From positions 1-54,343 of the forward strand of contig JAFGEW010000028.1 of the NCBI GenBank assembly GCA_016931415.1: DNA of 54,343 nucleotides, read 5' to 3'. Source of the stretch: Verrucomicrobiota bacterium (GTDB lineage: Bacteria > Auribacterota > JABMQX01 > JAFGEW01). Under the pieces are notes generated by a model. It did no database searches, was not told the DNA's origin, and saw nothing but the letters and a program-made list of their open reading frames with translations. This document shows positions 1 to 54,343 of the stretch, one piece after another. The first letter of the stretch is position 1. Each line of letters starts with the position of its first letter. Both the position numbers and the translations under genes were made by a program.

Positions 1-318
1 CATCGGCAGGGCGTGGGTCTCGATCTTGCCCCGGCAGGTCTCGCGCGCCGTCTGGGCATCGCGGATGTTCTTGTTGATCTGGAACCTGTCGTTGATCGTG
101 ATCTTGCGCACGACCATCAACAGCGGGTCCTCGAACTCCTCCTCGAGCGCGTGCCGCGGCTCGCCCAGTACCTGGCCGAAGTCGAGCCCGCGCTCGGCCT
201 GCACGATGCAGTAATCGTTCGGCCGCAGGTCGAGGCCGCCGACGGTGTCGGCGCTGCCGACCTTGAAGAATCGAGTCTGGCCTGCCTGGCGCAGGCGTAT
301 CTGAACCACCGTGATCAT
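1..318 (-). CDS. ricT: PSP1 domain protein RicT/YaaT (partial)
   Basis: This is the first 106 codons of a gene that runs off the left edge of the window. The reading begins MITVVQIRLRQAG and continues through VGLDLRPNDYCIVQ-like text and a stretch ending RKITINDRFQINKN, which matches the start of PSP1-domain proteins of the RicT/YaaT group. In Bacillus RicT belongs to the RicAFT (Y-complex), which affects RNase Y-dependent mRNA processing; in other phyla the role is less clear. The ATG at 318 is preceded by a strong GGAGGAG site about 8 bases upstream. It follows holB by 25 bases on the same strand, the same order (tmk-holB-ricT) as in Firmicutes, which supports the assignment. The C-terminal Cys-rich part that defines PSP1 lies outside the window. 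Confidence 0.8.
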   Translation of the reverse strand, partial: MITVVQIRLRQAGQTRFFKVGSADTVGGLDLRPNDYCIVQAERGLDFGQVLGEPRHALEEEFEDPLLMVVRKITINDRFQINKNIRDAQTARETCRGKIETHALPM

Positions 319-343
319 GGGAAAAGCTCCTCCACAGGGCGGG

Positions 344-1489
344 CTAGGCGACTCGGGAACCCGCCAGCAGCCCAAGCTTGAGGAACAGCGCTTCGAGGCT
401 GTTGGCGAGCTTGACGTTGAGCGCAATCGCCTTGCGCACCTCATCTATCGTATCGAACGCGGCGAGCAGCTCATCGGTCCGCCGGCCGGCCGCCTGGGCC
501 GCAATCGGCCCGGCAAAGTCGGCGTTGATAAGCGCGCCCGCATTCCGCGGGGCCGCTGTTCCAGTCTCTTTACTTAGTAGCATGTCGCGGTACCAGAGGG
601 CAATGCAATTGAGCACACCGTCAACCTCGCGCCGGAACTCGCCCTCGGCGTGCGCGCCGTACTGGTCGGTGAGCGTCTTGCGTGCGGCGGCATCGAGCGT
701 CTCGGTGGCGGCGGCGTTCTCGTCGGCCAGCCGCTGTTTGAGCGTCTCGCGGCGGGCGACCAGTTCCTGTTCGATGCCGAGCGCCATCGCCTGCAAGTCG
801 GCGAAATGGTCGAACCCGCCCGCGGCAAGCATCGTGTAGAGGGCCTGGCGGCGCTGATCGGCCTGCTCGTCGAGATACTCGATCGCCCCGGACAGGCTGC
901 CTCGTCCGAGCGAGGCGGCGATCGCCGCGCGTTTCAGGTCGGCGCCGCGCTGCTCGACGAGGAAACGCTCCACTAGATCGCGCGCGATCGGGTGAAACGC
1001 GACGCGCTGGCAGCGCGAGCGGATGGTCGGCAGCAGCGCGTCGGGCACCGCCGAGGTCAGGATGATCACCGTGCCCTCGGCCGGCTCCTCGAGCGTCTTG
1101 AGCACCTTGTTCTGCGACTGCACGTTGAGGCGGTCGGCGTCGACGAGCACGAAGACCTTCCACCGCCCCTCATACGGCTTGAACGAGGCGGCCTGGAGGA
1201 ACTCGGCCACCTGCTCGACCCGGATCATGCGCATCGCGCCGGCCGGCCGGAACCACCGAACGTCCGGATGCGTCCCATGGTCGATCTTGCGGCAAGAGAC
1301 GCATCCATCGCATGCCTGCGGTTCTTGGCGTTCGCAGTTGAGCGCCTTGGCGAACTCGCGCGCCACCAGTGCTTTGCCGACACCCTCCGGCCCGGCAAAC
1401 AGATAGGCGTGAGCCACGCGCCCCTGCGCCATGCTGCTTCGCAGGAGCTCGATCGCGCGTTCGTTGCCCAGTATTGCCTTGAAGCTCAT
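344..1489 (-). CDS. holB: DNA polymerase III subunit delta' (clamp loader)
   Basis: The 381-residue product is a clamp-loader ATPase-fold protein that helps load the beta sliding clamp on DNA. It opens MSFKAILGNERAIELL, has a P-loop GPEGVGKA at residues 33-40, a four-cysteine zinc module (C52, C60, C63, C66) and an SRC motif in TIRSRCQRV. In many delta' subunits the P-loop is degenerate; here Gly-Lys are kept but the last Thr/Ser is Ala, so ATP hydrolysis is doubtful. The ATG overlaps the tmk stop by four bases (ATGA), indicating translational coupling tmk-holB. The gamma/tau subunit DnaX is larger and lacks this gene context, so delta' is preferred. Confidence 0.9.
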   Translation of the reverse strand: MSFKAILGNERAIELLRSSMAQGRVAHAYLFAGPEGVGKALVAREFAKALNCERQEPQACDGCVSCRKIDHGTHPDVRWFRPAGAMRMIRVEQVAEFLQAASFKPYEGRWKVFVLVDADRLNVQSQNKVLKTLEEPAEGTVIILTSAVPDALLPTIRSRCQRVAFHPIARDLVERFLVEQRGADLKRAAIAASLGRGSLSGAIEYLDEQADQRRQALYTMLAAGGFDHFADLQAMALGIEQELVARRETLKQRLADENAAATETLDAAARKTLTDQYGAHAEGEFRREVDGVLNCIALWYRDMLLSKETGTAAPRNAGALINADFAGPIAAQAAGRRTDELLAAFDTIDEVRKAIALNVKLANSLEALFLKLGLLAGSRVA

Positions 1490-2142
1490 TTCAGCCCCAT
1501 CCGCTCGGCGACGGCTCTGCGGATCTCGGCCTCAAGGGCGTCAGCCGTACGTAGCGCGTCGAGCACAACGAAGCGTTGCGGCTCGCGCCTGGCGAGCGCC
1601 AGGAACCCCTGCCGAACGCAGCGGTGGAACTCGAGTCCCGCGACCTCGAAACGGTTGTTTTTCGACTCGGAGCTCGCAGGCAGGTCGCCGTCGAGCTTGC
1701 GGTTGCGTTTCAGCCCTTCCTCGACGGGCAGGTCGAGCAGCAGCACGAGATCGGCCTTGAGGCCGCCTGTGGCAAAGTCGCAGATCGGCTCGACAACCTC
1801 GAGCCCCAGCTCCCGGCCGAAGCCCTGGTAGGCGAGCGACGACTCGGCGAACCGGTCGCTCAAGACCACCTGGCCCGCCGCCAGCGCCGGCTCGATGACC
1901 TGCTCGACGTGCTGCGCGCGCGCCGCGTTCATGAGCAGCAGCTCGGTCCGTGCCGTCATCTCGCCGTGCGCGAGATCGAACAGCAGCTCGCGGATCCGGC
2001 TGCCGATCTCGGTCCCGCCCGGCTCGAACGTCACGACGACGTCGCGCCCCGTCGAGCGCAGCCATGCCGCCAGCCGCTCGATCTGCGTCGTCTTGCCCGA
2101 GCCTTCCGGCCCCTCGAATGTAATGAACGTTCCGCGGGTCAT
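1486..2142 (-). CDS. tmk: Thymidylate kinase
   Basis: The 218-residue product phosphorylates dTMP to dTDP in the cytoplasm. Walker A is GPEGSGKT at residues 11-18, directly after the typical ITFE strand. A DR-[FY]-like segment (SDRFAESSLAYQG) in the middle matches the dTMP-binding and LID region of TMK. Length fits the family. It is coupled to holB by an ATGA overlap, and the tmk-holB-ricT order is widespread. The gap to cysS upstream is about 85 bases, so it may be co-transcribed with cysS. Confidence 0.95.
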   Translation of the reverse strand: MTRGTFITFEGPEGSGKTTQIERLAAWLRSTGRDVVVTFEPGGTEIGSRIRELLFDLAHGEMTARTELLLMNAARAQHVEQVIEPALAAGQVVLSDRFAESSLAYQGFGRELGLEVVEPICDFATGGLKADLVLLLDLPVEEGLKRNRKLDGDLPASSESKNNRFEVAGLEFHRCVRQGFLALARREPQRFVVLDALRTADALEAEIRRAVAERMGLK

Positions 2143-2226
2143 GGTTCCTCACAGCACAGGTCGGACAGACGCGCAGTCACTCGGGGACAGGACTGATCTA
2201 TGCCATCTGTGCAATCTGTGGCCACC

Positions 2227-3636
2227 TCATCCCTTCTTGATCCGGTAGCCGCCGGGGACGTCTTCGACCGTGTAGCCGCGCGCGGTGATGGCGTCGCGGA
2301 TGGCGTCGGCTCTGGCGAAGTCGCGCGCCTTGCGGGCGGCTTGACGCTCCTCGACGAGCTTCGTGATCTCGGCGGGGATCTCGGCCTCCTTGCCGAACCG
2401 GATCACGCCGAGCACGGCGTCAATCTCGTCGAGAAATGCGACGGCCTCCTGTGCCTCGCCGGCGCTTACCGGGCTGTCGGCGAGCAGCTTGTTCACATCG
2501 CGGACGAAGTCGAAAAGCGCGGCGACGCTCACGGCGATGTTCAGGTCGTCATCGAGGCCATCGCCAAACTGCTGCCGGGTCTTCTCGACAAGCGGGCGCA
2601 CCAGCCCATTCTCCTCGCCGCCGCGCTTCGCCGCCGTCTCCTCGAGCTTGAGCAGGCAGTCGTCGATGCGCTCGAGGCTTGCCTTGGCCGAGTCAAGGCC
2701 GTCGAAGGTGAAGTTGAGCCGCGCGCGGTAATGGGTCGTCAGGAGCAGCCAGCGGATCTGGCGGCCCGTGTAGCCTTTGTCGAGCAGGTCGCGGAGCGTG
2801 AAGAAGTTGCCGAAGCTCTTGGCCATCTTCCGCCCCTCGACGATGAGGTGCTCGTTGTGGAGCCAGTAGTTGACGAACTTCTCGCCCGAGTAGCTCTCGC
2901 TCTGGGCGATCTCGTTCTGATGGTGGGGGAAGATGTTGTCCACGCCACCGGTGTGGATGTCGAAATGCGGCCCGAGGTAGTGCATCGCCATCGCCGAGCA
3001 CTCGATGTGCCAGCCGGGCCGCCCCGGGCCCCACGGGCTGTCCCACTTCACGTCGCCGTCGTCGGGATCCCACCCCTTCCACAGCGCGAAGTCGGCGGCG
3101 GTCTCCTTGTCGTACTCGTCCTGGGCGACGCGCGCGCCGGCCCTGAGCTCATCCAGGTTGATGTGCGCCAGCTCGCCGTAGCCCGGGAACCGGGCGATGC
3201 TGAAGTAGACGCTGCCGTCGTCGGTGCGGTAGGCGAAGCCCTTCTCTTCGAGGCCCTTAATGATATTGACCATCGCCTCGACGAACTCGGTCGCCCGCGG
3301 GTATTGCTCGGCACGCTCGATGTTGAGCGTATCGAGGTCCTCGAAGAACGCGTCAATGTACTTCTTCGTGTACTCCCCCAGGGGGATGCCGGCCTCGCGC
3401 GAGGCACGGATCGTCTTGTCCTCAACGTCGGTCAGGTTCATGACCTGGGTGACCGCGTAGCCCTTGTACTTGAGCGTGCGGCGCAGCAGGTCCTCGAACA
3501 AGTAGGCGCGGAAGTTGCCCAGGTGCGCGTAGTTGTAGACGGTCGGGCCGCAGGTATAGAGGCCCACCTTGCCCGGCTCGATCGGTTCGAACTCGCGTGC
3601 GGTGCGGGTCAAGGTGTCGAAGAAACGCAGCGCCAC
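2227..3636 (-). CDS. cysS: Cysteine--tRNA ligase
   Basis: Class I aminoacyl-tRNA synthetase that charges tRNA-Cys. I choose the GTG at 3636 because a GAGGAGG site lies six bases upstream and the protein then starts at the family's usual place (MALRFFDTLTRTAREF); the open frame continues further upstream but that part is not conserved-looking. The 469-residue protein shows the zinc cysteine in YTCGPTVYN (C29), the HIGH-type motif HLGN (residues 38-41), further zinc ligands in WHIECSAM and IFPHHQNE, and a KMSKS-type KMAKS loop. The C-terminal DALR-like helical part ends GYRIKKG. It lies downstream of pseudopilin 1 and its terminator, so it probably has its own promoter in the 387-base gap. Confidence 0.95.
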   Translation of the reverse strand: MALRFFDTLTRTAREFEPIEPGKVGLYTCGPTVYNYAHLGNFRAYLFEDLLRRTLKYKGYAVTQVMNLTDVEDKTIRASREAGIPLGEYTKKYIDAFFEDLDTLNIERAEQYPRATEFVEAMVNIIKGLEEKGFAYRTDDGSVYFSIARFPGYGELAHINLDELRAGARVAQDEYDKETAADFALWKGWDPDDGDVKWDSPWGPGRPGWHIECSAMAMHYLGPHFDIHTGGVDNIFPHHQNEIAQSESYSGEKFVNYWLHNEHLIVEGRKMAKSFGNFFTLRDLLDKGYTGRQIRWLLLTTHYRARLNFTFDGLDSAKASLERIDDCLLKLEETAAKRGGEENGLVRPLVEKTRQQFGDGLDDDLNIAVSVAALFDFVRDVNKLLADSPVSAGEAQEAVAFLDEIDAVLGVIRFGKEAEIPAEITKLVEERQAARKARDFARADAIRDAITARGYTVEDVPGGYRIKKG

Positions 3637-4023
3637 GGCTTCCTCCTCACGGTATCGGTCGAACGGCGTCAGCTCGGCGTGCGAAGCGCGAGCATGGCCC
3701 AAGCTGTTACGAAGGAACGGCCGACTATACACGACTGGCGCCGGACTTGGCCAGTCATGCTGCGCAGGTGCGATGCTGCTCCAAGACGGGTTGAAACAAG
3801 CTGCGTCCCGGCATGTCTTGCTCGAAAGGCCGAACGCTGACGACCGTCTGACCAGCGGGCCGCTATTCGACAACTCCTGCCGCTCGAGAGATCGGTCCAG
3901 CCCGAGGTCTGCAATGGTGAGCGTGCAGCCTCTGGCAGACTGATGACTGGACCTCACACGCCGGGATGGTCCATGTTCGGCACGTCACCGGGGCCCTAGT
4001 CTGGTGCCCCCCCCCCACTACAC
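3637..4023. other. Intergenic region upstream of cysS
   Basis: No convincing gene is seen in these 387 bases. An open frame continuous with cysS crosses part of it, but it has no recognisable domain and the ribosome-binding site sits at 3640-3650. A run of ten C residues lies at 4007-4016. The region must hold the cysS promoter because a terminator for the preceding gene lies at 4024-4056. Confidence 0.5.
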
Positions 4024-4056
4024 AAAAAAGGCTCGCGCCAAAGGTCGGCGCGAGCC
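4024..4056 (-). terminator. Rho-independent terminator after pseudopilin 1
   Basis: A perfect 10-bp stem (4030-4039 with 4047-4056, arm GGCTCGCGCC) has a 7-base loop. Read on the minus strand it is followed by six U residues. It lies 20 bases past the stop codon of the pseudopilin gene at 4076-4858. Confidence 0.85.
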
Positions 4057-4075
4057 CTGGAACTCGTCAATCCAA

Positions 4076-4858
4076 CTACTTCTGCTGCTCGGCGTAGAAC
4101 GGGTCAAGGTACATGGCGAATGAGGCGCCCTCGTTACACCCGACGTCCCCGGCCTTCTTCTCGAGTTCGCGCTTGACATCCGTGTAGGCCAGGACCGATC
4201 CATCGCCATAGCCCACGTTGTACATGGTCTTGTGGCAGTACTGGCCGAAGTCGTGGGCGAAGATATCGCTGATCATCGCCTTGTCATTCCATGATGCAGC
4301 GCTGGCCCCGATCCCATCGCACCAGCTGTGGCTTGATGGCACCGGGTCATCGTAGGAATCACGGTAGTCATAGCTGGCGTTCACGCAGTAGTTGTTGCTT
4401 CCGTCGTGCCACCCCTCCATGCTGAGGGGGTTCACGATCTTCGAGTATGCGAACCATCCATCCCCGCTCGTCTCCGGACGCATGGACGGGCAGAAGTAGG
4501 AATTGTCCTCGCTCCGCGGGACCGGAATGGTGCCGTCCAGCATGAGGTAGCCGTGGTTCGTTACCCAATCATACTTGTCCGAGGGCGTGGTGGTGAGGAG
4601 CTTCCTGCGCATATTCCCGTAGCCCCTGGAGAAGATGTCGTGGCCGTAGGAGGCATCGCCGGGGGGGAATATGTCGTCAAACTGAACGGCGTAGCTGTTC
4701 ATACCCCGAACGATCTGCGACAGGTTGTTGCGGCATACGGTACGCCGGCTCATCTCTCTCGCGTGGTTCAGCGCCGGAAGCAGCAGTGCTGCAAGGATCG
4801 CGATGACGGCGATCACCACGAGGAGCTCGATCAAAGTGAAGCCTCGATGTCGGGACAT
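4076..4858 (-). CDS. Prepilin-type H-X9-DG protein (pseudopilin 1)
   Basis: The 260-residue product has a type IV/type II secretion prepilin leader: basic MSRHRG, cleavage expected between G6 and F7, E11 as the +5 glutamate, then a hydrophobic helix of about 20 residues. The C-terminal half carries the H-X9-DG motif (H209, D219-G220 in [12 protein letters not shown]), which defines the prepilin-type processing-associated group common in Planctomycetota and relatives. Four cysteines (C42, C123, C158, C180) are shared with most of its two paralogues at 6636 and 7674. The protein should be inserted in the inner membrane by its helix with a periplasmic globular domain; the assembly machinery is not in the window. 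It has its own terminator and looks like a single-gene unit. Confidence 0.85.
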
Positions 4859-5203
4859 GGTTGTCTAGTCTCCGTTGTTCCAGGTCGTGGTTCAGGTAGT
4901 TTGTCTACGACTGCGTCACACACAGTAAACATACCACGCTGCAAGGTGGATGTGCGTCCAGAAAAGCGAGGGCTTGGTTCCAGGCTGATTCTGCGGATGA
5001 ACCTGTTCGATCTAGCGTATCGCGCTCCAATGGGTGCCTTATCGTCCATGGACATCGCCTTGGCCGGCTCCCGATCCATATGGAAAACACGCCGCAAGGG
5101 CTGTATTGGCCGAGATCTGACGCTTCTGCTCGTCCCTGCGACTTTTGCCCAAACCGATGGCAATGACGGGTCGACCTGACGTGACAGCGGCTTAGCTTCG
5201 ATC
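4859..5203. other. Intergenic region, probable promoter of pseudopilin 1
   Basis: No gene is supported in this 345-base gap between cysE and pseudopilin 1. A minus-strand open frame covers much of it but has no domain, no good ribosome-binding site and overlaps the pseudopilin start. The region is expected to contain the pseudopilin promoter because a hairpin follows cysE at 5204-5230. GGAG lies about 11 bases before the pseudopilin ATG. Confidence 0.4.
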
Positions 5204-5230
5204 AAGTCCCGGTGCCAGAGACCGGGACTT
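5204..5230 (-). terminator. Hairpin at the cysE stop codon
   Basis: A perfect 10-bp inverted repeat (5204-5213 and 5221-5230, arm AAGTCCCGGT) with a 7-base loop begins at the last base of the cysE stop codon. There is no U tract after it on the minus strand, so it may act as a weak terminator or an mRNA 3' end stabiliser. Confidence 0.55.
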
Positions 5231-6015
5231 CACGGCGCCTGTCTGCCCTCCTTGTGCTCGGTGGTTGGATGGTCCTGGCCGCACTCGAGGCAGGGAGGTG
5301 TGTCAAGGCGGCCGGCTTGCGCGGCATGGTGGATGGCCATGTGCTCAGCGCGGATCTGCTCCCACTCACTCTTGAGCCGCTCGTACTCGTCAGCGGCTTG
5401 CTCGAGGTGGACGATGCGCTCCATCATGAGGTGCTCGAGCTCGCGGATACGCTCGATGACCGGGTCGGGCAGGTGGATGTGGTCGAACGTGCTCGCCGGG
5501 CTGACGCGCTTGCCTTCCTGGCGCACGATACGGCCTGGCACGCCGACGACAGTGCAGTTGGGCGGCACGTCGCGCAGCACCACCGCGTTGGCGCCGATGT
5601 AGGAGTTCGCGCCGATGGTGATATTGCCCAGGATTTTGGCGCCCGCCCCGACGGTGACGTTGTTCATAAGCGTTGGGTGGCGCTTGCCGGTCTCCTTGCC
5701 CGTGCCACCGAGCGTGACGCCCTGGAGCAGGCTCACGTTGTCGCCGACGATGGCTGTCTCGCCGATCACCACGCCCGTGCCGTGGTCGATGAACAGCCCG
5801 CGGCCGATCTGCGCGCCAGGATGAATCTCGATGCCGGTGAAGAACCGCGCGAGCTGGCTCACCATGCGCGCAAGCAGCTTCAGCCTGCTGCGCCAAAGCC
5901 AGTTGGCCAGCCGGTGCCACCCGATGGCGTGCACGCCCGAGTAGGTCAGAAGGATCTCGATCGAGCTGCGCGCGGCGGGATCGCGCTCTTTGGCCGCCTG
6001 GATTGCGTCGTGCAT
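5230..6015 (-). CDS. cysE: Serine O-acetyltransferase
   Basis: The 261-residue enzyme makes O-acetylserine from serine and acetyl-CoA, the first step of cysteine synthesis. An N-terminal helical part ([16 protein letters not shown]) is followed by a left-handed beta-helix of hexapeptide repeats with the catalytic segment [17 protein letters not shown] and the acetyl-CoA loop [12 protein letters not shown]. After the beta-helix there is a long C-terminal helix and a short tail with CLECGQDH that is not part of the usual family core. It follows ispF with 21 bases between and is probably co-transcribed with it. Close placement with cysS matches the cysE-cysS neighbourhood of Firmicutes. Confidence 0.93.
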
Positions 6016-6036
6016 GACTGCCTCGTGCGCAAGGGA

Positions 6037-6522
6037 TTAGGCTTTCTCGATCAGGACAACGGCCATGGCGCATGCCGCCCGGCCCTCGCCGATCTCGCCG
6101 ACCCCCTCGTGCGTGTTTGCCTTGATGTTGACGGCGTTTGGGTCGATGCCAAGCGCCCCGGCGATGCTGCGCCGCATGGCCTCGAAATGCTGGCCTAGCT
6201 TTGGACGCTCGAGCACGACGTTGGTGTCGATGTTGCCGACCGAGTAGCCATCCTTGTCGAGCATGCCCCGGAGCGTCTCGAGAAAGCCTAGGCTGCGTGC
6301 CCCGCGCCACTGCTCGTCCCAGTCCGGGAAGTGTGTGCCGATGTCGCTGCGCCCGAGCGCACCGAGCAGGGCGTCAACGATCGCGTGGACCAGGAAGTCG
6401 CCGTCCGAGTGGGCATCCGGCCCAAGCGGCCAGTCCAGTTCGATGCCGCCGATGATAAGCTTGCGCCCCTCAACGAGGCGATGGAAGTCGTACCCGAAAC
6501 CTATGCGCATGGCGGACGGCAT
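6037..6522 (-). CDS. ispF: 2-C-methyl-D-erythritol 2,4-cyclodiphosphate synthase
   Basis: The 161-residue enzyme forms the cyclic diphosphate intermediate of the MEP isoprenoid pathway. The family start MRIGFGYDFHRL supplies the zinc ligands Asp and His, LGPDAHSDGD contains the substrate loop, and a second metal His is in FLVHAIVDALLG. The C-terminal motif reads KANTHEGVGEIGEGRAA, a variant of the more common form. A second in-frame ATG at 6510 gives the typical MRIG start; the ATG at 6522 is four residues longer and cannot be excluded. Its partner ispD is not in the window; the place between yacL and ispF where Firmicutes carry ispD is taken by two pseudopilin genes. Confidence 0.93.
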   Translation of the reverse strand: MPSAMRIGFGYDFHRLVEGRKLIIGGIELDWPLGPDAHSDGDFLVHAIVDALLGALGRSDIGTHFPDWDEQWRGARSLGFLETLRGMLDKDGYSVGNIDTNVVLERPKLGQHFEAMRRSIAGALGIDPNAVNIKANTHEGVGEIGEGRAACAMAVVLIEKA

Positions 6523-6635
6523 CTCTCACGCGTTTGCCTCGAAGCATAGGCGAACGGCGCTCCCGAGGCAAGCACTTCAGGACTTGGCCGCCAAGGCGGG
6601 GCAAGGCGCGGACGCAGTGAGAGGAGAGGAGCGAC

Positions 6636-7403
6636 TCAGTTCGACGTCTTGGCGTAGTACGCGTCGAAGACCTGGCCGAAGACCACGGAGTCCACAGCTC
6701 CGGCGTTTGCGGCAGTCTTCTCGACCTTCCGGTTCACGTCGGTGTAGCCGACGACGGATCCATCGCCATAGGCCACGTTGTACGTGATCTTGTGGGCATA
6801 CTGGCCGTAGTTGCGCGTGAAGATGTCGCTCACCATCGCCATGTCATTCCACGATGCAGCGCTGTCACCGATCCCTTGACACCACGTGTACTTTGGCGGC
6901 TTGACGGCGTCATCGTATGAATCGCGGTACTCGTAGCCCGTGTTGACACAGTAGGTGTTGCCGCCGCTCCTCCAAGGCTCCATTCCGAGCGGATTCTGCC
7001 TCCCATACATGAACCACCCCTCGGGGCTCCTCTCCGAGCGCATTGAAGGGCAGTACAGGGTGTTCTCGTCGCTTGTCGGGTACGGGATGGTTCTGTCCAG
7101 CATCAGGTAGCCAAGGTTTGAGACAACCCCGTATTTGTCTCGGGCTACATTCCGACGCATGCACCCGTAGTAGCTCAGAATGTCGTGGCCGAAATTCGCA
7201 TCGCCGGGTGGAAGGAAGTCGTCAAACTGAATGGAATAGCTGTTCATGCCCCGGCTGATCTGCGACAGGTTGTTACGGCATACCGTACGCCGGCCCATCT
7301 CGCGTGCGTGGTTGAGCGCCGGAAGCAAGAGGGCCGCAAGGATCGCGATGACGGCGATCACCACCAGGAGCTCGATCAGGGTGAAACCGCGACGCTGTGA
7401 CAC
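6636..7403 (-). CDS. Prepilin-type H-X9-DG protein (pseudopilin 2)
   Basis: The 255-residue product is a paralogue of the proteins at 4076 and 7674. It has the same prepilin leader (MSQRRG, cleavage G6/F7, E11) and hydrophobic helix, and H-X9-DG at H204 and D214-G215. A GTG start is supported by AGGAG seven bases upstream. The first 55 residues are almost the same as those of its paralogues, while the middle differs more, with fewer shared residues around 80-150. The cysteine equivalent to that before the H-X9-DG histidine in paralogues 1 and 3 is Ala here (QYAHK against QYCHK). The gene sits 113 bases upstream of ispF. Confidence 0.85.
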
Positions 7404-7673
7404 GTTTCGGCTCCTACACTTACCGTGGTTAGAAGGCTAGGTGACAGTCTTTCGCTGTATCGTGCCTAGTGAGCTTGACATGGTTGAGAGCTCATATACG
7501 TCCAGGAAGCGATGTGCGGAAGATGCCCAGACTGCCATTGAACTCCATTGACCGTGGCCCATCATGCACAAGACTGCGTACCTGATCGTCCAAGAGCGGG
7601 CACCACGAGGGATCGGGCCCTCTCCATCCTGAACGCAGGTGGTCCTGGGGGCAGGGGAGAGCGACGCGTTGCC

Positions 7674-8441
7674 CTACTGCTTGGCGTAATACTTGTCGAA
7701 GACAGTCTCGAACACTTCCTTGTCTGGGTTGCCATTATCCCCGGCTATCTTCTCCACCTCGCGTTCCACGTCGGTATAGGCCACGACGGACCCGTCGCCA
7801 AAGCCCACGTTGTACGTGGTTTTGTGGCAGTACTGACCGTAGCGATGTGTGAAGATATCGCTTATCATCGCCTTGTCGTTCCATGACGCAGCACTAGCAC
7901 CGATCCCATCGCAGTAGCTGTGGCTTCGTGGGACCGGGTCATCGTAGGAATCCCGGTAGTCATAGCCTGCGTTCACGCACCAAGTGTTGCTTCCGTCGTG
8001 CCACCCCTCCATGCTGAGCGTGTTGATCTTCGCGTACAAGAACCACCCTTCGGGGCTCTTCTCCGCGCGCATGGATGGGCAGTAGTAAGAGCTGTCCTCG
8101 TTGCGCGGTATCGGAATGGTCCCGTCCAGCATCAGATAGCCGTGGTTGACTACGTAGCCATACTTGTCCTCGAGTGCGGCCACCGTCCTGCGCATGCACC
8201 CGTAGCCTTTGGCGAAGATGTCGTGGCCCCACATGGCATCGCCCGGCGGGAGGATGTCGTCATACTGAACGGAGTAGCTGTTCATACCCCGGGTGATCTG
8301 CGACAGGTTGTTGCGGCAGACGGTGCGCCGGCCCATCTCTCTCGCGTGGTTCAGTGCCGGAAGCAGCAGTGCTGCAAGGATCGCGATGACGGCAATCACC
8401 ACGAGGAGCTCGATCAGTGTAAAGCCACGACGTTCAGACAT
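7674..8441 (-). CDS. Prepilin-type H-X9-DG protein (pseudopilin 3)
   Basis: The 255-residue product has a prepilin leader (MSERRG, cleavage G6/F7, E11), one N-terminal membrane helix, and H-X9-DG at H206 and D216-G217. It is closest to pseudopilin 1: both carry the [10 protein letters not shown] segment and the DNA is nearly the same over long stretches, including the first 200 bases. A GGAGGAGA site precedes the ATG. A gap of 270 bases separates it from pseudopilin 2 and 246 bases from yacL, so it is probably its own unit. The function is likely surface or pilus-like assembly, but no assembly ATPase or secretin is present here. Confidence 0.85.
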
Positions 8442-8687
8442 GGGTACTCTCCTCCACGCTCCTGGTCTTGCTTTGCCGAGTCTGTGCAGACCTTTCTCTT
8501 TGATTTATAGCACAGGGGGCAGTGCACAAGCGTCCACAATGGCCGGACTCTGCTCGGTGAAGGGTTGAGGCAGGCTGGCGCAACTGTCTCGGGATAAGCT
8601 TCCCGGGACAGGGCGGACCAGCGGATTCCGTTGTCCCGGCGGCTCCAGCCTTGTCTTGGCAAAGCGTCCGGGCGTCGAGGGCAGGCG

Positions 8688-9710
8688 CTAGTTCTTGATA
8701 TCGGCGAAGATCATCCGGCCCGCCGAGGTCTGGAGCACGCTGGTGACGTTGACGTCGAGCTTCTGGCCGATCCGGTCGCGGCCGTTGTTGACGACGACCA
8801 TCGTCCCATCGTCCAGGTAGGCGACGCCCTGACCGGCTTCTTTGCCCTCGCGCACGATGCGGACGTTCATCGCCTCGCCGGGCAGGATGACCGGCTTGAG
8901 CGCGTTGGCCAGGTCGTTGACGTTGAGGACCCGGACTTGCTGGAACTCGGCCACCTTGTTGAGGTTGTAGTCGTTGGTGAACACCTTGGCGTCGAGCACC
9001 TTGGCGAGTTTCACCAGCTTGGCATCTACGTCGGAGACGTCGGGGAAGTCGGTCTCGTGGATCCTCACCTCGATGTGGGGGTCCTTCTGGATCCGGTTGA
9101 GTATGTCGAGTCCACGGCGCCCGCGCGTGCGTTTGAGTGGATCCGAGCTGTCGGCGATGGTCTGGAGCTCGCGCAGTACGAAGCGCGGGATGATGAGCTC
9201 GCCTTGGAGGAAGCCGGTCTCGGCGATATCAGCGACCCGCCCGTCGATGATGACGCTTGTGTCGACCAGGATGCGCTCGCTATCGATTGAGCCGCTCGTC
9301 GCATCGACCTTGCTGCCCGGCAGCAGCAGGTTGAACTGCTCGGCGCCCTTGAGCGTCACCACCACGCCGAGGTAGACGCAGATGAGCATGATGATGACCG
9401 AGATGCTGCCTCGCACGGTGCCGGCTTGCGACTCGCTGCTGCCAAACATCTCCCAAGGCAGCACGCGCAAGATTTGGTCGAAGATAAACCAGCCGGCGAC
9501 GCCGGCGACGAGCCCGATGAGCACGGCGGAGAAGCCGCGGATCGTGATCCGGCGGAAGTTCATCTCGACGAAAATGATGGCGCCGCCGATCGTCAAGCCG
9601 GCCAGCACCCCGAGGAGCATGTAGTTCTCACCGCCCGTAGCGGCAGCCGCAACGCCGCCGACCACCGCCGTGATGAGGACGAAGATAATGCGCAGTGCAA
9701 TGAGAGCCAT
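8688..9710 (-). CDS. PIN/TRAM domain membrane protein (YacL-like)
   Basis: The 340-residue protein has about four membrane segments in its first 130 residues, then a PIN nuclease-like domain starting ILVDTSVIIDGRVADI with later acidic residues (DVDAKLVKLAK, FTNDYNLNKVAE), and a C-terminal TRAM domain with GEAMNVRIVREGKE and GQGVAYLDDGTMVVV. This order is that of Bacillus YacL. The ATG at 9710 (MALIALRII) is chosen over a TTG six codons upstream. In Firmicutes yacL lies next to ispD-ispF; here it is separated from ispF by two pseudopilin genes. PIN domains often cut RNA, but the activity of this family is not well established. Confidence 0.85.
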   Translation of the reverse strand: MALIALRIIFVLITAVVGGVAAAATGGENYMLLGVLAGLTIGGAIIFVEMNFRRITIRGFSAVLIGLVAGVAGWFIFDQILRVLPWEMFGSSESQAGTVRGSISVIIMLICVYLGVVVTLKGAEQFNLLLPGSKVDATSGSIDSERILVDTSVIIDGRVADIAETGFLQGELIIPRFVLRELQTIADSSDPLKRTRGRRGLDILNRIQKDPHIEVRIHETDFPDVSDVDAKLVKLAKVLDAKVFTNDYNLNKVAEFQQVRVLNVNDLANALKPVILPGEAMNVRIVREGKEAGQGVAYLDDGTMVVVNNGRDRIGQKLDVNVTSVLQTSAGRMIFADIKN

Positions 9711-9884
9711 TGGACGATCACCCTGCAAATATGGAAGATGTTGGTTATGAATGACTTGTTATGAGGCTTCGCCGTGCGTTCCCTGCCACTTGCTGCGCGG
9801 CGACGCTGTCCCACCTGGACCGGCAACTTAGGCTGCAATGGAACGAGATGAACGCGGCCGGTCAGTCGGTTGACTGGTGTTCGA

Positions 9885-10883
9885 TCACCTCCTCCAGATC
9901 GTGGACGCCTTGACTTCTTCGGCGGCCGCGGCCTCCTCCGCGGCCCTGACCCGGCTGCCCCAGATCGGTCCGTGGTACTTGATGGCGGTGACGGCATCGC
10001 GCACAGCGTCGAGCATGGTGACCGTCGAGTCGTACATTGCCGGATCCTTGATGAGCCGGCCCAGCGTGCCGTCGCCGCGGGCCGTCGTGGCGAGGATCTC
10101 GTCGACGGCGGCGAGGATATTGTTGAAGTGCTCGGCGTTCTCAGACAGGTTCTCGGCGAGCTGGATCAGGTGCGTGCGCGTCTCGCGCAGGATGAGCGTG
10201 GTCTCGCGCGTCAGCTCCGGCAGATCGGCGCTGGCGGCGCGGGTGTTGGCGATGATCGTCTGGATGTCGCGGCGCACGTCTTCGTTGAACAGCTCCCGCA
10301 CGTTGGCCATGTCCTGCTCGAGCTCCGCGGTGACCCGCGTGAGGTTCTCGAGCGCCTGGCTCACGAGCGCCTGGTTCTCCGTGCCGGTCAGTTGCTCGAT
10401 GTTGTCCAGGATGGCGCGCAGGCTGCCGACGGTCTTCTCGCTCGTGAAGACCTTGAGTACCTCGTCGGCCTGTTTGATGATGTCGACGGGATCCTTGCCC
10501 ACGAACAGGGTGCTCTTGCCGGCGGGTGCGCCGCGTTCTTCGCCGAGGATGAAGTTGACGATCACGTCGCCCAGCACGCCGATCTGGGCGATCTCGGGCA
10601 CATCGCCGACGCGGAGCCCGGCTTGGCGCGCGACCGCCATGTAGACGAGCACCTTGCCCGTGGGGGCGACCTCGATCCGGGTCACCCGGCCGGAGTCGAC
10701 GCCGGAGATGTACACGGGCGCGTCTTTGATCAGGCCGCCGGCCTGGTTGAACTCGCCGACCACCTCGATCGTGTCGCCGTAGCGCCTTGCCCCGCCGCCG
10801 AACTGGAGGATCATGTAGCCCAGCACGAGGATCGCACCGAGGGCAAACAGCCCCACGAGGAGGTCATATTGTCTGCGAGCCAT
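9885..10883 (-). CDS. mlaD: MCE/MlaD family lipid-transport substrate-binding protein
   Basis: The 332-residue protein has one N-terminal membrane helix (LVGLFALGAILVLGYMIL) and an MCE domain (VVGEFNQAGGLIKDAPVYI, SGVDSGRVTRIEV), then a long helical C-terminal part of about 200 residues with heptad-like spacing that may form a tunnel or contact a partner, as in longer MCE proteins. The family binds phospholipids in the periplasm for transport between the two membranes. The ATG at 10883 has AAGGAGG upstream and overlaps the end of mlaF by 20 bases, so the three genes mlaE-mlaF-mlaD form one operon. No MlaB or MlaC gene is adjacent. Confidence 0.85.
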   Translation of the reverse strand: MARRQYDLLVGLFALGAILVLGYMILQFGGGARRYGDTIEVVGEFNQAGGLIKDAPVYISGVDSGRVTRIEVAPTGKVLVYMAVARQAGLRVGDVPEIAQIGVLGDVIVNFILGEERGAPAGKSTLFVGKDPVDIIKQADEVLKVFTSEKTVGSLRAILDNIEQLTGTENQALVSQALENLTRVTAELEQDMANVRELFNEDVRRDIQTIIANTRAASADLPELTRETTLILRETRTHLIQLAENLSENAEHFNNILAAVDEILATTARGDGTLGRLIKDPAMYDSTVTMLDAVRDAVTAIKYHGPIWGSRVRAAEEAAAAEEVKASTIWRR

Positions 10884-11730
10884 GAGCGTCCTCCTTCCCG
10901 GATGCACCTGTCCTCAATATACGCCCTGTCGGGGCAACCTGCAACGGCTGTCGTTTCTGTTCCGAGTAGGCCGCGCTGCCGGCGATCTCGAGGAAGTGCC
11001 TCACCCGGGGGTCCTCCGAGCGCCACACCTCGCCCGGCCTCCCCACGGCAATGATCTTGCCGCCAGCCATCATGGCAATTCGGTCGCAGATGCGAAACGC
11101 GCTATGCAGATCATGGGTGACGGCTACTGAGGTCGCGTGCAGGTTCTCCTGGGCCCGCATGATCAGGTCGTTGATCGTGTCACCTGTGACCGGGTCGAGG
11201 CCCGTGGTTGGCTCGTCGTAAAGGATGATCTCGGGCTGGTGGGCAATCGCCCGGGCCACGCCGACGCGCTTGCGCATGCCGCCGCTGAGCTCGGCGGGGT
11301 TCTTGTGTTCCGTGCCGCTGAGTCCGACGAGGTTGAGGCAGTACTTGACCCGCTCGTCGATCTGCTTGTGGGTCATCTTGTGGTCGTGCTCGGTGAGGCT
11401 GAAGGCGACGTTCTCCCACACCGAGAGCGAGTCGAACAGCGCGGCGCCCTGAAACACCATGCCGAACTTGGCGGCCACCTCGAGCATGGCGCTGTCCGAC
11501 AGCGGCACGATATCCGTGCCGTCGATCAACACGCGGCCCCGCTCGGGTTTGAGGATGCCAATCATGTGCTTGAGCAGCACGCTCTTGCCGCAGCCGCTGC
11601 AGCCGATGATGACCAAGGTCTCGCCCTTGCGCACCTGGAGGTTCAACTCGTCGAGCACAAGCTGGGCGTCGAAGTGCTTCACGATGCCCTGGATGTCGAT
11701 CATGATCTCGTTGTCGGATGCGGCAGCCAT
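10864..11730 (-). CDS. mlaF: MlaF-like ABC transporter ATPase
   Basis: The 288-residue ATPase drives the MCE lipid transporter. Walker A is GCSGCGKS, the signature is LSGGMRKRVGVARA, Walker B is IILYDEPTTGLDP and the switch His follows in VAVTHDLHSA. The ATG at 11730 (MAAASDNEIMIDIQG) lies five bases after the mlaE stop; an open frame runs further upstream but that portion only shadows mlaE. The C-terminal extension after the ABC fold (VRHFLEIAGSAAY and beyond, about 40 residues) resembles the MlaF tail that contacts MlaB or a second subunit. Confidence 0.88.
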   Translation of the reverse strand: MAAASDNEIMIDIQGIVKHFDAQLVLDELNLQVRKGETLVIIGCSGCGKSVLLKHMIGILKPERGRVLIDGTDIVPLSDSAMLEVAAKFGMVFQGAALFDSLSVWENVAFSLTEHDHKMTHKQIDERVKYCLNLVGLSGTEHKNPAELSGGMRKRVGVARAIAHQPEIILYDEPTTGLDPVTGDTINDLIMRAQENLHATSVAVTHDLHSAFRICDRIAMMAGGKIIAVGRPGEVWRSEDPRVRHFLEIAGSAAYSEQKRQPLQVAPTGRILRTGASGKEDAHGSQTI

Positions 11731-11735
11731 GGTGT

Positions 11736-12491
11736 TCAGAACAGGATGTTGGTCAGGAAAAAGTCGCTGATCAGTATTGAGACACTGGCGACGACCACCG
11801 TGCCCGTGGTCGCCTTGCCGACGCCTTCGGCGCCCCCGCTCGTGTTGAAGCCCTTGTAGCAGGCGACGATGACGATGATCACGGCGAACACGGCGGACTT
11901 GATGATGCCGACCCAGACGTCGCTTGCCTGGGTATATCGGATCGTATTGGCCCAGTAGAAGGCCGCCTGCACACCCTTGAAGTGCACGGCAACGATGTAC
12001 CCGCCCAAAATGCCGATCGCGATCGAGAACGCCGTGAGCAACGGGATCATCACCAAGCCTGCGATGAGCCGCGGCACAACGAGGTAGCGCACGGGATCGA
12101 CGGCAAGCGACCGCAGCGCGTCGATCTGCTCGGTTACACGCATCGTGCCGAGCTCGGCGGCCATCGCCGCGCCCATGCGCGCAGCCACCATGATACCCGT
12201 CAGCAGCGGGCCGAGCTCGTTGGCCATCGAGAGGCTCACGATCGGCCCGATGGCGGTCACCATGCCGAGCTGGCGCATCTGGTACCACATCTGGAGCGCC
12301 AGGATTGCCCCCGTGGCCGCACCGGTCAGCAGCACCACCGGCGCGCTCTGCACGCCGAAGTTGAACATCTGGCGCGTGATCTCGCGCCACTTCGGCGGCC
12401 GCGTGAACGTGATGACGAGCGACGCGGACGTGAGCTGCACCATCCCGCCGAGCTGCGTCACGAAGCTTGCCGCGCGCTCTGCCAGAGCCAT
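11736..12491 (-). CDS. mlaE: MlaE-like ABC transporter permease
   Basis: The 251-residue inner-membrane permease has five or six hydrophobic segments and the family signature around ELGPLLTGIMVAARMGAAMAAELGTMRVTEQIDALR, which is spread over residues 90-125. It forms the channel of the MCE lipid transporter with MlaF and MlaD, encoded just downstream. The ATG at 12491 is preceded by AAGGG. A 266-base gap to the divergent CDF gene should hold the promoters of both. Confidence 0.88.
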   Translation of the reverse strand: MALAERAASFVTQLGGMVQLTSASLVITFTRPPKWREITRQMFNFGVQSAPVVLLTGAATGAILALQMWYQMRQLGMVTAIGPIVSLSMANELGPLLTGIMVAARMGAAMAAELGTMRVTEQIDALRSLAVDPVRYLVVPRLIAGLVMIPLLTAFSIAIGILGGYIVAVHFKGVQAAFYWANTIRYTQASDVWVGIIKSAVFAVIIVIVACYKGFNTSGGAEGVGKATTGTVVVASVSILISDFFLTNILF

Positions 12492-12757
12492 GGCCGGGAC
12501 CCTTCGCTGCCGCCTGCGGGCCGGTCGCCTGTCTGGGGCACGGCCCCGAACAGGTCAGCGCACAGGCAGACCCGTTTCTTCGTCTAACTCCAACGCAGTC
12601 TAGCGTGCCGCGCATTCCCCGGCAACGAAAAGCGGCCCTGACGAGTCAACCCGGGCCAAACAGGCGTCGTCTGCCGTTGGCGGTGTGTGCTATGCTGGGC
12701 GCGGATGCAGGCGAGGCGGACGGGCTGTTCCGTCTTCGGCGCGAGGGGAGCTCCCGG

Positions 12758-13678
12758 ATGCCCAAAACGTCGGCAGACAAGACACACCAAGGCACGGCGG
12801 GTCTTGAGGATCAGGACGCGCCTCGGATCAGGCGCGTCACCTGGATCGGCCTGCTCATCAACGTCGGCCTGTCCGGTCTGAAGTTCGTCGTCGGCATCCT
12901 TGGGACGAGCCAAGCCGTCGTCGCCGACGCCGTGCACAGTCTCTCGGACGTGTCGACTGACCTCGCTGTGCTCTTCGGCGTCAAGTACTGGTCGGCCCCG
13001 CCCGATGCGGAGCATCCCTACGGCCACCGCCGGATCGAGGCGCTGATCACCACGGCGATCGGGCTGGCGCTGGCCGGCGTCGCCATTGGCATTGCCTACC
13101 ACGCGCTGACAACCGTGCGCCAGCTCCACGTCCGGCCGCCGACGTGGATCGCCCTGATGGGCCCGCTGCTCTCCATCGTGCTCAAGGAATGGCTGTACCG
13201 CTGGACCGTGGCCGTCGGCCGGCGTGCCCGCTCGTCGGCCGTCATTGCCAACGCGTGGCACCATCGCTCCGACGCGCTCAGCTCGCTGCCCGCGCTGGCG
13301 GCCGTCGCCTTCTCGTTGATCGATCCCGAGTGGGCCTTCGTTGACCATGTCGGCGCGCTCGTCGTCTCGCTGTTCATCCTCAACGTGTCGTGGAACATCG
13401 TTGCGCCGTCGTTGGCCGAGCTGACCGACTGCGGCGGCACCGCCCAGGACCGTGCTGACATCCGGCGCATTGTGCGTGCCGTGCCAGGTGTACGCGGGCT
13501 GCACGCCCTCCGCACTCGTCGCGTCGGCGCCCACCTCCATGTCGACCTCCATATTCAGGTCGACCCCGAACTGACCGTCCGCACCGGCCACGGCATCTCC
13601 GAAGACGTCAAACACGCGCTGCTCGAACAAGATCCCCGGATCCTCGATGTCGTCGTGCACCTCGAGCCGGTGGAGTGA
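12758..13678 (+). CDS. Cation diffusion facilitator, zinc type
   Basis: The 306-residue protein has six predicted membrane helices and a C-terminal cytoplasmic domain ending in the metallochaperone-like fold (VGAHLHVDLHIQVDPEL). Metal-site residues are visible: H60-S-L-S-D64 in helix 2 and H168-H-R-S-D172 in helix 5. An HxxxD/HxxxD site is the pattern of zinc-selective ZnT-type proteins, so zinc export by proton antiport is the best inference. The chosen ATG has GAGGGGAG upstream; the open frame continues upstream but that part is not conserved-looking. It is divergent from the mla operon and 5 bases before the SUKH-like gene. Confidence 0.88.
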   Translation: MPKTSADKTHQGTAGLEDQDAPRIRRVTWIGLLINVGLSGLKFVVGILGTSQAVVADAVHSLSDVSTDLAVLFGVKYWSAPPDAEHPYGHRRIEALITTAIGLALAGVAIGIAYHALTTVRQLHVRPPTWIALMGPLLSIVLKEWLYRWTVAVGRRARSSAVIANAWHHRSDALSSLPALAAVAFSLIDPEWAFVDHVGALVVSLFILNVSWNIVAPSLAELTDCGGTAQDRADIRRIVRAVPGVRGLHALRTRRVGAHLHVDLHIQVDPELTVRTGHGISEDVKHALLEQDPRILDVVVHLEPVE

Positions 13679-13683
13679 AGCCC

Positions 13684-14154
13684 ATGAGCGAGTATGCTGA
13701 TGTTCTGAATCGTATTGCCGCTTCCACGGGCGCAATCTTTCGACCCGCGGCTGAGACGGACCTGGAATCGCTCCGAAGTCTTCATGTGCCCCCGGCCATC
13801 ATCGACTTCTACGCGAAGCACGAACCGGAGCACTGGGTCGATGGCCAAGTGCGTCTTTGGACCATCGGCCGGATCATGGAAGAGAACCGTGACATGGTCC
13901 CGGGCTGTTATCTTGTCGCCCATGGGTATGTCGTCTTTGCGTCAACGATCTACGGGGATCCCTATTGTTTCGACACCCATTATCTCGACGCGCTGGGTGT
14001 GCCGCGTATTGTGCTGATCTCACACGAGTTCATTGGCGAGGATGTGACGGCGGAACAAGCTGCGCGATACGCCAAACCGGTCGCCGCCGATCTCCATGAG
14101 CGTCTCGAGCGCTTCGCGGCGGGCAATCTCGACGACGAATGTCTCTACGAGTAA
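13684..14154 (+). CDS. SMI1/KNR4 (SUKH)-like protein
   Basis: The 156-residue soluble protein starts MSEYADVLNRIAAS and has LHVPPAIIDFYAKHEPEHW, WTIGRIMEENRDMVPG and a YGDPYCFDTHYL segment, which is the layout of SMI1/KNR4 family proteins (the alpha/beta fold with a conserved Phe-Asp pair). SUKH proteins are often immunity proteins for polymorphic toxins but also occur as orphan domains. There is no toxin gene nearby. It begins 5 bases after the CDF gene and is probably expressed with it. I am moderately sure of the fold and not of the role. Confidence 0.55.
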   Translation: MSEYADVLNRIAASTGAIFRPAAETDLESLRSLHVPPAIIDFYAKHEPEHWVDGQVRLWTIGRIMEENRDMVPGCYLVAHGYVVFASTIYGDPYCFDTHYLDALGVPRIVLISHEFIGEDVTAEQAARYAKPVAADLHERLERFAAGNLDDECLYE

Positions 14155-14362
14155 GCGTGAGTCCTGGGTCTTACGCTCCAGTGCTCACCTGATACGAGTA
14201 GAGAAAAACCGTCAACAAGGCCGCTTGAGCGGCTTCTCCCGATTTGCATAAGCCAGCCCCCCAGGACTGGTGTCACGACAACGCCAACATCATCCTGGCG
14301 CCCGTTTTGGCGGGCTTACTCAGGGATCGCGATGGGCGCTCAAGCGTCAGTCGCTATGCAAC

Positions 14363-14400
14363 AAAACCCTTCGACCGCTTGTCCGGGTCGAAGGGCTTTT
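14363..14400. terminator. Bidirectional terminator between SUKH-like gene and clpC
   Basis: A perfect 10-bp stem (14367-14376 with 14386-14395, arm CCCTTCGACC) with a 9-base loop is flanked by AAAA on the left and TTTT on the right. It lies between two convergent genes, 26 bases past the clpC stop codon, and can work on both strands. Confidence 0.85.
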
Positions 14401-14425
14401 GTTTCTGCTCTGTGTTGTCGAACGG

Positions 14426-16855
14426 CTACCTGAACTCGAGGTGGTCGCCGTTGACGGTGACGGTGAGCGTCTCGCGGCCTTTGAGGCCGCCGCGCAGGAT
14501 CTCCTCGGCGAGCGCGTCCTCGAGGTGGCGCTCGATGGCACGGCGCAGCGGGCGGGCGCCGAACTTGTCGCTGAAGCCCTCGTCGATGAGGAAGGCGCGG
14601 GCTTTCTCGGTGACGTTGAGCTTGACGCCCTGTTTGGTGAGCCGCTTCTGCACCTTGCCGAGCTCAATGTCGAGGATCGGGTCGAAGTGCTCGCGCTCGA
14701 GCGAGCGGAACACGATCGTGTCGTCGAGGCGGTTGAGGAACTCCGGCTTGAAGATGCGCTTGACCTCGTCCATGATCTTGGACTTCATCCCCTTGTAGGA
14801 GTGCTCACCCTTCTCGGCGCCGAAGCCGACGGTGGTGTCCTTCTTGAGCAGATCGGCGCCGATGTTCGAGGTCATGATGACCACGGTGTTTCGGAAGTCC
14901 ACGGCGCGGCCGAAGTTGTCGGTCAGCTTGCCCTCCTCGAGGACCTGGAGCAGGATGTGCGTTACATCGGGGTGCGCTTTCTCGATCTCGTCGAAGAGCA
15001 CGACCGAGTAGGGCTTGCGGCGCACGGCCTCGGTGAGCTGGCCGCCTTCCTCGTAGCCGACGTAGCCGGGGGGCGAGCCGGTGAGCCGGCTCACGGCGAA
15101 CTTCTCCATGTACTCGCTCATGTCGAGCGAGATCAACGCGTCCTCGTCGCCGAACATGAACTCGGCAAGCGCCTTGGCGAGCAGCGTCTTGCCCACCCCC
15201 GTCGGGCCGAGGAAGACGAACGAGCCGATCGGGCGGTTTGGATCCTTGATGTCGGCGCGCGCGCGGCGTAGCGCCTTGCTGATGGCGGCGATCGCCTCGT
15301 CCTGGCCGACGACGCGCTTGCGCAGGTCGTCCTCCATCCGGAGCAGCTTGGCCGAGTCGGCTTCCTCGAGCTTGGCCACGGGCACGCCCGTCCACTTGCT
15401 GACGATGTAGGCGATCTCTTCCTCGTCGACGATCATTTCCTTCTCGGCTTTGTCGTGCTCCCACTGGGCGAGCGTCTGTTCGTAGCTCGCCTTGATCTCG
15501 CGCTCGCGGTCGCGCAGCGCGGCAGCCTTCTCGTAGTCCTGGCGGGCAATGGCGAGCTCCTTCTCGTGCTTGACCTGCTGGAGCTCTTCCTCGATGGTCT
15601 TCACGTCGGGTGGGCGCGTCATGGCCAGGATGCGCGCGCGGGCGCCGGCCTCGTCGATGAGATCGATGGCCTTATCGGGCAGGTTGCGGCCCGTGACGTA
15701 GCGGTCGCTGAGCGTGGCGGCCATCACGAGCGCCGCGTCGGTGATCTTGATCTTGTGGTGGTCCTCGTAGCGCTGGCGCAGGCCCTTGAGGATCTCGACG
15801 GTCTCCTCGACCGTGGGCGCCGACACCTGGATGGTCTGGAAGCGGCGCTCGAGCGCGGCGTCCTTCTCGATGTACTTACGGTACTCGTCGAGCGTCGTGG
15901 CGCCGATGCACTGGAGCTCGCCGCGGCTCAGCGCCGGCTTGAGGATATTCGAGGCGTCGATGGCGCCCTCGGCGGCACCGGCGCCGACGATCGTGTGCAG
16001 CTCGTCGATGAACAGGATCACGTCCTGGCTCTTGCGGATCTCGTCCATGACGGCCTTGATGCGCTCCTCGAACTGGCCGCGGTACTTGGTGCCGGCCACC
16101 ATGAGCGCCAAGTCGAGCGTGATGAGCCGCTTGTCGCGCAGAATCTCGGGCACATTGCCCACGACGATGCGCTGGGCGAGCCCCTCGACGATGGCCGTCT
16201 TGCCGATTCCGGCGTCGCCGAGCAGTGCCGGGTTGTTCTTGCGGCGGCGGCAGAGCACCTGGATGACGCGCTCGATCTCGTCATGGCGGCCGATGACCGG
16301 GTCGAGCTTGTTCTCCTCGGCCAGCTCGGTCAGGTCGCGCCCGAACGAGCGGAGCGCGGGATTCTTCTGCCCCTTTTTCTCGTTCTGGCCCTTGGCACCC
16401 GGGCCGAGCGATGGGGTGAAGCCCGACAGGATCTGGAGGATCTCCTGGCGCACCTTCTCGATGTCGACGTCGAGATTGCGCAGCACCTTGGCGGCCACGC
16501 CGTCGGTTTCCTGGAGCAGGCCGAGCAGGATGTGCTCGGTGCCGACGTAGTTGTGCTTGAGGTTCTGCGCCTCCTCGGCGGCGATTTCGTAGACGCGCGT
16601 GGCGCGCGGCGTGTGCGCCGGCTTGCCGACCACCTTGGTGCTTGGCCCGGCGCCGACGAGTTTCTCGACCTCGAGACGGATCGTGTCGAAATCGAGGTCG
16701 AGCTTGCGGAGCACGTCGACGGCGACGCCCTGGCCGAGCTTGATCAGCCCGAGCAAGATGTGCTCGGTGCCGATGTAGTTGTGGTTGAGGCGCTGGGCCT
16801 CCTTCTCAGCGAGCTTCTTGACCTGTTTGGCTCGGTTGGTGAAACGGTCCCACAT
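14426..16855 (-). CDS. clpC: ATP-dependent unfoldase ClpC
   Basis: The 809-residue AAA+ protein unfolds substrates for ClpP. The N domain has two repeats ([15 protein letters not shown] near residue 23 and [15 protein letters not shown] near 99). D1 has GDAGIGKT at 213-220 and [15 protein letters not shown]; a UVR-type coiled middle region follows ([19 protein letters not shown]); D2 has LGPTGVGKT and [16 protein letters not shown]1 Walker A reads G-D-A-G, where ClpC usually has G-E-P-G. The gene follows mcsA-mcsB, which in Bacillus regulate and tag substrates for ClpC. There is no ctsR repressor gene upstream. Confidence 0.95.
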
Positions 16856-16944
16856 GCGTCCTGTTGTCCCCTTGTCCTGCTTGTGCCGCTCACGGCGCCG
16901 GCCGCGAACGGTCGTGGTGCGCCCGCTCTATCGGATCGGGCGCC

Positions 16945-17997
16945 TCAGTTGTTCAGCAGCCGCTGGCGCAGCAGCGTGCCGCGCTCGATGTCGCGTACGG
17001 AGGCGTCGAGCACCTTGCCGCTGAGCTTCTGCAAGTGGGCCGGCTGAGTGAGGATGAATAGCTCATTGACCGACTGGCGGTCGAGGTTTTCTATCAGGCT
17101 CAGGTCAATGCCCATCCGCAACGTCGACAGATGGTCGATCGTCTCGCGTGAGGTGATGATATGCGCGTTGCGCAGAATGCCGGCGGCGCGGCCGACCTTG
17201 TCGAAGAGCGTCTCCGAACGGCTCTTGATGAGCGAGGCGCGCGCGTTCTTCTCGCTCTGGACGACTTGGCGGATCACCTTCTCGAGGCTCGTGATGAGCT
17301 CTTCCTCGGTGCGGCCGAGGGTGACTTGGTTCGAGATCTGGAACAGGTTGCCGAACCACTCGGTTCCTTCGCCATACAGCCCGCGTACGGCCAAGCCGAG
17401 TTTGATGATCGCCTGGAGCACCTGATCGATCTGGCGGATCAGGATCAGCGCCGGCAGGTGCAACATGGCCGAGACCCGGATGCCCGTGCCGACGTTGGTC
17501 GGGCAGGCCGAGAGGTAGCCAAGCCGGGGCGAGTAGGCGTACTCGAGCCGCTTCTCGAGCTCGGAGTCGATCTCGGCGGCGATCGCGTAGCACTCGCGCA
17601 GCCGGAAGCCCGACAGCAGCACCTGGAACCGGACGTGATCCTCCTCGTTGATCATGAGGCTCATACTCTGGTCGGGGGAGACGAGGACCGCGCTCCCGGC
17701 GCCAGCGGCGGCCAGCTCGCGGCTCACCAAGTAGCGCTCGGCCAGGAACTGCTTGTCGAGATCGTCAATCTCATCCATCTTGAGCACGAGGCCGCCCTTG
17801 AACTGCTCGAGCTGGCTGACGGCGGCCGCGATGCGCTCGAGCACCTGGGCCTTCTCGTTGGGCGTGGCGCGGTTGGGGAAGATGCTGTTGGCCAGGTTGC
17901 GCGCCAGCCGCACGCGGCTCGAGAAGACAATGTCCGAGTCCGGCCCGTCGCCGCGCATCCAGGTATGTCCGGTCTTGACCAAGTCGTTGATGTTCAT
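16945..17997 (-). CDS. mcsB: Protein arginine kinase McsB
   Basis: The 350-residue enzyme belongs to the ATP:guanido phosphotransferase family and phosphorylates arginine residues on proteins, which in Firmicutes marks them for ClpC-ClpP. Visible family sites are FSSRVRLARNL near residue 25, INEEDHVRFQ with the catalytic acidic pair, and CPTNVGTGIR with the reactive cysteine loop. The start ATG overlaps the mcsA stop (ATGA), and clpC follows after about 90 bases. The presence of the whole mcsA-mcsB-clpC set suggests that arginine-phosphate tagging works in this Gram-negative organism; that is an inference. Confidence 0.93.
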   Translation of the reverse strand: MNINDLVKTGHTWMRGDGPDSDIVFSSRVRLARNLANSIFPNRATPNEKAQVLERIAAAVSQLEQFKGGLVLKMDEIDDLDKQFLAERYLVSRELAAAGAGSAVLVSPDQSMSLMINEEDHVRFQVLLSGFRLRECYAIAAEIDSELEKRLEYAYSPRLGYLSACPTNVGTGIRVSAMLHLPALILIRQIDQVLQAIIKLGLAVRGLYGEGTEWFGNLFQISNQVTLGRTEEELITSLEKVIRQVVQSEKNARASLIKSRSETLFDKVGRAAGILRNAHIITSRETIDHLSTLRMGIDLSLIENLDRQSVNELFILTQPAHLQKLSGKVLDASVRDIERGTLLRQRLLNN

Positions 17998-18527
17998 GGT
18001 TCGCTGCGTTCCGGCCCTTGGGGGGCGGCCTTCTGCTGCTGCTCCAGGCGTTTGATCTCGTCGCGCAGTTGCGCCGCGCGTTCGTATTCCTCGTTCTCGA
18101 CAGCGCGCATGATCTCGCGGTTGAGCTCGGTAAGCCGCTTGGTCGTCGTGTCAATCATCGCGGCCGCCGACGGGCTCTTGCCGACGTGCTCGGTCTTCTT
18201 ATGCACGTCGCTCAGAATCGGCTCGAGCTCCTCGCGGAACGTCTCATAACAATGCGGGCATCCGAGCCGGCCCACCTTGCGGAACCGGCTGAAGCTCAGA
18301 CCGCAGAAATCGCACGTGAGCTCGGGCTCGCCCGCCTCCTTCTGGTGCGATTCGGTCAGCCCCTTGAGGATCTCGGCAACGCCGAAATGGGCGGCCACGC
18401 CGAGACCCTTCTCGCGAGCGCAGTGCTCGCAGAGGTTGAGCTTCTTCAGGTTGTTGTTGACGATCTCGGTGTAGTGGACCGTCGCCGGATTCTCTTTGCA
18501 GATGTCACACAGGTGCGGTTTTGCCAT
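17994..18527 (-). CDS. mcsA: McsA, activator of the McsB kinase
   Basis: The 177-residue protein has four CxxC zinc pairs (LCDICKENP, LCEHCAREKG, CDFCG, CPHC) in the first 100 residues, and a C-terminal UVR coiled-coil (LNREIMRAVENEEYERAAQL). This is the layout of McsA. It is required for McsB activity and interacts with ClpC in Bacillus. The ATG at 18527 has AGAGG upstream. It lies 77 bases after ilvE on the same strand and is the first gene of the mcsA-mcsB-clpC set. Confidence 0.9.
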   Translation of the reverse strand: MAKPHLCDICKENPATVHYTEIVNNNLKKLNLCEHCAREKGLGVAAHFGVAEILKGLTESHQKEAGEPELTCDFCGLSFSRFRKVGRLGCPHCYETFREELEPILSDVHKKTEHVGKSPSAAAMIDTTTKRLTELNREIMRAVENEEYERAAQLRDEIKRLEQQQKAAPQGPERSEP

Positions 18528-18604
18528 CGTCTGCCTCTATCCTGTCCCGGCCTCTTGCCCGTCCCGGTCTCTGGCCGGGCGTTATGCGGCCTCTGGGCCG
18601 CCTT

Positions 18605-19504
18605 CTACCGACACAGGCGTTCCTGGGCGCCCGTGGGCCGGACCTCCACACCATCCACATCGGTCAGTTTGTGGAATCCCTTGATGAGTTCGAGTGCGAT
18701 TGGGCCAGGGTCGCCGCTCCCAATGGTCCGACCGTCAACCTTGATAACGGGGATGACTTCGGCTGCGGTTCCCGTCAGGAAGCACTCGTCGGCGGTGTAC
18801 AGGTCGTGGCGCGTCAGCGCTGTCTCGACCACCTCGATCCCGCGCTCGCGCGCCAGGCCGATGACCGCGCCCCGCGTGATCCCTGCAAGGATGCCGCATT
18901 CCACCGACGGTGTTTTGAGCACGCCGCCCTTGACGATGAAGACGTTGTCGCCCGTGGCCTCGGCGACGAAGCCGTCGGCGTTGAGCATGAGCGCCTCCTC
19001 GTAGCCGGCGTTCAGCGCCTCGATTTTGGCGAGTACGTTGTTGAGGTAATTGAGCGATTTGATTCGCGGATTGACCGCTTCGGGCACGTTGCGCCGCGTG
19101 GCGATGGTGATGATCTCCATCCCGCGCTCGTAGAGCTCGGGCGCGTAGAGCATGATCGAGTCGACGATGATGATGACCTGCGGCTCGCTGCAGTTGTACG
19201 GGTTGAGCCCAAGTTTGCCCACGCCGCGTGTGACGATGAGACGGATGTAGCCGTCGGCCTTGCCGTGGGCGGCCACGGTTCGGACCACCGCGTCGATCAT
19301 CTCCGCCTTCGTCATCGGCATGGCGAGCACGATCGATTGCGCCGACTCGTAAAGCCGGTCGATGTGCTCGACGAGCTTGAAGACGCGGTTCCTGTAGAAC
19401 CGGATGCCCTCGAACACCCCGTCGCCGTAGAGCAGGCCGTGGTCGAGGACACTGATCCTGGCGTCCGGCCCGTCGCAGATCGTCCCGTTGATATAGACCT
19501 TCAT
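18605..19504 (-). CDS. ilvE: Branched-chain-amino-acid aminotransferase
   Basis: The 299-residue class IV PLP-dependent aminotransferase interconverts Leu, Ile and Val with their 2-oxo acids. The start MKVYINGTICDGPDARISV, the active-site region YGDGVFEGIRFYRNRVFK, the Lys in RIKSLNYLNNVLAK and the phosphate-binding TGTAAEVIPV site all fit. D-amino-acid aminotransferase and aminodeoxychorismate lyase share this fold, but the FEGIRFY start and length favour IlvE. A tandem palindromic repeat lies between this gene and lolD upstream. Confidence 0.88.
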   Translation of the reverse strand: MKVYINGTICDGPDARISVLDHGLLYGDGVFEGIRFYRNRVFKLVEHIDRLYESAQSIVLAMPMTKAEMIDAVVRTVAAHGKADGYIRLIVTRGVGKLGLNPYNCSEPQVIIIVDSIMLYAPELYERGMEIITIATRRNVPEAVNPRIKSLNYLNNVLAKIEALNAGYEEALMLNADGFVAEATGDNVFIVKGGVLKTPSVECGILAGITRGAVIGLARERGIEVVETALTRHDLYTADECFLTGTAAEVIPVIKVDGRTIGSGDPGPIALELIKGFHKLTDVDGVEVRPTGAQERLCR

Positions 19505-19615
19505 ATCACCTAGTCCTGGGTGTCGGCTCGCGCCCGGCCGGGCACGGCCGTGTGTGCTACCCGCGAAACTGCCTTCCCACTTATCACGTTACTCCACCGG
19601 CGCGAGCCAGTCAAG

Positions 19616-19698
19616 GGCCGCCAGGAGGCGGCTCCAAGGCCGCCAGGAGGCGGCTCCAAGGCCGCCAGGAGGCGGCTCCAAGGCCGCCAGGAGGCGGC

Positions 19699-19700
<2 letters not shown>
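19616..19700. repeat. Tandem 22-bp palindromic repeat (4 copies)
   Basis: Three full copies of a 22-bp unit (GGCCGCCAGGAGGCGGCTCC plus AA) at 19616-19637, 19638-19659 and 19660-19681 are followed by a fourth partial copy at 19682-19700, which runs into the lolD stop codon. Every unit holds a perfect 6-bp inverted repeat (GCCGCC/GGCGGC) around AGGA, so the mRNA would form four hairpins in a row just after lolD and before ilvE. Confidence 0.95.
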
Positions 19701-20406
<706 letters not shown>

Positions 20407-20454
20407 GGCTTGTCCTAGCACCTCGCGCCGGCGGGACGCCGGCGCGGCACTCAT

Positions 20455-22221
<1,767 letters not shown>

Positions 22222-22531
22222 CGATGTCTCCTCTCGCTCGAACAAAAAGACGGCGTGGTCGCGCAGCCTCGATCGCGCATGCCCCGCCGGTCGTGTCGCC
22301 CGTACTATGCTGATCCCTCAGCGGCCGTGTCAAGCCGAGAGGGTGCACGTCAGGATTGTGGGATGCGGTTGGCCTGTGGGGGCGGGGGCTTGTCGTTCCC
22401 AGAAGTCCTCGAAGAAGCCGAGAGAAGCCGAGAGGCCGCCTTGACCTTGGGGCAGTGGTGTGCCAAATAAACCGAATACATCGGCGGCGGAGATGAATCC
22501 GGCGGACAGGACCCGAAGGAGGCAGAGGATC
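22222..22531. other. Divergent promoter region of lolC and the 22532 gene
   Basis: These 310 bases separate two divergently transcribed genes and should hold both promoters. A short direct repeat (GAAGCCGAGA twice in tandem, about 22413-22432) is visible. No gene is supported; the frame at 22460-22531 in line with the downstream gene looks like leader sequence. Confidence 0.4.
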
Positions 22532-25500
22532 GTGAACCGCACCGTGTGCACTTGCGCGGCTTTTCTCGTCATATTCGCGTGCCCGCGGGGCGCGGGCCTG
22601 TGTCCGGGAGCCGAGCCGAGTGTCGGCTGGGACGGCCTCCGTATCGAGGTCAACGCCCACGGCAACTTGGGCCACATCTACGTCGAACCCCGTTCTGACG
22701 AGGACTCCGAGCTCCTACGCCGCGCCGAGGCGAGCGGCGCGCGGGCCAATATCTGGCGCGTGGCGCTCGTGCTCGTGCCGACGCTCGACGTGACGTGGAA
22801 GGACTTCGACGGCACCGAGCGCCATACAGTGGCCGTGCTGACACCCGAGCAGATGGACAACGCCCGTCGCAGCTTCGAGCGGCTCGCGCGTCGGGTTCAT
22901 GCGCTCAGCGGCGGCTGGCTCGCCTGGGAGACGCACCAGTTCGTCTTTCCCGAGTCCGTCGTCTACACGACGCCACCCGAGGAGAAGGGCTTCTTTTTCA
23001 TTCCGCCGCTCAAAGAGCAGATGGTCGCCGCTTTCCCCGGCTGGAAGCCGAGGGAGTTCGACAGCGTCATCTGTGTCTTCCCGCCGGGCGACATGCCGCT
23101 GGACGCCTTCGGCCGCTCCTGGGGCCAGCTCCACGGGCCGCTCGCGGCGGGCGACGCGATGATCGCCTATGTCGCGGAGCGCCTCGGGCCGGATGGCGAC
23201 ATGTCCGGCGTGATGGAGCACGAGTGGCTCCACCAGGCCGAGTCAGTGATGATGGACAACCTCGGTTATGTCGGACTGCCCAATCTGCACGACGCCGGTC
23301 TGAGCGGCTACCGTGGTGACGACGCTGGCTTGCCCGGATGGACGGCCTGGAACCGTGACCTGATGCGGCGTCTCTACCGTCCGGCGATGTGGGCCAAGGC
23401 CGACATGAACCGCAAGCTGTGGTCGCAGCCGGCACCGACGTTCGAGGGCGGATTCGTCGTGCAATGGCTTGTGCGTGGCCCGTTCTCGAACCGGAACGCG
23501 GACGGCATGCCGATGATCGACCACGGGCTTGACACCGATTTCCTCGACGCCGCTGGTGCAGCACCGGAGTCCAGTGTTCTCCCCGCGCCGACGGAGACGG
23601 CTGAGATCCCCATCAAGGACAACGCGCTTTGGCGCGCACTCGACAAGACGGCCGACGTCGAGCCGCTGCCCGACGATGCAAGCGATCAGCAGCGCAGCGA
23701 GCGCGCGGCGCAGGAAGGGATTGTCGACTTCGGGCGCGCGTTCGATCCGAACACGTGCGGTGTCGCCTACGCCCACGTCTACGTCAAAGCCGAGCGGACG
23801 GAGGAGGTCGTGCTCTGGCTTGGCAGCGACGACGGGGTGAAGGTCTACCTCAACGGCCTCCTCGTGCACCGCAACCGCATCGACCGCGGCGTGGTCAAAG
23901 ACCAGGACCGCGTACCTGTTCTGCTCAAGCGCGGCTGGAACCGGTTGCTCATCAAAGTCGATCAGGGCGAAGGCGGCTGGGGCTTCTCGGCGCGCTTCTC
24001 GACTACGGACGGCCAAGCTGTGGCCGGCCTCATGACGGCACTCGAGCTGCCCAATGGCGCCACGACCGAGCGGGGCGCACTCGTGCCCGTCGTCTGGAAC
24101 GGCCGCCTGTACGCCTGGAACGACGTCAAGGACGATCCCTGGGCGCTGCTCCCGAGGCTCGACGAACCGATGCTGCGTGCGATGACCGGTCTCGAGGGGA
24201 TCAGGCTCGACGTGCGCGAGGCCGTCATTCGCCTCGACACGGGCGGCTCGCCGCGCGTCGTCAGCCCCATGCTCGGGGCCATCGACGCGACGGACCGCCG
24301 GCTCAACAACCAGCTCACGTACGCGAACGAATCACTGGCGTGGATCCGCTACTATTCGCTGCTGCGCGACGCCCGCTTCGCCGGCGACCGGCGTGACTTG
24401 CTGCTTGTCCGCTGGGACCTCATCGACGCGTGGATGGACTGGCTCGAGACCCGGCCGGGCGCGCCGCCCAGGGCGATGCTCGCCGGCACGATCGCCGTGC
24501 AGCGCCAAGTCGCCTACGTCGTCTACACCGACCTCGGCGAGAGAGCGCCGTCGAGCGAGCTCGACCTCGTGCCCATGCGCAACGGCGGGCTCGTCGCCTC
24601 CGTGACGCTCGATCGGGCCGAATCGCTCACCGGCAAAACCATCGAGGGCCGTCTTTTCATCGAGAACACGAACGCCGAGCCGGCCACGCTTACATCCATC
24701 GCGGTAACGTGCGCCGCGCCCGGCATTGAGCCGATCCTCAAGTCGCCGATCACCGAGGCGGCGATTGCTCCCGGCGGCAACCTCAGCCAGATCGTGCCGC
24801 TGCTCCGCGTGGTCCCCAATGCCGGACCGGGGCCGAAGCTCGCTCGCGTCGTGCTCAAGCTCAGGACGGCGCACGGCTCGGAGACGCTTGAGACATGGGT
24901 CGCCGTGCATGTCGAGCGTCCGGTCGACGTCGAACTCCTCGTCGACGGGCCGAGCATCGTTCGGTCAGGCACGACGCGTCGTGCTGCGCTTGTGCTCACC
25001 AACAACGCCGCGCACCTTGGCGCGGCGACGTGGCGGGTGTCGGCGCCGGGCGTTACGGTCAAGCCTGCGTCGGGCAGAACCATGCTCAAGCCGCTGCCAC
25101 GGGTCACTACGCTGGACCTGACGCTCGCCTTCCGAGCGGTCAAGCGGACGGGCTCCACCGATGCCGAGCTTGTGCTCGACGTCGCCGAGCGCACGGTGCC
25201 CGACTCGCGCGCCACCAAGCGCCTCCACGTTGGCGGCAGGGCCACGCTCTTCCGGTTTGGCTTCGAGAAAGGCCTCGAGAACTGGAGGCCCGGCGCCGGC
25301 CTCTACACGATCGAGCACGTCCGCGGCCGCGGCATGCGCGGTAAGGGTCACGCGCTCATCAAGGACGGCGGTGGCTCGAAGTTCGGTCGTATCGTGATCT
25401 TCGGTCCCGACGAGGGCGAGGAACCGGACTGGGGCCTCTCGTACGGCAGCGACGAGTACCCGACGATCGAGTTCAAGGTGGCCCTCCAGAACACCGGCAA

Positions 25501-25789
25501 CGTGGGCCTCGTCATCCAGGCCGACGGCCGGTGGTTTGTCCTCATGCTGAGCGGCGTTTTCATCGAGAACTACGGCTCACGCACGGAGCTGGCGCGGTTC
25601 GACGTTGCGCCCAACGGCGAGACCCACGACGTGACCTTCAGTCTCGATGAGGCACTCGATGCCGCCCTCGGTCCCGGCAACCACGCCGTGCAGCAGATCT
25701 GGATCGGCGACACCAAATCGCATGCCTCCAACCAGTGGCGAGACGATGACGTCGGCACGATCATGATTGACGACTTCGTTGTGCGGTAG
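22532..25789 (+). CDS. Large secreted protein with HEWLH metalloprotease-like motif
   Basis: The 1085-residue protein starts at GTG 22532 (AAGGAGG ten bases upstream) with a signal peptide (NRTVCTCAAFLVIFACPRGA) and is probably exported. An HExxH-type zinc motif, HEWLH, lies at residues 230-234 in VMEHEWLHQAES. A beta-rich lectin/PA14-like domain follows at about 408-490 (LWLGSDDGVKVYLNGLLVH, GWNRLLIKVDQGEGGWGF), then Ig-like segments (about 690-900) and a C-terminal jelly-roll-like domain (about 905-1085, ending GTIMIDDFVVR). This suggests a zinc peptidase or carbohydrate-active surface protein. I do not recognise a named family. It stands alone, divergent from lolC. Confidence 0.7.
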   Translation: MNRTVCTCAAFLVIFACPRGAGLCPGAEPSVGWDGLRIEVNAHGNLGHIYVEPRSDEDSELLRRAEASGARANIWRVALVLVPTLDVTWKDFDGTERHTVAVLTPEQMDNARRSFERLARRVHALSGGWLAWETHQFVFPESVVYTTPPEEKGFFFIPPLKEQMVAAFPGWKPREFDSVICVFPPGDMPLDAFGRSWGQLHGPLAAGDAMIAYVAERLGPDGDMSGVMEHEWLHQAESVMMDNLGYVGLPNLHDAGLSGYRGDDAGLPGWTAWNRDLMRRLYRPAMWAKADMNRKLWSQPAPTFEGGFVVQWLVRGPFSNRNADGMPMIDHGLDTDFLDAAGAAPESSVLPAPTETAEIPIKDNALWRALDKTADVEPLPDDASDQQRSERAAQEGIVDFGRAFDPNTCGVAYAHVYVKAERTEEVVLWLGSDDGVKVYLNGLLVHRNRIDRGVVKDQDRVPVLLKRGWNRLLIKVDQGEGGWGFSARFSTTDGQAVAGLMTALELPNGATTERGALVPVVWNGRLYAWNDVKDDPWALLPRLDEPMLRAMTGLEGIRLDVREAVIRLDTGGSPRVVSPMLGAIDATDRRLNNQLTYANESLAWIRYYSLLRDARFAGDRRDLLLVRWDLIDAWMDWLETRPGAPPRAMLAGTIAVQRQVAYVVYTDLGERAPSSELDLVPMRNGGLVASVTLDRAESLTGKTIEGRLFIENTNAEPATLTSIAVTCAAPGIEPILKSPITEAAIAPGGNLSQIVPLLRVVPNAGPGPKLARVVLKLRTAHGSETLETWVAVHVERPVDVELLVDGPSIVRSGTTRRAALVLTNNAAHLGAATWRVSAPGVTVKPASGRTMLKPLPRVTTLDLTLAFRAVKRTGSTDAELVLDVAERTVPDSRATKRLHVGGRATLFRFGFEKGLENWRPGAGLYTIEHVRGRGMRGKGHALIKDGGGSKFGRIVIFGPDEGEEPDWGLSYGSDEYPTIEFKVALQNTGNVGLVIQADGRWFVLMLSGVFIENYGSRTELARFDVAPNGETHDVTFSLDEALDAALGPGNHAVQQIWIGDTKSHASNQWRDDDVGTIMIDDFVVR

Positions 25790-26269
25790 ATGCTCCTGAC
25801 CAGCGGAAAGGGCATGCGGACCCGCACTCCACTGTGACCGTGCGTGGAACGGCTGACTCCAGAGAGATCCGCCCGCCACAGCTCCTTTGGGGTCACGAAA
25901 GCGCTCATCTAGAAACAGCTGGTGGACAAAAGTGGCCTGTGGATAAGTGGTTGATAAGCCCTGCTCCAGGGAGGGTGTAGTTTGCGTAGGAGCATAAGTT
26001 CCTTGAGAGCAGGGTGCTATACGCTGCGGCTCAACCGCCGCCTCACCTGGACGGCCTGTGGATATTCTGTGGGTGTGGACACTTAAGGGGGCGACGCTGT
26101 AGGGCTTCAGGCATGCCGGAGGCCGGGCCGTGCCGGTGCGCTGATCGAAGGATCAGGAGCGTGTTTCGCTCGCGGCAGGGGAGGGGGACGATACGCTGAT
26201 GCAGAGGCCCTTCATCTGCTGAGAGCACCGCCCGCACTGGGGGGTGGAGGAGAAAGCGAGATTCGGTTG
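25790..26269. other. Intergenic region with DnaA-box-like sites
   Basis: No gene is supported here. A perfect TGTGGATAA (DnaA-box consensus) lies at 25939-25947 and a one-mismatch copy TGTGGATAT at 26057-26065. An 8-bp inverted repeat (CCCTGCTC at 25959-25966, GAGCAGGG at 26007-26014) lies between them. These are noted without a claim of function. Confidence 0.35.
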
Positions 26270-27130
26270 CGACTTCTTCTTGTGGCGAAGGCCGAGCAGG
26301 CTGAACGTGCCGACAGCAGGCACAGGTATGGTCGAGGGCTCTGGAATCGCGCCGCCCGAGACGCCAGACGCCATGCACTTGTCTACGCCGTCCTTGTAGA
26401 CCGCGGTCTACAGCAGGCCGTCGTCGGACGTCACCGGGCTCGCAAGGGCATCGTCGTCCACCGGCAGCGTACCGAGTAGGACTGGGCAGTCCTGAACGGC
26501 GAGGGAGCAGGCTCGGTAGCCTTGGCCGGCAGCGTGCTCATTGCCGAGGATGACGACCCCGTTCCCTGTCACGATCGGGTTGGCGCCTAACCGGTCGCCC
26601 CAGCTATGGGTCGCGCCGTCGGTCACGAAGACCCACTTGACCGAGGCATCCGCCGTGTTGACCGCGCAGATGGCCCCGGGTCATCTTTCCATCTGTTGGC
26701 CTGGAAATGGCGGGTCGAGTCGTCGTGGCCCAGACGGCCACGGCCTGCACCCGTGGCGCCCTGCTTCCGGAGTTGACCTCCCGCGTCGACCACGGTGTCA
26801 TGCAGTGGCGTGCTGTCAGTGCCGAAGCCGTAAGTGTGGATCCCCCCGCCGCGGCCGATGGCGGCGGCCAGGTAGACGTTGCCGTTGCCCGGGTCAATCG
26901 TGACGCCCATCCGGGACCACGGGATTGACTGCTGTCAGATCTCGTGGCCGGTGGTGTTGTTCCACGCCTTTACCGTGTCGTACTGGCCTGGGCCGATGGT
27001 AGCCAGATCGCTGCCGTTCATGTACGCCGCCGGGGAGCTGAATAACCGCCCCCACGTCGCCGGGGCCAGCCAGCCAGTTCAGGTTGAGATTCATGCCAGC
27101 GGGAGGCTCCGCCGGCGCGGTGTCCATTGG
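26270..27130 (-). pseudogene. Decayed PEP-CTERM beta-propeller-like protein
   Basis: Read on the minus strand, separate pieces join to one secreted-protein-like sequence: FSSPAAYMNGSDLATIG, YDTVKAWNNTTGHEI, a TGA stop, MGVTIDPGNGNVYLAAAIG, then a frame change, VKWVFVTDGATHSWGD, GNGVVILGNEHAAGQGY, a TAG stop after TSDDGLL, TAVYKDGVDKC and a C-terminal IPEPSTIPVPAVG-FSLLG-LRHKKK tail. The repeats resemble PQQ/YVTN-type beta-propeller blades. The tail is a PEP-CTERM-type sorting signal (PEPST, hydrophobic run, basic end). At least two in-frame stops and one frame shift show it is not functional, unless the sequence has errors. The N-terminal part before 27050 is unclear. Confidence 0.65.
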
Positions 27131-27263
27131 CTTCCGCGTGTCGTCGCGCAGCTTTCGTGTGACAGACCCAACACTGCCCTCTCAGCGTGCTTTTCGAGGG
27201 GTGTACGAGGCCAACCGGTCCGAGTAGGCTGCTCCGACTCTCTCGCGCGGGCTCAGTTCGCGG

Positions 27264-27518
27264 TTACTCATCATCCTTGTGTCGCGAGATGTCGTTATTG
27301 ATCATCATCACGCGCTTGACGTCGTTCGCTATCGAAAGCATGGCTTTCGAGACCTCGGACGCGAAGACGGAGAAGCCTTTCAGCAACTCCTTCATCTTAA
27401 GGAGCTTGCCGCGAAGGTAAAGAGCGTTCACGTCGAGCATGACCTTATTGGCGCGCGCTTCAAGCTCGCTGTACTTGCTGTAGAGGCCGAGTGCTCTGTC
27501 AAGCGTGGACCGTTCCAT
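27264..27518 (-). CDS. Small helical protein of unknown function
   Basis: An 84-residue protein starts at ATG 27518, nine bases after a clear AAGGGGG ribosome-binding site. The open frame extends upstream to 27719 but the site supports the short form. The sequence (MERSTLDRALGLYSKYSELE...FASEVSKAMLSIANDVKRVM) is almost all predicted helix with heptad-like spacing and ends with the charged DISRHKDDE. I recognise no family. The base composition is visibly lower in GC than that of the neighbours, so it may have been acquired. Its neighbours are the decayed PEP-CTERM gene and the small membrane protein at 28002. Confidence 0.6.
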   Translation of the reverse strand: MERSTLDRALGLYSKYSELEARANKVMLDVNALYLRGKLLKMKELLKGFSVFASEVSKAMLSIANDVKRVMMINNDISRHKDDE

Positions 27519-28001
27519 CCAAGTAATCCCCCTTAGAGCCTCAGATGTCGCATCAACCTTGCTGTCAGGGTTTCTCTTATCCGGGCTTCCCTTCCTGCCC
27601 TCATGTAGGGTATACAGCGAGTCCTGCGGTTTGTCAAGACGCCGCTTGCTGTATCCTTTCCTCTTGTCGGCCCTTCCCGTGCAACCAAGCTTGCCTCCGC
27701 TCGGGGGCTTCCTTTTCATCTCTCACCACCTTGGACGTTGTCGCTGTCCATACACTTCAACGGCGTTTTGACTCAGATTGCGCCCGTGAACCGGAGATAG
27801 GCCTTCTCATGAGATAGCGCAGACGGCCGACAGGGGACTCAGGGGGCGTTGATCTGGCTGATGCGCCACGCGGGTCTCGTGGGGTTGGCCGATGAAAACG
27901 AGGCGCTGGGCATGAGGACGGCGCGGCTCCTCGATCGTGAGGGACTTCAGTGGCACGAGGCCGGCGGCGCGGGCAAGGTCCTTGGGTTGGGGTGGGGCGG
28001 C
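27519..28001. other. Intergenic region, no supported gene
   Basis: This 483-base gap shows only short frames without domains. The part at 27519-27720 is open on the minus strand upstream of the small helical gene but reads as low-complexity basic sequence, and is treated as leader. A plus-strand frame at 27849-28046 lacks a good start and overlaps the next gene antisense. Confidence 0.35.
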
Positions 28002-28274
28002 CTATTCCGCTTTGGACAGGCCCTCGATCTCGTCTTCCTGCACTGAGCCGGTTTCATCTGATTTCGCCGGCTCCGGCCCGGGCTTGTCGGTATGCGAGAT
28101 TGTGATGACGCAGTAGAGGCCGAAAACGATGAGTGCCAGCGCCAGGATCGCCGGCACCACGGCCTTGTACCACCGCTCGATCGTGTGGGCGACGATGAAG
28201 CCCACCACCCCGAGTGCCACAATAACCCAGGCGAGCAGCGACTCGGTCGTGAGTTGCATCAGTGCTTCAGCCAT
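28002..28274 (-). CDS. Small two-helix membrane protein
   Basis: The 90-residue protein has a GGAGGAAAA site before the ATG and two membrane helices (ESLLAWVIVALGVVGFIVAH-like segment near residues 11-31 and VVPAILALALIVFGLYCVI near 39-57), followed by an acidic tail of about 33 residues (KSDETGSVQEDEIEGLSK). No family is recognised. It is next to another small membrane protein gene at 28373 on the same strand, with about 98 bases between, so they may be expressed together. Confidence 0.65.
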   Translation of the reverse strand: MAEALMQLTTESLLAWVIVALGVVGFIVAHTIERWYKAVVPAILALALIVFGLYCVITISHTDKPGPEPAKSDETGSVQEDEIEGLSKAE

Positions 28275-28372
28275 GACCTGTTTTCCTCCGATCTCGTAGT
28301 GCCCGACGCGCCAGTTGGGCAGATTCTAGCCCGCGGGGAGCGTCCACGCAAGGCGGACCCGCACGTCTGTGG

Positions 28373-28930
28373 TCAATCGGGGATGAAGCGCCAGCCCATC
28401 ACCTCGCCCCTGGAGGCGTCACTGTAGACGACGAACGCCTCGCTGCCCGCCTCAGAAACGCGGAAGCGCATGGTTGAGCGATCTCCGGCGTTTCGCTCGT
28501 CTTGGCACCAGCCCCGATCGGACATGAAGGTGACGAAGGCGTGAATCGGGCGGCCTTTCCGGACTGTGGCGCAGTCGAGGACGAAGCGTTGGCAGTCGTT
28601 GACCGGCGTGAAGGAGGCGAAGACAAGCAGCGTCAGGAGGACCCACCCGACGATGGGTAGCAGGCCAACGAACCACAAGCGCCGTCGGCTCAGCCCCCAA
28701 CAGAACACTGCCGCGACGAGAATCGCTGACAGGTCGAGCAGGATGACGGCGTGATACCACCTCATGAGAAAGGCCAGCGGTGTCGTTGTGACGTGGGTGC
28801 AGAGCACGCCGAACACGAGCAGGCCGAGAAGCACGGTGAGCGTCGCGTTGGCCAAGAGCGGAGGGAGCCACGGGCGCGTCGCGCGGACGCGGGTGTTGCT
28901 CGTTCTGGGCGCGTCAGCTTCGGCGGTCAT
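28373..28930 (-). CDS. Three-helix membrane protein of unknown function
   Basis: The 185-residue protein has a short basic N-terminus, about three membrane helices (LLANATLTVLLGLLVFGVL, VILLDLSAILVAAVFCWGL, FVGLLPIVGWVLLTLLVFA), then an extracytoplasmic domain of about 80 residues with three cysteines (NDCQRFVLDCATV, RGWCQDE) that may form disulfides. No family is recognised. There is no strong ribosome-binding site before the ATG at 28930. The upstream neighbour on the same strand is tRNA-Ser. Confidence 0.6.
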   Translation of the reverse strand: MTAEADAPRTSNTRVRATRPWLPPLLANATLTVLLGLLVFGVLCTHVTTTPLAFLMRWYHAVILLDLSAILVAAVFCWGLSRRRLWFVGLLPIVGWVLLTLLVFASFTPVNDCQRFVLDCATVRKGRPIHAFVTFMSDRGWCQDERNAGDRSTMRFRVSEAGSEAFVVYSDASRGEVMGWRFIPD

Positions 28931-29002
28931 TGGTCAGAACGCTCTTTCTGTCGGGCGACGTGGGGAAGCGGTATTGGAGATTCCGGAAGCGGGACGCAGA
29001 GA

Positions 29003-29089
29003 CGGAGAGGGTGGGATTCGAACCCACGGTGCCCTTTCGAGCACAACACCTTAGCAGGGTGCCACTTTCGGCCACTCAGTCACCTCTCC
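29003..29089 (-). tRNA. tRNA-Ser (anticodon GCU)
   Basis: The 87-base tRNA has a 7-bp acceptor stem (GGAGAGG with CCTCTCC), a discriminator G, an anticodon loop CTGCTAA giving GCU, a long serine-type variable arm (TTGTGCTCGAAAGGGCACC region), and the T arm GTGGGTTCGAATCCCAC. The terminal CCA is not encoded. Confidence 0.96.
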
Positions 29090-29228
29090 GCAGAGATGAA
29101 TGCGAGTCCTTCGTTTGATACCGCCCCGGCGCGGCAGTGTCAAGGGCAACGATGTCTCACGCAGAGGCGCGCTAGAGCGCGAGTGCGGGCCAAGGATGCA
29201 GAGACACGAGTTGCCTTCGCATACGACC

Positions 29229-32200
29229 TCAAACCTCCTCGGGCGGGACCCCGCTCAGAGTGGGGCCGAGGGCATCGTGGAGTCTGTCCGTGGTCAGTTT
29301 GAGGCGTCTGCCGAGGATGAACGTCAAGTTGCGGTAGAGCTTGGCCGCAAGCCTGGGGAACCGGCCGCGGATGCGCCGGAGCGTCTTGTCGTTGAAGCGC
29401 AGGAGCTCAGTGTCCTCGGTGGTGACGACCGTAGCTGTGCGCGGCTCCTTGAGCACGAGGGCCATCTCGCCAAAGATTTGACCGCGTTCGAGCCGGGCGA
29501 CCTGGTGCGCGTTGGAGCCCTCGCCGCGTATGACGTCGGCGGCGCCGCTGATGATGGCGTACATCGTGTCACCAACCTCGCCCTCTTTGACGATCGTCGT
29601 GCCCTTGGGGTAGCACTGGAGGCCGGCGGCGGCCATCACCTTGCGCACCTGCCAGCGGCTCATGTTGCGGAACAGGTTGATGAACGCGCGGGGCGCTTCG
29701 CCGACGTGCTGCGAGACAACGTCCCACAGCGTGACCAGCTCGATGCGCAGCATGAGCACGGGCAGGATGATGAGGCTGCCAAACAGCGCCGTGACCATCG
29801 TGATCATCATAAGCAGGCCGAAGTAGATGGTCGGCTGGAACTTGCTGACGAGCAGGACGGCGAAGGCGATGCCGAGCGTGATCGAGGTGAACACGATCGG
29901 CTGGCCCGCCGTGAGCAGCGACATCTTCATCGCACGTTTCTTATCGAAGTCCTTCTTGAACTCGGTGTTGTAGCGGGCCAAGTAGTGGATCGTGTCGTCA
30001 ACGGCGATGCCGAGCGCGATCGAGGCGATCAGGCTCGTGGCGCTCGACAGCGCGATGCCTGCCCAGCCCATGATGCCGTAGTTGATGAGGATCGGGAACA
30101 CGTTGGGGATCATGGCGACGAAGCCGACTTTCACCGACATGAACAGCCCCGCCATGATGACGAAGATACAGATGAACGCCAGCGCCAGGCTCGAGACCTG
30201 ACCCTTGGTGATCGCGTTGGCCGACTCGCTCACCACAAGCGGCAGGCCGGTGACGTGGATGTCGAGGTCCTTGGAGAACGCCACCGCGTCGGGCGGCGGT
30301 TTCCTGAGCGCCAGCCCGTCTGTGTCGCGGCCGCAGAGCCGGAGGATCTCGTCCCGGGCGATGACGAACTCACGCGCGCCCTCGAAATGGGCGCGGAAGA
30401 TGATGTTGATCGCCTGATAGTCCTTGGTGGCAACTTGTCGGATCTCGGTCTGATCCGGACCGAACGCGTTTGGGAACTGCGCGACAAGGGCTGCGATCTC
30501 CTTGCGCGTCTCAGGCAATGATTGCTTATCGTACCTGAAGCCGGCCATGAACGCGTTGGTCATCTTGAGGTATTCGACGAGCGAGATCGCCATGTCGATG
30601 CCGGGATCGCCCTCGACGACGCGTTGCTGGAGGGCTTCGATCTGGCGCAGCACGGCGGGGTCCTGGAAGTACGGCTCGTCGCCTGGGCCCTTGTACTCCA
30701 TCACCACGTTGACCGTGTAGCAGCCGGCCATCACTTCCTGGATGTCATTGAAACTCATCCGAACCTCGGCGTCCTTCTTGAAGAAGCTGATGACCGCGTT
30801 CTCGACCTTGAGCTGGAACAGCCCGGCGATGCACAGAGCTATCACAAGCACGGCGGCGATGTAGACGAACACTTGGCCCTTCACGTCGAGCCGGTGGAGC
30901 CAACGCAGAAATGACAGCACGGGCGAGCGCTTGGTCTCGAGGCTCTCCTCGGTGTGGTCATCGGACTTCGTGCGCTGCTTGGGCAGCGGGAGCACGGCGA
31001 GCAACGCCGGAAGCAGCGTGAGCGACAACAGGATCAGCGCCACGAGCCCGAAGCACGAGAAGAAGGCGAACTCGCGGATCATGTCGATCCGGTTGAGCGC
31101 AAGCGAGCCGAAGCCGATGAGCGTAGTTGCGCCGGCGAGGAACACCGGCAGGCTCACACGGAACAGCGTCGAGGTGACGATCTCCCTCTTGAGGCGGCGG
31201 CCCGCGCCGGTCCGGTGTCCCTCACCGGCCTCCTCGAAGAACTCGCTCACGACGTGGAGCGCGTAGGCGTTGCCGATGGCGATCAGCAGTGTCGGGATCA
31301 CCACGGTGATCATATTAAGGTAGGCGCCCATGAGCGACATGAGCCCGAAAGTCCAGACGTAGGCGATGCCGGCCGACACGAGCGGCAGCACGACGCCGCG
31401 CACGTTGCGGAAGCAGACGGCGAGAATGATCACGATCAGCCCGAGCGTGAAGCCCGAGAGCGTCTTGAGGTCGTCCTTGAGGAACTGGACCACCTCGTCG
31501 GCAATGACCGGGCTGCCGATCTGGTAGACGAGGTCGACCTGGTCGGCACGGCCGCTGGTACCGAGTTGCTCGTTCGCCGCGGCGACGATTTCGCGCACGT
31601 AGCCGACCACGTCCTCGGCATGCGAGCCGATAATGAGCGTAATGGTCGTTGCCTCGAGGTTCTTGCTCACGAGGTTATTCTTGAACAGCTTGATGCGTTC
31701 AACGAACTGCTCGAAGAAGCGGTCGACGTCCTCCTTGGTCTTGACGTTCTTGAGCGCCTCGGCCAGTGTCCTGATCTGCGTATCCCTGGATAGACGAGCC
31801 GCCAGCCTGATCTTCGAGATGTTCGACTCAAGGTCCTTTCTCGCCCCGGCGAGGCCGAGCACCTTGGTCACGGGCGTAACCTTGGTCGCTTCGGCGGTGG
31901 CCTCCTCCTCGCTCTGGCCGGCCTTGATCAGGCGCCTCTTGATATCGTCCTGAACGCGCGCGTTGACGCCTGCGTAGGCCTTGTCCTTGGTGTCAGCGAC
32001 GCCGTTGAGGCGGGCGGTGATGTCCTCGATGACCATGCGCACTTCGGGGTCGAAGACTGTCTTGCCTTCGGGGGCTTTGACGACGATGAGGATTAGCTCG
32101 TCCTTGCCGAACATCCCGACGAACTTGTTGTAGAATTTCGTCGAGTCGAGGTCCTTGATGAGCACCTTCTCGGTCGGGTTCTTCGTCTCGGGTACGCCCT

Positions 32201-32306
32201 TGACAACAATGACAAGACCGAAGAACGCGGTGATAAGACCGACGGTGACGATGATCACGACAGCGTGGTTGACGATCCAGGCCAGCAGCGCGCGCAGACG
32301 GTTCAT
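29229..32306 (-). CDS. RND/MMPL-type exporter fused to a cyclic-nucleotide-binding domain
   Basis: The 1025-residue protein starts at ATG 32306 after AGAGGAGAG. It has an N-terminal membrane helix and a periplasmic loop, a first block of five or six helices (VIPTLLIAIGNAYALHVVSEF), a second helix, a second large loop, and a second block (ATSLIASIALGIAVDDTIHYL, with the GxxxDD motif of RND permeases). Lipid or hopanoid export is a usual role for such two-block MMPL proteins. After the last helix, about 150 residues form a CRP-like cNMP domain with GQIFGEMALVL and PRTATVVT; the Glu and Arg that contact the ribose-phosphate are kept. This fusion implies gating by a cyclic nucleotide. It is a single gene upstream of tRNA-Ser. 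Confidence 0.85.
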   Translation of the reverse strand: MNRLRALLAWIVNHAVVIIVTVGLITAFFGLVIVVKGVPETKNPTEKVLIKDLDSTKFYNKFVGMFGKDELILIVVKAPEGKTVFDPEVRMVIEDITARLNGVADTKDKAYAGVNARVQDDIKRRLIKAGQSEEEATAEATKVTPVTKVLGLAGARKDLESNISKIRLAARLSRDTQIRTLAEALKNVKTKEDVDRFFEQFVERIKLFKNNLVSKNLEATTITLIIGSHAEDVVGYVREIVAAANEQLGTSGRADQVDLVYQIGSPVIADEVVQFLKDDLKTLSGFTLGLIVIILAVCFRNVRGVVLPLVSAGIAYVWTFGLMSLMGAYLNMITVVIPTLLIAIGNAYALHVVSEFFEEAGEGHRTGAGRRLKREIVTSTLFRVSLPVFLAGATTLIGFGSLALNRIDMIREFAFFSCFGLVALILLSLTLLPALLAVLPLPKQRTKSDDHTEESLETKRSPVLSFLRWLHRLDVKGQVFVYIAAVLVIALCIAGLFQLKVENAVISFFKKDAEVRMSFNDIQEVMAGCYTVNVVMEYKGPGDEPYFQDPAVLRQIEALQQRVVEGDPGIDMAISLVEYLKMTNAFMAGFRYDKQSLPETRKEIAALVAQFPNAFGPDQTEIRQVATKDYQAINIIFRAHFEGAREFVIARDEILRLCGRDTDGLALRKPPPDAVAFSKDLDIHVTGLPLVVSESANAITKGQVSSLALAFICIFVIMAGLFMSVKVGFVAMIPNVFPILINYGIMGWAGIALSSATSLIASIALGIAVDDTIHYLARYNTEFKKDFDKKRAMKMSLLTAGQPIVFTSITLGIAFAVLLVSKFQPTIYFGLLMMITMVTALFGSLIILPVLMLRIELVTLWDVVSQHVGEAPRAFINLFRNMSRWQVRKVMAAAGLQCYPKGTTIVKEGEVGDTMYAIISGAADVIRGEGSNAHQVARLERGQIFGEMALVLKEPRTATVVTTEDTELLRFNDKTLRRIRGRFPRLAAKLYRNLTFILGRRLKLTTDRLHDALGPTLSGVPPEEV

Positions 32307-32888
32307 GCGCTCTCCTCTCGTGCTCGTGAACGTCCGGCTGCATTCTACTATCGGGGCCCTCGGCGGCAAGTCAAAGGAATTCTGGACGCGGCGCCCCAGG
32401 AGCGGCATGACGATTGCAGGCGGCGAAAAAAGCGCTCAAAAGCAGTAAAGCCCGGCGCGGGCCTGCCGATACCTGGGAACGCAGAACAGGTCCCCTTCTT
32501 TCCAGCATCCGGCCTGGAGGCCGCATCCGGCCACAGGTCGAGTGAAAGGTGCCGGGGGCGAGCGGTGGGTTAAGCGGATAAAGCTCCTTTACGAGAGCGA
32601 CAAATCACTGCCTAGGATCCCATGACTGTTCTCGCCCCTGGCCCGCACTTGTTGGGGCAGGCACGACGCGTGCTGAAGCACAACACACGCCTCGTGCCTG
32701 CCCCGTTCTTCTGCCCGCCGGAGGCCCGGACAGACGCCGATCTCCGGCCACGTCTTGTCGTCAGTGTTGAACGGCTCGCTCCGGAGTACAGCGCCTCTCC
32801 CTGGTCTCCGGCCGCTTGATGTCCGAGGGTCGAGTCGCTACTATGATAGGCGGAATCGACTGCTTCACACCACGACAAGGAGTTCGGG
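32307..32888. other. Divergent promoter region with large inverted repeat
   Basis: This 582-base gap separates the exporter (minus) from the TIGR00300 gene (plus). Besides the inverted repeat at 32654-32704 it has a small GC hairpin at 32450-32462 (GCCCG-GCG-CGGGC). The plus-strand gene has AAGGAG about nine bases before its ATG. No gene is supported here. Confidence 0.4.
32654..32704. repeat. 13-bp-arm inverted repeat in a divergent promoter region
   Basis: The arms GGGGCAGGCACGA (32654-32666) and TCGTGCCTGCCCC (32692-32704) are perfectly complementary. Inside them, after one mismatch, GCGTG and CACGC pair as well, leaving a 13-base loop. There is no U run after it on either strand, so it is not a normal terminator. 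Confidence 0.85.
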
Positions 32889-34100
32889 ATGCCTGATCTG
32901 ACGAGGACGCTCGAGGCGAACGGTCATCTGATTGATTCCGGGATGATGGCCGCCATCATGGACGCGGTCATTCTCGGGGGCGGCGACTTCGAGATCGTCG
33001 ACTTCGACATCGGCCGCACGAACGAGGATCCCTCGCGTCTCGTCATCAAGGTGAGCGCGCCGAATGAGGGGCACCTCGACCGCCTCTTGGGCGAGTTGCA
33101 CCGGCTCGGATGTTTCGCTGCCGAGCCGCCGGACGCCACGCTCAAGCCTGCCGAGGCCGACGGCACAGTGCCGCCTGACTTCTACTCGACGACGAACGCG
33201 GCGACCACGGTGCGCGTCAACGGCCAGTGGATCGAGGCGGCCAAGCAGCGAATGGACTCGGCCATCGTCGTGGTCGACGGCCGGCCCGAGTGCCGCCTCC
33301 TGCGTGCCGTCAAGGCGGGCGACCTCGTCGTGTGCGGCTACGATGGCGTGCGCATCGTGCCCGAGTTCAAGGCGCGCGACCGGCACGAGTTCAGCTTCAT
33401 GTCGGCCGAGATCAGTTCGGAGCGCAAGGTCGAGATCGCCGTGCGCGATCTAGCGACGATGATGCGCCAGATCGTCGAGCGCAAGGGCAAGGTCGTCGTC
33501 GTGGCGGGCCCCGTTGTTGTGCACACGGGCGGGTCAGAGGACTTGGGGGCGCTGATCCGCAACGGCTACGTTCACGCGCTGCTCGGCGGCAACGCGATCG
33601 CCGTGCACGACATCGAGTACGCGCTCTACGGCACCTCGCTCGGCGTGAACCTGACGACGGGCCGGCCTGTCGATGCCGGCCATCGCAACCACATGATGGC
33701 CATCAACGCCGTCCGCGCCGCCGGCGGCATCAAGAAGGCCGTCGAGAGCGGGCAGATCAAGTCGGGCATCATGTACGAGTGCGTGGTCAACAACGTGCCG
33801 TTCGTGCTCGCCGGCAGCCTGCGGGACGACGGCCCACTGCCCGAGACGATGATGGACCTCCTGGCCGCCCAAGCCGCCTATGCCAAAGCGATCGAGGGTG
33901 CTGACTTGGTCCTTATGCTCGCCTCGATGCTGCACTCCATTGCCACGGGCAACATGCTCCCGTCGTGTGTCACGACTGTTTGCGTGGACATCAACCCGGC
34001 GGTGGTCACCAAGCTCAACGACCGCGGCAGCGGCCAGGCGCTCGGCATCGTCACCGATGTCGGGCTGTTCCTCAACCTGCTAGCTCAGGAACTGGAGTAG
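32889..34100 (+). CDS. TIGR00300 / LOR-SDH domain protein, ornithine-cyclodeaminase-like
   Basis: The 403-residue protein matches the TIGR00300 group (LOR/SDH conserved region): an N-terminal domain (TRTLEANGHLIDSGMM, ILGGGDFEIVDFDIG), and a C-terminal Rossmann-like part (VVVVAGPVVVHTGGSED, LLGGNAIAVHDIEYALYGTS, and the highly conserved HRNHMMAINAVRAAGGI). An archaeal member was shown to be an ornithine cyclodeaminase (ornithine to proline with ammonia), and cyanobacterial fusions carry an arginine dihydrolase. Here it stands alone. I infer ornithine or a related amino-acid conversion with NAD. It converges on the cyclophilin gene at a strong bidirectional hairpin. Confidence 0.75.
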   Translation: MPDLTRTLEANGHLIDSGMMAAIMDAVILGGGDFEIVDFDIGRTNEDPSRLVIKVSAPNEGHLDRLLGELHRLGCFAAEPPDATLKPAEADGTVPPDFYSTTNAATTVRVNGQWIEAAKQRMDSAIVVVDGRPECRLLRAVKAGDLVVCGYDGVRIVPEFKARDRHEFSFMSAEISSERKVEIAVRDLATMMRQIVERKGKVVVVAGPVVVHTGGSEDLGALIRNGYVHALLGGNAIAVHDIEYALYGTSLGVNLTTGRPVDAGHRNHMMAINAVRAAGGIKKAVESGQIKSGIMYECVVNNVPFVLAGSLRDDGPLPETMMDLLAAQAAYAKAIEGADLVLMLASMLHSIATGNMLPSCVTTVCVDINPAVVTKLNDRGSGQALGIVTDVGLFLNLLAQELE

Positions 34101-34115
34101 GTGCTATCTCTCGCG

Positions 34116-34146
34116 GAGGCAGAGCCCTCTCTGCGGGCTCTGCCTC
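34116..34146. terminator. Bidirectional hairpin between convergent genes
   Basis: A perfect 12-bp stem (34116-34127 with 34135-34146, arm GAGGCAGAGCCC) has a 7-base loop. It lies between the ends of the genes at 32889-34100 (plus) and 34163-34903 (minus). An outer CTCTC/GAGAG pairing further lengthens it. Confidence 0.8.
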
Positions 34147-34162
34147 TCTGTGAGAGACTTCT

Positions 34163-34903
34163 TCATTCCTCGACGATGGTGATGCTCTCGATCTTGTCGC
34201 CTTGCTTGATCTTGTGTGCGACGTCGAGGCCGGCGGTGACTTCGGCAAAGAAGGTGAAGGTGCCGTTGAGGTGCGGTTGGGCCTCGTCGGTGATGATGAA
34301 CCACTGGCTTTTGGCTGTGCCGGGGCCGGAGTGCGCCATGCCGACCATGCCCTTGAGCGCCTTCCGCGTTTTGAGGCCGGGCGTGTAGGTGAAGCCGATC
34401 GCCTCGAAGAACTCCTTGAGCGGCCTGTCGAGGTACTCGTCCACATCGACGTTGTACATCTTGCCGTAGTAGTCGCGCAAGAAGGCGAGCCGCTCGAAGT
34501 CGCGCACGGGGAGCGTGTCGATGCCGAGCGCTTCGGCGCAGATCTCATCCGGGAGTGGCTTGCCGTCGGCCGTCTTGCCACCCACGCCCGTGCCGGTCGG
34601 GTCGCCGGTCTGGATCACATACCTGGGGACGACGCGGTGCCACGTGATGCCGTCGAAGTAACCTTCCTTGGCGAGCGCGACGAAGTTGGCGACCGTCTTG
34701 GGCGCCGCGTCGGGGAGCAGACGGATCGTGATCTCGCCGTGTTCGCTCTTCACGATGGCCGTGGGGCCGGACGACTCATCCTGGGTGTCCCGCGATTGGC
34801 TTACCTCCACCGTGCCCTTGCCCTGATCGCTGCCGGCACATGAGACCATCACGGCGGCGACCACCGCCAGCAGGCAAACGGTCCAGATACAGTGGTTGCG
34901 CAT
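34163..34903 (-). CDS. Lipoprotein cyclophilin-type peptidyl-prolyl isomerase
   Basis: The 246-residue protein begins MRNHCIWTVCLLAVVAAVM and a lipobox-like VSC gives a probable lipid-anchored Cys at residue 22. A cyclophilin fold follows: ITIRLLPDAAPKTVANFVAL, YFDGITWHRVVPRYVIQTGDP, then after an insertion GMVGMAHSGPGTAKSQWFI and LNGTFTFFAEVTAG. The insertion between the two halves is about 80 residues long (GKPLPDEICAEALGIDTLP to LKTRKALK), much longer than in PpiA. It catalyses proline cis/trans isomerisation in exported proteins. GGGAG precedes the ATG. Confidence 0.85.
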   Translation of the reverse strand: MRNHCIWTVCLLAVVAAVMVSCAGSDQGKGTVEVSQSRDTQDESSGPTAIVKSEHGEITIRLLPDAAPKTVANFVALAKEGYFDGITWHRVVPRYVIQTGDPTGTGVGGKTADGKPLPDEICAEALGIDTLPVRDFERLAFLRDYYGKMYNVDVDEYLDRPLKEFFEAIGFTYTPGLKTRKALKGMVGMAHSGPGTAKSQWFIITDEAQPHLNGTFTFFAEVTAGLDVAHKIKQGDKIESITIVEE

Positions 34904-35077
34904 TCGTCGGCTCCCGTCGAATTCTCGTTGTGTGTTCTCGGCCTTCCGCCGTGTGGGTGGACGGCTTCTACAACGGTACCGGTCAGGCCGGGCGGGCGTC
35001 AAGCCGCGGGCTTTCGCGGGGGCCAAGCGTGTGCCATACTCCCGGCGCAAGAATGACGATGTGATATGGAGGCGAAC

Positions 35078-35278
35078 GTGGCCGACTGCAAGAACCGCGC
35101 GAAGAACATGATGCGCTGCAACTGCACCTACGAGCCGTGCAGCCGCAAGGGCATCTGCTGCGAGTGCCTGGCCTATCATCAGCGGGCAGGCGAACTGCCG
35201 GCCTGTTACTTCCCCGCCGACATCGAGCAGACCTTCGACCGCTCGATCGCCGCGTTTGTCCGCGCGCAGAAGCGCTAG
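35078..35278 (+). CDS. Small Cys-rich protein, DUF6485-like
   Basis: The 66-residue protein is read from GTG 35078, with GGAGG five bases upstream; an ATG at 35066 would add four residues but lies inside that site. The sequence [20 protein letters not shown] is followed by [16 protein letters not shown] and ELPACYFP, eight cysteines in all, and ends [12 protein letters not shown]. The spacing fits a small zinc- or iron-sulfur-binding family which I recall as DUF6485; the role is not known. It lies 102 bases upstream of apbE. Confidence 0.7.
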
Positions 35279-35379
35279 ACACCGCACCGATTGGCGGCGG
35301 TCTTGACTCGCTTGTGGCACGGCGGTATTGTGGCGAACACGGCACGACAATGATCCGATTCGCTGGGAGGCGCGATCCA

Positions 35380-36402
35380 ATGCGACGGTCTGCTTTTCTG
35401 ATCCTGGTTCTCACTGCTCCGGTGCTCGTCGGATGCGTGAGTCACGTCGAGATGAGCGACGCGGTCATGGGCACTACGATGAAGGTCGAGGCCGTTTCGC
35501 GCTCGATGTCAAAGGACGAGCTCAACAAAGCGGTGCTCGAAGCGATCGAGGCGGCCAAGACGGTCGACCGCCTCATGAGCACGTGGAAGCCCGACAGCGA
35601 GATCTCGCGCCTCAACCGCGCCAAGCCGAAGGAGTGGGTCGAGCTGAGTCCCGAGACTTACGAGGTGCTCGTGCTCGCCGTCGAGGTGTCGAAGCAGGCC
35701 GAAGGTGCGTTCGACATCACCGTCGGGCCGCTTGTTGATCTGTGGGGCTTCGGGCCCAAGTCGCCGGCGCTGCCGACCAAGGTGCCGTCCGACGAGGCGA
35801 TTGCCGACGCGATTGCCAACGTGGGCCACGAGCATATCGTCATCGACGCGAACAGCAAACGTGCCTATCGCGACACCGAGGGCGTCGAGGTCGATCTCGG
35901 CGGCATCGCCAAGGGCTACGCCGTTGACCAGGTGCTCAAGGCGCTCCAAGCCAAGGGCATCAAGGATGCGCTCGTCGAGATCGGCGGTGAGACCGCCGCC
36001 ATCGGGCTGACTGAGACGCGCGACCCGTGGCTTATCGGTATCCGCCATCCCAACAGGACCCGCGAGCTGCTGACAACCATCGAGCTCAAGGACGCGGCGA
36101 TCGCTACCTCGGGCGACTACTTCAACGTCTACGAGCTCCGCGGCCGTCTCTACTCGCATATTATCGATCCACGGATGGGCAAGCCGATCACGAACAACGT
36201 GTGCAGCGTGACGGTCATCGCCAAGACATGCGCCTACGCCGATGCGCTTGCCACGGGTCTCATGGTGCTCGGGCCGGACAAGGGCCTCAAGCTGGTCGAA
36301 TCGCTCAAGGGCGTCGAGGCCATCTTCGCCTGGCGCACGGGCAAAGACACCATCGAGGTCAAGGCGACCACCGGCGCCCGCCAGCACCGCCTGACGCCGT
36401 GA
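35380..36402 (+). CDS. apbE: FAD:protein FMN transferase (ApbE), lipoprotein
   Basis: The 340-residue enzyme attaches FMN covalently to Thr or Ser in target proteins such as Rnf/Nqr subunits. It starts MRRSAFLILVLTAPVLVGC, so a lipoprotein signal with Cys at residue 19. Family motifs are GAFDITVGPLVDLWGFG, VDLGGIAKGYAVDQVLK, ATSGDYFNVYELRG, YSHIIDPRMGKPI and the Mg-binding AYADALATGLMVLG. GGGAGG precedes the ATG. No Rnf or Nqr genes are in the window. It converges on the GT4 gene with an almost complete inverted repeat between. Confidence 0.93.
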   Translation: MRRSAFLILVLTAPVLVGCVSHVEMSDAVMGTTMKVEAVSRSMSKDELNKAVLEAIEAAKTVDRLMSTWKPDSEISRLNRAKPKEWVELSPETYEVLVLAVEVSKQAEGAFDITVGPLVDLWGFGPKSPALPTKVPSDEAIADAIANVGHEHIVIDANSKRAYRDTEGVEVDLGGIAKGYAVDQVLKALQAKGIKDALVEIGGETAAIGLTETRDPWLIGIRHPNRTRELLTTIELKDAAIATSGDYFNVYELRGRLYSHIIDPRMGKPITNNVCSVTVIAKTCAYADALATGLMVLGPDKGLKLVESLKGVEAIFAWRTGKDTIEVKATTGARQHRLTP

Positions 36403-36480
36403 TGTAGCGCCGGCGAGGCCATCCTGCCCGGGCGCGTTGACACGTGGATGTCGGGTGGCCTCCCGGCCCAGCCTACATCA
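36400..36480. terminator. Long imperfect hairpin spanning the apbE/GT4 intergenic gap
   Basis: The whole gap between two convergent stops can fold on itself: TGATGTAG (36400-36407) pairs with CTACATCA (36473-36480), GCCGG (36409-36413) with CCGGC (36463-36467), GAGGCCA (36415-36421) with TGGCCTC (36456-36462) and CCCG (36427-36430) with CGGG (36452-36455). The outer arms contain both stop codons. It is probably a bidirectional terminator. Confidence 0.75.
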
Positions 36481-37648
36481 GCGGCATGGAGTAGAGCTCG
36501 ACGAAGCGATCCGTGACGGTCTCCCAGTCGTACTCCTGCTTGACGCGCGCAATGCCCTTATCTTTCTCAGCGCGCACGAGGTTGGGGTCCTCCACGAGGC
36601 GGGCGAGTTCTCTGCTTAGGTCGTCCACGTCGGTTGAGCGGAACGTGTAGCCGCACTCACCGAGCGCCTCGCGGCATGAGTCGATATCGCTCGCGAGCAC
36701 GCAGCGGCCGTACGAGAGCGCCTGGAGGAGCGAGTGGGGGAGACCCTCGATCTCCGACGGGAGCACGTAGAGGTAGGCGTTGCTGAACAGCTCCTCCATC
36801 TCCTCGTCGGTGACGAAGCCGGTGAAGATGATCTGATCGGCGAGGCCGGCTTCGCGCACCATACGCTGGAGGCGGTCCGTGTAGCTCTGCTCGAACATGG
36901 TGCCGCCGGCGATGATGAGCTTCATCGGCGGGCGGACACGGCGGTACGCCTCGATGAGGTAGTGGGCGCCCTTCTCTGGCGTGATGCGGCTCAGGAACAG
37001 GAGGTAGCGTTCCGGTTCGAGGCCCCAGCGGCGCGCCTGGTCGAGCCTGCGCGGTGCGTTCATCTCGACGCCTGTCGGCACGTAATAGACATGCTGCTTG
37101 CCGTAGCGCTCGCGATAGTGCCGCGCGAGGCCCTTCGAGACCGTCGTTGTGACGTGCGAGAAGTGTGCCGAGCAGAGCTCGCCCGCCTGGATGATGCGCT
37201 TGGCCATGCCGCCCCACTTCGCACGCGTCCAATCGAGCCCATGCGCCGTCGCCACCACGCGCGCGCGCCGCAGGAAGTACGGCAGCGGCGTGAGCAGACA
37301 CGGCCCCATGCTGTGGTAGTGGATCACATCGAAGGTCTTGCCGAAGGAGTCCGTCGTCGCGAGCACGGTGTGGAGGATGTTGTCGAGGTGCTTCGAGCGA
37401 ACCGTCGGCAGCAGCTTGAGCGTGACGCCCCGGTAGGTGCGCAGGTGGCCGCGCCAGCCGGGCGTCTCGACATCGGGTTTGGCCCACTCGTCGAGGACGT
37501 AGCGGCGGCAGTAGACGGTTACCTCGTGACCGCGCTTCGCGAGGCGCGTGGCGACTTGTTGGGAGAAGTTCTCGGCCCCGCCGAGCGAGCCGGGGAAGCC
37601 CCGGATGCCCAGCATGACAACGCGCAGGGGCCTTGACGAGTGAGGCAA
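36473..37648 (-). CDS. Glycosyltransferase family 4
   Basis: The 391-residue GT-B enzyme has an N-terminal GIRGFPGSLGGAENFSQQ loop, and a C-terminal nucleotide-sugar domain with LFLSRITPEKGAHYLIEAYR, IIAGGTMFEQSYTDRLQ and PSEIEGLPHSLLQALSYG, including the E-x7-E type region. I take TTG 37648, directly after the gmhA stop and with GGGAGAG upstream; ATG 37615 is an alternative. It is the last gene of the five-gene heptose-type operon and probably adds the sugar made by that operon to a cell-envelope glycan. Confidence 0.85.
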   Translation of the reverse strand: MPHSSRPLRVVMLGIRGFPGSLGGAENFSQQVATRLAKRGHEVTVYCRRYVLDEWAKPDVETPGWRGHLRTYRGVTLKLLPTVRSKHLDNILHTVLATTDSFGKTFDVIHYHSMGPCLLTPLPYFLRRARVVATAHGLDWTRAKWGGMAKRIIQAGELCSAHFSHVTTTVSKGLARHYRERYGKQHVYYVPTGVEMNAPRRLDQARRWGLEPERYLLFLSRITPEKGAHYLIEAYRRVRPPMKLIIAGGTMFEQSYTDRLQRMVREAGLADQIIFTGFVTDEEMEELFSNAYLYVLPSEIEGLPHSLLQALSYGRCVLASDIDSCREALGECGYTFRSTDVDDLSRELARLVEDPNLVRAEKDKGIARVKQEYDWETVTDRFVELYSMPLM

Positions 37649-37649
37649 C

Positions 37650-38216
37650 TCAGCTCTCCCGCTTGAGCTCGTCGATGAACCAGTAGGCGAGCGCGTGGAG
37701 CACAATACAGTGGGCGTCCTCGACAGGGCCGTACTTGTTGTTGGCGGTGTAGATGGGGATCTGGGCTAGATCGTGCAGCCGCCCGCCCGTGAAGCCGCAC
37801 AGGCCGATGGTGACACCACCGTTGGCGTTGGCGTACTCGACGGCGCGGATGACATTCTCCGAGTTGCCGCTCGCGCTGATGCCGAGCACGATGTCGCCGC
37901 GCTCGAAGTGCGCCTTGAGCGGCATGACGAAGATGTCGGCGTAGTCGATGTCGTTCGAGATCGCCATGAGCAGCGGGACGTTGTCGCTCAGGTTGAGTGC
38001 GCGCACGCCCTTCTTGCCTATCGTCATCGGCATCTTGGTCAGGTCATTGACCATGTGCGCGGCCGTGGCCGAACTGCCGCCGTTGCCGCAGAGGAACACG
38101 TGCCGGCCGGCAGCGTAGGCGGTCTTGATCGCGTTGAGCGCGCGGGCCATCGCTTCGTGGTCCAGGTCGGCCACGAGCGTGGTGATGTCGGCGAAGTAGG
38201 CGTCGAGAAATGACAT
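37650..38216 (-). CDS. gmhA: D-sedoheptulose-7-phosphate isomerase (SIS domain)
   Basis: The 188-residue SIS-domain protein has the sugar-phosphate loop CGNGGSSATAAHMVNDL near residue 43 and GISASGNSENVIRA near 110. It converts sedoheptulose 7-phosphate to D-glycero-D-manno-heptose 7-phosphate, the first step of heptose synthesis. Other SIS isomerases are similar, but the GNGGSS motif, length and the adjacent gmhB support GmhA. It starts 12 bases after the gmhB stop and its own stop is followed directly by the GT4 start. Confidence 0.9.
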   Translation of the reverse strand: MSFLDAYFADITTLVADLDHEAMARALNAIKTAYAAGRHVFLCGNGGSSATAAHMVNDLTKMPMTIGKKGVRALNLSDNVPLLMAISNDIDYADIFVMPLKAHFERGDIVLGISASGNSENVIRAVEYANANGGVTIGLCGFTGGRLHDLAQIPIYTANNKYGPVEDAHCIVLHALAYWFIDELKRES

Positions 38217-38228
38217 GAACGCTCTCCT

Positions 38229-38804
38229 CTACACCCTCAGGATGATGGACGTGACCGCCGTGTACAGGTCGGTCGTGATGAAGTCGGGGATCGCCTGGTC
38301 GTTGGTGTGGAACTTCGACGGCGGCAGTTGGCGCGCGATGAGGATCGTGCGGCACCCGGCGGCGTTGCCGGCCGTCATGTCGGTCAGGTTGTCGCCCACG
38401 AACCACGCGCGCGCCGGGTTGAATCCGTACTTGTCGATGAGCGCGTCGATCAGCCCCGTCTTCGGCTTGCGGCAGTCGCAGTGGTCGTCGGGCGTGTGCG
38501 TGCAGTACGAGACGCTCTCGATGTGCGCGCCGGCCTTCTCGAAGCGCGCGAGCATGTACGCGGTGATCTCGTCGAGTGTCGCCTGCGTCATCAGCCCGCG
38601 GCCGACGGCCGACTGGTTCGACACGATGTGGACTTGGTAGCCGCTCTGAGTGAGCAGCCGGATGGCGCGCTCGGAGCCGTGGATGAACCGGAACTGGCTC
38701 ACCTCGAGAATATAGTCCGGCCGGTCGTAGTTGACCACACCGTCACGGTCGATCAAAACGACCTTGTCGCCTTCATGGTCGTTGAAGCGTGCAGCCCGGG
38801 GCAT
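38229..38804 (-). CDS. gmhB: D,D-heptose 1,7-bisphosphate 7-phosphatase (HAD)
   Basis: The 191-residue HAD phosphatase has the nucleophile motif LIDRDGVVNYDRPDY, a HIVSNQSAVGRG second motif, a zinc-binding loop (CTHTPDDHCDCRKPK) typical of GmhB and WFVGDNLTDMTAG as motif 4. It removes the 7-phosphate of heptose 1,7-bisphosphate; histidinol phosphatase is a related alternative, ruled less likely by the gene neighbours. The ATG overlaps the nucleotidyltransferase stop by ATGA. Confidence 0.9.
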   Translation of the reverse strand: MPRAARFNDHEGDKVVLIDRDGVVNYDRPDYILEVSQFRFIHGSERAIRLLTQSGYQVHIVSNQSAVGRGLMTQATLDEITAYMLARFEKAGAHIESVSYCTHTPDDHCDCRKPKTGLIDALIDKYGFNPARAWFVGDNLTDMTAGNAAGCRTILIARQLPPSKFHTNDQAIPDFITTDLYTAVTSIILRV

Positions 38805-39565
38805 CAGGCGTCCCTCCTCTCATGGAGGGCGGAGTTCTCTCGCTCGTCGAGTCCGCTGTCTCGGATGTATCGCTCAAAGGCGACAAGCCGTTCCGGCGTG
38901 CCGATGTCGTAGTAACGCGTCGAGGTGGTGTAGGCGCCAAGCCGCCGCTCGGAGACGAGTTTCGTGAATACGGTCTCTTCGAGCGAGACGACCTCGCCCG
39001 GAGGCATGAGATCGAGGATGCGCCTCTTGAAGAGCTGTACCCCTGCGTCCACATAGCCCGCCCCGCCGGAGGTGGGGACGGCGTGTTTGCTGTACTCCTG
39101 CACAACACCGTCGTCGCCGACCCGCACGTTGCCTGGAGCGACCGGCTCGCTATTGTCATAGACGACCAGCAGACAGTCGCATTCATTCCGTCGCGCCTCC
39201 CAAGCCGCCTCCACGGCCCGGTAGTCGACCGGCAGGTAGGTATCGCCGTTCAGGACGAAAAACTCGTCCCGCACCTTGGCCTCGGCGTTCTTGATAGCAC
39301 CGCCCGTGCCAAGCAGCTCGCGCTCGACCGAGTAGTCGATCCGGCATCCGTAGGCGGTGCCGTCGCCGACCGCTTCCATGACGCGTTCGTGCAGGTGGCC
39401 GACGAGCAGGAGAATGTCCTCGACTCCGTTTGTGACCAGCATCTTGAGCATGTAGTGGAGGAAGAAGCGGTCGCCCACCGGCATAAGCGGTTTCGGGATC
39501 GTCTCAGTCACGGGCCGCAGTCGCGTGCCCAATCCCCCGGCCAGGATGACCGCCTGGCGCGTCAC
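38804..39565 (-). CDS. Heptose-1-phosphate nucleotidyltransferase-like protein
   Basis: The 253-residue nucleotidyltransferase starts at GTG 39565 (MTRQAVILAGGLGTRLRPVT) with the GGxGTR signature, then FVLNGDTYLPVD as the metal-binding acidic site and YYDIGTPERLVAFERY at the end. The short length and neighbours point to HddC-like D-glycero-D-manno-heptose 1-phosphate guanylyltransferase; a mannose or glucose-type transferase is also possible. The GTG overlaps the SDR stop (GTGA), and the stop overlaps gmhB. The open frame upstream of the GTG overlaps the SDR gene and is not used. Confidence 0.82.
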   Translation of the reverse strand: MTRQAVILAGGLGTRLRPVTETIPKPLMPVGDRFFLHYMLKMLVTNGVEDILLLVGHLHERVMEAVGDGTAYGCRIDYSVERELLGTGGAIKNAEAKVRDEFFVLNGDTYLPVDYRAVEAAWEARRNECDCLLVVYDNSEPVAPGNVRVGDDGVVQEYSKHAVPTSGGAGYVDAGVQLFKRRILDLMPPGEVVSLEETVFTKLVSERRLGAYTTSTRYYDIGTPERLVAFERYIRDSGLDERENSALHERRDA

Positions 39566-40578
39566 GGCTGTCGCAAGCTCCTCTTGGCCTTGTGCTTGGG
39601 GCGAAGTCTGCGGACGGGGGGCTTCTCCTCGAGTGACGCGATGATGGCCCGAGCCGCGACGCGGCACGCCTGGTCGCTCGAATACGAGGCTTTCCAGCCC
39701 AGCCTGGTCAGCTTCGACACGTCGAAACGCACCTGCGGCACGTCGCTCTTCCATCCGCGTGCGCCGCCCGTGTAACAGCGCTTGACGTGGCGCAGGCCCA
39801 TCTCGCTGGTCACGATCGCGGCGATGCGGTCCACGCTTGTCGCACCCGGGCAGCCGAGGTTGAAGACGTTGACGCGTTCGTCGGCGTGGTCGAACCCGTA
39901 GAGCATGCCGTCGACGCATTCCTTGACGTAGAGGTACGGCTTGCGTTGCTTGCCGTCGCCCAGGATGCGCAGCTCGGCCGGGTCTTTCTTGAGCCGGGTG
40001 ATGAAGTCGTGGATGACGCCGTGGGTGGCGTTGTCGCCGACGATGTTGGCGAAGCGATAGATCCACGCCTGCATATCGTAGTTGTGGCAGAACGCCGTGA
40101 TAAGCCCCTCGCAGGCGAGCTTGCTCGCACCGTAGAACGAGATCGGCGCGAGCGGGCCGTGGTCCTCGCGGATGCGCGTGGTGCCCGTGTCGCCGAAGAT
40201 GGCCGAACTCGATGCGAACACGAGCTCGCGCACGCCGCGCACGCGCATCGCCTCGAGCACGTTGTACGTGACCAGCGTGCCCTGTTTGAGGTCCCAGTCG
40301 GTGTAGCGCTCGCCGTAGCCGATGTCCGAGTTGGCCGCCAAGTGCCAAACGCAGTCCACGCCCGCCATCGAGCGCTTGACGCGGGTGAAATCGAGCAGGT
40401 CGGCCTGGATGAACCTGAACTTAGGGTGGCCCAGGAAGGGCGCGAGGTGCTCCCTGCGGCCCAGGCTCAGGTTGTCGTAGACCGTGACCCGGCCGCCGCG
40501 TTTCATGAGGCGCTCGACCAGGTTGCTGCCGACGAAACCGGCGCCTCCCGTGACAAGATAGTGCTTCCGCTTTCTCAC
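39562..40578 (-). CDS. NAD-dependent epimerase/dehydratase (extended SDR)
   Basis: The 338-residue extended SDR has the Rossmann motif VTGGAGFVGSNL at residues 9-20, DNLSLGRREHL, a catalytic Tyr/Lys pair in SFYGASKLACEG and FANIVGDNATHG. It could be a 4-epimerase or 4,6-dehydratase acting on a nucleotide-activated sugar. It is first in the five-gene operon SDR-NTase-gmhB-gmhA-GT4, so the substrate may be GDP- or ADP-heptose. It begins at GTG 40578. Confidence 0.85.
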   Translation of the reverse strand: MRKRKHYLVTGGAGFVGSNLVERLMKRGGRVTVYDNLSLGRREHLAPFLGHPKFRFIQADLLDFTRVKRSMAGVDCVWHLAANSDIGYGERYTDWDLKQGTLVTYNVLEAMRVRGVRELVFASSSAIFGDTGTTRIREDHGPLAPISFYGASKLACEGLITAFCHNYDMQAWIYRFANIVGDNATHGVIHDFITRLKKDPAELRILGDGKQRKPYLYVKECVDGMLYGFDHADERVNVFNLGCPGATSVDRIAAIVTSEMGLRHVKRCYTGGARGWKSDVPQVRFDVSKLTRLGWKASYSSDQACRVAARAIIASLEEKPPVRRLRPKHKAKRSLRQP

Positions 40579-41053
40579 TCCGGCTGCGCTGCCTCCTCGC
40601 TCTGGCAGGTCTGGGGGCGTTCTGTACGCTTACGCCAAGGATGCATGTTAGCGTCGAGCTGGTGTGGAGTCAAACCGTTTCATGCCCCTCCTGATGCTCA
40701 CCGACAGTCTCTTCCCTGCGCCCCCGGCTGCACAGCAGGGCCGGAGGCGCGGGTCGCCATGGACACGCGAAGAAGGAGGTGGTACAAGAGTGTTGAGACT
40801 GCCTACCGGCCGAATAGGCTCCGGGTTGTCTGGGGGTGACGGAAGGGGCGAACTGGATGTCCGGTAGGGCCTGTTTCTTGCTTGTGTGGGGTCAACACGG
40901 TTCCGCCGCGGTCTGCGGGTGGACCGAACAGTGTTCCGAAACCCGAGCGTGCAACGCGATGTTGTTAGTTTCGCAGGCAAGTGGATAGAGACCGTATTCA
41001 ACCGCGATCGGTGAACCTCGGCTGGCCGAGAGAGGAAAGGACAGAGCTTCATA
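40579..41053. other. Intergenic promoter region upstream of the radical SAM gene
   Basis: This 475-base gap separates the heptose-type operon (minus) from the radical SAM gene (plus) and should hold both promoters. A GAGAGGAAAGGA tract lies just before the radical SAM start. No gene or strong repeat is seen; short open frames here carry no domain. Confidence 0.4.
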
Positions 41054-42061
41054 ATGGAAGGCATCATCTGCGTCACGTACCGGTGTAATGCGCGCTGCTA
41101 CATGTGCAATACGTGGAAGTTCCCGACTGACCCCAAGGAGGAAATCGGCCCCGCCGAAGTCGAGAAGCTTCCTGGGGGTCTCTCGTTTGTCAACATCACC
41201 GGTGGCGAGCCATTCCTGCGCTCGGACCTTGCCGACATTGTCGCCATTGCCCTGAGGAAGTCAAAGCGGGCCGTGATCTCCACGAACGGGTATTTCACCG
41301 AGAGGATTGTCAAACTTGCCGAACGCTTTCCAAACATCGGCGTGCGTATCTCGCTCGAGGGACTGCCCGCGGCCAACGATGAACTGCGCGGCATCAAAGA
41401 CGGCTTCGACCACGGGCTGCGCACGCTGCTCGAGCTCAAGCACATGGGGCTCAAGGACATCGGCTTCGGCATCACCGTGAGTGACCGCAACGCCCGCGAC
41501 ATGATCGAGCTCTACAAACTCGCCAAGGCGCTCAAGGTCGAGTTTGCCACGGCGGTGACCCACAACGCCTACTACTTCCACAAGTACGACAACGTTTTCC
41601 ACGACAAAGAGATGATCGCCGAGGAGTTCCGCAAGCTCATTCGCGAGTTTTTCCGCACTAAGCGGTTGAAGAACTGGTACCGGGCGTACTTCAACCACTA
41701 CCTGATCAACAAGGTCTACGGCGGCAAGCGCCCGCTGCCGTGCGAGGTCGGAACCGACCTGTTCATGCTCGGCCCGCTTGGCGACATCTACGCCTGCAAC
41801 GGCATCGAGATGTCGATGGGCAACATCCGTGAGAAGACCTTCGAAGAGATCTGGCACAGCGAGGAGGCCGCCAAGGTGCGCGAAGCCGTGCGCACCTGCA
41901 AGATGGAGTGCTGGATGATCGGCAGCGCCTCGCCAGCCATGAAGAAGGCGCTGCTCAAGCCGACGCTCTGGATTCTGAAGAACCGCGGACGCTACCTGCG
42001 CGGCGAGAAGGTGCCCGTGCCGGCGATGTGCGATGAGCCCGAGAAGGTGCCGGCCGACTGA
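41054..42061 (+). CDS. Radical SAM/SPASM-type protein
   Basis: The 335-residue protein has the CxxxCxxC cluster site C11-N-A-R-C15-Y-M-C18 in its first 20 residues, GGEPFLRSDL as the SAM-binding motif, and C-terminal cysteines (LPCEVGTDLFMLG, IYACNGIEM, RTCKMECWMIG) that suggest a SPASM or twitch-type auxiliary Fe-S cluster. Such enzymes modify peptides or sugars or other small molecules. There is no small precursor-peptide gene next to it, and it lies among glycan genes, so a role in glycan modification is possible but not shown. ATG start has AGAGGAAAGGA upstream. Confidence 0.85.
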   Translation: MEGIICVTYRCNARCYMCNTWKFPTDPKEEIGPAEVEKLPGGLSFVNITGGEPFLRSDLADIVAIALRKSKRAVISTNGYFTERIVKLAERFPNIGVRISLEGLPAANDELRGIKDGFDHGLRTLLELKHMGLKDIGFGITVSDRNARDMIELYKLAKALKVEFATAVTHNAYYFHKYDNVFHDKEMIAEEFRKLIREFFRTKRLKNWYRAYFNHYLINKVYGGKRPLPCEVGTDLFMLGPLGDIYACNGIEMSMGNIREKTFEEIWHSEEAAKVREAVRTCKMECWMIGSASPAMKKALLKPTLWILKNRGRYLRGEKVPVPAMCDEPEKVPAD

Positions 42062-42090
42062 TGCTGGGCTCCAGAGTCAATGGCTGAGAC

Positions 42091-42113
42091 GGCGACCCGC
42101 TCTGCGGGTCGCC
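42091..42113. terminator. Hairpin between convergent radical SAM and GT4 genes
   Basis: A perfect 9-bp stem (42091-42099 with 42105-42113, arm GGCGACCCG) with a 5-base loop lies 29 bases after the radical SAM stop and before the GT4 stop. It has only a short T-rich tail (CTGTTT), so it is a likely but not strong terminator. Confidence 0.65.
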
Positions 42114-42133
42114 TCTGCTGTTTCCGGTGGGGC

Positions 42134-43411
42134 TCAACGGCGGCGGAGTGCAACGCGCCGGGCCAGCGCGGCTTCGAACGCGCGCATGAGCGATTCGTAG
42201 TGACGCTCGGGGCTGTGTTCCTGCTCGACGAGGCGCCGACCGGCCAGACCGAGCTGACGCGCGCGGTCGGGATCGGCTGCCAGAGCGTCGAGCTTGCGCG
42301 CCAGATCAGCCGCGTCGCCCGGACGGAAGAGCAGACCGTTCTCGCCATCGCGCACGACGACGCGTATTCCCTCGACGTCGGCCCCCACGACGGGCTTACC
42401 GCACGCAAAGCTCTCGAGCAGCGCGTTCGGCAGGTTGTCGATGCAGCGCGACGGCATGATGGTGGCCCGGCATGAGCGGATCAAAGCGAACAAGTCTTCG
42501 CCATGGCGCGGGCCGAGGAACTCGATCCGGGTGCCGGTACATCGGGCGGCCTGTGCGACGCAACGCTGGGCGTACTCCCCGGAGACTTCCCCGACGATGA
42601 ACACGCGGCAGCTCGTGTTGCGCATCTGGCTCGCTGCCTCGACGAGAAGGTCAACGCCCTTCTCCCGGGACAGGCGCCCAAAGTACACCAGTGAGCCGTC
42701 ATCGTGCTCTCCGACTGGTATGCTCGACGCATCGATCGGTGTCAAGGCCATGTGGAGTGTGCGCTGATCGAAGCCGCGCCTCGCGAGCACATCGCGCATG
42801 AAGGGATTGGTGCACACGAAGCTGTCGACCCGACGGTAGATGTGTGACAGGTCGTGAAAAAACATCGAGGCGCTCCGGACAGCGGACGCGCCCAACGATC
42901 CGCCAACGCATCGGTGCGCAATGCCATGCCAGTACTTGCCCGGGAAGCAGTCCATGCACCGGTCCTTGCTGGAGCGCATGAGCAATGCGTTCGGACAGAC
43001 GAGATGGAAGTCGTTGACCCGGTGTACCGCGGGCACACCCTCGGCATGTGCGCCGTCAATGATGCTCGGCGAGATGTAGTTCGAGATATTGAGCATGTAC
43101 ACCAGATCGATCTTCTCGCGGCGGATGACCTCGCGCACTCGACCTCTCGCTTGCGGCCAGTAGAACGCCCTCACAACCATGCGCGCGACGTCTTTGAGGC
43201 CGATGCGGAATTGCTCGAGACCAGTGGCCTGCGCGCCCGCCGGCGGGTCGAGGAAGTAGTGCGTGTATGGCGAGGGTCTGTTGCGGTCGAATCGGAGTGC
43301 CAGCGGAACCACCGTGTGGCCGTGTGACTCCAGGACGGGCGTCAGGTTGAACAGGTAACGCTCCGGCCCCCCCTTCACGAAGTAGTACTTGGTGACGATC
43401 AGGATCCGCAT
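42134..43411 (-). CDS. Glycosyltransferase family 4
   Basis: The 425-residue GT-B enzyme starts MRILIVTKYYFVKGGPERYL, has a Cys/His-rich insertion (RCMDCFPGKYWHGIAHRC) near residue 150 that is also known from some capsule-type GT4 enzymes, and a C-terminal domain with LVYFGRLSREKGVDLLVEA, FIVGEVSGEYAQ and PNALLESFACGKPVVG. It probably transfers a hexose-type residue in a surface glycan. It is a single gene converging on the radical SAM gene. Confidence 0.87.
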   Translation of the reverse strand: MRILIVTKYYFVKGGPERYLFNLTPVLESHGHTVVPLALRFDRNRPSPYTHYFLDPPAGAQATGLEQFRIGLKDVARMVVRAFYWPQARGRVREVIRREKIDLVYMLNISNYISPSIIDGAHAEGVPAVHRVNDFHLVCPNALLMRSSKDRCMDCFPGKYWHGIAHRCVGGSLGASAVRSASMFFHDLSHIYRRVDSFVCTNPFMRDVLARRGFDQRTLHMALTPIDASSIPVGEHDDGSLVYFGRLSREKGVDLLVEAASQMRNTSCRVFIVGEVSGEYAQRCVAQAARCTGTRIEFLGPRHGEDLFALIRSCRATIMPSRCIDNLPNALLESFACGKPVVGADVEGIRVVVRDGENGLLFRPGDAADLARKLDALAADPDRARQLGLAGRRLVEQEHSPERHYESLMRAFEAALARRVALRRR

Positions 43412-43597
43412 GTGTGTCCTCCTTGGGGTCGCGCATGCGTACGCTCAGTGCCGCCAGTCATGTTCGCTTCGATGCAGTAGTAGACAGTGATCTGTCCTCC
43501 GATTCTCCTGGCCTGGAGCGCGGCACCGGCGTCCTTTCTGTGATGGACATGAGCCGGAAGCCTATGCCAACTGCAAGTCACGGTCTTGCACGTCGCC

Positions 43598-44668
43598 CTA
43601 TCGGCCGCACGCCTTGGCGCACGCGTCGATTTCGGCGGCGCCGACGAGGAGGTCGATGTCCACGTTCATCTCGCGCGTCTCGCCCGGTTTGAGGAACGGG
43701 AGCAGGCCGGCCTCGCGCACGACCGAGCGTTCCTTGCACGGCGAGTTGCACGGCTCGATGCCGACGACGTAGTCCATCTGGCCCATCATCTTCCACTGGT
43801 TCAGGTACGGCAGCGTGGTCGTGTCCCAGCGCACGCACAGGCCCAGCCCACCGGCCAGCCCCCGGTTGAGCATGGCGGCGCAGGCGATCCCGTTCTTGTC
43901 CGGCTTGGCCGTGTGGAGGTAGCAGATCTCCTCGAAGCCGGGTATCGGGTCGCTGAAGCAGTGCCACTTGTCGAGGCTCTGCGCGGCACGCTCGTCGACG
44001 GGCTCGGTCTTGCTCACCGTGGCGACAAGCTCGCTTGTTGCGTCCACCAGCGGAAAGCCGGGATTGATGTGGTAGAGGATGGTGAAAGGTGAAGTCTTGT
44101 TGCCGACGTTCTCGACGCGGTCGTGGATCGTGAAGCCGCGGCGACCGATCTGCGTGGTGATCGTGCGCACGAGGCGTAGCTTTTCGCCGAAGAGCACAGT
44201 GTCGTCAATCGTGCCGGTGATCTCGACGCGGTACTCGTCGCCGTCCCAGCCGGAGCGGTCCTGGACGCGCTGCGCGGGCAGGTTGGTGTAACGGCCGTGG
44301 AGGCCGATTTCCTCGTCGACGTCCATGCAGGGCGCGCCGATGTTGGTCAGGCCGCACGTCGTGAGCAGTCCGGCGAAGAAGTTGCGCAGCCAGCCGGCGC
44401 CGTGCCGGTCGTAGTAGGCCGGATGAACCTCGCCATTGGCCGTCAGGAAGGCGAGCCCAATCCCGTTGTACGAGGCACGCGAGATGTCGAGGCCGCGGTC
44501 GGGCAGCACGGTGCATGTGAACCCCGTGCCCGTATCGACGTCGATGGCGGCGACGCCCTTGCTCTTCCCCTCGTTCAATACGACATGGCGTGTCCCGCCG
44601 AGCTGGGCGATGTTGCCGATGCGCTCGCAAAGCTGAGCACGCGTGTATTGTCTACCTCCAATCTTCAT
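43598..44668 (-). CDS. DUF4432 family protein, aldose-epimerase fold
   Basis: The 356-residue protein is a galactose-mutarotase-like beta-sandwich (DUF4432). Family text is visible at TCTVLPDRGLDISRASYNG, FFAGLLTTCGLTNIGAP, ILYHINPGFPLVD and YVVGIEPCNSPCK. These proteins are proposed to act as sugar epimerases or mutarotases. The ATG at 44668 has GAGGAG upstream. It starts 26 bases after the fucose-isomerase-like gene at 44695-46077 and forms a two-gene unit with it, so both are likely used on the same sugar. Confidence 0.8.
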   Translation of the reverse strand: MKIGGRQYTRAQLCERIGNIAQLGGTRHVVLNEGKSKGVAAIDVDTGTGFTCTVLPDRGLDISRASYNGIGLAFLTANGEVHPAYYDRHGAGWLRNFFAGLLTTCGLTNIGAPCMDVDEEIGLHGRYTNLPAQRVQDRSGWDGDEYRVEITGTIDDTVLFGEKLRLVRTITTQIGRRGFTIHDRVENVGNKTSPFTILYHINPGFPLVDATSELVATVSKTEPVDERAAQSLDKWHCFSDPIPGFEEICYLHTAKPDKNGIACAAMLNRGLAGGLGLCVRWDTTTLPYLNQWKMMGQMDYVVGIEPCNSPCKERSVVREAGLLPFLKPGETREMNVDIDLLVGAAEIDACAKACGR

Positions 44669-44694
44669 GATGGACTCCTCTTCGTCTCGTCGAG

Positions 44695-46077
44695 TTACAG
44701 CATGATCGGCTTGATGCCGGTGAGCGCACAGAAGTCCTCGAGCGCGGCATACAGGTGCGCTCCGTAGCCGAGGACGGCGTATTCGTTGTTCCAGTTCTGG
44801 ATGAGCGCGTCGATGTCGCAGTGGGCCGTGACGAAGCCGTGCGGCCAGAACGGGATGCCGCACTCCTCGAGGCGCTTCTTGATCCTGTTCGCCGGCGGTT
44901 CGAAGATCGAGCAGCGTGTGACCGTCATCTGGAACTGCCCGTCAACGCGGCTCACGCGGCCGAGCACGCCTTCGCCCACTTTGCAGATGAGCTTGACCGA
45001 AAGCCCGCCGGCCTCGCCCTCGGTCGGGATGCCGTGCTCGGCAAAACCCGCCGGGCCCAGCTTGCTCGCGAGCGACGGCGGACACGCCCCGTCGCCGATG
45101 ATCTTGATCTCCTTCTTGGGCTTATCGAAGTGTTGCAGGTCGCCGTAGTAGACCGGCTCGCGGCTCAGCTTGGTGAGGAGCAGCACCGAGAGCGCGGTGT
45201 TGAAGTCGCCCAGCGTCGAGGTGCCAACGCCGTCCTCGAGCATCATGCTTTGAGCAAAGCAGCTCGCGCCGTAGTCGTCGCCGAGACCGGGGAACGATTG
45301 GATCGTGTAGAAGTCCCAGTTGTTCTTCTTCACGAGCTTCTTGATCGCCAGGTAGAGGCGCATCGAGCGCTCGTTGACCGTGTCGCGCGGCGGCAGCGTG
45401 CCGAACAGCTTCCTGATGCGCGGCTCGAGCGCCTTCAGCTCGCGCGGCGTGATCGCCTCGGCGGTCTTGACAAGCTCGGTGGTGTCACGCGAGTCGATGT
45501 CGACACCGAACATCCGCATCCACTGGCTTGGGTCGGCGGCGCCGCACGTTTGGCCCATGCCGCGGCCGCCGAAGGCGCCGATCGTCGACATGTTAAGCCA
45601 CTGCTTGAGGTGCGCGGCCTGGCAGAAGCTCGCGATCCGCGCGACCTCGGCCGGATCGTCCGCCGCGCCGTAGACGTACTTGTGGCGGATGCCGACCTCG
45701 TTGAGCGCGCCGCTCAGCACGAGGCTGCCGACGGGCCGCCAGCCCTGCGAGCCCGGATGGCACCAGATGAGCACGCCCTTCCCCGTCATGGCGAAGTCGC
45801 GGATGGCGCCGACCATATGCGCGGACCACACCCACGTGCCGGAGAACAGCACGACGCAGTCGATCGCGTCATCGTCCTTCATCCGCTTAAGCGCGTCGCG
45901 CGCCTCGGCCTTGGAGGCGACGACGACCTTGTGCTCGACGAGCTTGACGCCGGCATCGCGCAGCGCCTTCTTGGACTTGGCCACAATCGTCTCGTCAATG
46001 AACGGCGTGCCCATCGGGTCCTTGAGGCCGTCCTTGTGGATGCCGAACACGATGAAGCCTGCAGTCGGGGTGATCAT
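44695..46077 (-). CDS. L-fucose/L-arabinose isomerase family protein
   Basis: The 460-residue protein is of the FucI/AraA superfamily, which interconverts aldoses and ketoses with Mn. The N-terminal domain (VVLFSGTWVWSAHMVGAIR), the middle STIGAFGGRGMGQT segment, and a C-terminal domain with YGASCFAQSMMLEDG and EPPANRIKKRLEECG fit the shape of the superfamily. The substrate cannot be told from the sequence. The ATG at 46077 has GGGAGGAG upstream. It is the first gene of the pair with the DUF4432 protein. Confidence 0.8.
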   Translation of the reverse strand: MITPTAGFIVFGIHKDGLKDPMGTPFIDETIVAKSKKALRDAGVKLVEHKVVVASKAEARDALKRMKDDDAIDCVVLFSGTWVWSAHMVGAIRDFAMTGKGVLIWCHPGSQGWRPVGSLVLSGALNEVGIRHKYVYGAADDPAEVARIASFCQAAHLKQWLNMSTIGAFGGRGMGQTCGAADPSQWMRMFGVDIDSRDTTELVKTAEAITPRELKALEPRIRKLFGTLPPRDTVNERSMRLYLAIKKLVKKNNWDFYTIQSFPGLGDDYGASCFAQSMMLEDGVGTSTLGDFNTALSVLLLTKLSREPVYYGDLQHFDKPKKEIKIIGDGACPPSLASKLGPAGFAEHGIPTEGEAGGLSVKLICKVGEGVLGRVSRVDGQFQMTVTRCSIFEPPANRIKKRLEECGIPFWPHGFVTAHCDIDALIQNWNNEYAVLGYGAHLYAALEDFCALTGIKPIML

Positions 46078-46299
46078 GTCTGGGTTCTCCTCCCAAGATG
46101 ACGGCCCTTGGGGGCAAGCCGCCGGTCTGCCCTCGCCCGGGTACGTCCCCGGATTGCCGGGCATCATACGACGAGCCGACACACAGGGCAATGCTGATTC
46201 GACGGGCCGACGGCGGGGCCGGGAGACGCCGCTCTCCACTCACGGAAGAGCTTTCAGCGCTGCGATGGAGCGCGAGGCCTCCCGGCCCCGCCAAGAGAG

Positions 46300-46761
46300 C
46301 TACGCAGAGAGTGCGATGACGACTTGGAGAATAACGTTGGTCAGCACGGCGGCGGCGACGTCGTCGGCGACGATGCCCCACCCGCCGGGGAGGCGTTGAA
46401 GCTGCCGGATGGGCGGCGGCTTGAGGATGTCGAGGGCACGATGCAGGGCAAAACCGAGCACATACCAGTGCCAGACAAGTGGAACCAGGAAGAGGGCGAC
46501 GGGCATGGTCACCAGCTCATCGAGGACAATCTGCGGCGGATCGGGCCGGCCAAGACGCTTGCAGGCTCGGTCCGTGACAAAGACGGCGCCAAGGATCAGC
46601 GCCGTCAGCACAGCGGCCTCGATCGCCACGGACGGCTCCATCCACCGCAGCAGTGCGGCCACAGCGGCGCCCACAACCGCCCCATACGTGCCCGGCGCAC
46701 CGCGCAGGGAGCCGACACCGAACACCGTCGCCAGAATGACGGCCGGACTGAGACCGCGCAT
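46300..46761 (-). CDS. pgpA: Phosphatidylglycerophosphatase A
   Basis: The 153-residue membrane protein has the PgpA layout: an N-terminal FGVGSLRGAPGTYGAVVGA loop, VLDELVTMPVALFLVP and ALDILKPPPIRQLQRLPGG, which carry the conserved acidic residues and the K-P-P-P-I segment. It removes phosphate from phosphatidylglycerol phosphate. It starts 10 bases after the DegT gene on the same strand, as the last gene of the second glycan operon; the functional link is not clear. Confidence 0.85.
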   Translation of the reverse strand: MRGLSPAVILATVFGVGSLRGAPGTYGAVVGAAVAALLRWMEPSVAIEAAVLTALILGAVFVTDRACKRLGRPDPPQIVLDELVTMPVALFLVPLVWHWYVLGFALHRALDILKPPPIRQLQRLPGGWGIVADDVAAAVLTNVILQVVIALSA

Positions 46762-46771
46762 GGGCTGCCGC

Positions 46772-47881
46772 CTAGAGCGAGTGGACCTGACCTCGGAGCA
46801 CATCGACAACGGCCGCGATCTGGTCCTCTTGCAGCTCGGCGTACAGCGGCAGAGACAGACAGCGCTGGGCCAGCCGCTCGGCGTTGGGGAAGTCGCCCTC
46901 CCTGTGGCCGAGGGGAGCATAGGCGCCCTGCAGGTGCACGGGGACCGGGTAATGGATGCCCGCGCCGACGCCGGCCGCCTGGAGGCCCTTGAGCACACGG
47001 TCGCGCTCGGGCACCTGGACGACATAGAGGTGGTAGACGTGCGTCGTGTACGGCATGCTGCGCGGTGTGATCACCAGCGGTTCGGAGGCGAGCAGGTCGG
47101 TATAGATGCGGGCGCACTGGCGGCGCGCCTCGTTCCAGCGCGCGAGGTGCTTGAGCTTCACGTTGAGTACGGCGGCCTGGATTGTGTCGAGCCGGCTGTT
47201 GAAGCCGATCGTCGGATGGTGGTACTTGACCACCGAGCCCCAGTTGCGCAGCAGGCGCAGCTTATCGGCGAGCTCGTCGTCGTTGGTGACGATGATGCCG
47301 CCGTCGCCGTAGGCGCCAAGGTTCTTGCCCGGGTAGAAGCTGAAGCAGCCCACCGTGCCCATGGCGCCGGCCGAGCGGCCCTTGTACTCGGCGCCATGGG
47401 CCTGCGCGGCATCCTCGATCACGACAAGCCCCTTGCGGTGCGCCAGCTCGAGGATCGGGTCCATGTCGGCGCACTGGCCGTAGAGATGCACGGGCATGAT
47501 AGCCTTCGTCCGCTCTGTGACCGCGGCGCGGAGCTGGTTCACGTCGATCTCGTAGCCTTCCGGCTCGCAGTCGACGAGCACCGGCTTGGCGCCGGCCAGC
47601 GTGATGGCGAGCACCGTGGCGATGAACGTGTTGGCCACCGTGATCACCTCGTCGCCCGGCCCGACGCCGGCCGCCCGAAGCGCCAGGTGCAACGCCTCAG
47701 TGCCCGACGAGACGCCGATGCCGTGCCGTACGCCGACAAATCGGGCGAACGAGCTCTCGAACGTCGCCACCTCGTCGCCGAGGATGAAGTTGCACTTGTC
47801 AAGCACGGCCTGGATCGCCGCGTCGATCTCGCCCTTCAGGCTCTTGTACTGCGCGCGCAGGTCAACGAGCGGTATGTTCAT
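46772..47881 (-). CDS. DegT/DnrJ/EryC1/StrS aminotransferase (WbpE-like)
   Basis: The 369-residue PLP enzyme aminates a keto group on a nucleotide-activated sugar. Visible features are VSSGTEALHLALRAAGVGPGDEV, IEDAAQAHGAEYKG and the PLP-lysine site SFYPGKNLGAYGDGG. Beside a Gfo/Idh dehydrogenase and hexapeptide N-acyltransferase in the same operon it fits WbpE of the UDP-2,3-diacetamido-sugar route. ATG 47881; the GT2 gene ends 58 bases upstream. Confidence 0.88.
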   Translation of the reverse strand: MNIPLVDLRAQYKSLKGEIDAAIQAVLDKCNFILGDEVATFESSFARFVGVRHGIGVSSGTEALHLALRAAGVGPGDEVITVANTFIATVLAITLAGAKPVLVDCEPEGYEIDVNQLRAAVTERTKAIMPVHLYGQCADMDPILELAHRKGLVVIEDAAQAHGAEYKGRSAGAMGTVGCFSFYPGKNLGAYGDGGIIVTNDDELADKLRLLRNWGSVVKYHHPTIGFNSRLDTIQAAVLNVKLKHLARWNEARRQCARIYTDLLASEPLVITPRSMPYTTHVYHLYVVQVPERDRVLKGLQAAGVGAGIHYPVPVHLQGAYAPLGHREGDFPNAERLAQRCLSLPLYAELQEDQIAAVVDVLRGQVHSL

Positions 47882-47939
47882 CGGTTACTCCCTGTCTCCG
47901 TTCGTGTGTCCTTGACACATGTGTCGCGATGCGGCGCCG

Positions 47940-48647
47940 TCATCGTCTGAGACCGAGGCCGAGCATGAAGATGGGCCTCAGGATGCTCCACCAGCCGGTG
48001 ACCGGGCGCATCTTGGTATAGCCGAGCGCCTTGGGCGGATAGATCTTGGTGGCCGGGACCTCGCCGACCTTGTAGCCCAGTCGCACGGCCTTGAAGAAAA
48101 TGTACGGCTCGAGCTCGTACTTGTCCAGCCATGGCTGATCGAGGCGGATGTGCGGGTCGTCGAAGAGCGACGTGCGGAATGCGCGGAAGCCATTCGTCGT
48201 GTCGGTAAACCGTCGCCCCACGACGAGACTGAACAGGAACGGGTGCAGGCGCGTCGCCAGCCGCCGATACAGCGGCGTGTTGCCCGCCAGGCCGCCCTTG
48301 AGCCAGCGCGAACCCTGCACGAAGTGGTAGCCGGCCTTGAGGATCGGATCAAGTAGACGCGGGATCTCATTGGGGCAGTCCTTGTCGTTGCCGGCCATGA
48401 CTGTGACGATGCCATAGCCGCGCTTGCGCGCATAGTGGATGCCCTGGCGGATCGAGTTGCCGGCGCCCGTCGGGTGCGGGTTCGAGATCACGGTGGCGCC
48501 GGCGGCGCGGGCCTCATCCGGTGTGCTGTCCGTCGAGCCGTCATTGACCACGAGCACCTCGTGCACGACGTCGCGCGGCACCTTGCGCACCACGTTGCCG
48601 ATCTTACCGCGTTCGTTGTACGCGGGGATAACGGCGAGCACGCGCAT
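47940..48647 (-). CDS. Glycosyltransferase family 2 (dolichol-phosphate-mannose-synthase-like)
   Basis: The 235-residue GT-A enzyme starts MRVLAVIPAYNERGKI, has VNDGSTDSTPDEA and GAGNSIRQGIHYARKRGY. The metal-binding region, usually DxDG, reads VMAGNDKDCPNEIPRLL, a variant in which the first acidic residue is Gly. A C-terminal hydrophobic part is lacking, so it is soluble or loosely bound. It probably transfers a sugar to a lipid carrier. It lies between the acyltransferase and DegT genes. Confidence 0.87.
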   Translation of the reverse strand: MRVLAVIPAYNERGKIGNVVRKVPRDVVHEVLVVNDGSTDSTPDEARAAGATVISNPHPTGAGNSIRQGIHYARKRGYGIVTVMAGNDKDCPNEIPRLLDPILKAGYHFVQGSRWLKGGLAGNTPLYRRLATRLHPFLFSLVVGRRFTDTTNGFRAFRTSLFDDPHIRLDQPWLDKYELEPYIFFKAVRLGYKVGEVPATKIYPPKALGYTKMRPVTGWWSILRPIFMLGLGLRR

Positions 48648-48654
48648 GGGCGGG

Positions 48655-49296
48655 TCAGTCCTCCCTGCGCGGGTAGGGCGGCTCAGTCAGCCCGTACTTG
48701 GGCTCGAGGTCGTAGATCGACTTGACCACGCGGGCCGGTGAGCCGTAGGCGACCATGTTGGGCGGCACGTCCTTGGTTACAGCGCTGCCGCCGCCGATGA
48801 GCGCGTTCTCGCCGATGGTGATGTATGGCATCAGCGTCACGTTGACGCCGAGGCGCGCGCCGCGCTTGATCGTTGGGCCGCGCATGATCTCGGTGTGGAT
48901 CGGGAACGGGTCGTTGGCGACGATGACGCCGGGCGCCATGAACACGTCATCCTCGATCGTGGTGAACTGAGCAATGTAGCAGCCGCAGTGGATCTTGACG
49001 TTCGACCCGATGACGCAGCCGTAGTCGACCGTCGAGTTGTTCCAGATCTGGAAGTGGTCGCCGATGCGGTTCTCCTCGCGGATCACCACGTTGTGGCCTG
49101 TCTGCAGGCCGGCGCCGATGGTGGTGCCACCGTAGAGCACCGTGCCCGAGCGCAGCACCGCGCCCGGACCGAGCAGGAGGCGGAAGTCGGCGATCCGCCG
49201 GCCGGTCTTGTAGCCGACGATGGCGCTGGGGTGGATGTCGCAGCCTTCGCCGACCTCGACGAGCTCGGCGGCAACCATGTGCGCCCGGTCAACCAT
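48655..49296 (-). CDS. Hexapeptide-repeat N-acyltransferase (WbpD-like)
   Basis: The 213-residue left-handed beta-helix enzyme has repeats running from CDIHPSAIVGYKTGRR to GENALIGGGSAVTKDVPPNMVAYGSPARV, with a histidine at GLQTGHNVVIREEN as likely catalytic base. The length and neighbours suggest WbpD-type UDP-amino-sugar N-acetyltransferase. I start at ATG 49296, which overlaps the Gfo/Idh stop by 8 bases; GTG 49305 is possible. Confidence 0.85.
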   Translation of the reverse strand: MVDRAHMVAAELVEVGEGCDIHPSAIVGYKTGRRIADFRLLLGPGAVLRSGTVLYGGTTIGAGLQTGHNVVIREENRIGDHFQIWNNSTVDYGCVIGSNVKIHCGCYIAQFTTIEDDVFMAPGVIVANDPFPIHTEIMRGPTIKRGARLGVNVTLMPYITIGENALIGGGSAVTKDVPPNMVAYGSPARVVKSIYDLEPKYGLTEPPYPRRED

Positions 49297-50353
49297 GGCG
49301 CGCACCGCGGCCGGCGTTCCTGGCAGCGCCTGGCTCGGCTCCCACCGCGGCCAGCTCCGCGGCTGCCGCCTCGGCCATCGAGTGCTGCACCATCTCGAGC
49401 GTGCGGACCACGCCGGTCGAGAACGCGCCGTCGCTCAGATCGATGCGGCGTTTGGCGACGCAGTCGAGGAAGTAGGTGGCCTGGGTGCGCAACGGCTCGC
49501 CCATCTTGATCTTGGGGATGAGGATGTCGCTGTCGTGGAGCATCATCTTGAACTCGGCGAAGTCCGTGTAGTAGTTCTCCTTAATGACGCCCTTGTTGTA
49601 GAGCCGGATCGGCTCGGCCGGATCCATGTCGTTGAAGATCGCCATCTTCTTGTCGCCCACCACCGTGATCGTTCTCACCTTGCGCGGGTTGAGCCAGCTC
49701 ACGTGGATGTTGGCGAGCACGTCGTGCGGATAGCTCAACGAGATGAACGCGAGGTCTTCGATCCCTTTCTGGAGAAAGTCCTTGCCGCGCGCCACCGCCG
49801 AGACCGGGTGCGACGCCAGCAGGTAGGAGCAGATCGAGATGTCGTGGCTCGCCAGGTCGTAGACGGCGTTGACGTCGCTGCGGATCGGCCCCAGGTTGGT
49901 TCGCTCGGAGTGGATGTAATGGATGCGGCCCAGCTCGCCGCTTGTGACGTACTCGCGCAGGGCGCGCACGCCGGCGTTGAACAGAAAGACGTGGCCGCAC
50001 ATGAGGATACGGCCGTTGGCCTTGGCCAGCTCCGTGAGCTCGGCCGACTCGGCCGACGTGAGCGTCAGCGGCTTCTCGCACAGCACATCCTTGCCTGCTT
50101 CGAGCGCTTCCTTGACGATGGCGTAGTGCGTTGCCGTCGGCGTGGCGACCACCACCGCGTTGACCTCGTCGCGGCCGAGCAGACCGCGATAGTCCTTCGT
50201 CGTCTCGACGGCGGGGAAGGCGCTCTTGATGGCGCCGAGGCGGGACTCGCTCAGGTCGGCGACGCCGACCACGGTCGTCCCGCCCAGTTGTGTGAAGTTC
50301 CGGACGTGGTTCGGCCCCCACTGGCCGCAGCCGATAACGGCGACACCGATCAT
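49289..50353 (-). CDS. Gfo/Idh/MocA oxidoreductase (WbpB/WlbA-like)
   Basis: The 354-residue NAD-dependent dehydrogenase has the Rossmann GVAVIGCGQWGPNHVRNF at the N-terminus, the conserved CEKPLTL, and a catalytic domain with NLGPIRSDVNAVYDLASHD. The fold, plus DegT and hexapeptide acyltransferase genes downstream, fits the WbpB step (3-oxidation of UDP-GlcNAcA). ATG 50353 has AGGAGGGG upstream. It is the first gene of the five-gene operon; no WbpA-type UDP-GlcNAc 6-dehydrogenase is in the window. A 294-base gap separates it from the divergent GT-C gene. Confidence 0.87.
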   Translation of the reverse strand: MIGVAVIGCGQWGPNHVRNFTQLGGTTVVGVADLSESRLGAIKSAFPAVETTKDYRGLLGRDEVNAVVVATPTATHYAIVKEALEAGKDVLCEKPLTLTSAESAELTELAKANGRILMCGHVFLFNAGVRALREYVTSGELGRIHYIHSERTNLGPIRSDVNAVYDLASHDISICSYLLASHPVSAVARGKDFLQKGIEDLAFISLSYPHDVLANIHVSWLNPRKVRTITVVGDKKMAIFNDMDPAEPIRLYNKGVIKENYYTDFAEFKMMLHDSDILIPKIKMGEPLRTQATYFLDCVAKRRIDLSDGAFSTGVVRTLEMVQHSMAEAAAAELAAVGAEPGAARNAGRGARHG

Positions 50354-50647
50354 TGTGCCTTCCCCTCCTACAGGCTCCTTGGCAACTCGCGCGACTCGAC
50401 GGAACCGTACGCTCGTGGTCACGCGCTGTCAACCGCATTCGAGACGCTCGTGGGCTCCCGCGGATCCCTGCACGCGCGAGAGTTTGCCACGACTGCGGTG
50501 CAGTGTGGTTTTCCTTGCAGCCCGAGCGGACGGCTCCATATTATCCGGGAGCATCGTGGAACGGAATGGCCGAAGAGACCACACGCACGCAGCGAAGTCC
50601 GCGTTCCCGCCGGGCGGACGCGGGCAACAGAACGGAACGAAACGGTG

Positions 50648-51949
50648 ATGGCGCTGAAGCGCGTTGCGGCATGGCTGCTCAGATCGCCAAGAGGCGCGGG
50701 CGTTCTTGTTGTGCTTGTCGCCCTTGTGCTTCGTCTCTCGTTCGCGGTGTGGTACGTGGGCGTCGGCCAGGTTAAGCACGCCATGTTCCCCTGGTCGAGG
50801 ACGGATGGGCCGGCACAAAGGGTCCTTGATCCGGACGGGTATACCGTCCATGCCATGGGCATGATCTCGGACGAGCCTCACTGGCAGACGAGCAGGCAGC
50901 CCCTGGTCCCGGCTTACCATGCCCTCGTGTTCCTCTCGTTTGGACAGCACCCGACGCTCTTCTACAATCGGCTTGTGGATGTCGTGTTGGCCGCCTTCGG
51001 CTGCGGGGCCGTCTACCTGCTTGCCCGCCGGGTGTTTGGCCAGAGGGTCGGGCTGATTGCCGGGCTTCTCGCGGCAACGAGCATCAGCATGATCCACAAG
51101 AGCGGGTACATCTACTCCGAGACGCTCTCTGTTCCACTCTATACGCTTGCCTTGTACTTCTTCGTCGGGTTCGCCGACGGGCGAAGGTGGCGTGATCTCG
51201 TGCTTGGGGGGGTCTTCCTTGGGCTTGCGACGCTTGGCCGTCAGACGACATACCCCATGATCTACGTGCTGCCGCTCTGGTTGTGGCTGGTCTATGGCCG
51301 GATCAACCGCGCGATGCTCGTCCGCTCAGCAGCTCTTGTCGGTATAGCCGTTGCCATCATTCTGCCCTGGGCCCTGCATCTCAGCACCGCGAACGGCCAG
51401 CTCACGCCGGTCAGCGGACATCCGTGGCAGCTTCTGTGCGGCTGCTACGGCCCTGCCCAGTTCGAGCAGCCGCTGGGTCATTTCGAAGGAAGTTGGCTCG
51501 ACGTGGCCGAGTGCGGACTTTTCTCCGAAACGGAAGTGACCGAACTTGATCAGATGGGGGAAGTGGAACAAGAGGCCGCCTGCAAGCGCCGCTTTCTCGA
51601 GTACCTCCCGGCAATATGGCCCCGTATCCCGGAACTCATGCTATACCGGGCAATCGTCTTCATCGGCCCGTCGTCCCGCTCCGGGCTGTTCTCGCGCGCG
51701 TTCCAGGCACAGCAGACGGTCTTTTTCGCGCTCTTCCTGGGGGGGCTATGGATGTCGCGCGCTCACTGGCGCCGCCTCTCGATCCTGTACCTTGCCTATC
51801 TGTGTTTCGGTGTCCTGATGATCATGCTTCTGTACGGGAGTTCGCGCAACCGACTCTATTCCGACCCGATCATCCTGGCGTTTGCGGCCGCCTTTCTTGT
51901 GTGGGTATTCGAACGCCGCTTCGTGCGCAAGCGGGCAGAGCAGGCGTGA
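50648..51949 (+). CDS. GT-C membrane glycosyltransferase (PMT/ArnT-like)
   Basis: The 433-residue protein has about ten membrane helices and a first periplasmic loop with RVLDPDGYTVHAMGM, an acidic site typical of GT-C enzymes using lipid-linked sugars. Further features are a PMT_2-type run ARRVFGQRVGLIAGLLAAT, GYIYSETLSVPLYTLALYFF and LGRQTTYPMIYVLPLW. The frame extends far upstream, but the conserved part starts at ATG 50648. It is divergent from the WbpB-type operon and may add the finished sugar to lipid or protein. Confidence 0.8.
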   Translation: MALKRVAAWLLRSPRGAGVLVVLVALVLRLSFAVWYVGVGQVKHAMFPWSRTDGPAQRVLDPDGYTVHAMGMISDEPHWQTSRQPLVPAYHALVFLSFGQHPTLFYNRLVDVVLAAFGCGAVYLLARRVFGQRVGLIAGLLAATSISMIHKSGYIYSETLSVPLYTLALYFFVGFADGRRWRDLVLGGVFLGLATLGRQTTYPMIYVLPLWLWLVYGRINRAMLVRSAALVGIAVAIILPWALHLSTANGQLTPVSGHPWQLLCGCYGPAQFEQPLGHFEGSWLDVAECGLFSETEVTELDQMGEVEQEAACKRRFLEYLPAIWPRIPELMLYRAIVFIGPSSRSGLFSRAFQAQQTVFFALFLGGLWMSRAHWRRLSILYLAYLCFGVLMIMLLYGSSRNRLYSDPIILAFAAAFLVWVFERRFVRKRAEQA

Positions 51950-52072
51950 CGCGTTGCGTTGGGTGCTGGCGGTCGCCATGTGCATTACTGAACCGTCCAT
52001 TGGCGTGTCCCCAAGCAAGGCAGGCCGCACCCCCGCAAGCCGTTCTCTCACGAGAAGCCACGCTGGTCGGCG

Positions 52073-52563
52073 TCAATGCGTTTTGCGCAACACTAGGCAG
52101 ACGTGTCTCCGCAAGCGGCGGATCTTCAGGGCATCGATAACCGAGTCAAAACACTTGGCCAGCAATCGCAACAGCCGGAAGCGGCGCGGGTACCTCCCGA
52201 TACACGACATGCACACGACGTCAACAACCTCGAATCCGCTGTGCCCGAATACAGCAGTCAAGTGGGCGATGCTTTGGCATGCGTAGCTGGTTTCCCATGC
52301 TTGCTTCACCTTGGTCAAAGCTCGCCTGAACCATGTGTGAAACCGGGTGCTCGTGTGCCTTGCTATGACGAACTCGGGCGCCGCGGGACTGGGGATCGTC
52401 GCGACGAAGAGGCCGCCGGGCTGGAGGACACGTGCGATCTCGCGCGCGGCCCCCGACAGGTTCCCGACGTGTTCCAGGACCCAGATGGAGAACGCGGCGA
52501 TATACGTCCCGGACGGAACGTCGGGCATGCACTCGATGGGGCACTGGTGGGCCTTGCCCACCC
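52073..52563 (-). pseudogene. Truncated SAM-dependent methyltransferase
   Basis: The remaining 163 codons encode the second half of a class I methyltransferase: AFSIWVLEHVGNLSGAAREI, RVLQPGGLFVATIPSP, then a C-terminal helical part ending CLVLRKTH. The N-terminal glycine-rich SAM-binding motif is missing, because the reading frame stops at the left end of the insertion sequence at 52564. The 5' part must lie beyond the IS, outside the window. A GTG at 52561 sits right at the junction but does not restore the missing domain. Confidence 0.8.
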
Positions 52564-52581
52564 CTGGAGTTTGGCCCTTTT
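52564..52581 (+). repeat. IS left terminal inverted repeat
   Basis: The 18-base sequence CTGGAGTTTGGCCCTTTT matches the inverse of 54326-54343 at 17 of 18 positions, differing at position 14. The last two bases overlap the transposase stop codon TAA. Confidence 0.9.
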
Positions 52582-54013
52582 ATGCTCGTTGGGCGCCGTA
52601 GAGCACGGCTGAGGCGAGCGTGGTTTGGAGTTTTGGGGGCTTTGGGGTGCCCGATGGTCGCGACGCGAAGTGGGGAAAATGCAGGCTCAGCCCCCAGGCT
52701 TCGGCGCGCAGGCGGCTCAGCAGCACTTGGGTCGAGGTGCGCCCCGGCGGGCGGCGCCGCCACTTGGGTGGCGGCAGCCCGTGGTTGGGCAAGCCACCAC
52801 GCTCGGCGGCGGCCAGCAGCAGGGCGTAGGCGGCTACGCTCAGCGTCGGCACGCTGGCGGCCGAGTCGGGATGGCGCACCTGGGCCTGACCGCATCCGAG
52901 CACCGTTTTCTCGTCGCGGAAGTTGACTTCGATGTCGCTTCGCCACAGGTAGCTCTGCAACACGCGGGTCAGGTCAAGCTGCACGTCGCTGCACAGCAGA
53001 TACGCCGGGCGGCGGTAGAGCAGTTTGGAGCCGGCACTGAGCCGGTAGCCCAGCGGGGCGATGACCAGGAGGCGAAGATCATGGGTCGCGCCGGCGGCGC
53101 GCCAGCGCAGCGGCGCGAGTGTTTTGACGCGGAACGAGTGGGTCTTGCCGGCGGCCCAGGCGCTGACGGTCTGCCAGGGCCGAGACGCGTCGGCGCGCAC
53201 CTGCTCGGGCGTCGGCGCGGCTGGACCGTAGAGGCGCCGACGGCCCCGGGTCGGTTGCTCGTCGGGCAGCCAGGCCAGGTGAGCGTCGCCTCGGATGCGT
53301 CCGATAAAGACGGTGCGCTCGGGCAGGTGCTTGAGCAGGGTGCCGTTGGTGTAGCCGCCGTCGCCGACTGCGCAGATCGGGGCGCGCCGGCCGTCGTGGT
53401 CGAGCGCCTTGCGCAGCCGGCCGAGCCGCTGGGCGGCCACGATGCCGAGGCGCTGACGGCGCTGGGCCTGTCGGTACTCGGTCCACTGTCGGGGCGCGGC
53501 GTTCTTGGTGGGCTTTTTCGGCGTGGGGGCGTGAACAAAGTCGACCGGCACCATGCGCACGGGCCCGGTCTTGGCGCCGCGCCCGGTTTGCGTGCCGATG
53601 GGCAAGGCCAGCGACAGTTGCACGAAGCGCTGGGCGCGGATCAAGTTGAGGTGAAACGGCGGGCCGAGCGGATCGCGTCTGTAGGCGGCGCCGGGGATCT
53701 TGGCGCCGGTCTTTTTGATGTGCGTATCGTCGAGGGCCACCACGAGGGGCGCGCCCGGTTCGAGGCGCTTGGCCACCGCGCGCCGCACCGGCTCGAAGAG
53801 CCGCTCGGGCGCGATGCGGCCGGCGCTGTAGAGCCGGTAGTCGGCCGTCCAGTCGTCGAAGAGCCGGTCGGTGGTAGCGATCAGGCCGGTCAGCGTATGG
53901 CGTCCCAGGCACAGCAACTGGCCATAGACGTGGCGCCGGACGCGCACGGCGCGCGCCGGCGAGAGGTGCTCGCCGGTGGCGAAGGCCGCCAGCATCGCGT
54001 CGATGCCGTCCAT
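52580..54013 (-). CDS. IS701/IS4-type DDE transposase
   Basis: The 477-residue transposase has the first catalytic Asp in VVALDDTHIKKTGAKIPG (D95/D96), the second in AVGDGGYTNGTLL (D218), and the Glu in SDIEVNFRDEKTVLGCGQ (E362), the last being a K/R-containing motif like that of IS4/IS701 enzymes. The start ATG (54013) shares four bases with the stop of the upstream AbrB-like gene (ATGA). Its frame is also open upstream to the A8 tract at 54027-54034, so a fused form is possible. Family assignment within the IS4 superfamily is by eye. Confidence 0.88.
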   Translation of the reverse strand: MDGIDAMLAAFATGEHLSPARAVRVRRHVYGQLLCLGRHTLTGLIATTDRLFDDWTADYRLYSAGRIAPERLFEPVRRAVAKRLEPGAPLVVALDDTHIKKTGAKIPGAAYRRDPLGPPFHLNLIRAQRFVQLSLALPIGTQTGRGAKTGPVRMVPVDFVHAPTPKKPTKNAAPRQWTEYRQAQRRQRLGIVAAQRLGRLRKALDHDGRRAPICAVGDGGYTNGTLLKHLPERTVFIGRIRGDAHLAWLPDEQPTRGRRRLYGPAAPTPEQVRADASRPWQTVSAWAAGKTHSFRVKTLAPLRWRAAGATHDLRLLVIAPLGYRLSAGSKLLYRRPAYLLCSDVQLDLTRVLQSYLWRSDIEVNFRDEKTVLGCGQAQVRHPDSAASVPTLSVAAYALLLAAAERGGLPNHGLPPPKWRRRPPGRTSTQVLLSRLRAEAWGLSLHFPHFASRPSGTPKPPKLQTTLASAVLYGAQRA

Positions 54014-54219
54014 CAGGGCCGTCGAGTTTTTTTTACCCGGACCGGCCAGGGCGGCGCCTCAGGTCGATGGAGCACCAAGTTGGCCTTGTCCTCGACGATC
54101 CATTCGACCCGTTCGCCCTTGCCCAGATCGACCGCCTGGGCCACAGCCGAGGGCACATTGATGTACCACTGCCGGCTCTTCTTGCGCTGGATGAGCTGGA
54201 CCTTGGTGGGGAAGCCCAT
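54013..54219 (-). CDS. AbrB/SpoVT-like DNA-binding protein of the IS
   Basis: The 68-residue protein (MGFPTKVQLIQRKKSRQWYI, NVPSAVAQAVDLGKGERVEW, IVEDKANLVLHRP) has the swapped-hairpin AbrB/SpoVT/MazE fold pattern: beta-strand, Pro-Ser-Ala-Val-Ala helix, Leu-x-x-Gly-Glu-x-Val/Val-Glu strand. Such proteins bind palindromic DNA and often repress their own operon. A ribosome-binding site AGGAG lies seven bases before the ATG. Its stop overlaps the transposase start. It ends with VRVKKTRRP, in which the two Lys codons are the A-tract slippery site. Confidence 0.72.
   Translation of the reverse strand: MGFPTKVQLIQRKKSRQWYINVPSAVAQAVDLGKGERVEWIVEDKANLVLHRPEAPPWPVRVKKTRRP
54027..54034 (-). other. 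Candidate -1 frameshift site (A8) in the IS
   Basis: Eight A residues on the minus strand lie in frame as GTA AAA AAA ACT in the AbrB-like gene, which gives the slippery heptamer A AAA AAA. A -1 slip continues as AAC TCG ACG GCC CTG ATG GAC with no stop and enters the transposase frame at its ATG. A weak imperfect hairpin (TCGA..GCC..GGC.TCGA) lies just downstream. Confidence 0.5.
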
Positions 54220-54230
54220 GTGCGTCTCCT

Positions 54231-54254
54231 ATGACTAGTCATATCACTAGTCAT
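54231..54254 (-). promoter_or_regulatory. Two abutting palindromic operator-like sites upstream of the AbrB-like gene
   Basis: ATGACTAGTCAT (54231-54242) is a perfect 12-bp palindrome, and ATCACTAGTCAT (54243-54254) is the same with one change. They lie head-to-tail with no spacer, just upstream of the ribosome-binding site of the AbrB-like gene. This is where a repressor of its own transcription would bind. Confidence 0.6.
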
Positions 54255-54325
54255 AAGAGTGGGCCAAAGGCGCCGCGGACGCAAGAGCTTTCTGCCTCCG
54301 AACAAGCAAAGGAACAACCCACTAG

Positions 54326-54343
54326 AAAAAGGCCAAACTCCAG
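54326..54343 (-). repeat. IS right terminal inverted repeat
   Basis: Read on the minus strand the last 18 bases are CTGGAGTTTGGCCTTTTT, the partner of the left repeat at 52564-52581. The end coincides with the end of the window, as expected when an assembly breaks at a multi-copy element. Confidence 0.9.

Follow-up and report, generated by a model that had tools for sequence, protein, structure and literature searches.

The window, which is the whole stretch of 54,343 nucleotides analysed, contains an insertion sequence that probably represses itself through an AbrB-type protein, uses a -1 frameshift fusion of this protein as its working transposase, and inserts at hairpins that it duplicates; we give this combined model a probability of about 0.8. 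Most ribosomes would yield the AbrB protein alone, and an AbrB dimer bound to a CTAG-N8-CTAG operator over the promoter would keep the element repressed. A minority of ribosomes would move one base back on an in-phase A_AAA_AAA heptamer and produce an AbrB-transposase fusion, which would be the working transposase. The AbrB part of the fusion probably also reads a CTAG half-site at the left end of the element, and the transposase would place each end 0–1 base from the base of a hairpin, so that the whole hairpin is duplicated. The gene layout, tract, frame, operator, left-end box, and hairpin duplication come from sequence comparison, and it is from these that we infer repression, slip, fusion activity, and the mechanism of target choice.

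The insertion sequence spans positions 52564–54343 (1780 bp), with both genes on the minus strand. It is bounded by 18-bp terminal inverted repeats on the minus strand, the right one CTGGAGTTTGGCCCTTTT at 52564–52581 and the left one CTGGAGTTTGGCCTTTTT at 54326–54343, which are identical at 17 of 18 positions and differ by one mismatch. Relatives are 1688–1829 bp long and have the same ends, CTNNNN-TTTGG. From the left end at 54343, the order is the inverted repeat, a CTAG box, a palindrome, an AGGAG motif, the AbrB reading frame, an A8 tract, and the transposase reading frame. The sequence-only reading had described an element of this length with 18-bp repeats, an AbrB-type gene preceding a DDE transposase, the A8 tract, and the palindrome, all of which are present, and it overlooked the hairpin flank and the left-end operator half-site. 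The insertion sequence is fully real as observed, apart from the detail of the gene overlap: the ATGA that had been claimed is TGATG with one shared base, and is not kept in relatives. Contig G000:C28 ends exactly at the left inverted repeat, and the window ends with it. At the insertion site lies a methyltransferase gene of which the contig contains the 3' part (52073–52561, minus strand; PF08241 matched from profile position 47) and lacks the N-terminal half; the insertion sequence apparently interrupted it. The assembly contains no other full copy of the window element. Among 59 host-related genomes, none was found to contain a close relative, which marks the element as recently arrived or foreign in the host.

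A scan of genome contigs identified 36 loci with related transposases (34–60% identity in the best segment), and whole-genome searches in four phyla enlarged this set. The relatives belong to at least seven phyla, namely Verrucomicrobiota, Bacteroidota, Acidobacteriota, Actinomycetota, Synergistota, Planctomycetota, and proteobacterial groups. They come mostly from metagenome assemblies, in which homopolymer errors are possible. Viral contigs contained no relatives, and plasmid records contained only distant ones, with 24–26% identity. Several copies occur in genomes G348 (six with AbrB), G574 (four with AbrB), and G159 (14 without AbrB). The six G348 copies have identical transposase matches and each has an A8 tract, which we counted for the mobility of an element with the AbrB-tract-transposase layout. 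In the transposase tree, elements with AbrB cluster together, except for L004 and L014, members in which AbrB is lost or truncated, and L128, which forms a long branch. The neighbouring clade has the same ends and lacks the A tract; upstream of its transposase, which has a start of its own, is a HARE-HTH gene (PF05066) in place of AbrB. The clade includes L071 (1280–1483), the other G159 copies, L029, L072, L073, L130, and L146.

The putative AbrB/MazE (SpoVT-AbrB) DNA-binding protein has 68 residues and is encoded at 54013–54219 on the minus strand, behind the ribosome-binding site AGGAG at 54226–54230 (minus strand), which was assigned from sequence. It matches PF04014 with an E-value of 6.7e-5 and 23 bits, slightly below the gathering score of 24.7, and the same profile is matched by nine of 23 members tested. 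The predicted fold, with a pLDDT of 81, has the order beta-beta-alpha-beta-beta, as in MazE and SpoVT, and is compatible with the swapped-hairpin topology of such domains. The top structural matches of the model are MazE, an AbrB-like archaeal plasmid protein, and SpoVT, all of them weak (E > 0.4). An AbrB-like reading frame stands directly upstream of the transposase in most complete loci. By sequence comparison, AbrB is the better-conserved half of the element across phyla: in 22 relatives it is 51–70% identical to that of the window, and the transposase is 39–56% identical. The AbrB/MazE domain is frequent among antitoxins, the fold closest to the model is that of MazE, and an AbrB/MazE-PIN pair is present on one Tn3 family transposon (PMC7157771), which would be in keeping with AbrB being a passenger or a toxin-antitoxin relic that has no role in the element. 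However, the element contains no toxin gene, AbrB is more conserved than the transposase across phyla and stands in frame register with it, and it has a conserved candidate operator and left-end half-site, all of which make a passenger or relic very improbable. The AbrB of L064 shares 89% identity with its counterpart in L003, and the L064 transposase shares at most 47% with that of any reference member; it is possible from these identities that L064 is a recombinant element. In L014 (about 446–560), most of AbrB is deleted and the transposase is still open, and the remaining start reads in frame into the transposase.

The putative operator is a 34-bp palindrome at 54226–54259 with the core CTAG-N8-CTAG at 54235–54250. 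The same core, with its 12-bp spacing, occurs 18–56 nt before the AbrB start in 31 of 35 distinct upstream regions. A third CTAG half-site is located at 54322–54325, 18 nt inside the left end, and such a left-end box is present in 23 of 35 elements, mostly at 17–19 nt. There are 97 CTAGs in 4.2 kb of upstream regions, as compared with eight in 49 kb of transposase sequence, and none was found among 28 right ends. In L067, the operator arms are changed to TCATAGT-N6-ACTATGA and the left-end box likewise to ACTATGA (from ACTAGAT), a parallel change that would follow if a single protein recognises the two sites. The conservation of the operator bears out the earlier suggestion of an autorepressor, and we infer that AbrB represses its own element by binding CTAG-N8-CTAG.

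The A8 tract of the window (AAAAAAAA) is located at 54027–54034 on the minus strand and includes an in-phase slippery heptamer A_AAA_AAA at 54034–54028. Entered at this site, the transposase part of the fusion reads in the -1 frame over 52580–54028 (minus strand) and has 482 residues plus stop. Among 37 distinct loci with AbrB, 34 have an A8 or A9 tract near the 3' end of the AbrB gene, and 35 have at least seven A's. The background is low, with four runs of eight or more A's in 44.8 kb of transposase coding sequence, where the lysine codons AAA and AAG are evenly used. AbrB and the palindrome core are likewise kept, and the layout thus holds in relatives, where it had been proposed that it be checked. 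It had also been proposed that relatives without the AbrB gene or the tract would speak against the plan if they still transposed; L014 lacks most of AbrB and L013 lacks the tract, but both are single copies, so this objection applies only in part.

The transposase of 30 of the 35 tract-bearing elements is in the -1 frame. Eleven of these 30 lack an in-frame ATG, GTG, or TTG for the transposase as far as 11 codons beyond the tract, so the fusion appears to be read as the usual transposase. The conservation of the transposase between relatives starts a few residues from the slip site. The AbrB stop is found 11 to 132 nt after the tract, and because of this variation it is not a conserved coupling point. 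These observations bear on the alternative that the element contains two translationally coupled genes, in which the transposase is made from its own ATG within TGATG and the tract is incidental. TGATG is present in the window, and the sister clade with HARE-HTH has a separate transposase start. Such coupling is nevertheless improbable, given the start-less relatives, the variable position of the AbrB stop, the conservation that reaches back to the slip site, and the retention of the tract even in GC-rich genomes. A nearby ATG follows the tract in only three of the 30 -1-frame elements, the window and two relatives, in which separate initiation of the transposase is possible. A functional TGATG overlap was dropped from consideration, as the overlap is incidental and is not kept across relatives. 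The fused transposase of the sequence-only reading is therefore borne out by the tract, the -1 frame, and the missing starts, but the fusion was there taken for a second form; from the compared sequences it is probably the main, and perhaps the only, transposase.

The slip could occur on the ribosome or during transcription. The number of A's needed for an in-phase A_AAA_AAA depends on where the tract starts: nine from codon position 1, eight from position 2, and seven from position 3. Among the -1-frame elements, tracts starting at position 1 have nine A's in 12 cases and seven in L079, a degenerate fragment; those starting at position 2 have eight A's in two cases and nine in three; and those starting at position 3 have eight A's in ten cases and nine in two. 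A8 is thus restricted to tracts in which eight A's suffice for the in-phase heptamer. If length ignored phase, the occurrence of nine A's in all 12 position-1 tracts would have a probability of 1e-4 (L079 excluded; kinship uncorrected), and the pattern occurs in several branches of the tree. Ribosomal frameshifting is favoured because tract length follows reading phase, which slippage by RNA polymerase ignores, and the old AbrB frame of L014 still contains an in-phase A_AAA_AAG heptamer. Polymerase slippage, in which an A is added or dropped on A8 or A9 as has been reported for IS1447, is the somewhat unlikely alternative. Runs of seven to nine A's are enough for slippage in both directions in IS1447 (PMC6211511), and no conserved downstream frameshift-stimulatory structure was found among the relatives. 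In addition, slippage in both directions would keep usable the five of 35 elements whose tract is one base off, which puts their transposase into the other frame (L016, L022, L064, L123, L128). One of them, L123 of G574, has A8 and the other transposase frame beside the A9 sister copies L117, L125, and L127, which may reflect a sequencing error. Judged from the sequences, we prefer ribosomal frameshifting over polymerase slippage by about two to one.

One base outside the right end of the element, at 52546–52562, is a hairpin GGTGGGC-CTT-GCCCACC (GGTGGGCCTTGCCCACC), which is its presumed target. Only this flank is visible, as the other copy would fall beyond the contig end, and no second site of the hairpin, searched for as the other flank, was found in the assembly. 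In relatives, a hairpin lies directly outside the ends in 93 of 108 flanks, as compared with 11 of 600 random positions. The foot of the hairpin is mostly 0–1 nt from the element, a spacing that the window hairpin fits. In 22 copies, both flanks carry direct repeats of 18–44 bp; nearly all of these repeats consist of the hairpin with 0–1 base on each side, and a longer hairpin gives a longer repeat. The flanking hairpins are often terminator-like (window 52546–52562, L003–L127). The six G348 copies carry different hairpins, and the hairpins therefore belong to the target; that they are parts of the element was ruled out, since copies of one element bear different hairpins. The well-sampled HARE-HTH elements are also found at hairpins, and hairpin targeting therefore needs no AbrB. 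Long variable target duplications are also listed for the IS1182 and IS1202 families. Copies L117 and L125 (G574:C1:326239 and 383662) have opposite orientations and exchanged flanking hairpins, a pattern indicating that recombination between the two copies inverted about 57 kb. A broader proposal, to which we assign about an even chance, is that this family of DDE insertion sequences recognises hairpins by shape and not by sequence, cuts 0–1 base from the stem base on each strand, and duplicates the hairpin, and that in one clade the AbrB repressor replaces the HARE-HTH protein of the sister clade, is joined to the transposase by the frameshift, and reads both the promoter and the left-end half-site. 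If true, whole-hairpin targeting would add shape-guided target choice to DDE transposases and account for copies at terminators and repeat hairpins.

The transposase belongs to the IS4/IS701 superfamily. From its ATG, the reading frame encodes 477 residues (52580–54013, minus strand), including the full Y-(2)-R-(3)-E-(6)-K motif of the IS4 family (YLWRSDIEVNFRDEK). Among 17 members, the R, E, and K of this motif do not vary and the Y is almost constant. The best profile for all 17 members tested is NF049999 (IS701_3), which the window transposase matches with 140 bits, below the cut-off of 170; the match to NF033540 is 47 bits (cut-off 150). In structure prediction, the closest match is Tn5 transposase, with an E-value of 2.3e-8. 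A family of insertion sequences is defined by catalytic site, organisation, ends, and target fate; compared by this published definition, the group qualifies as a separate family, and it is probably a new one, set apart from IS4 and IS701 by their published descriptions. No description of a group of AbrB-transposase insertion sequences was found in the open-access literature.

The similarity to IS4 elements of the IS50/Tn5 type is limited to the DDE transposase with its YREK motif and Tn5-like fold. IS4 elements have a single reading frame without frameshift and duplicate about 10 bp of the target (PMC2266710), whereas the elements described here keep an AbrB frame, an A8/A9 tract, and a -1 transposase frame, and duplicate 18–44 bp in accordance with hairpin length. 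The two-frame layout and the long duplications thus confirm that the plan is unlike that of IS4, as had been remarked from the window. With IS701, the elements share the best profile and a terminal core, CTNNNNTTTG, which is common to the IS701-like copies of G492. They differ in the extra DNA-binding gene, the frameshift fusion, and the duplication of whole hairpins, whereas IS701 duplicates 4 bp (PMC2266710). The IS701-like G492 copies, which served as a negative control for hairpin targeting, have a single reading frame and ends CTCGACTTTG; they lie at no hairpin and duplicate about 5 bp of the target (CTRAG). The insertion sequences ISPsy8, ISPa11, and ISRm22 are similar in that every copy is tied to a palindrome, but they insert into one palindromic repeat sequence (REP), which is broken at a fixed point, with repeats of 0–6 bp (PMC1525189), whereas the AbrB elements use any hairpin and duplicate it whole. 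IS1447 of the IS3 family also has an A9 tract between the two frames of a fused transposase, but it relies on transcriptional slippage, and its transposase and upstream protein are different.

In its two-frame plan, the element would work like IS1. In IS1, the upstream gene encodes InsA, a DNA-binding repressor, and a -1 slip on an A-rich heptamer fuses InsA to the catalytic domain (InsAB'). The IS1-like mechanism, in which the short protein represses and the -1 fusion is the transposase, is supported for the window element by the comparison of relatives. Frameshifting in IS1 and IS3 has been described (PMC4066793). The differences are that the repressor fold is that of InsA in IS1 and AbrB here, and that the transposase family, ends, and target are also distinct. 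The defining trait of IS4-type elements is a transposase gene that stands alone, and a member of their superfamily would here have reached the IS1-type solution independently, making repressor and transposase from one message by a slip, with a repressor fold unrelated to that of IS1. The paired operator and end sites offer a natural set for testing one DNA-binding domain in both silencing and transposition.
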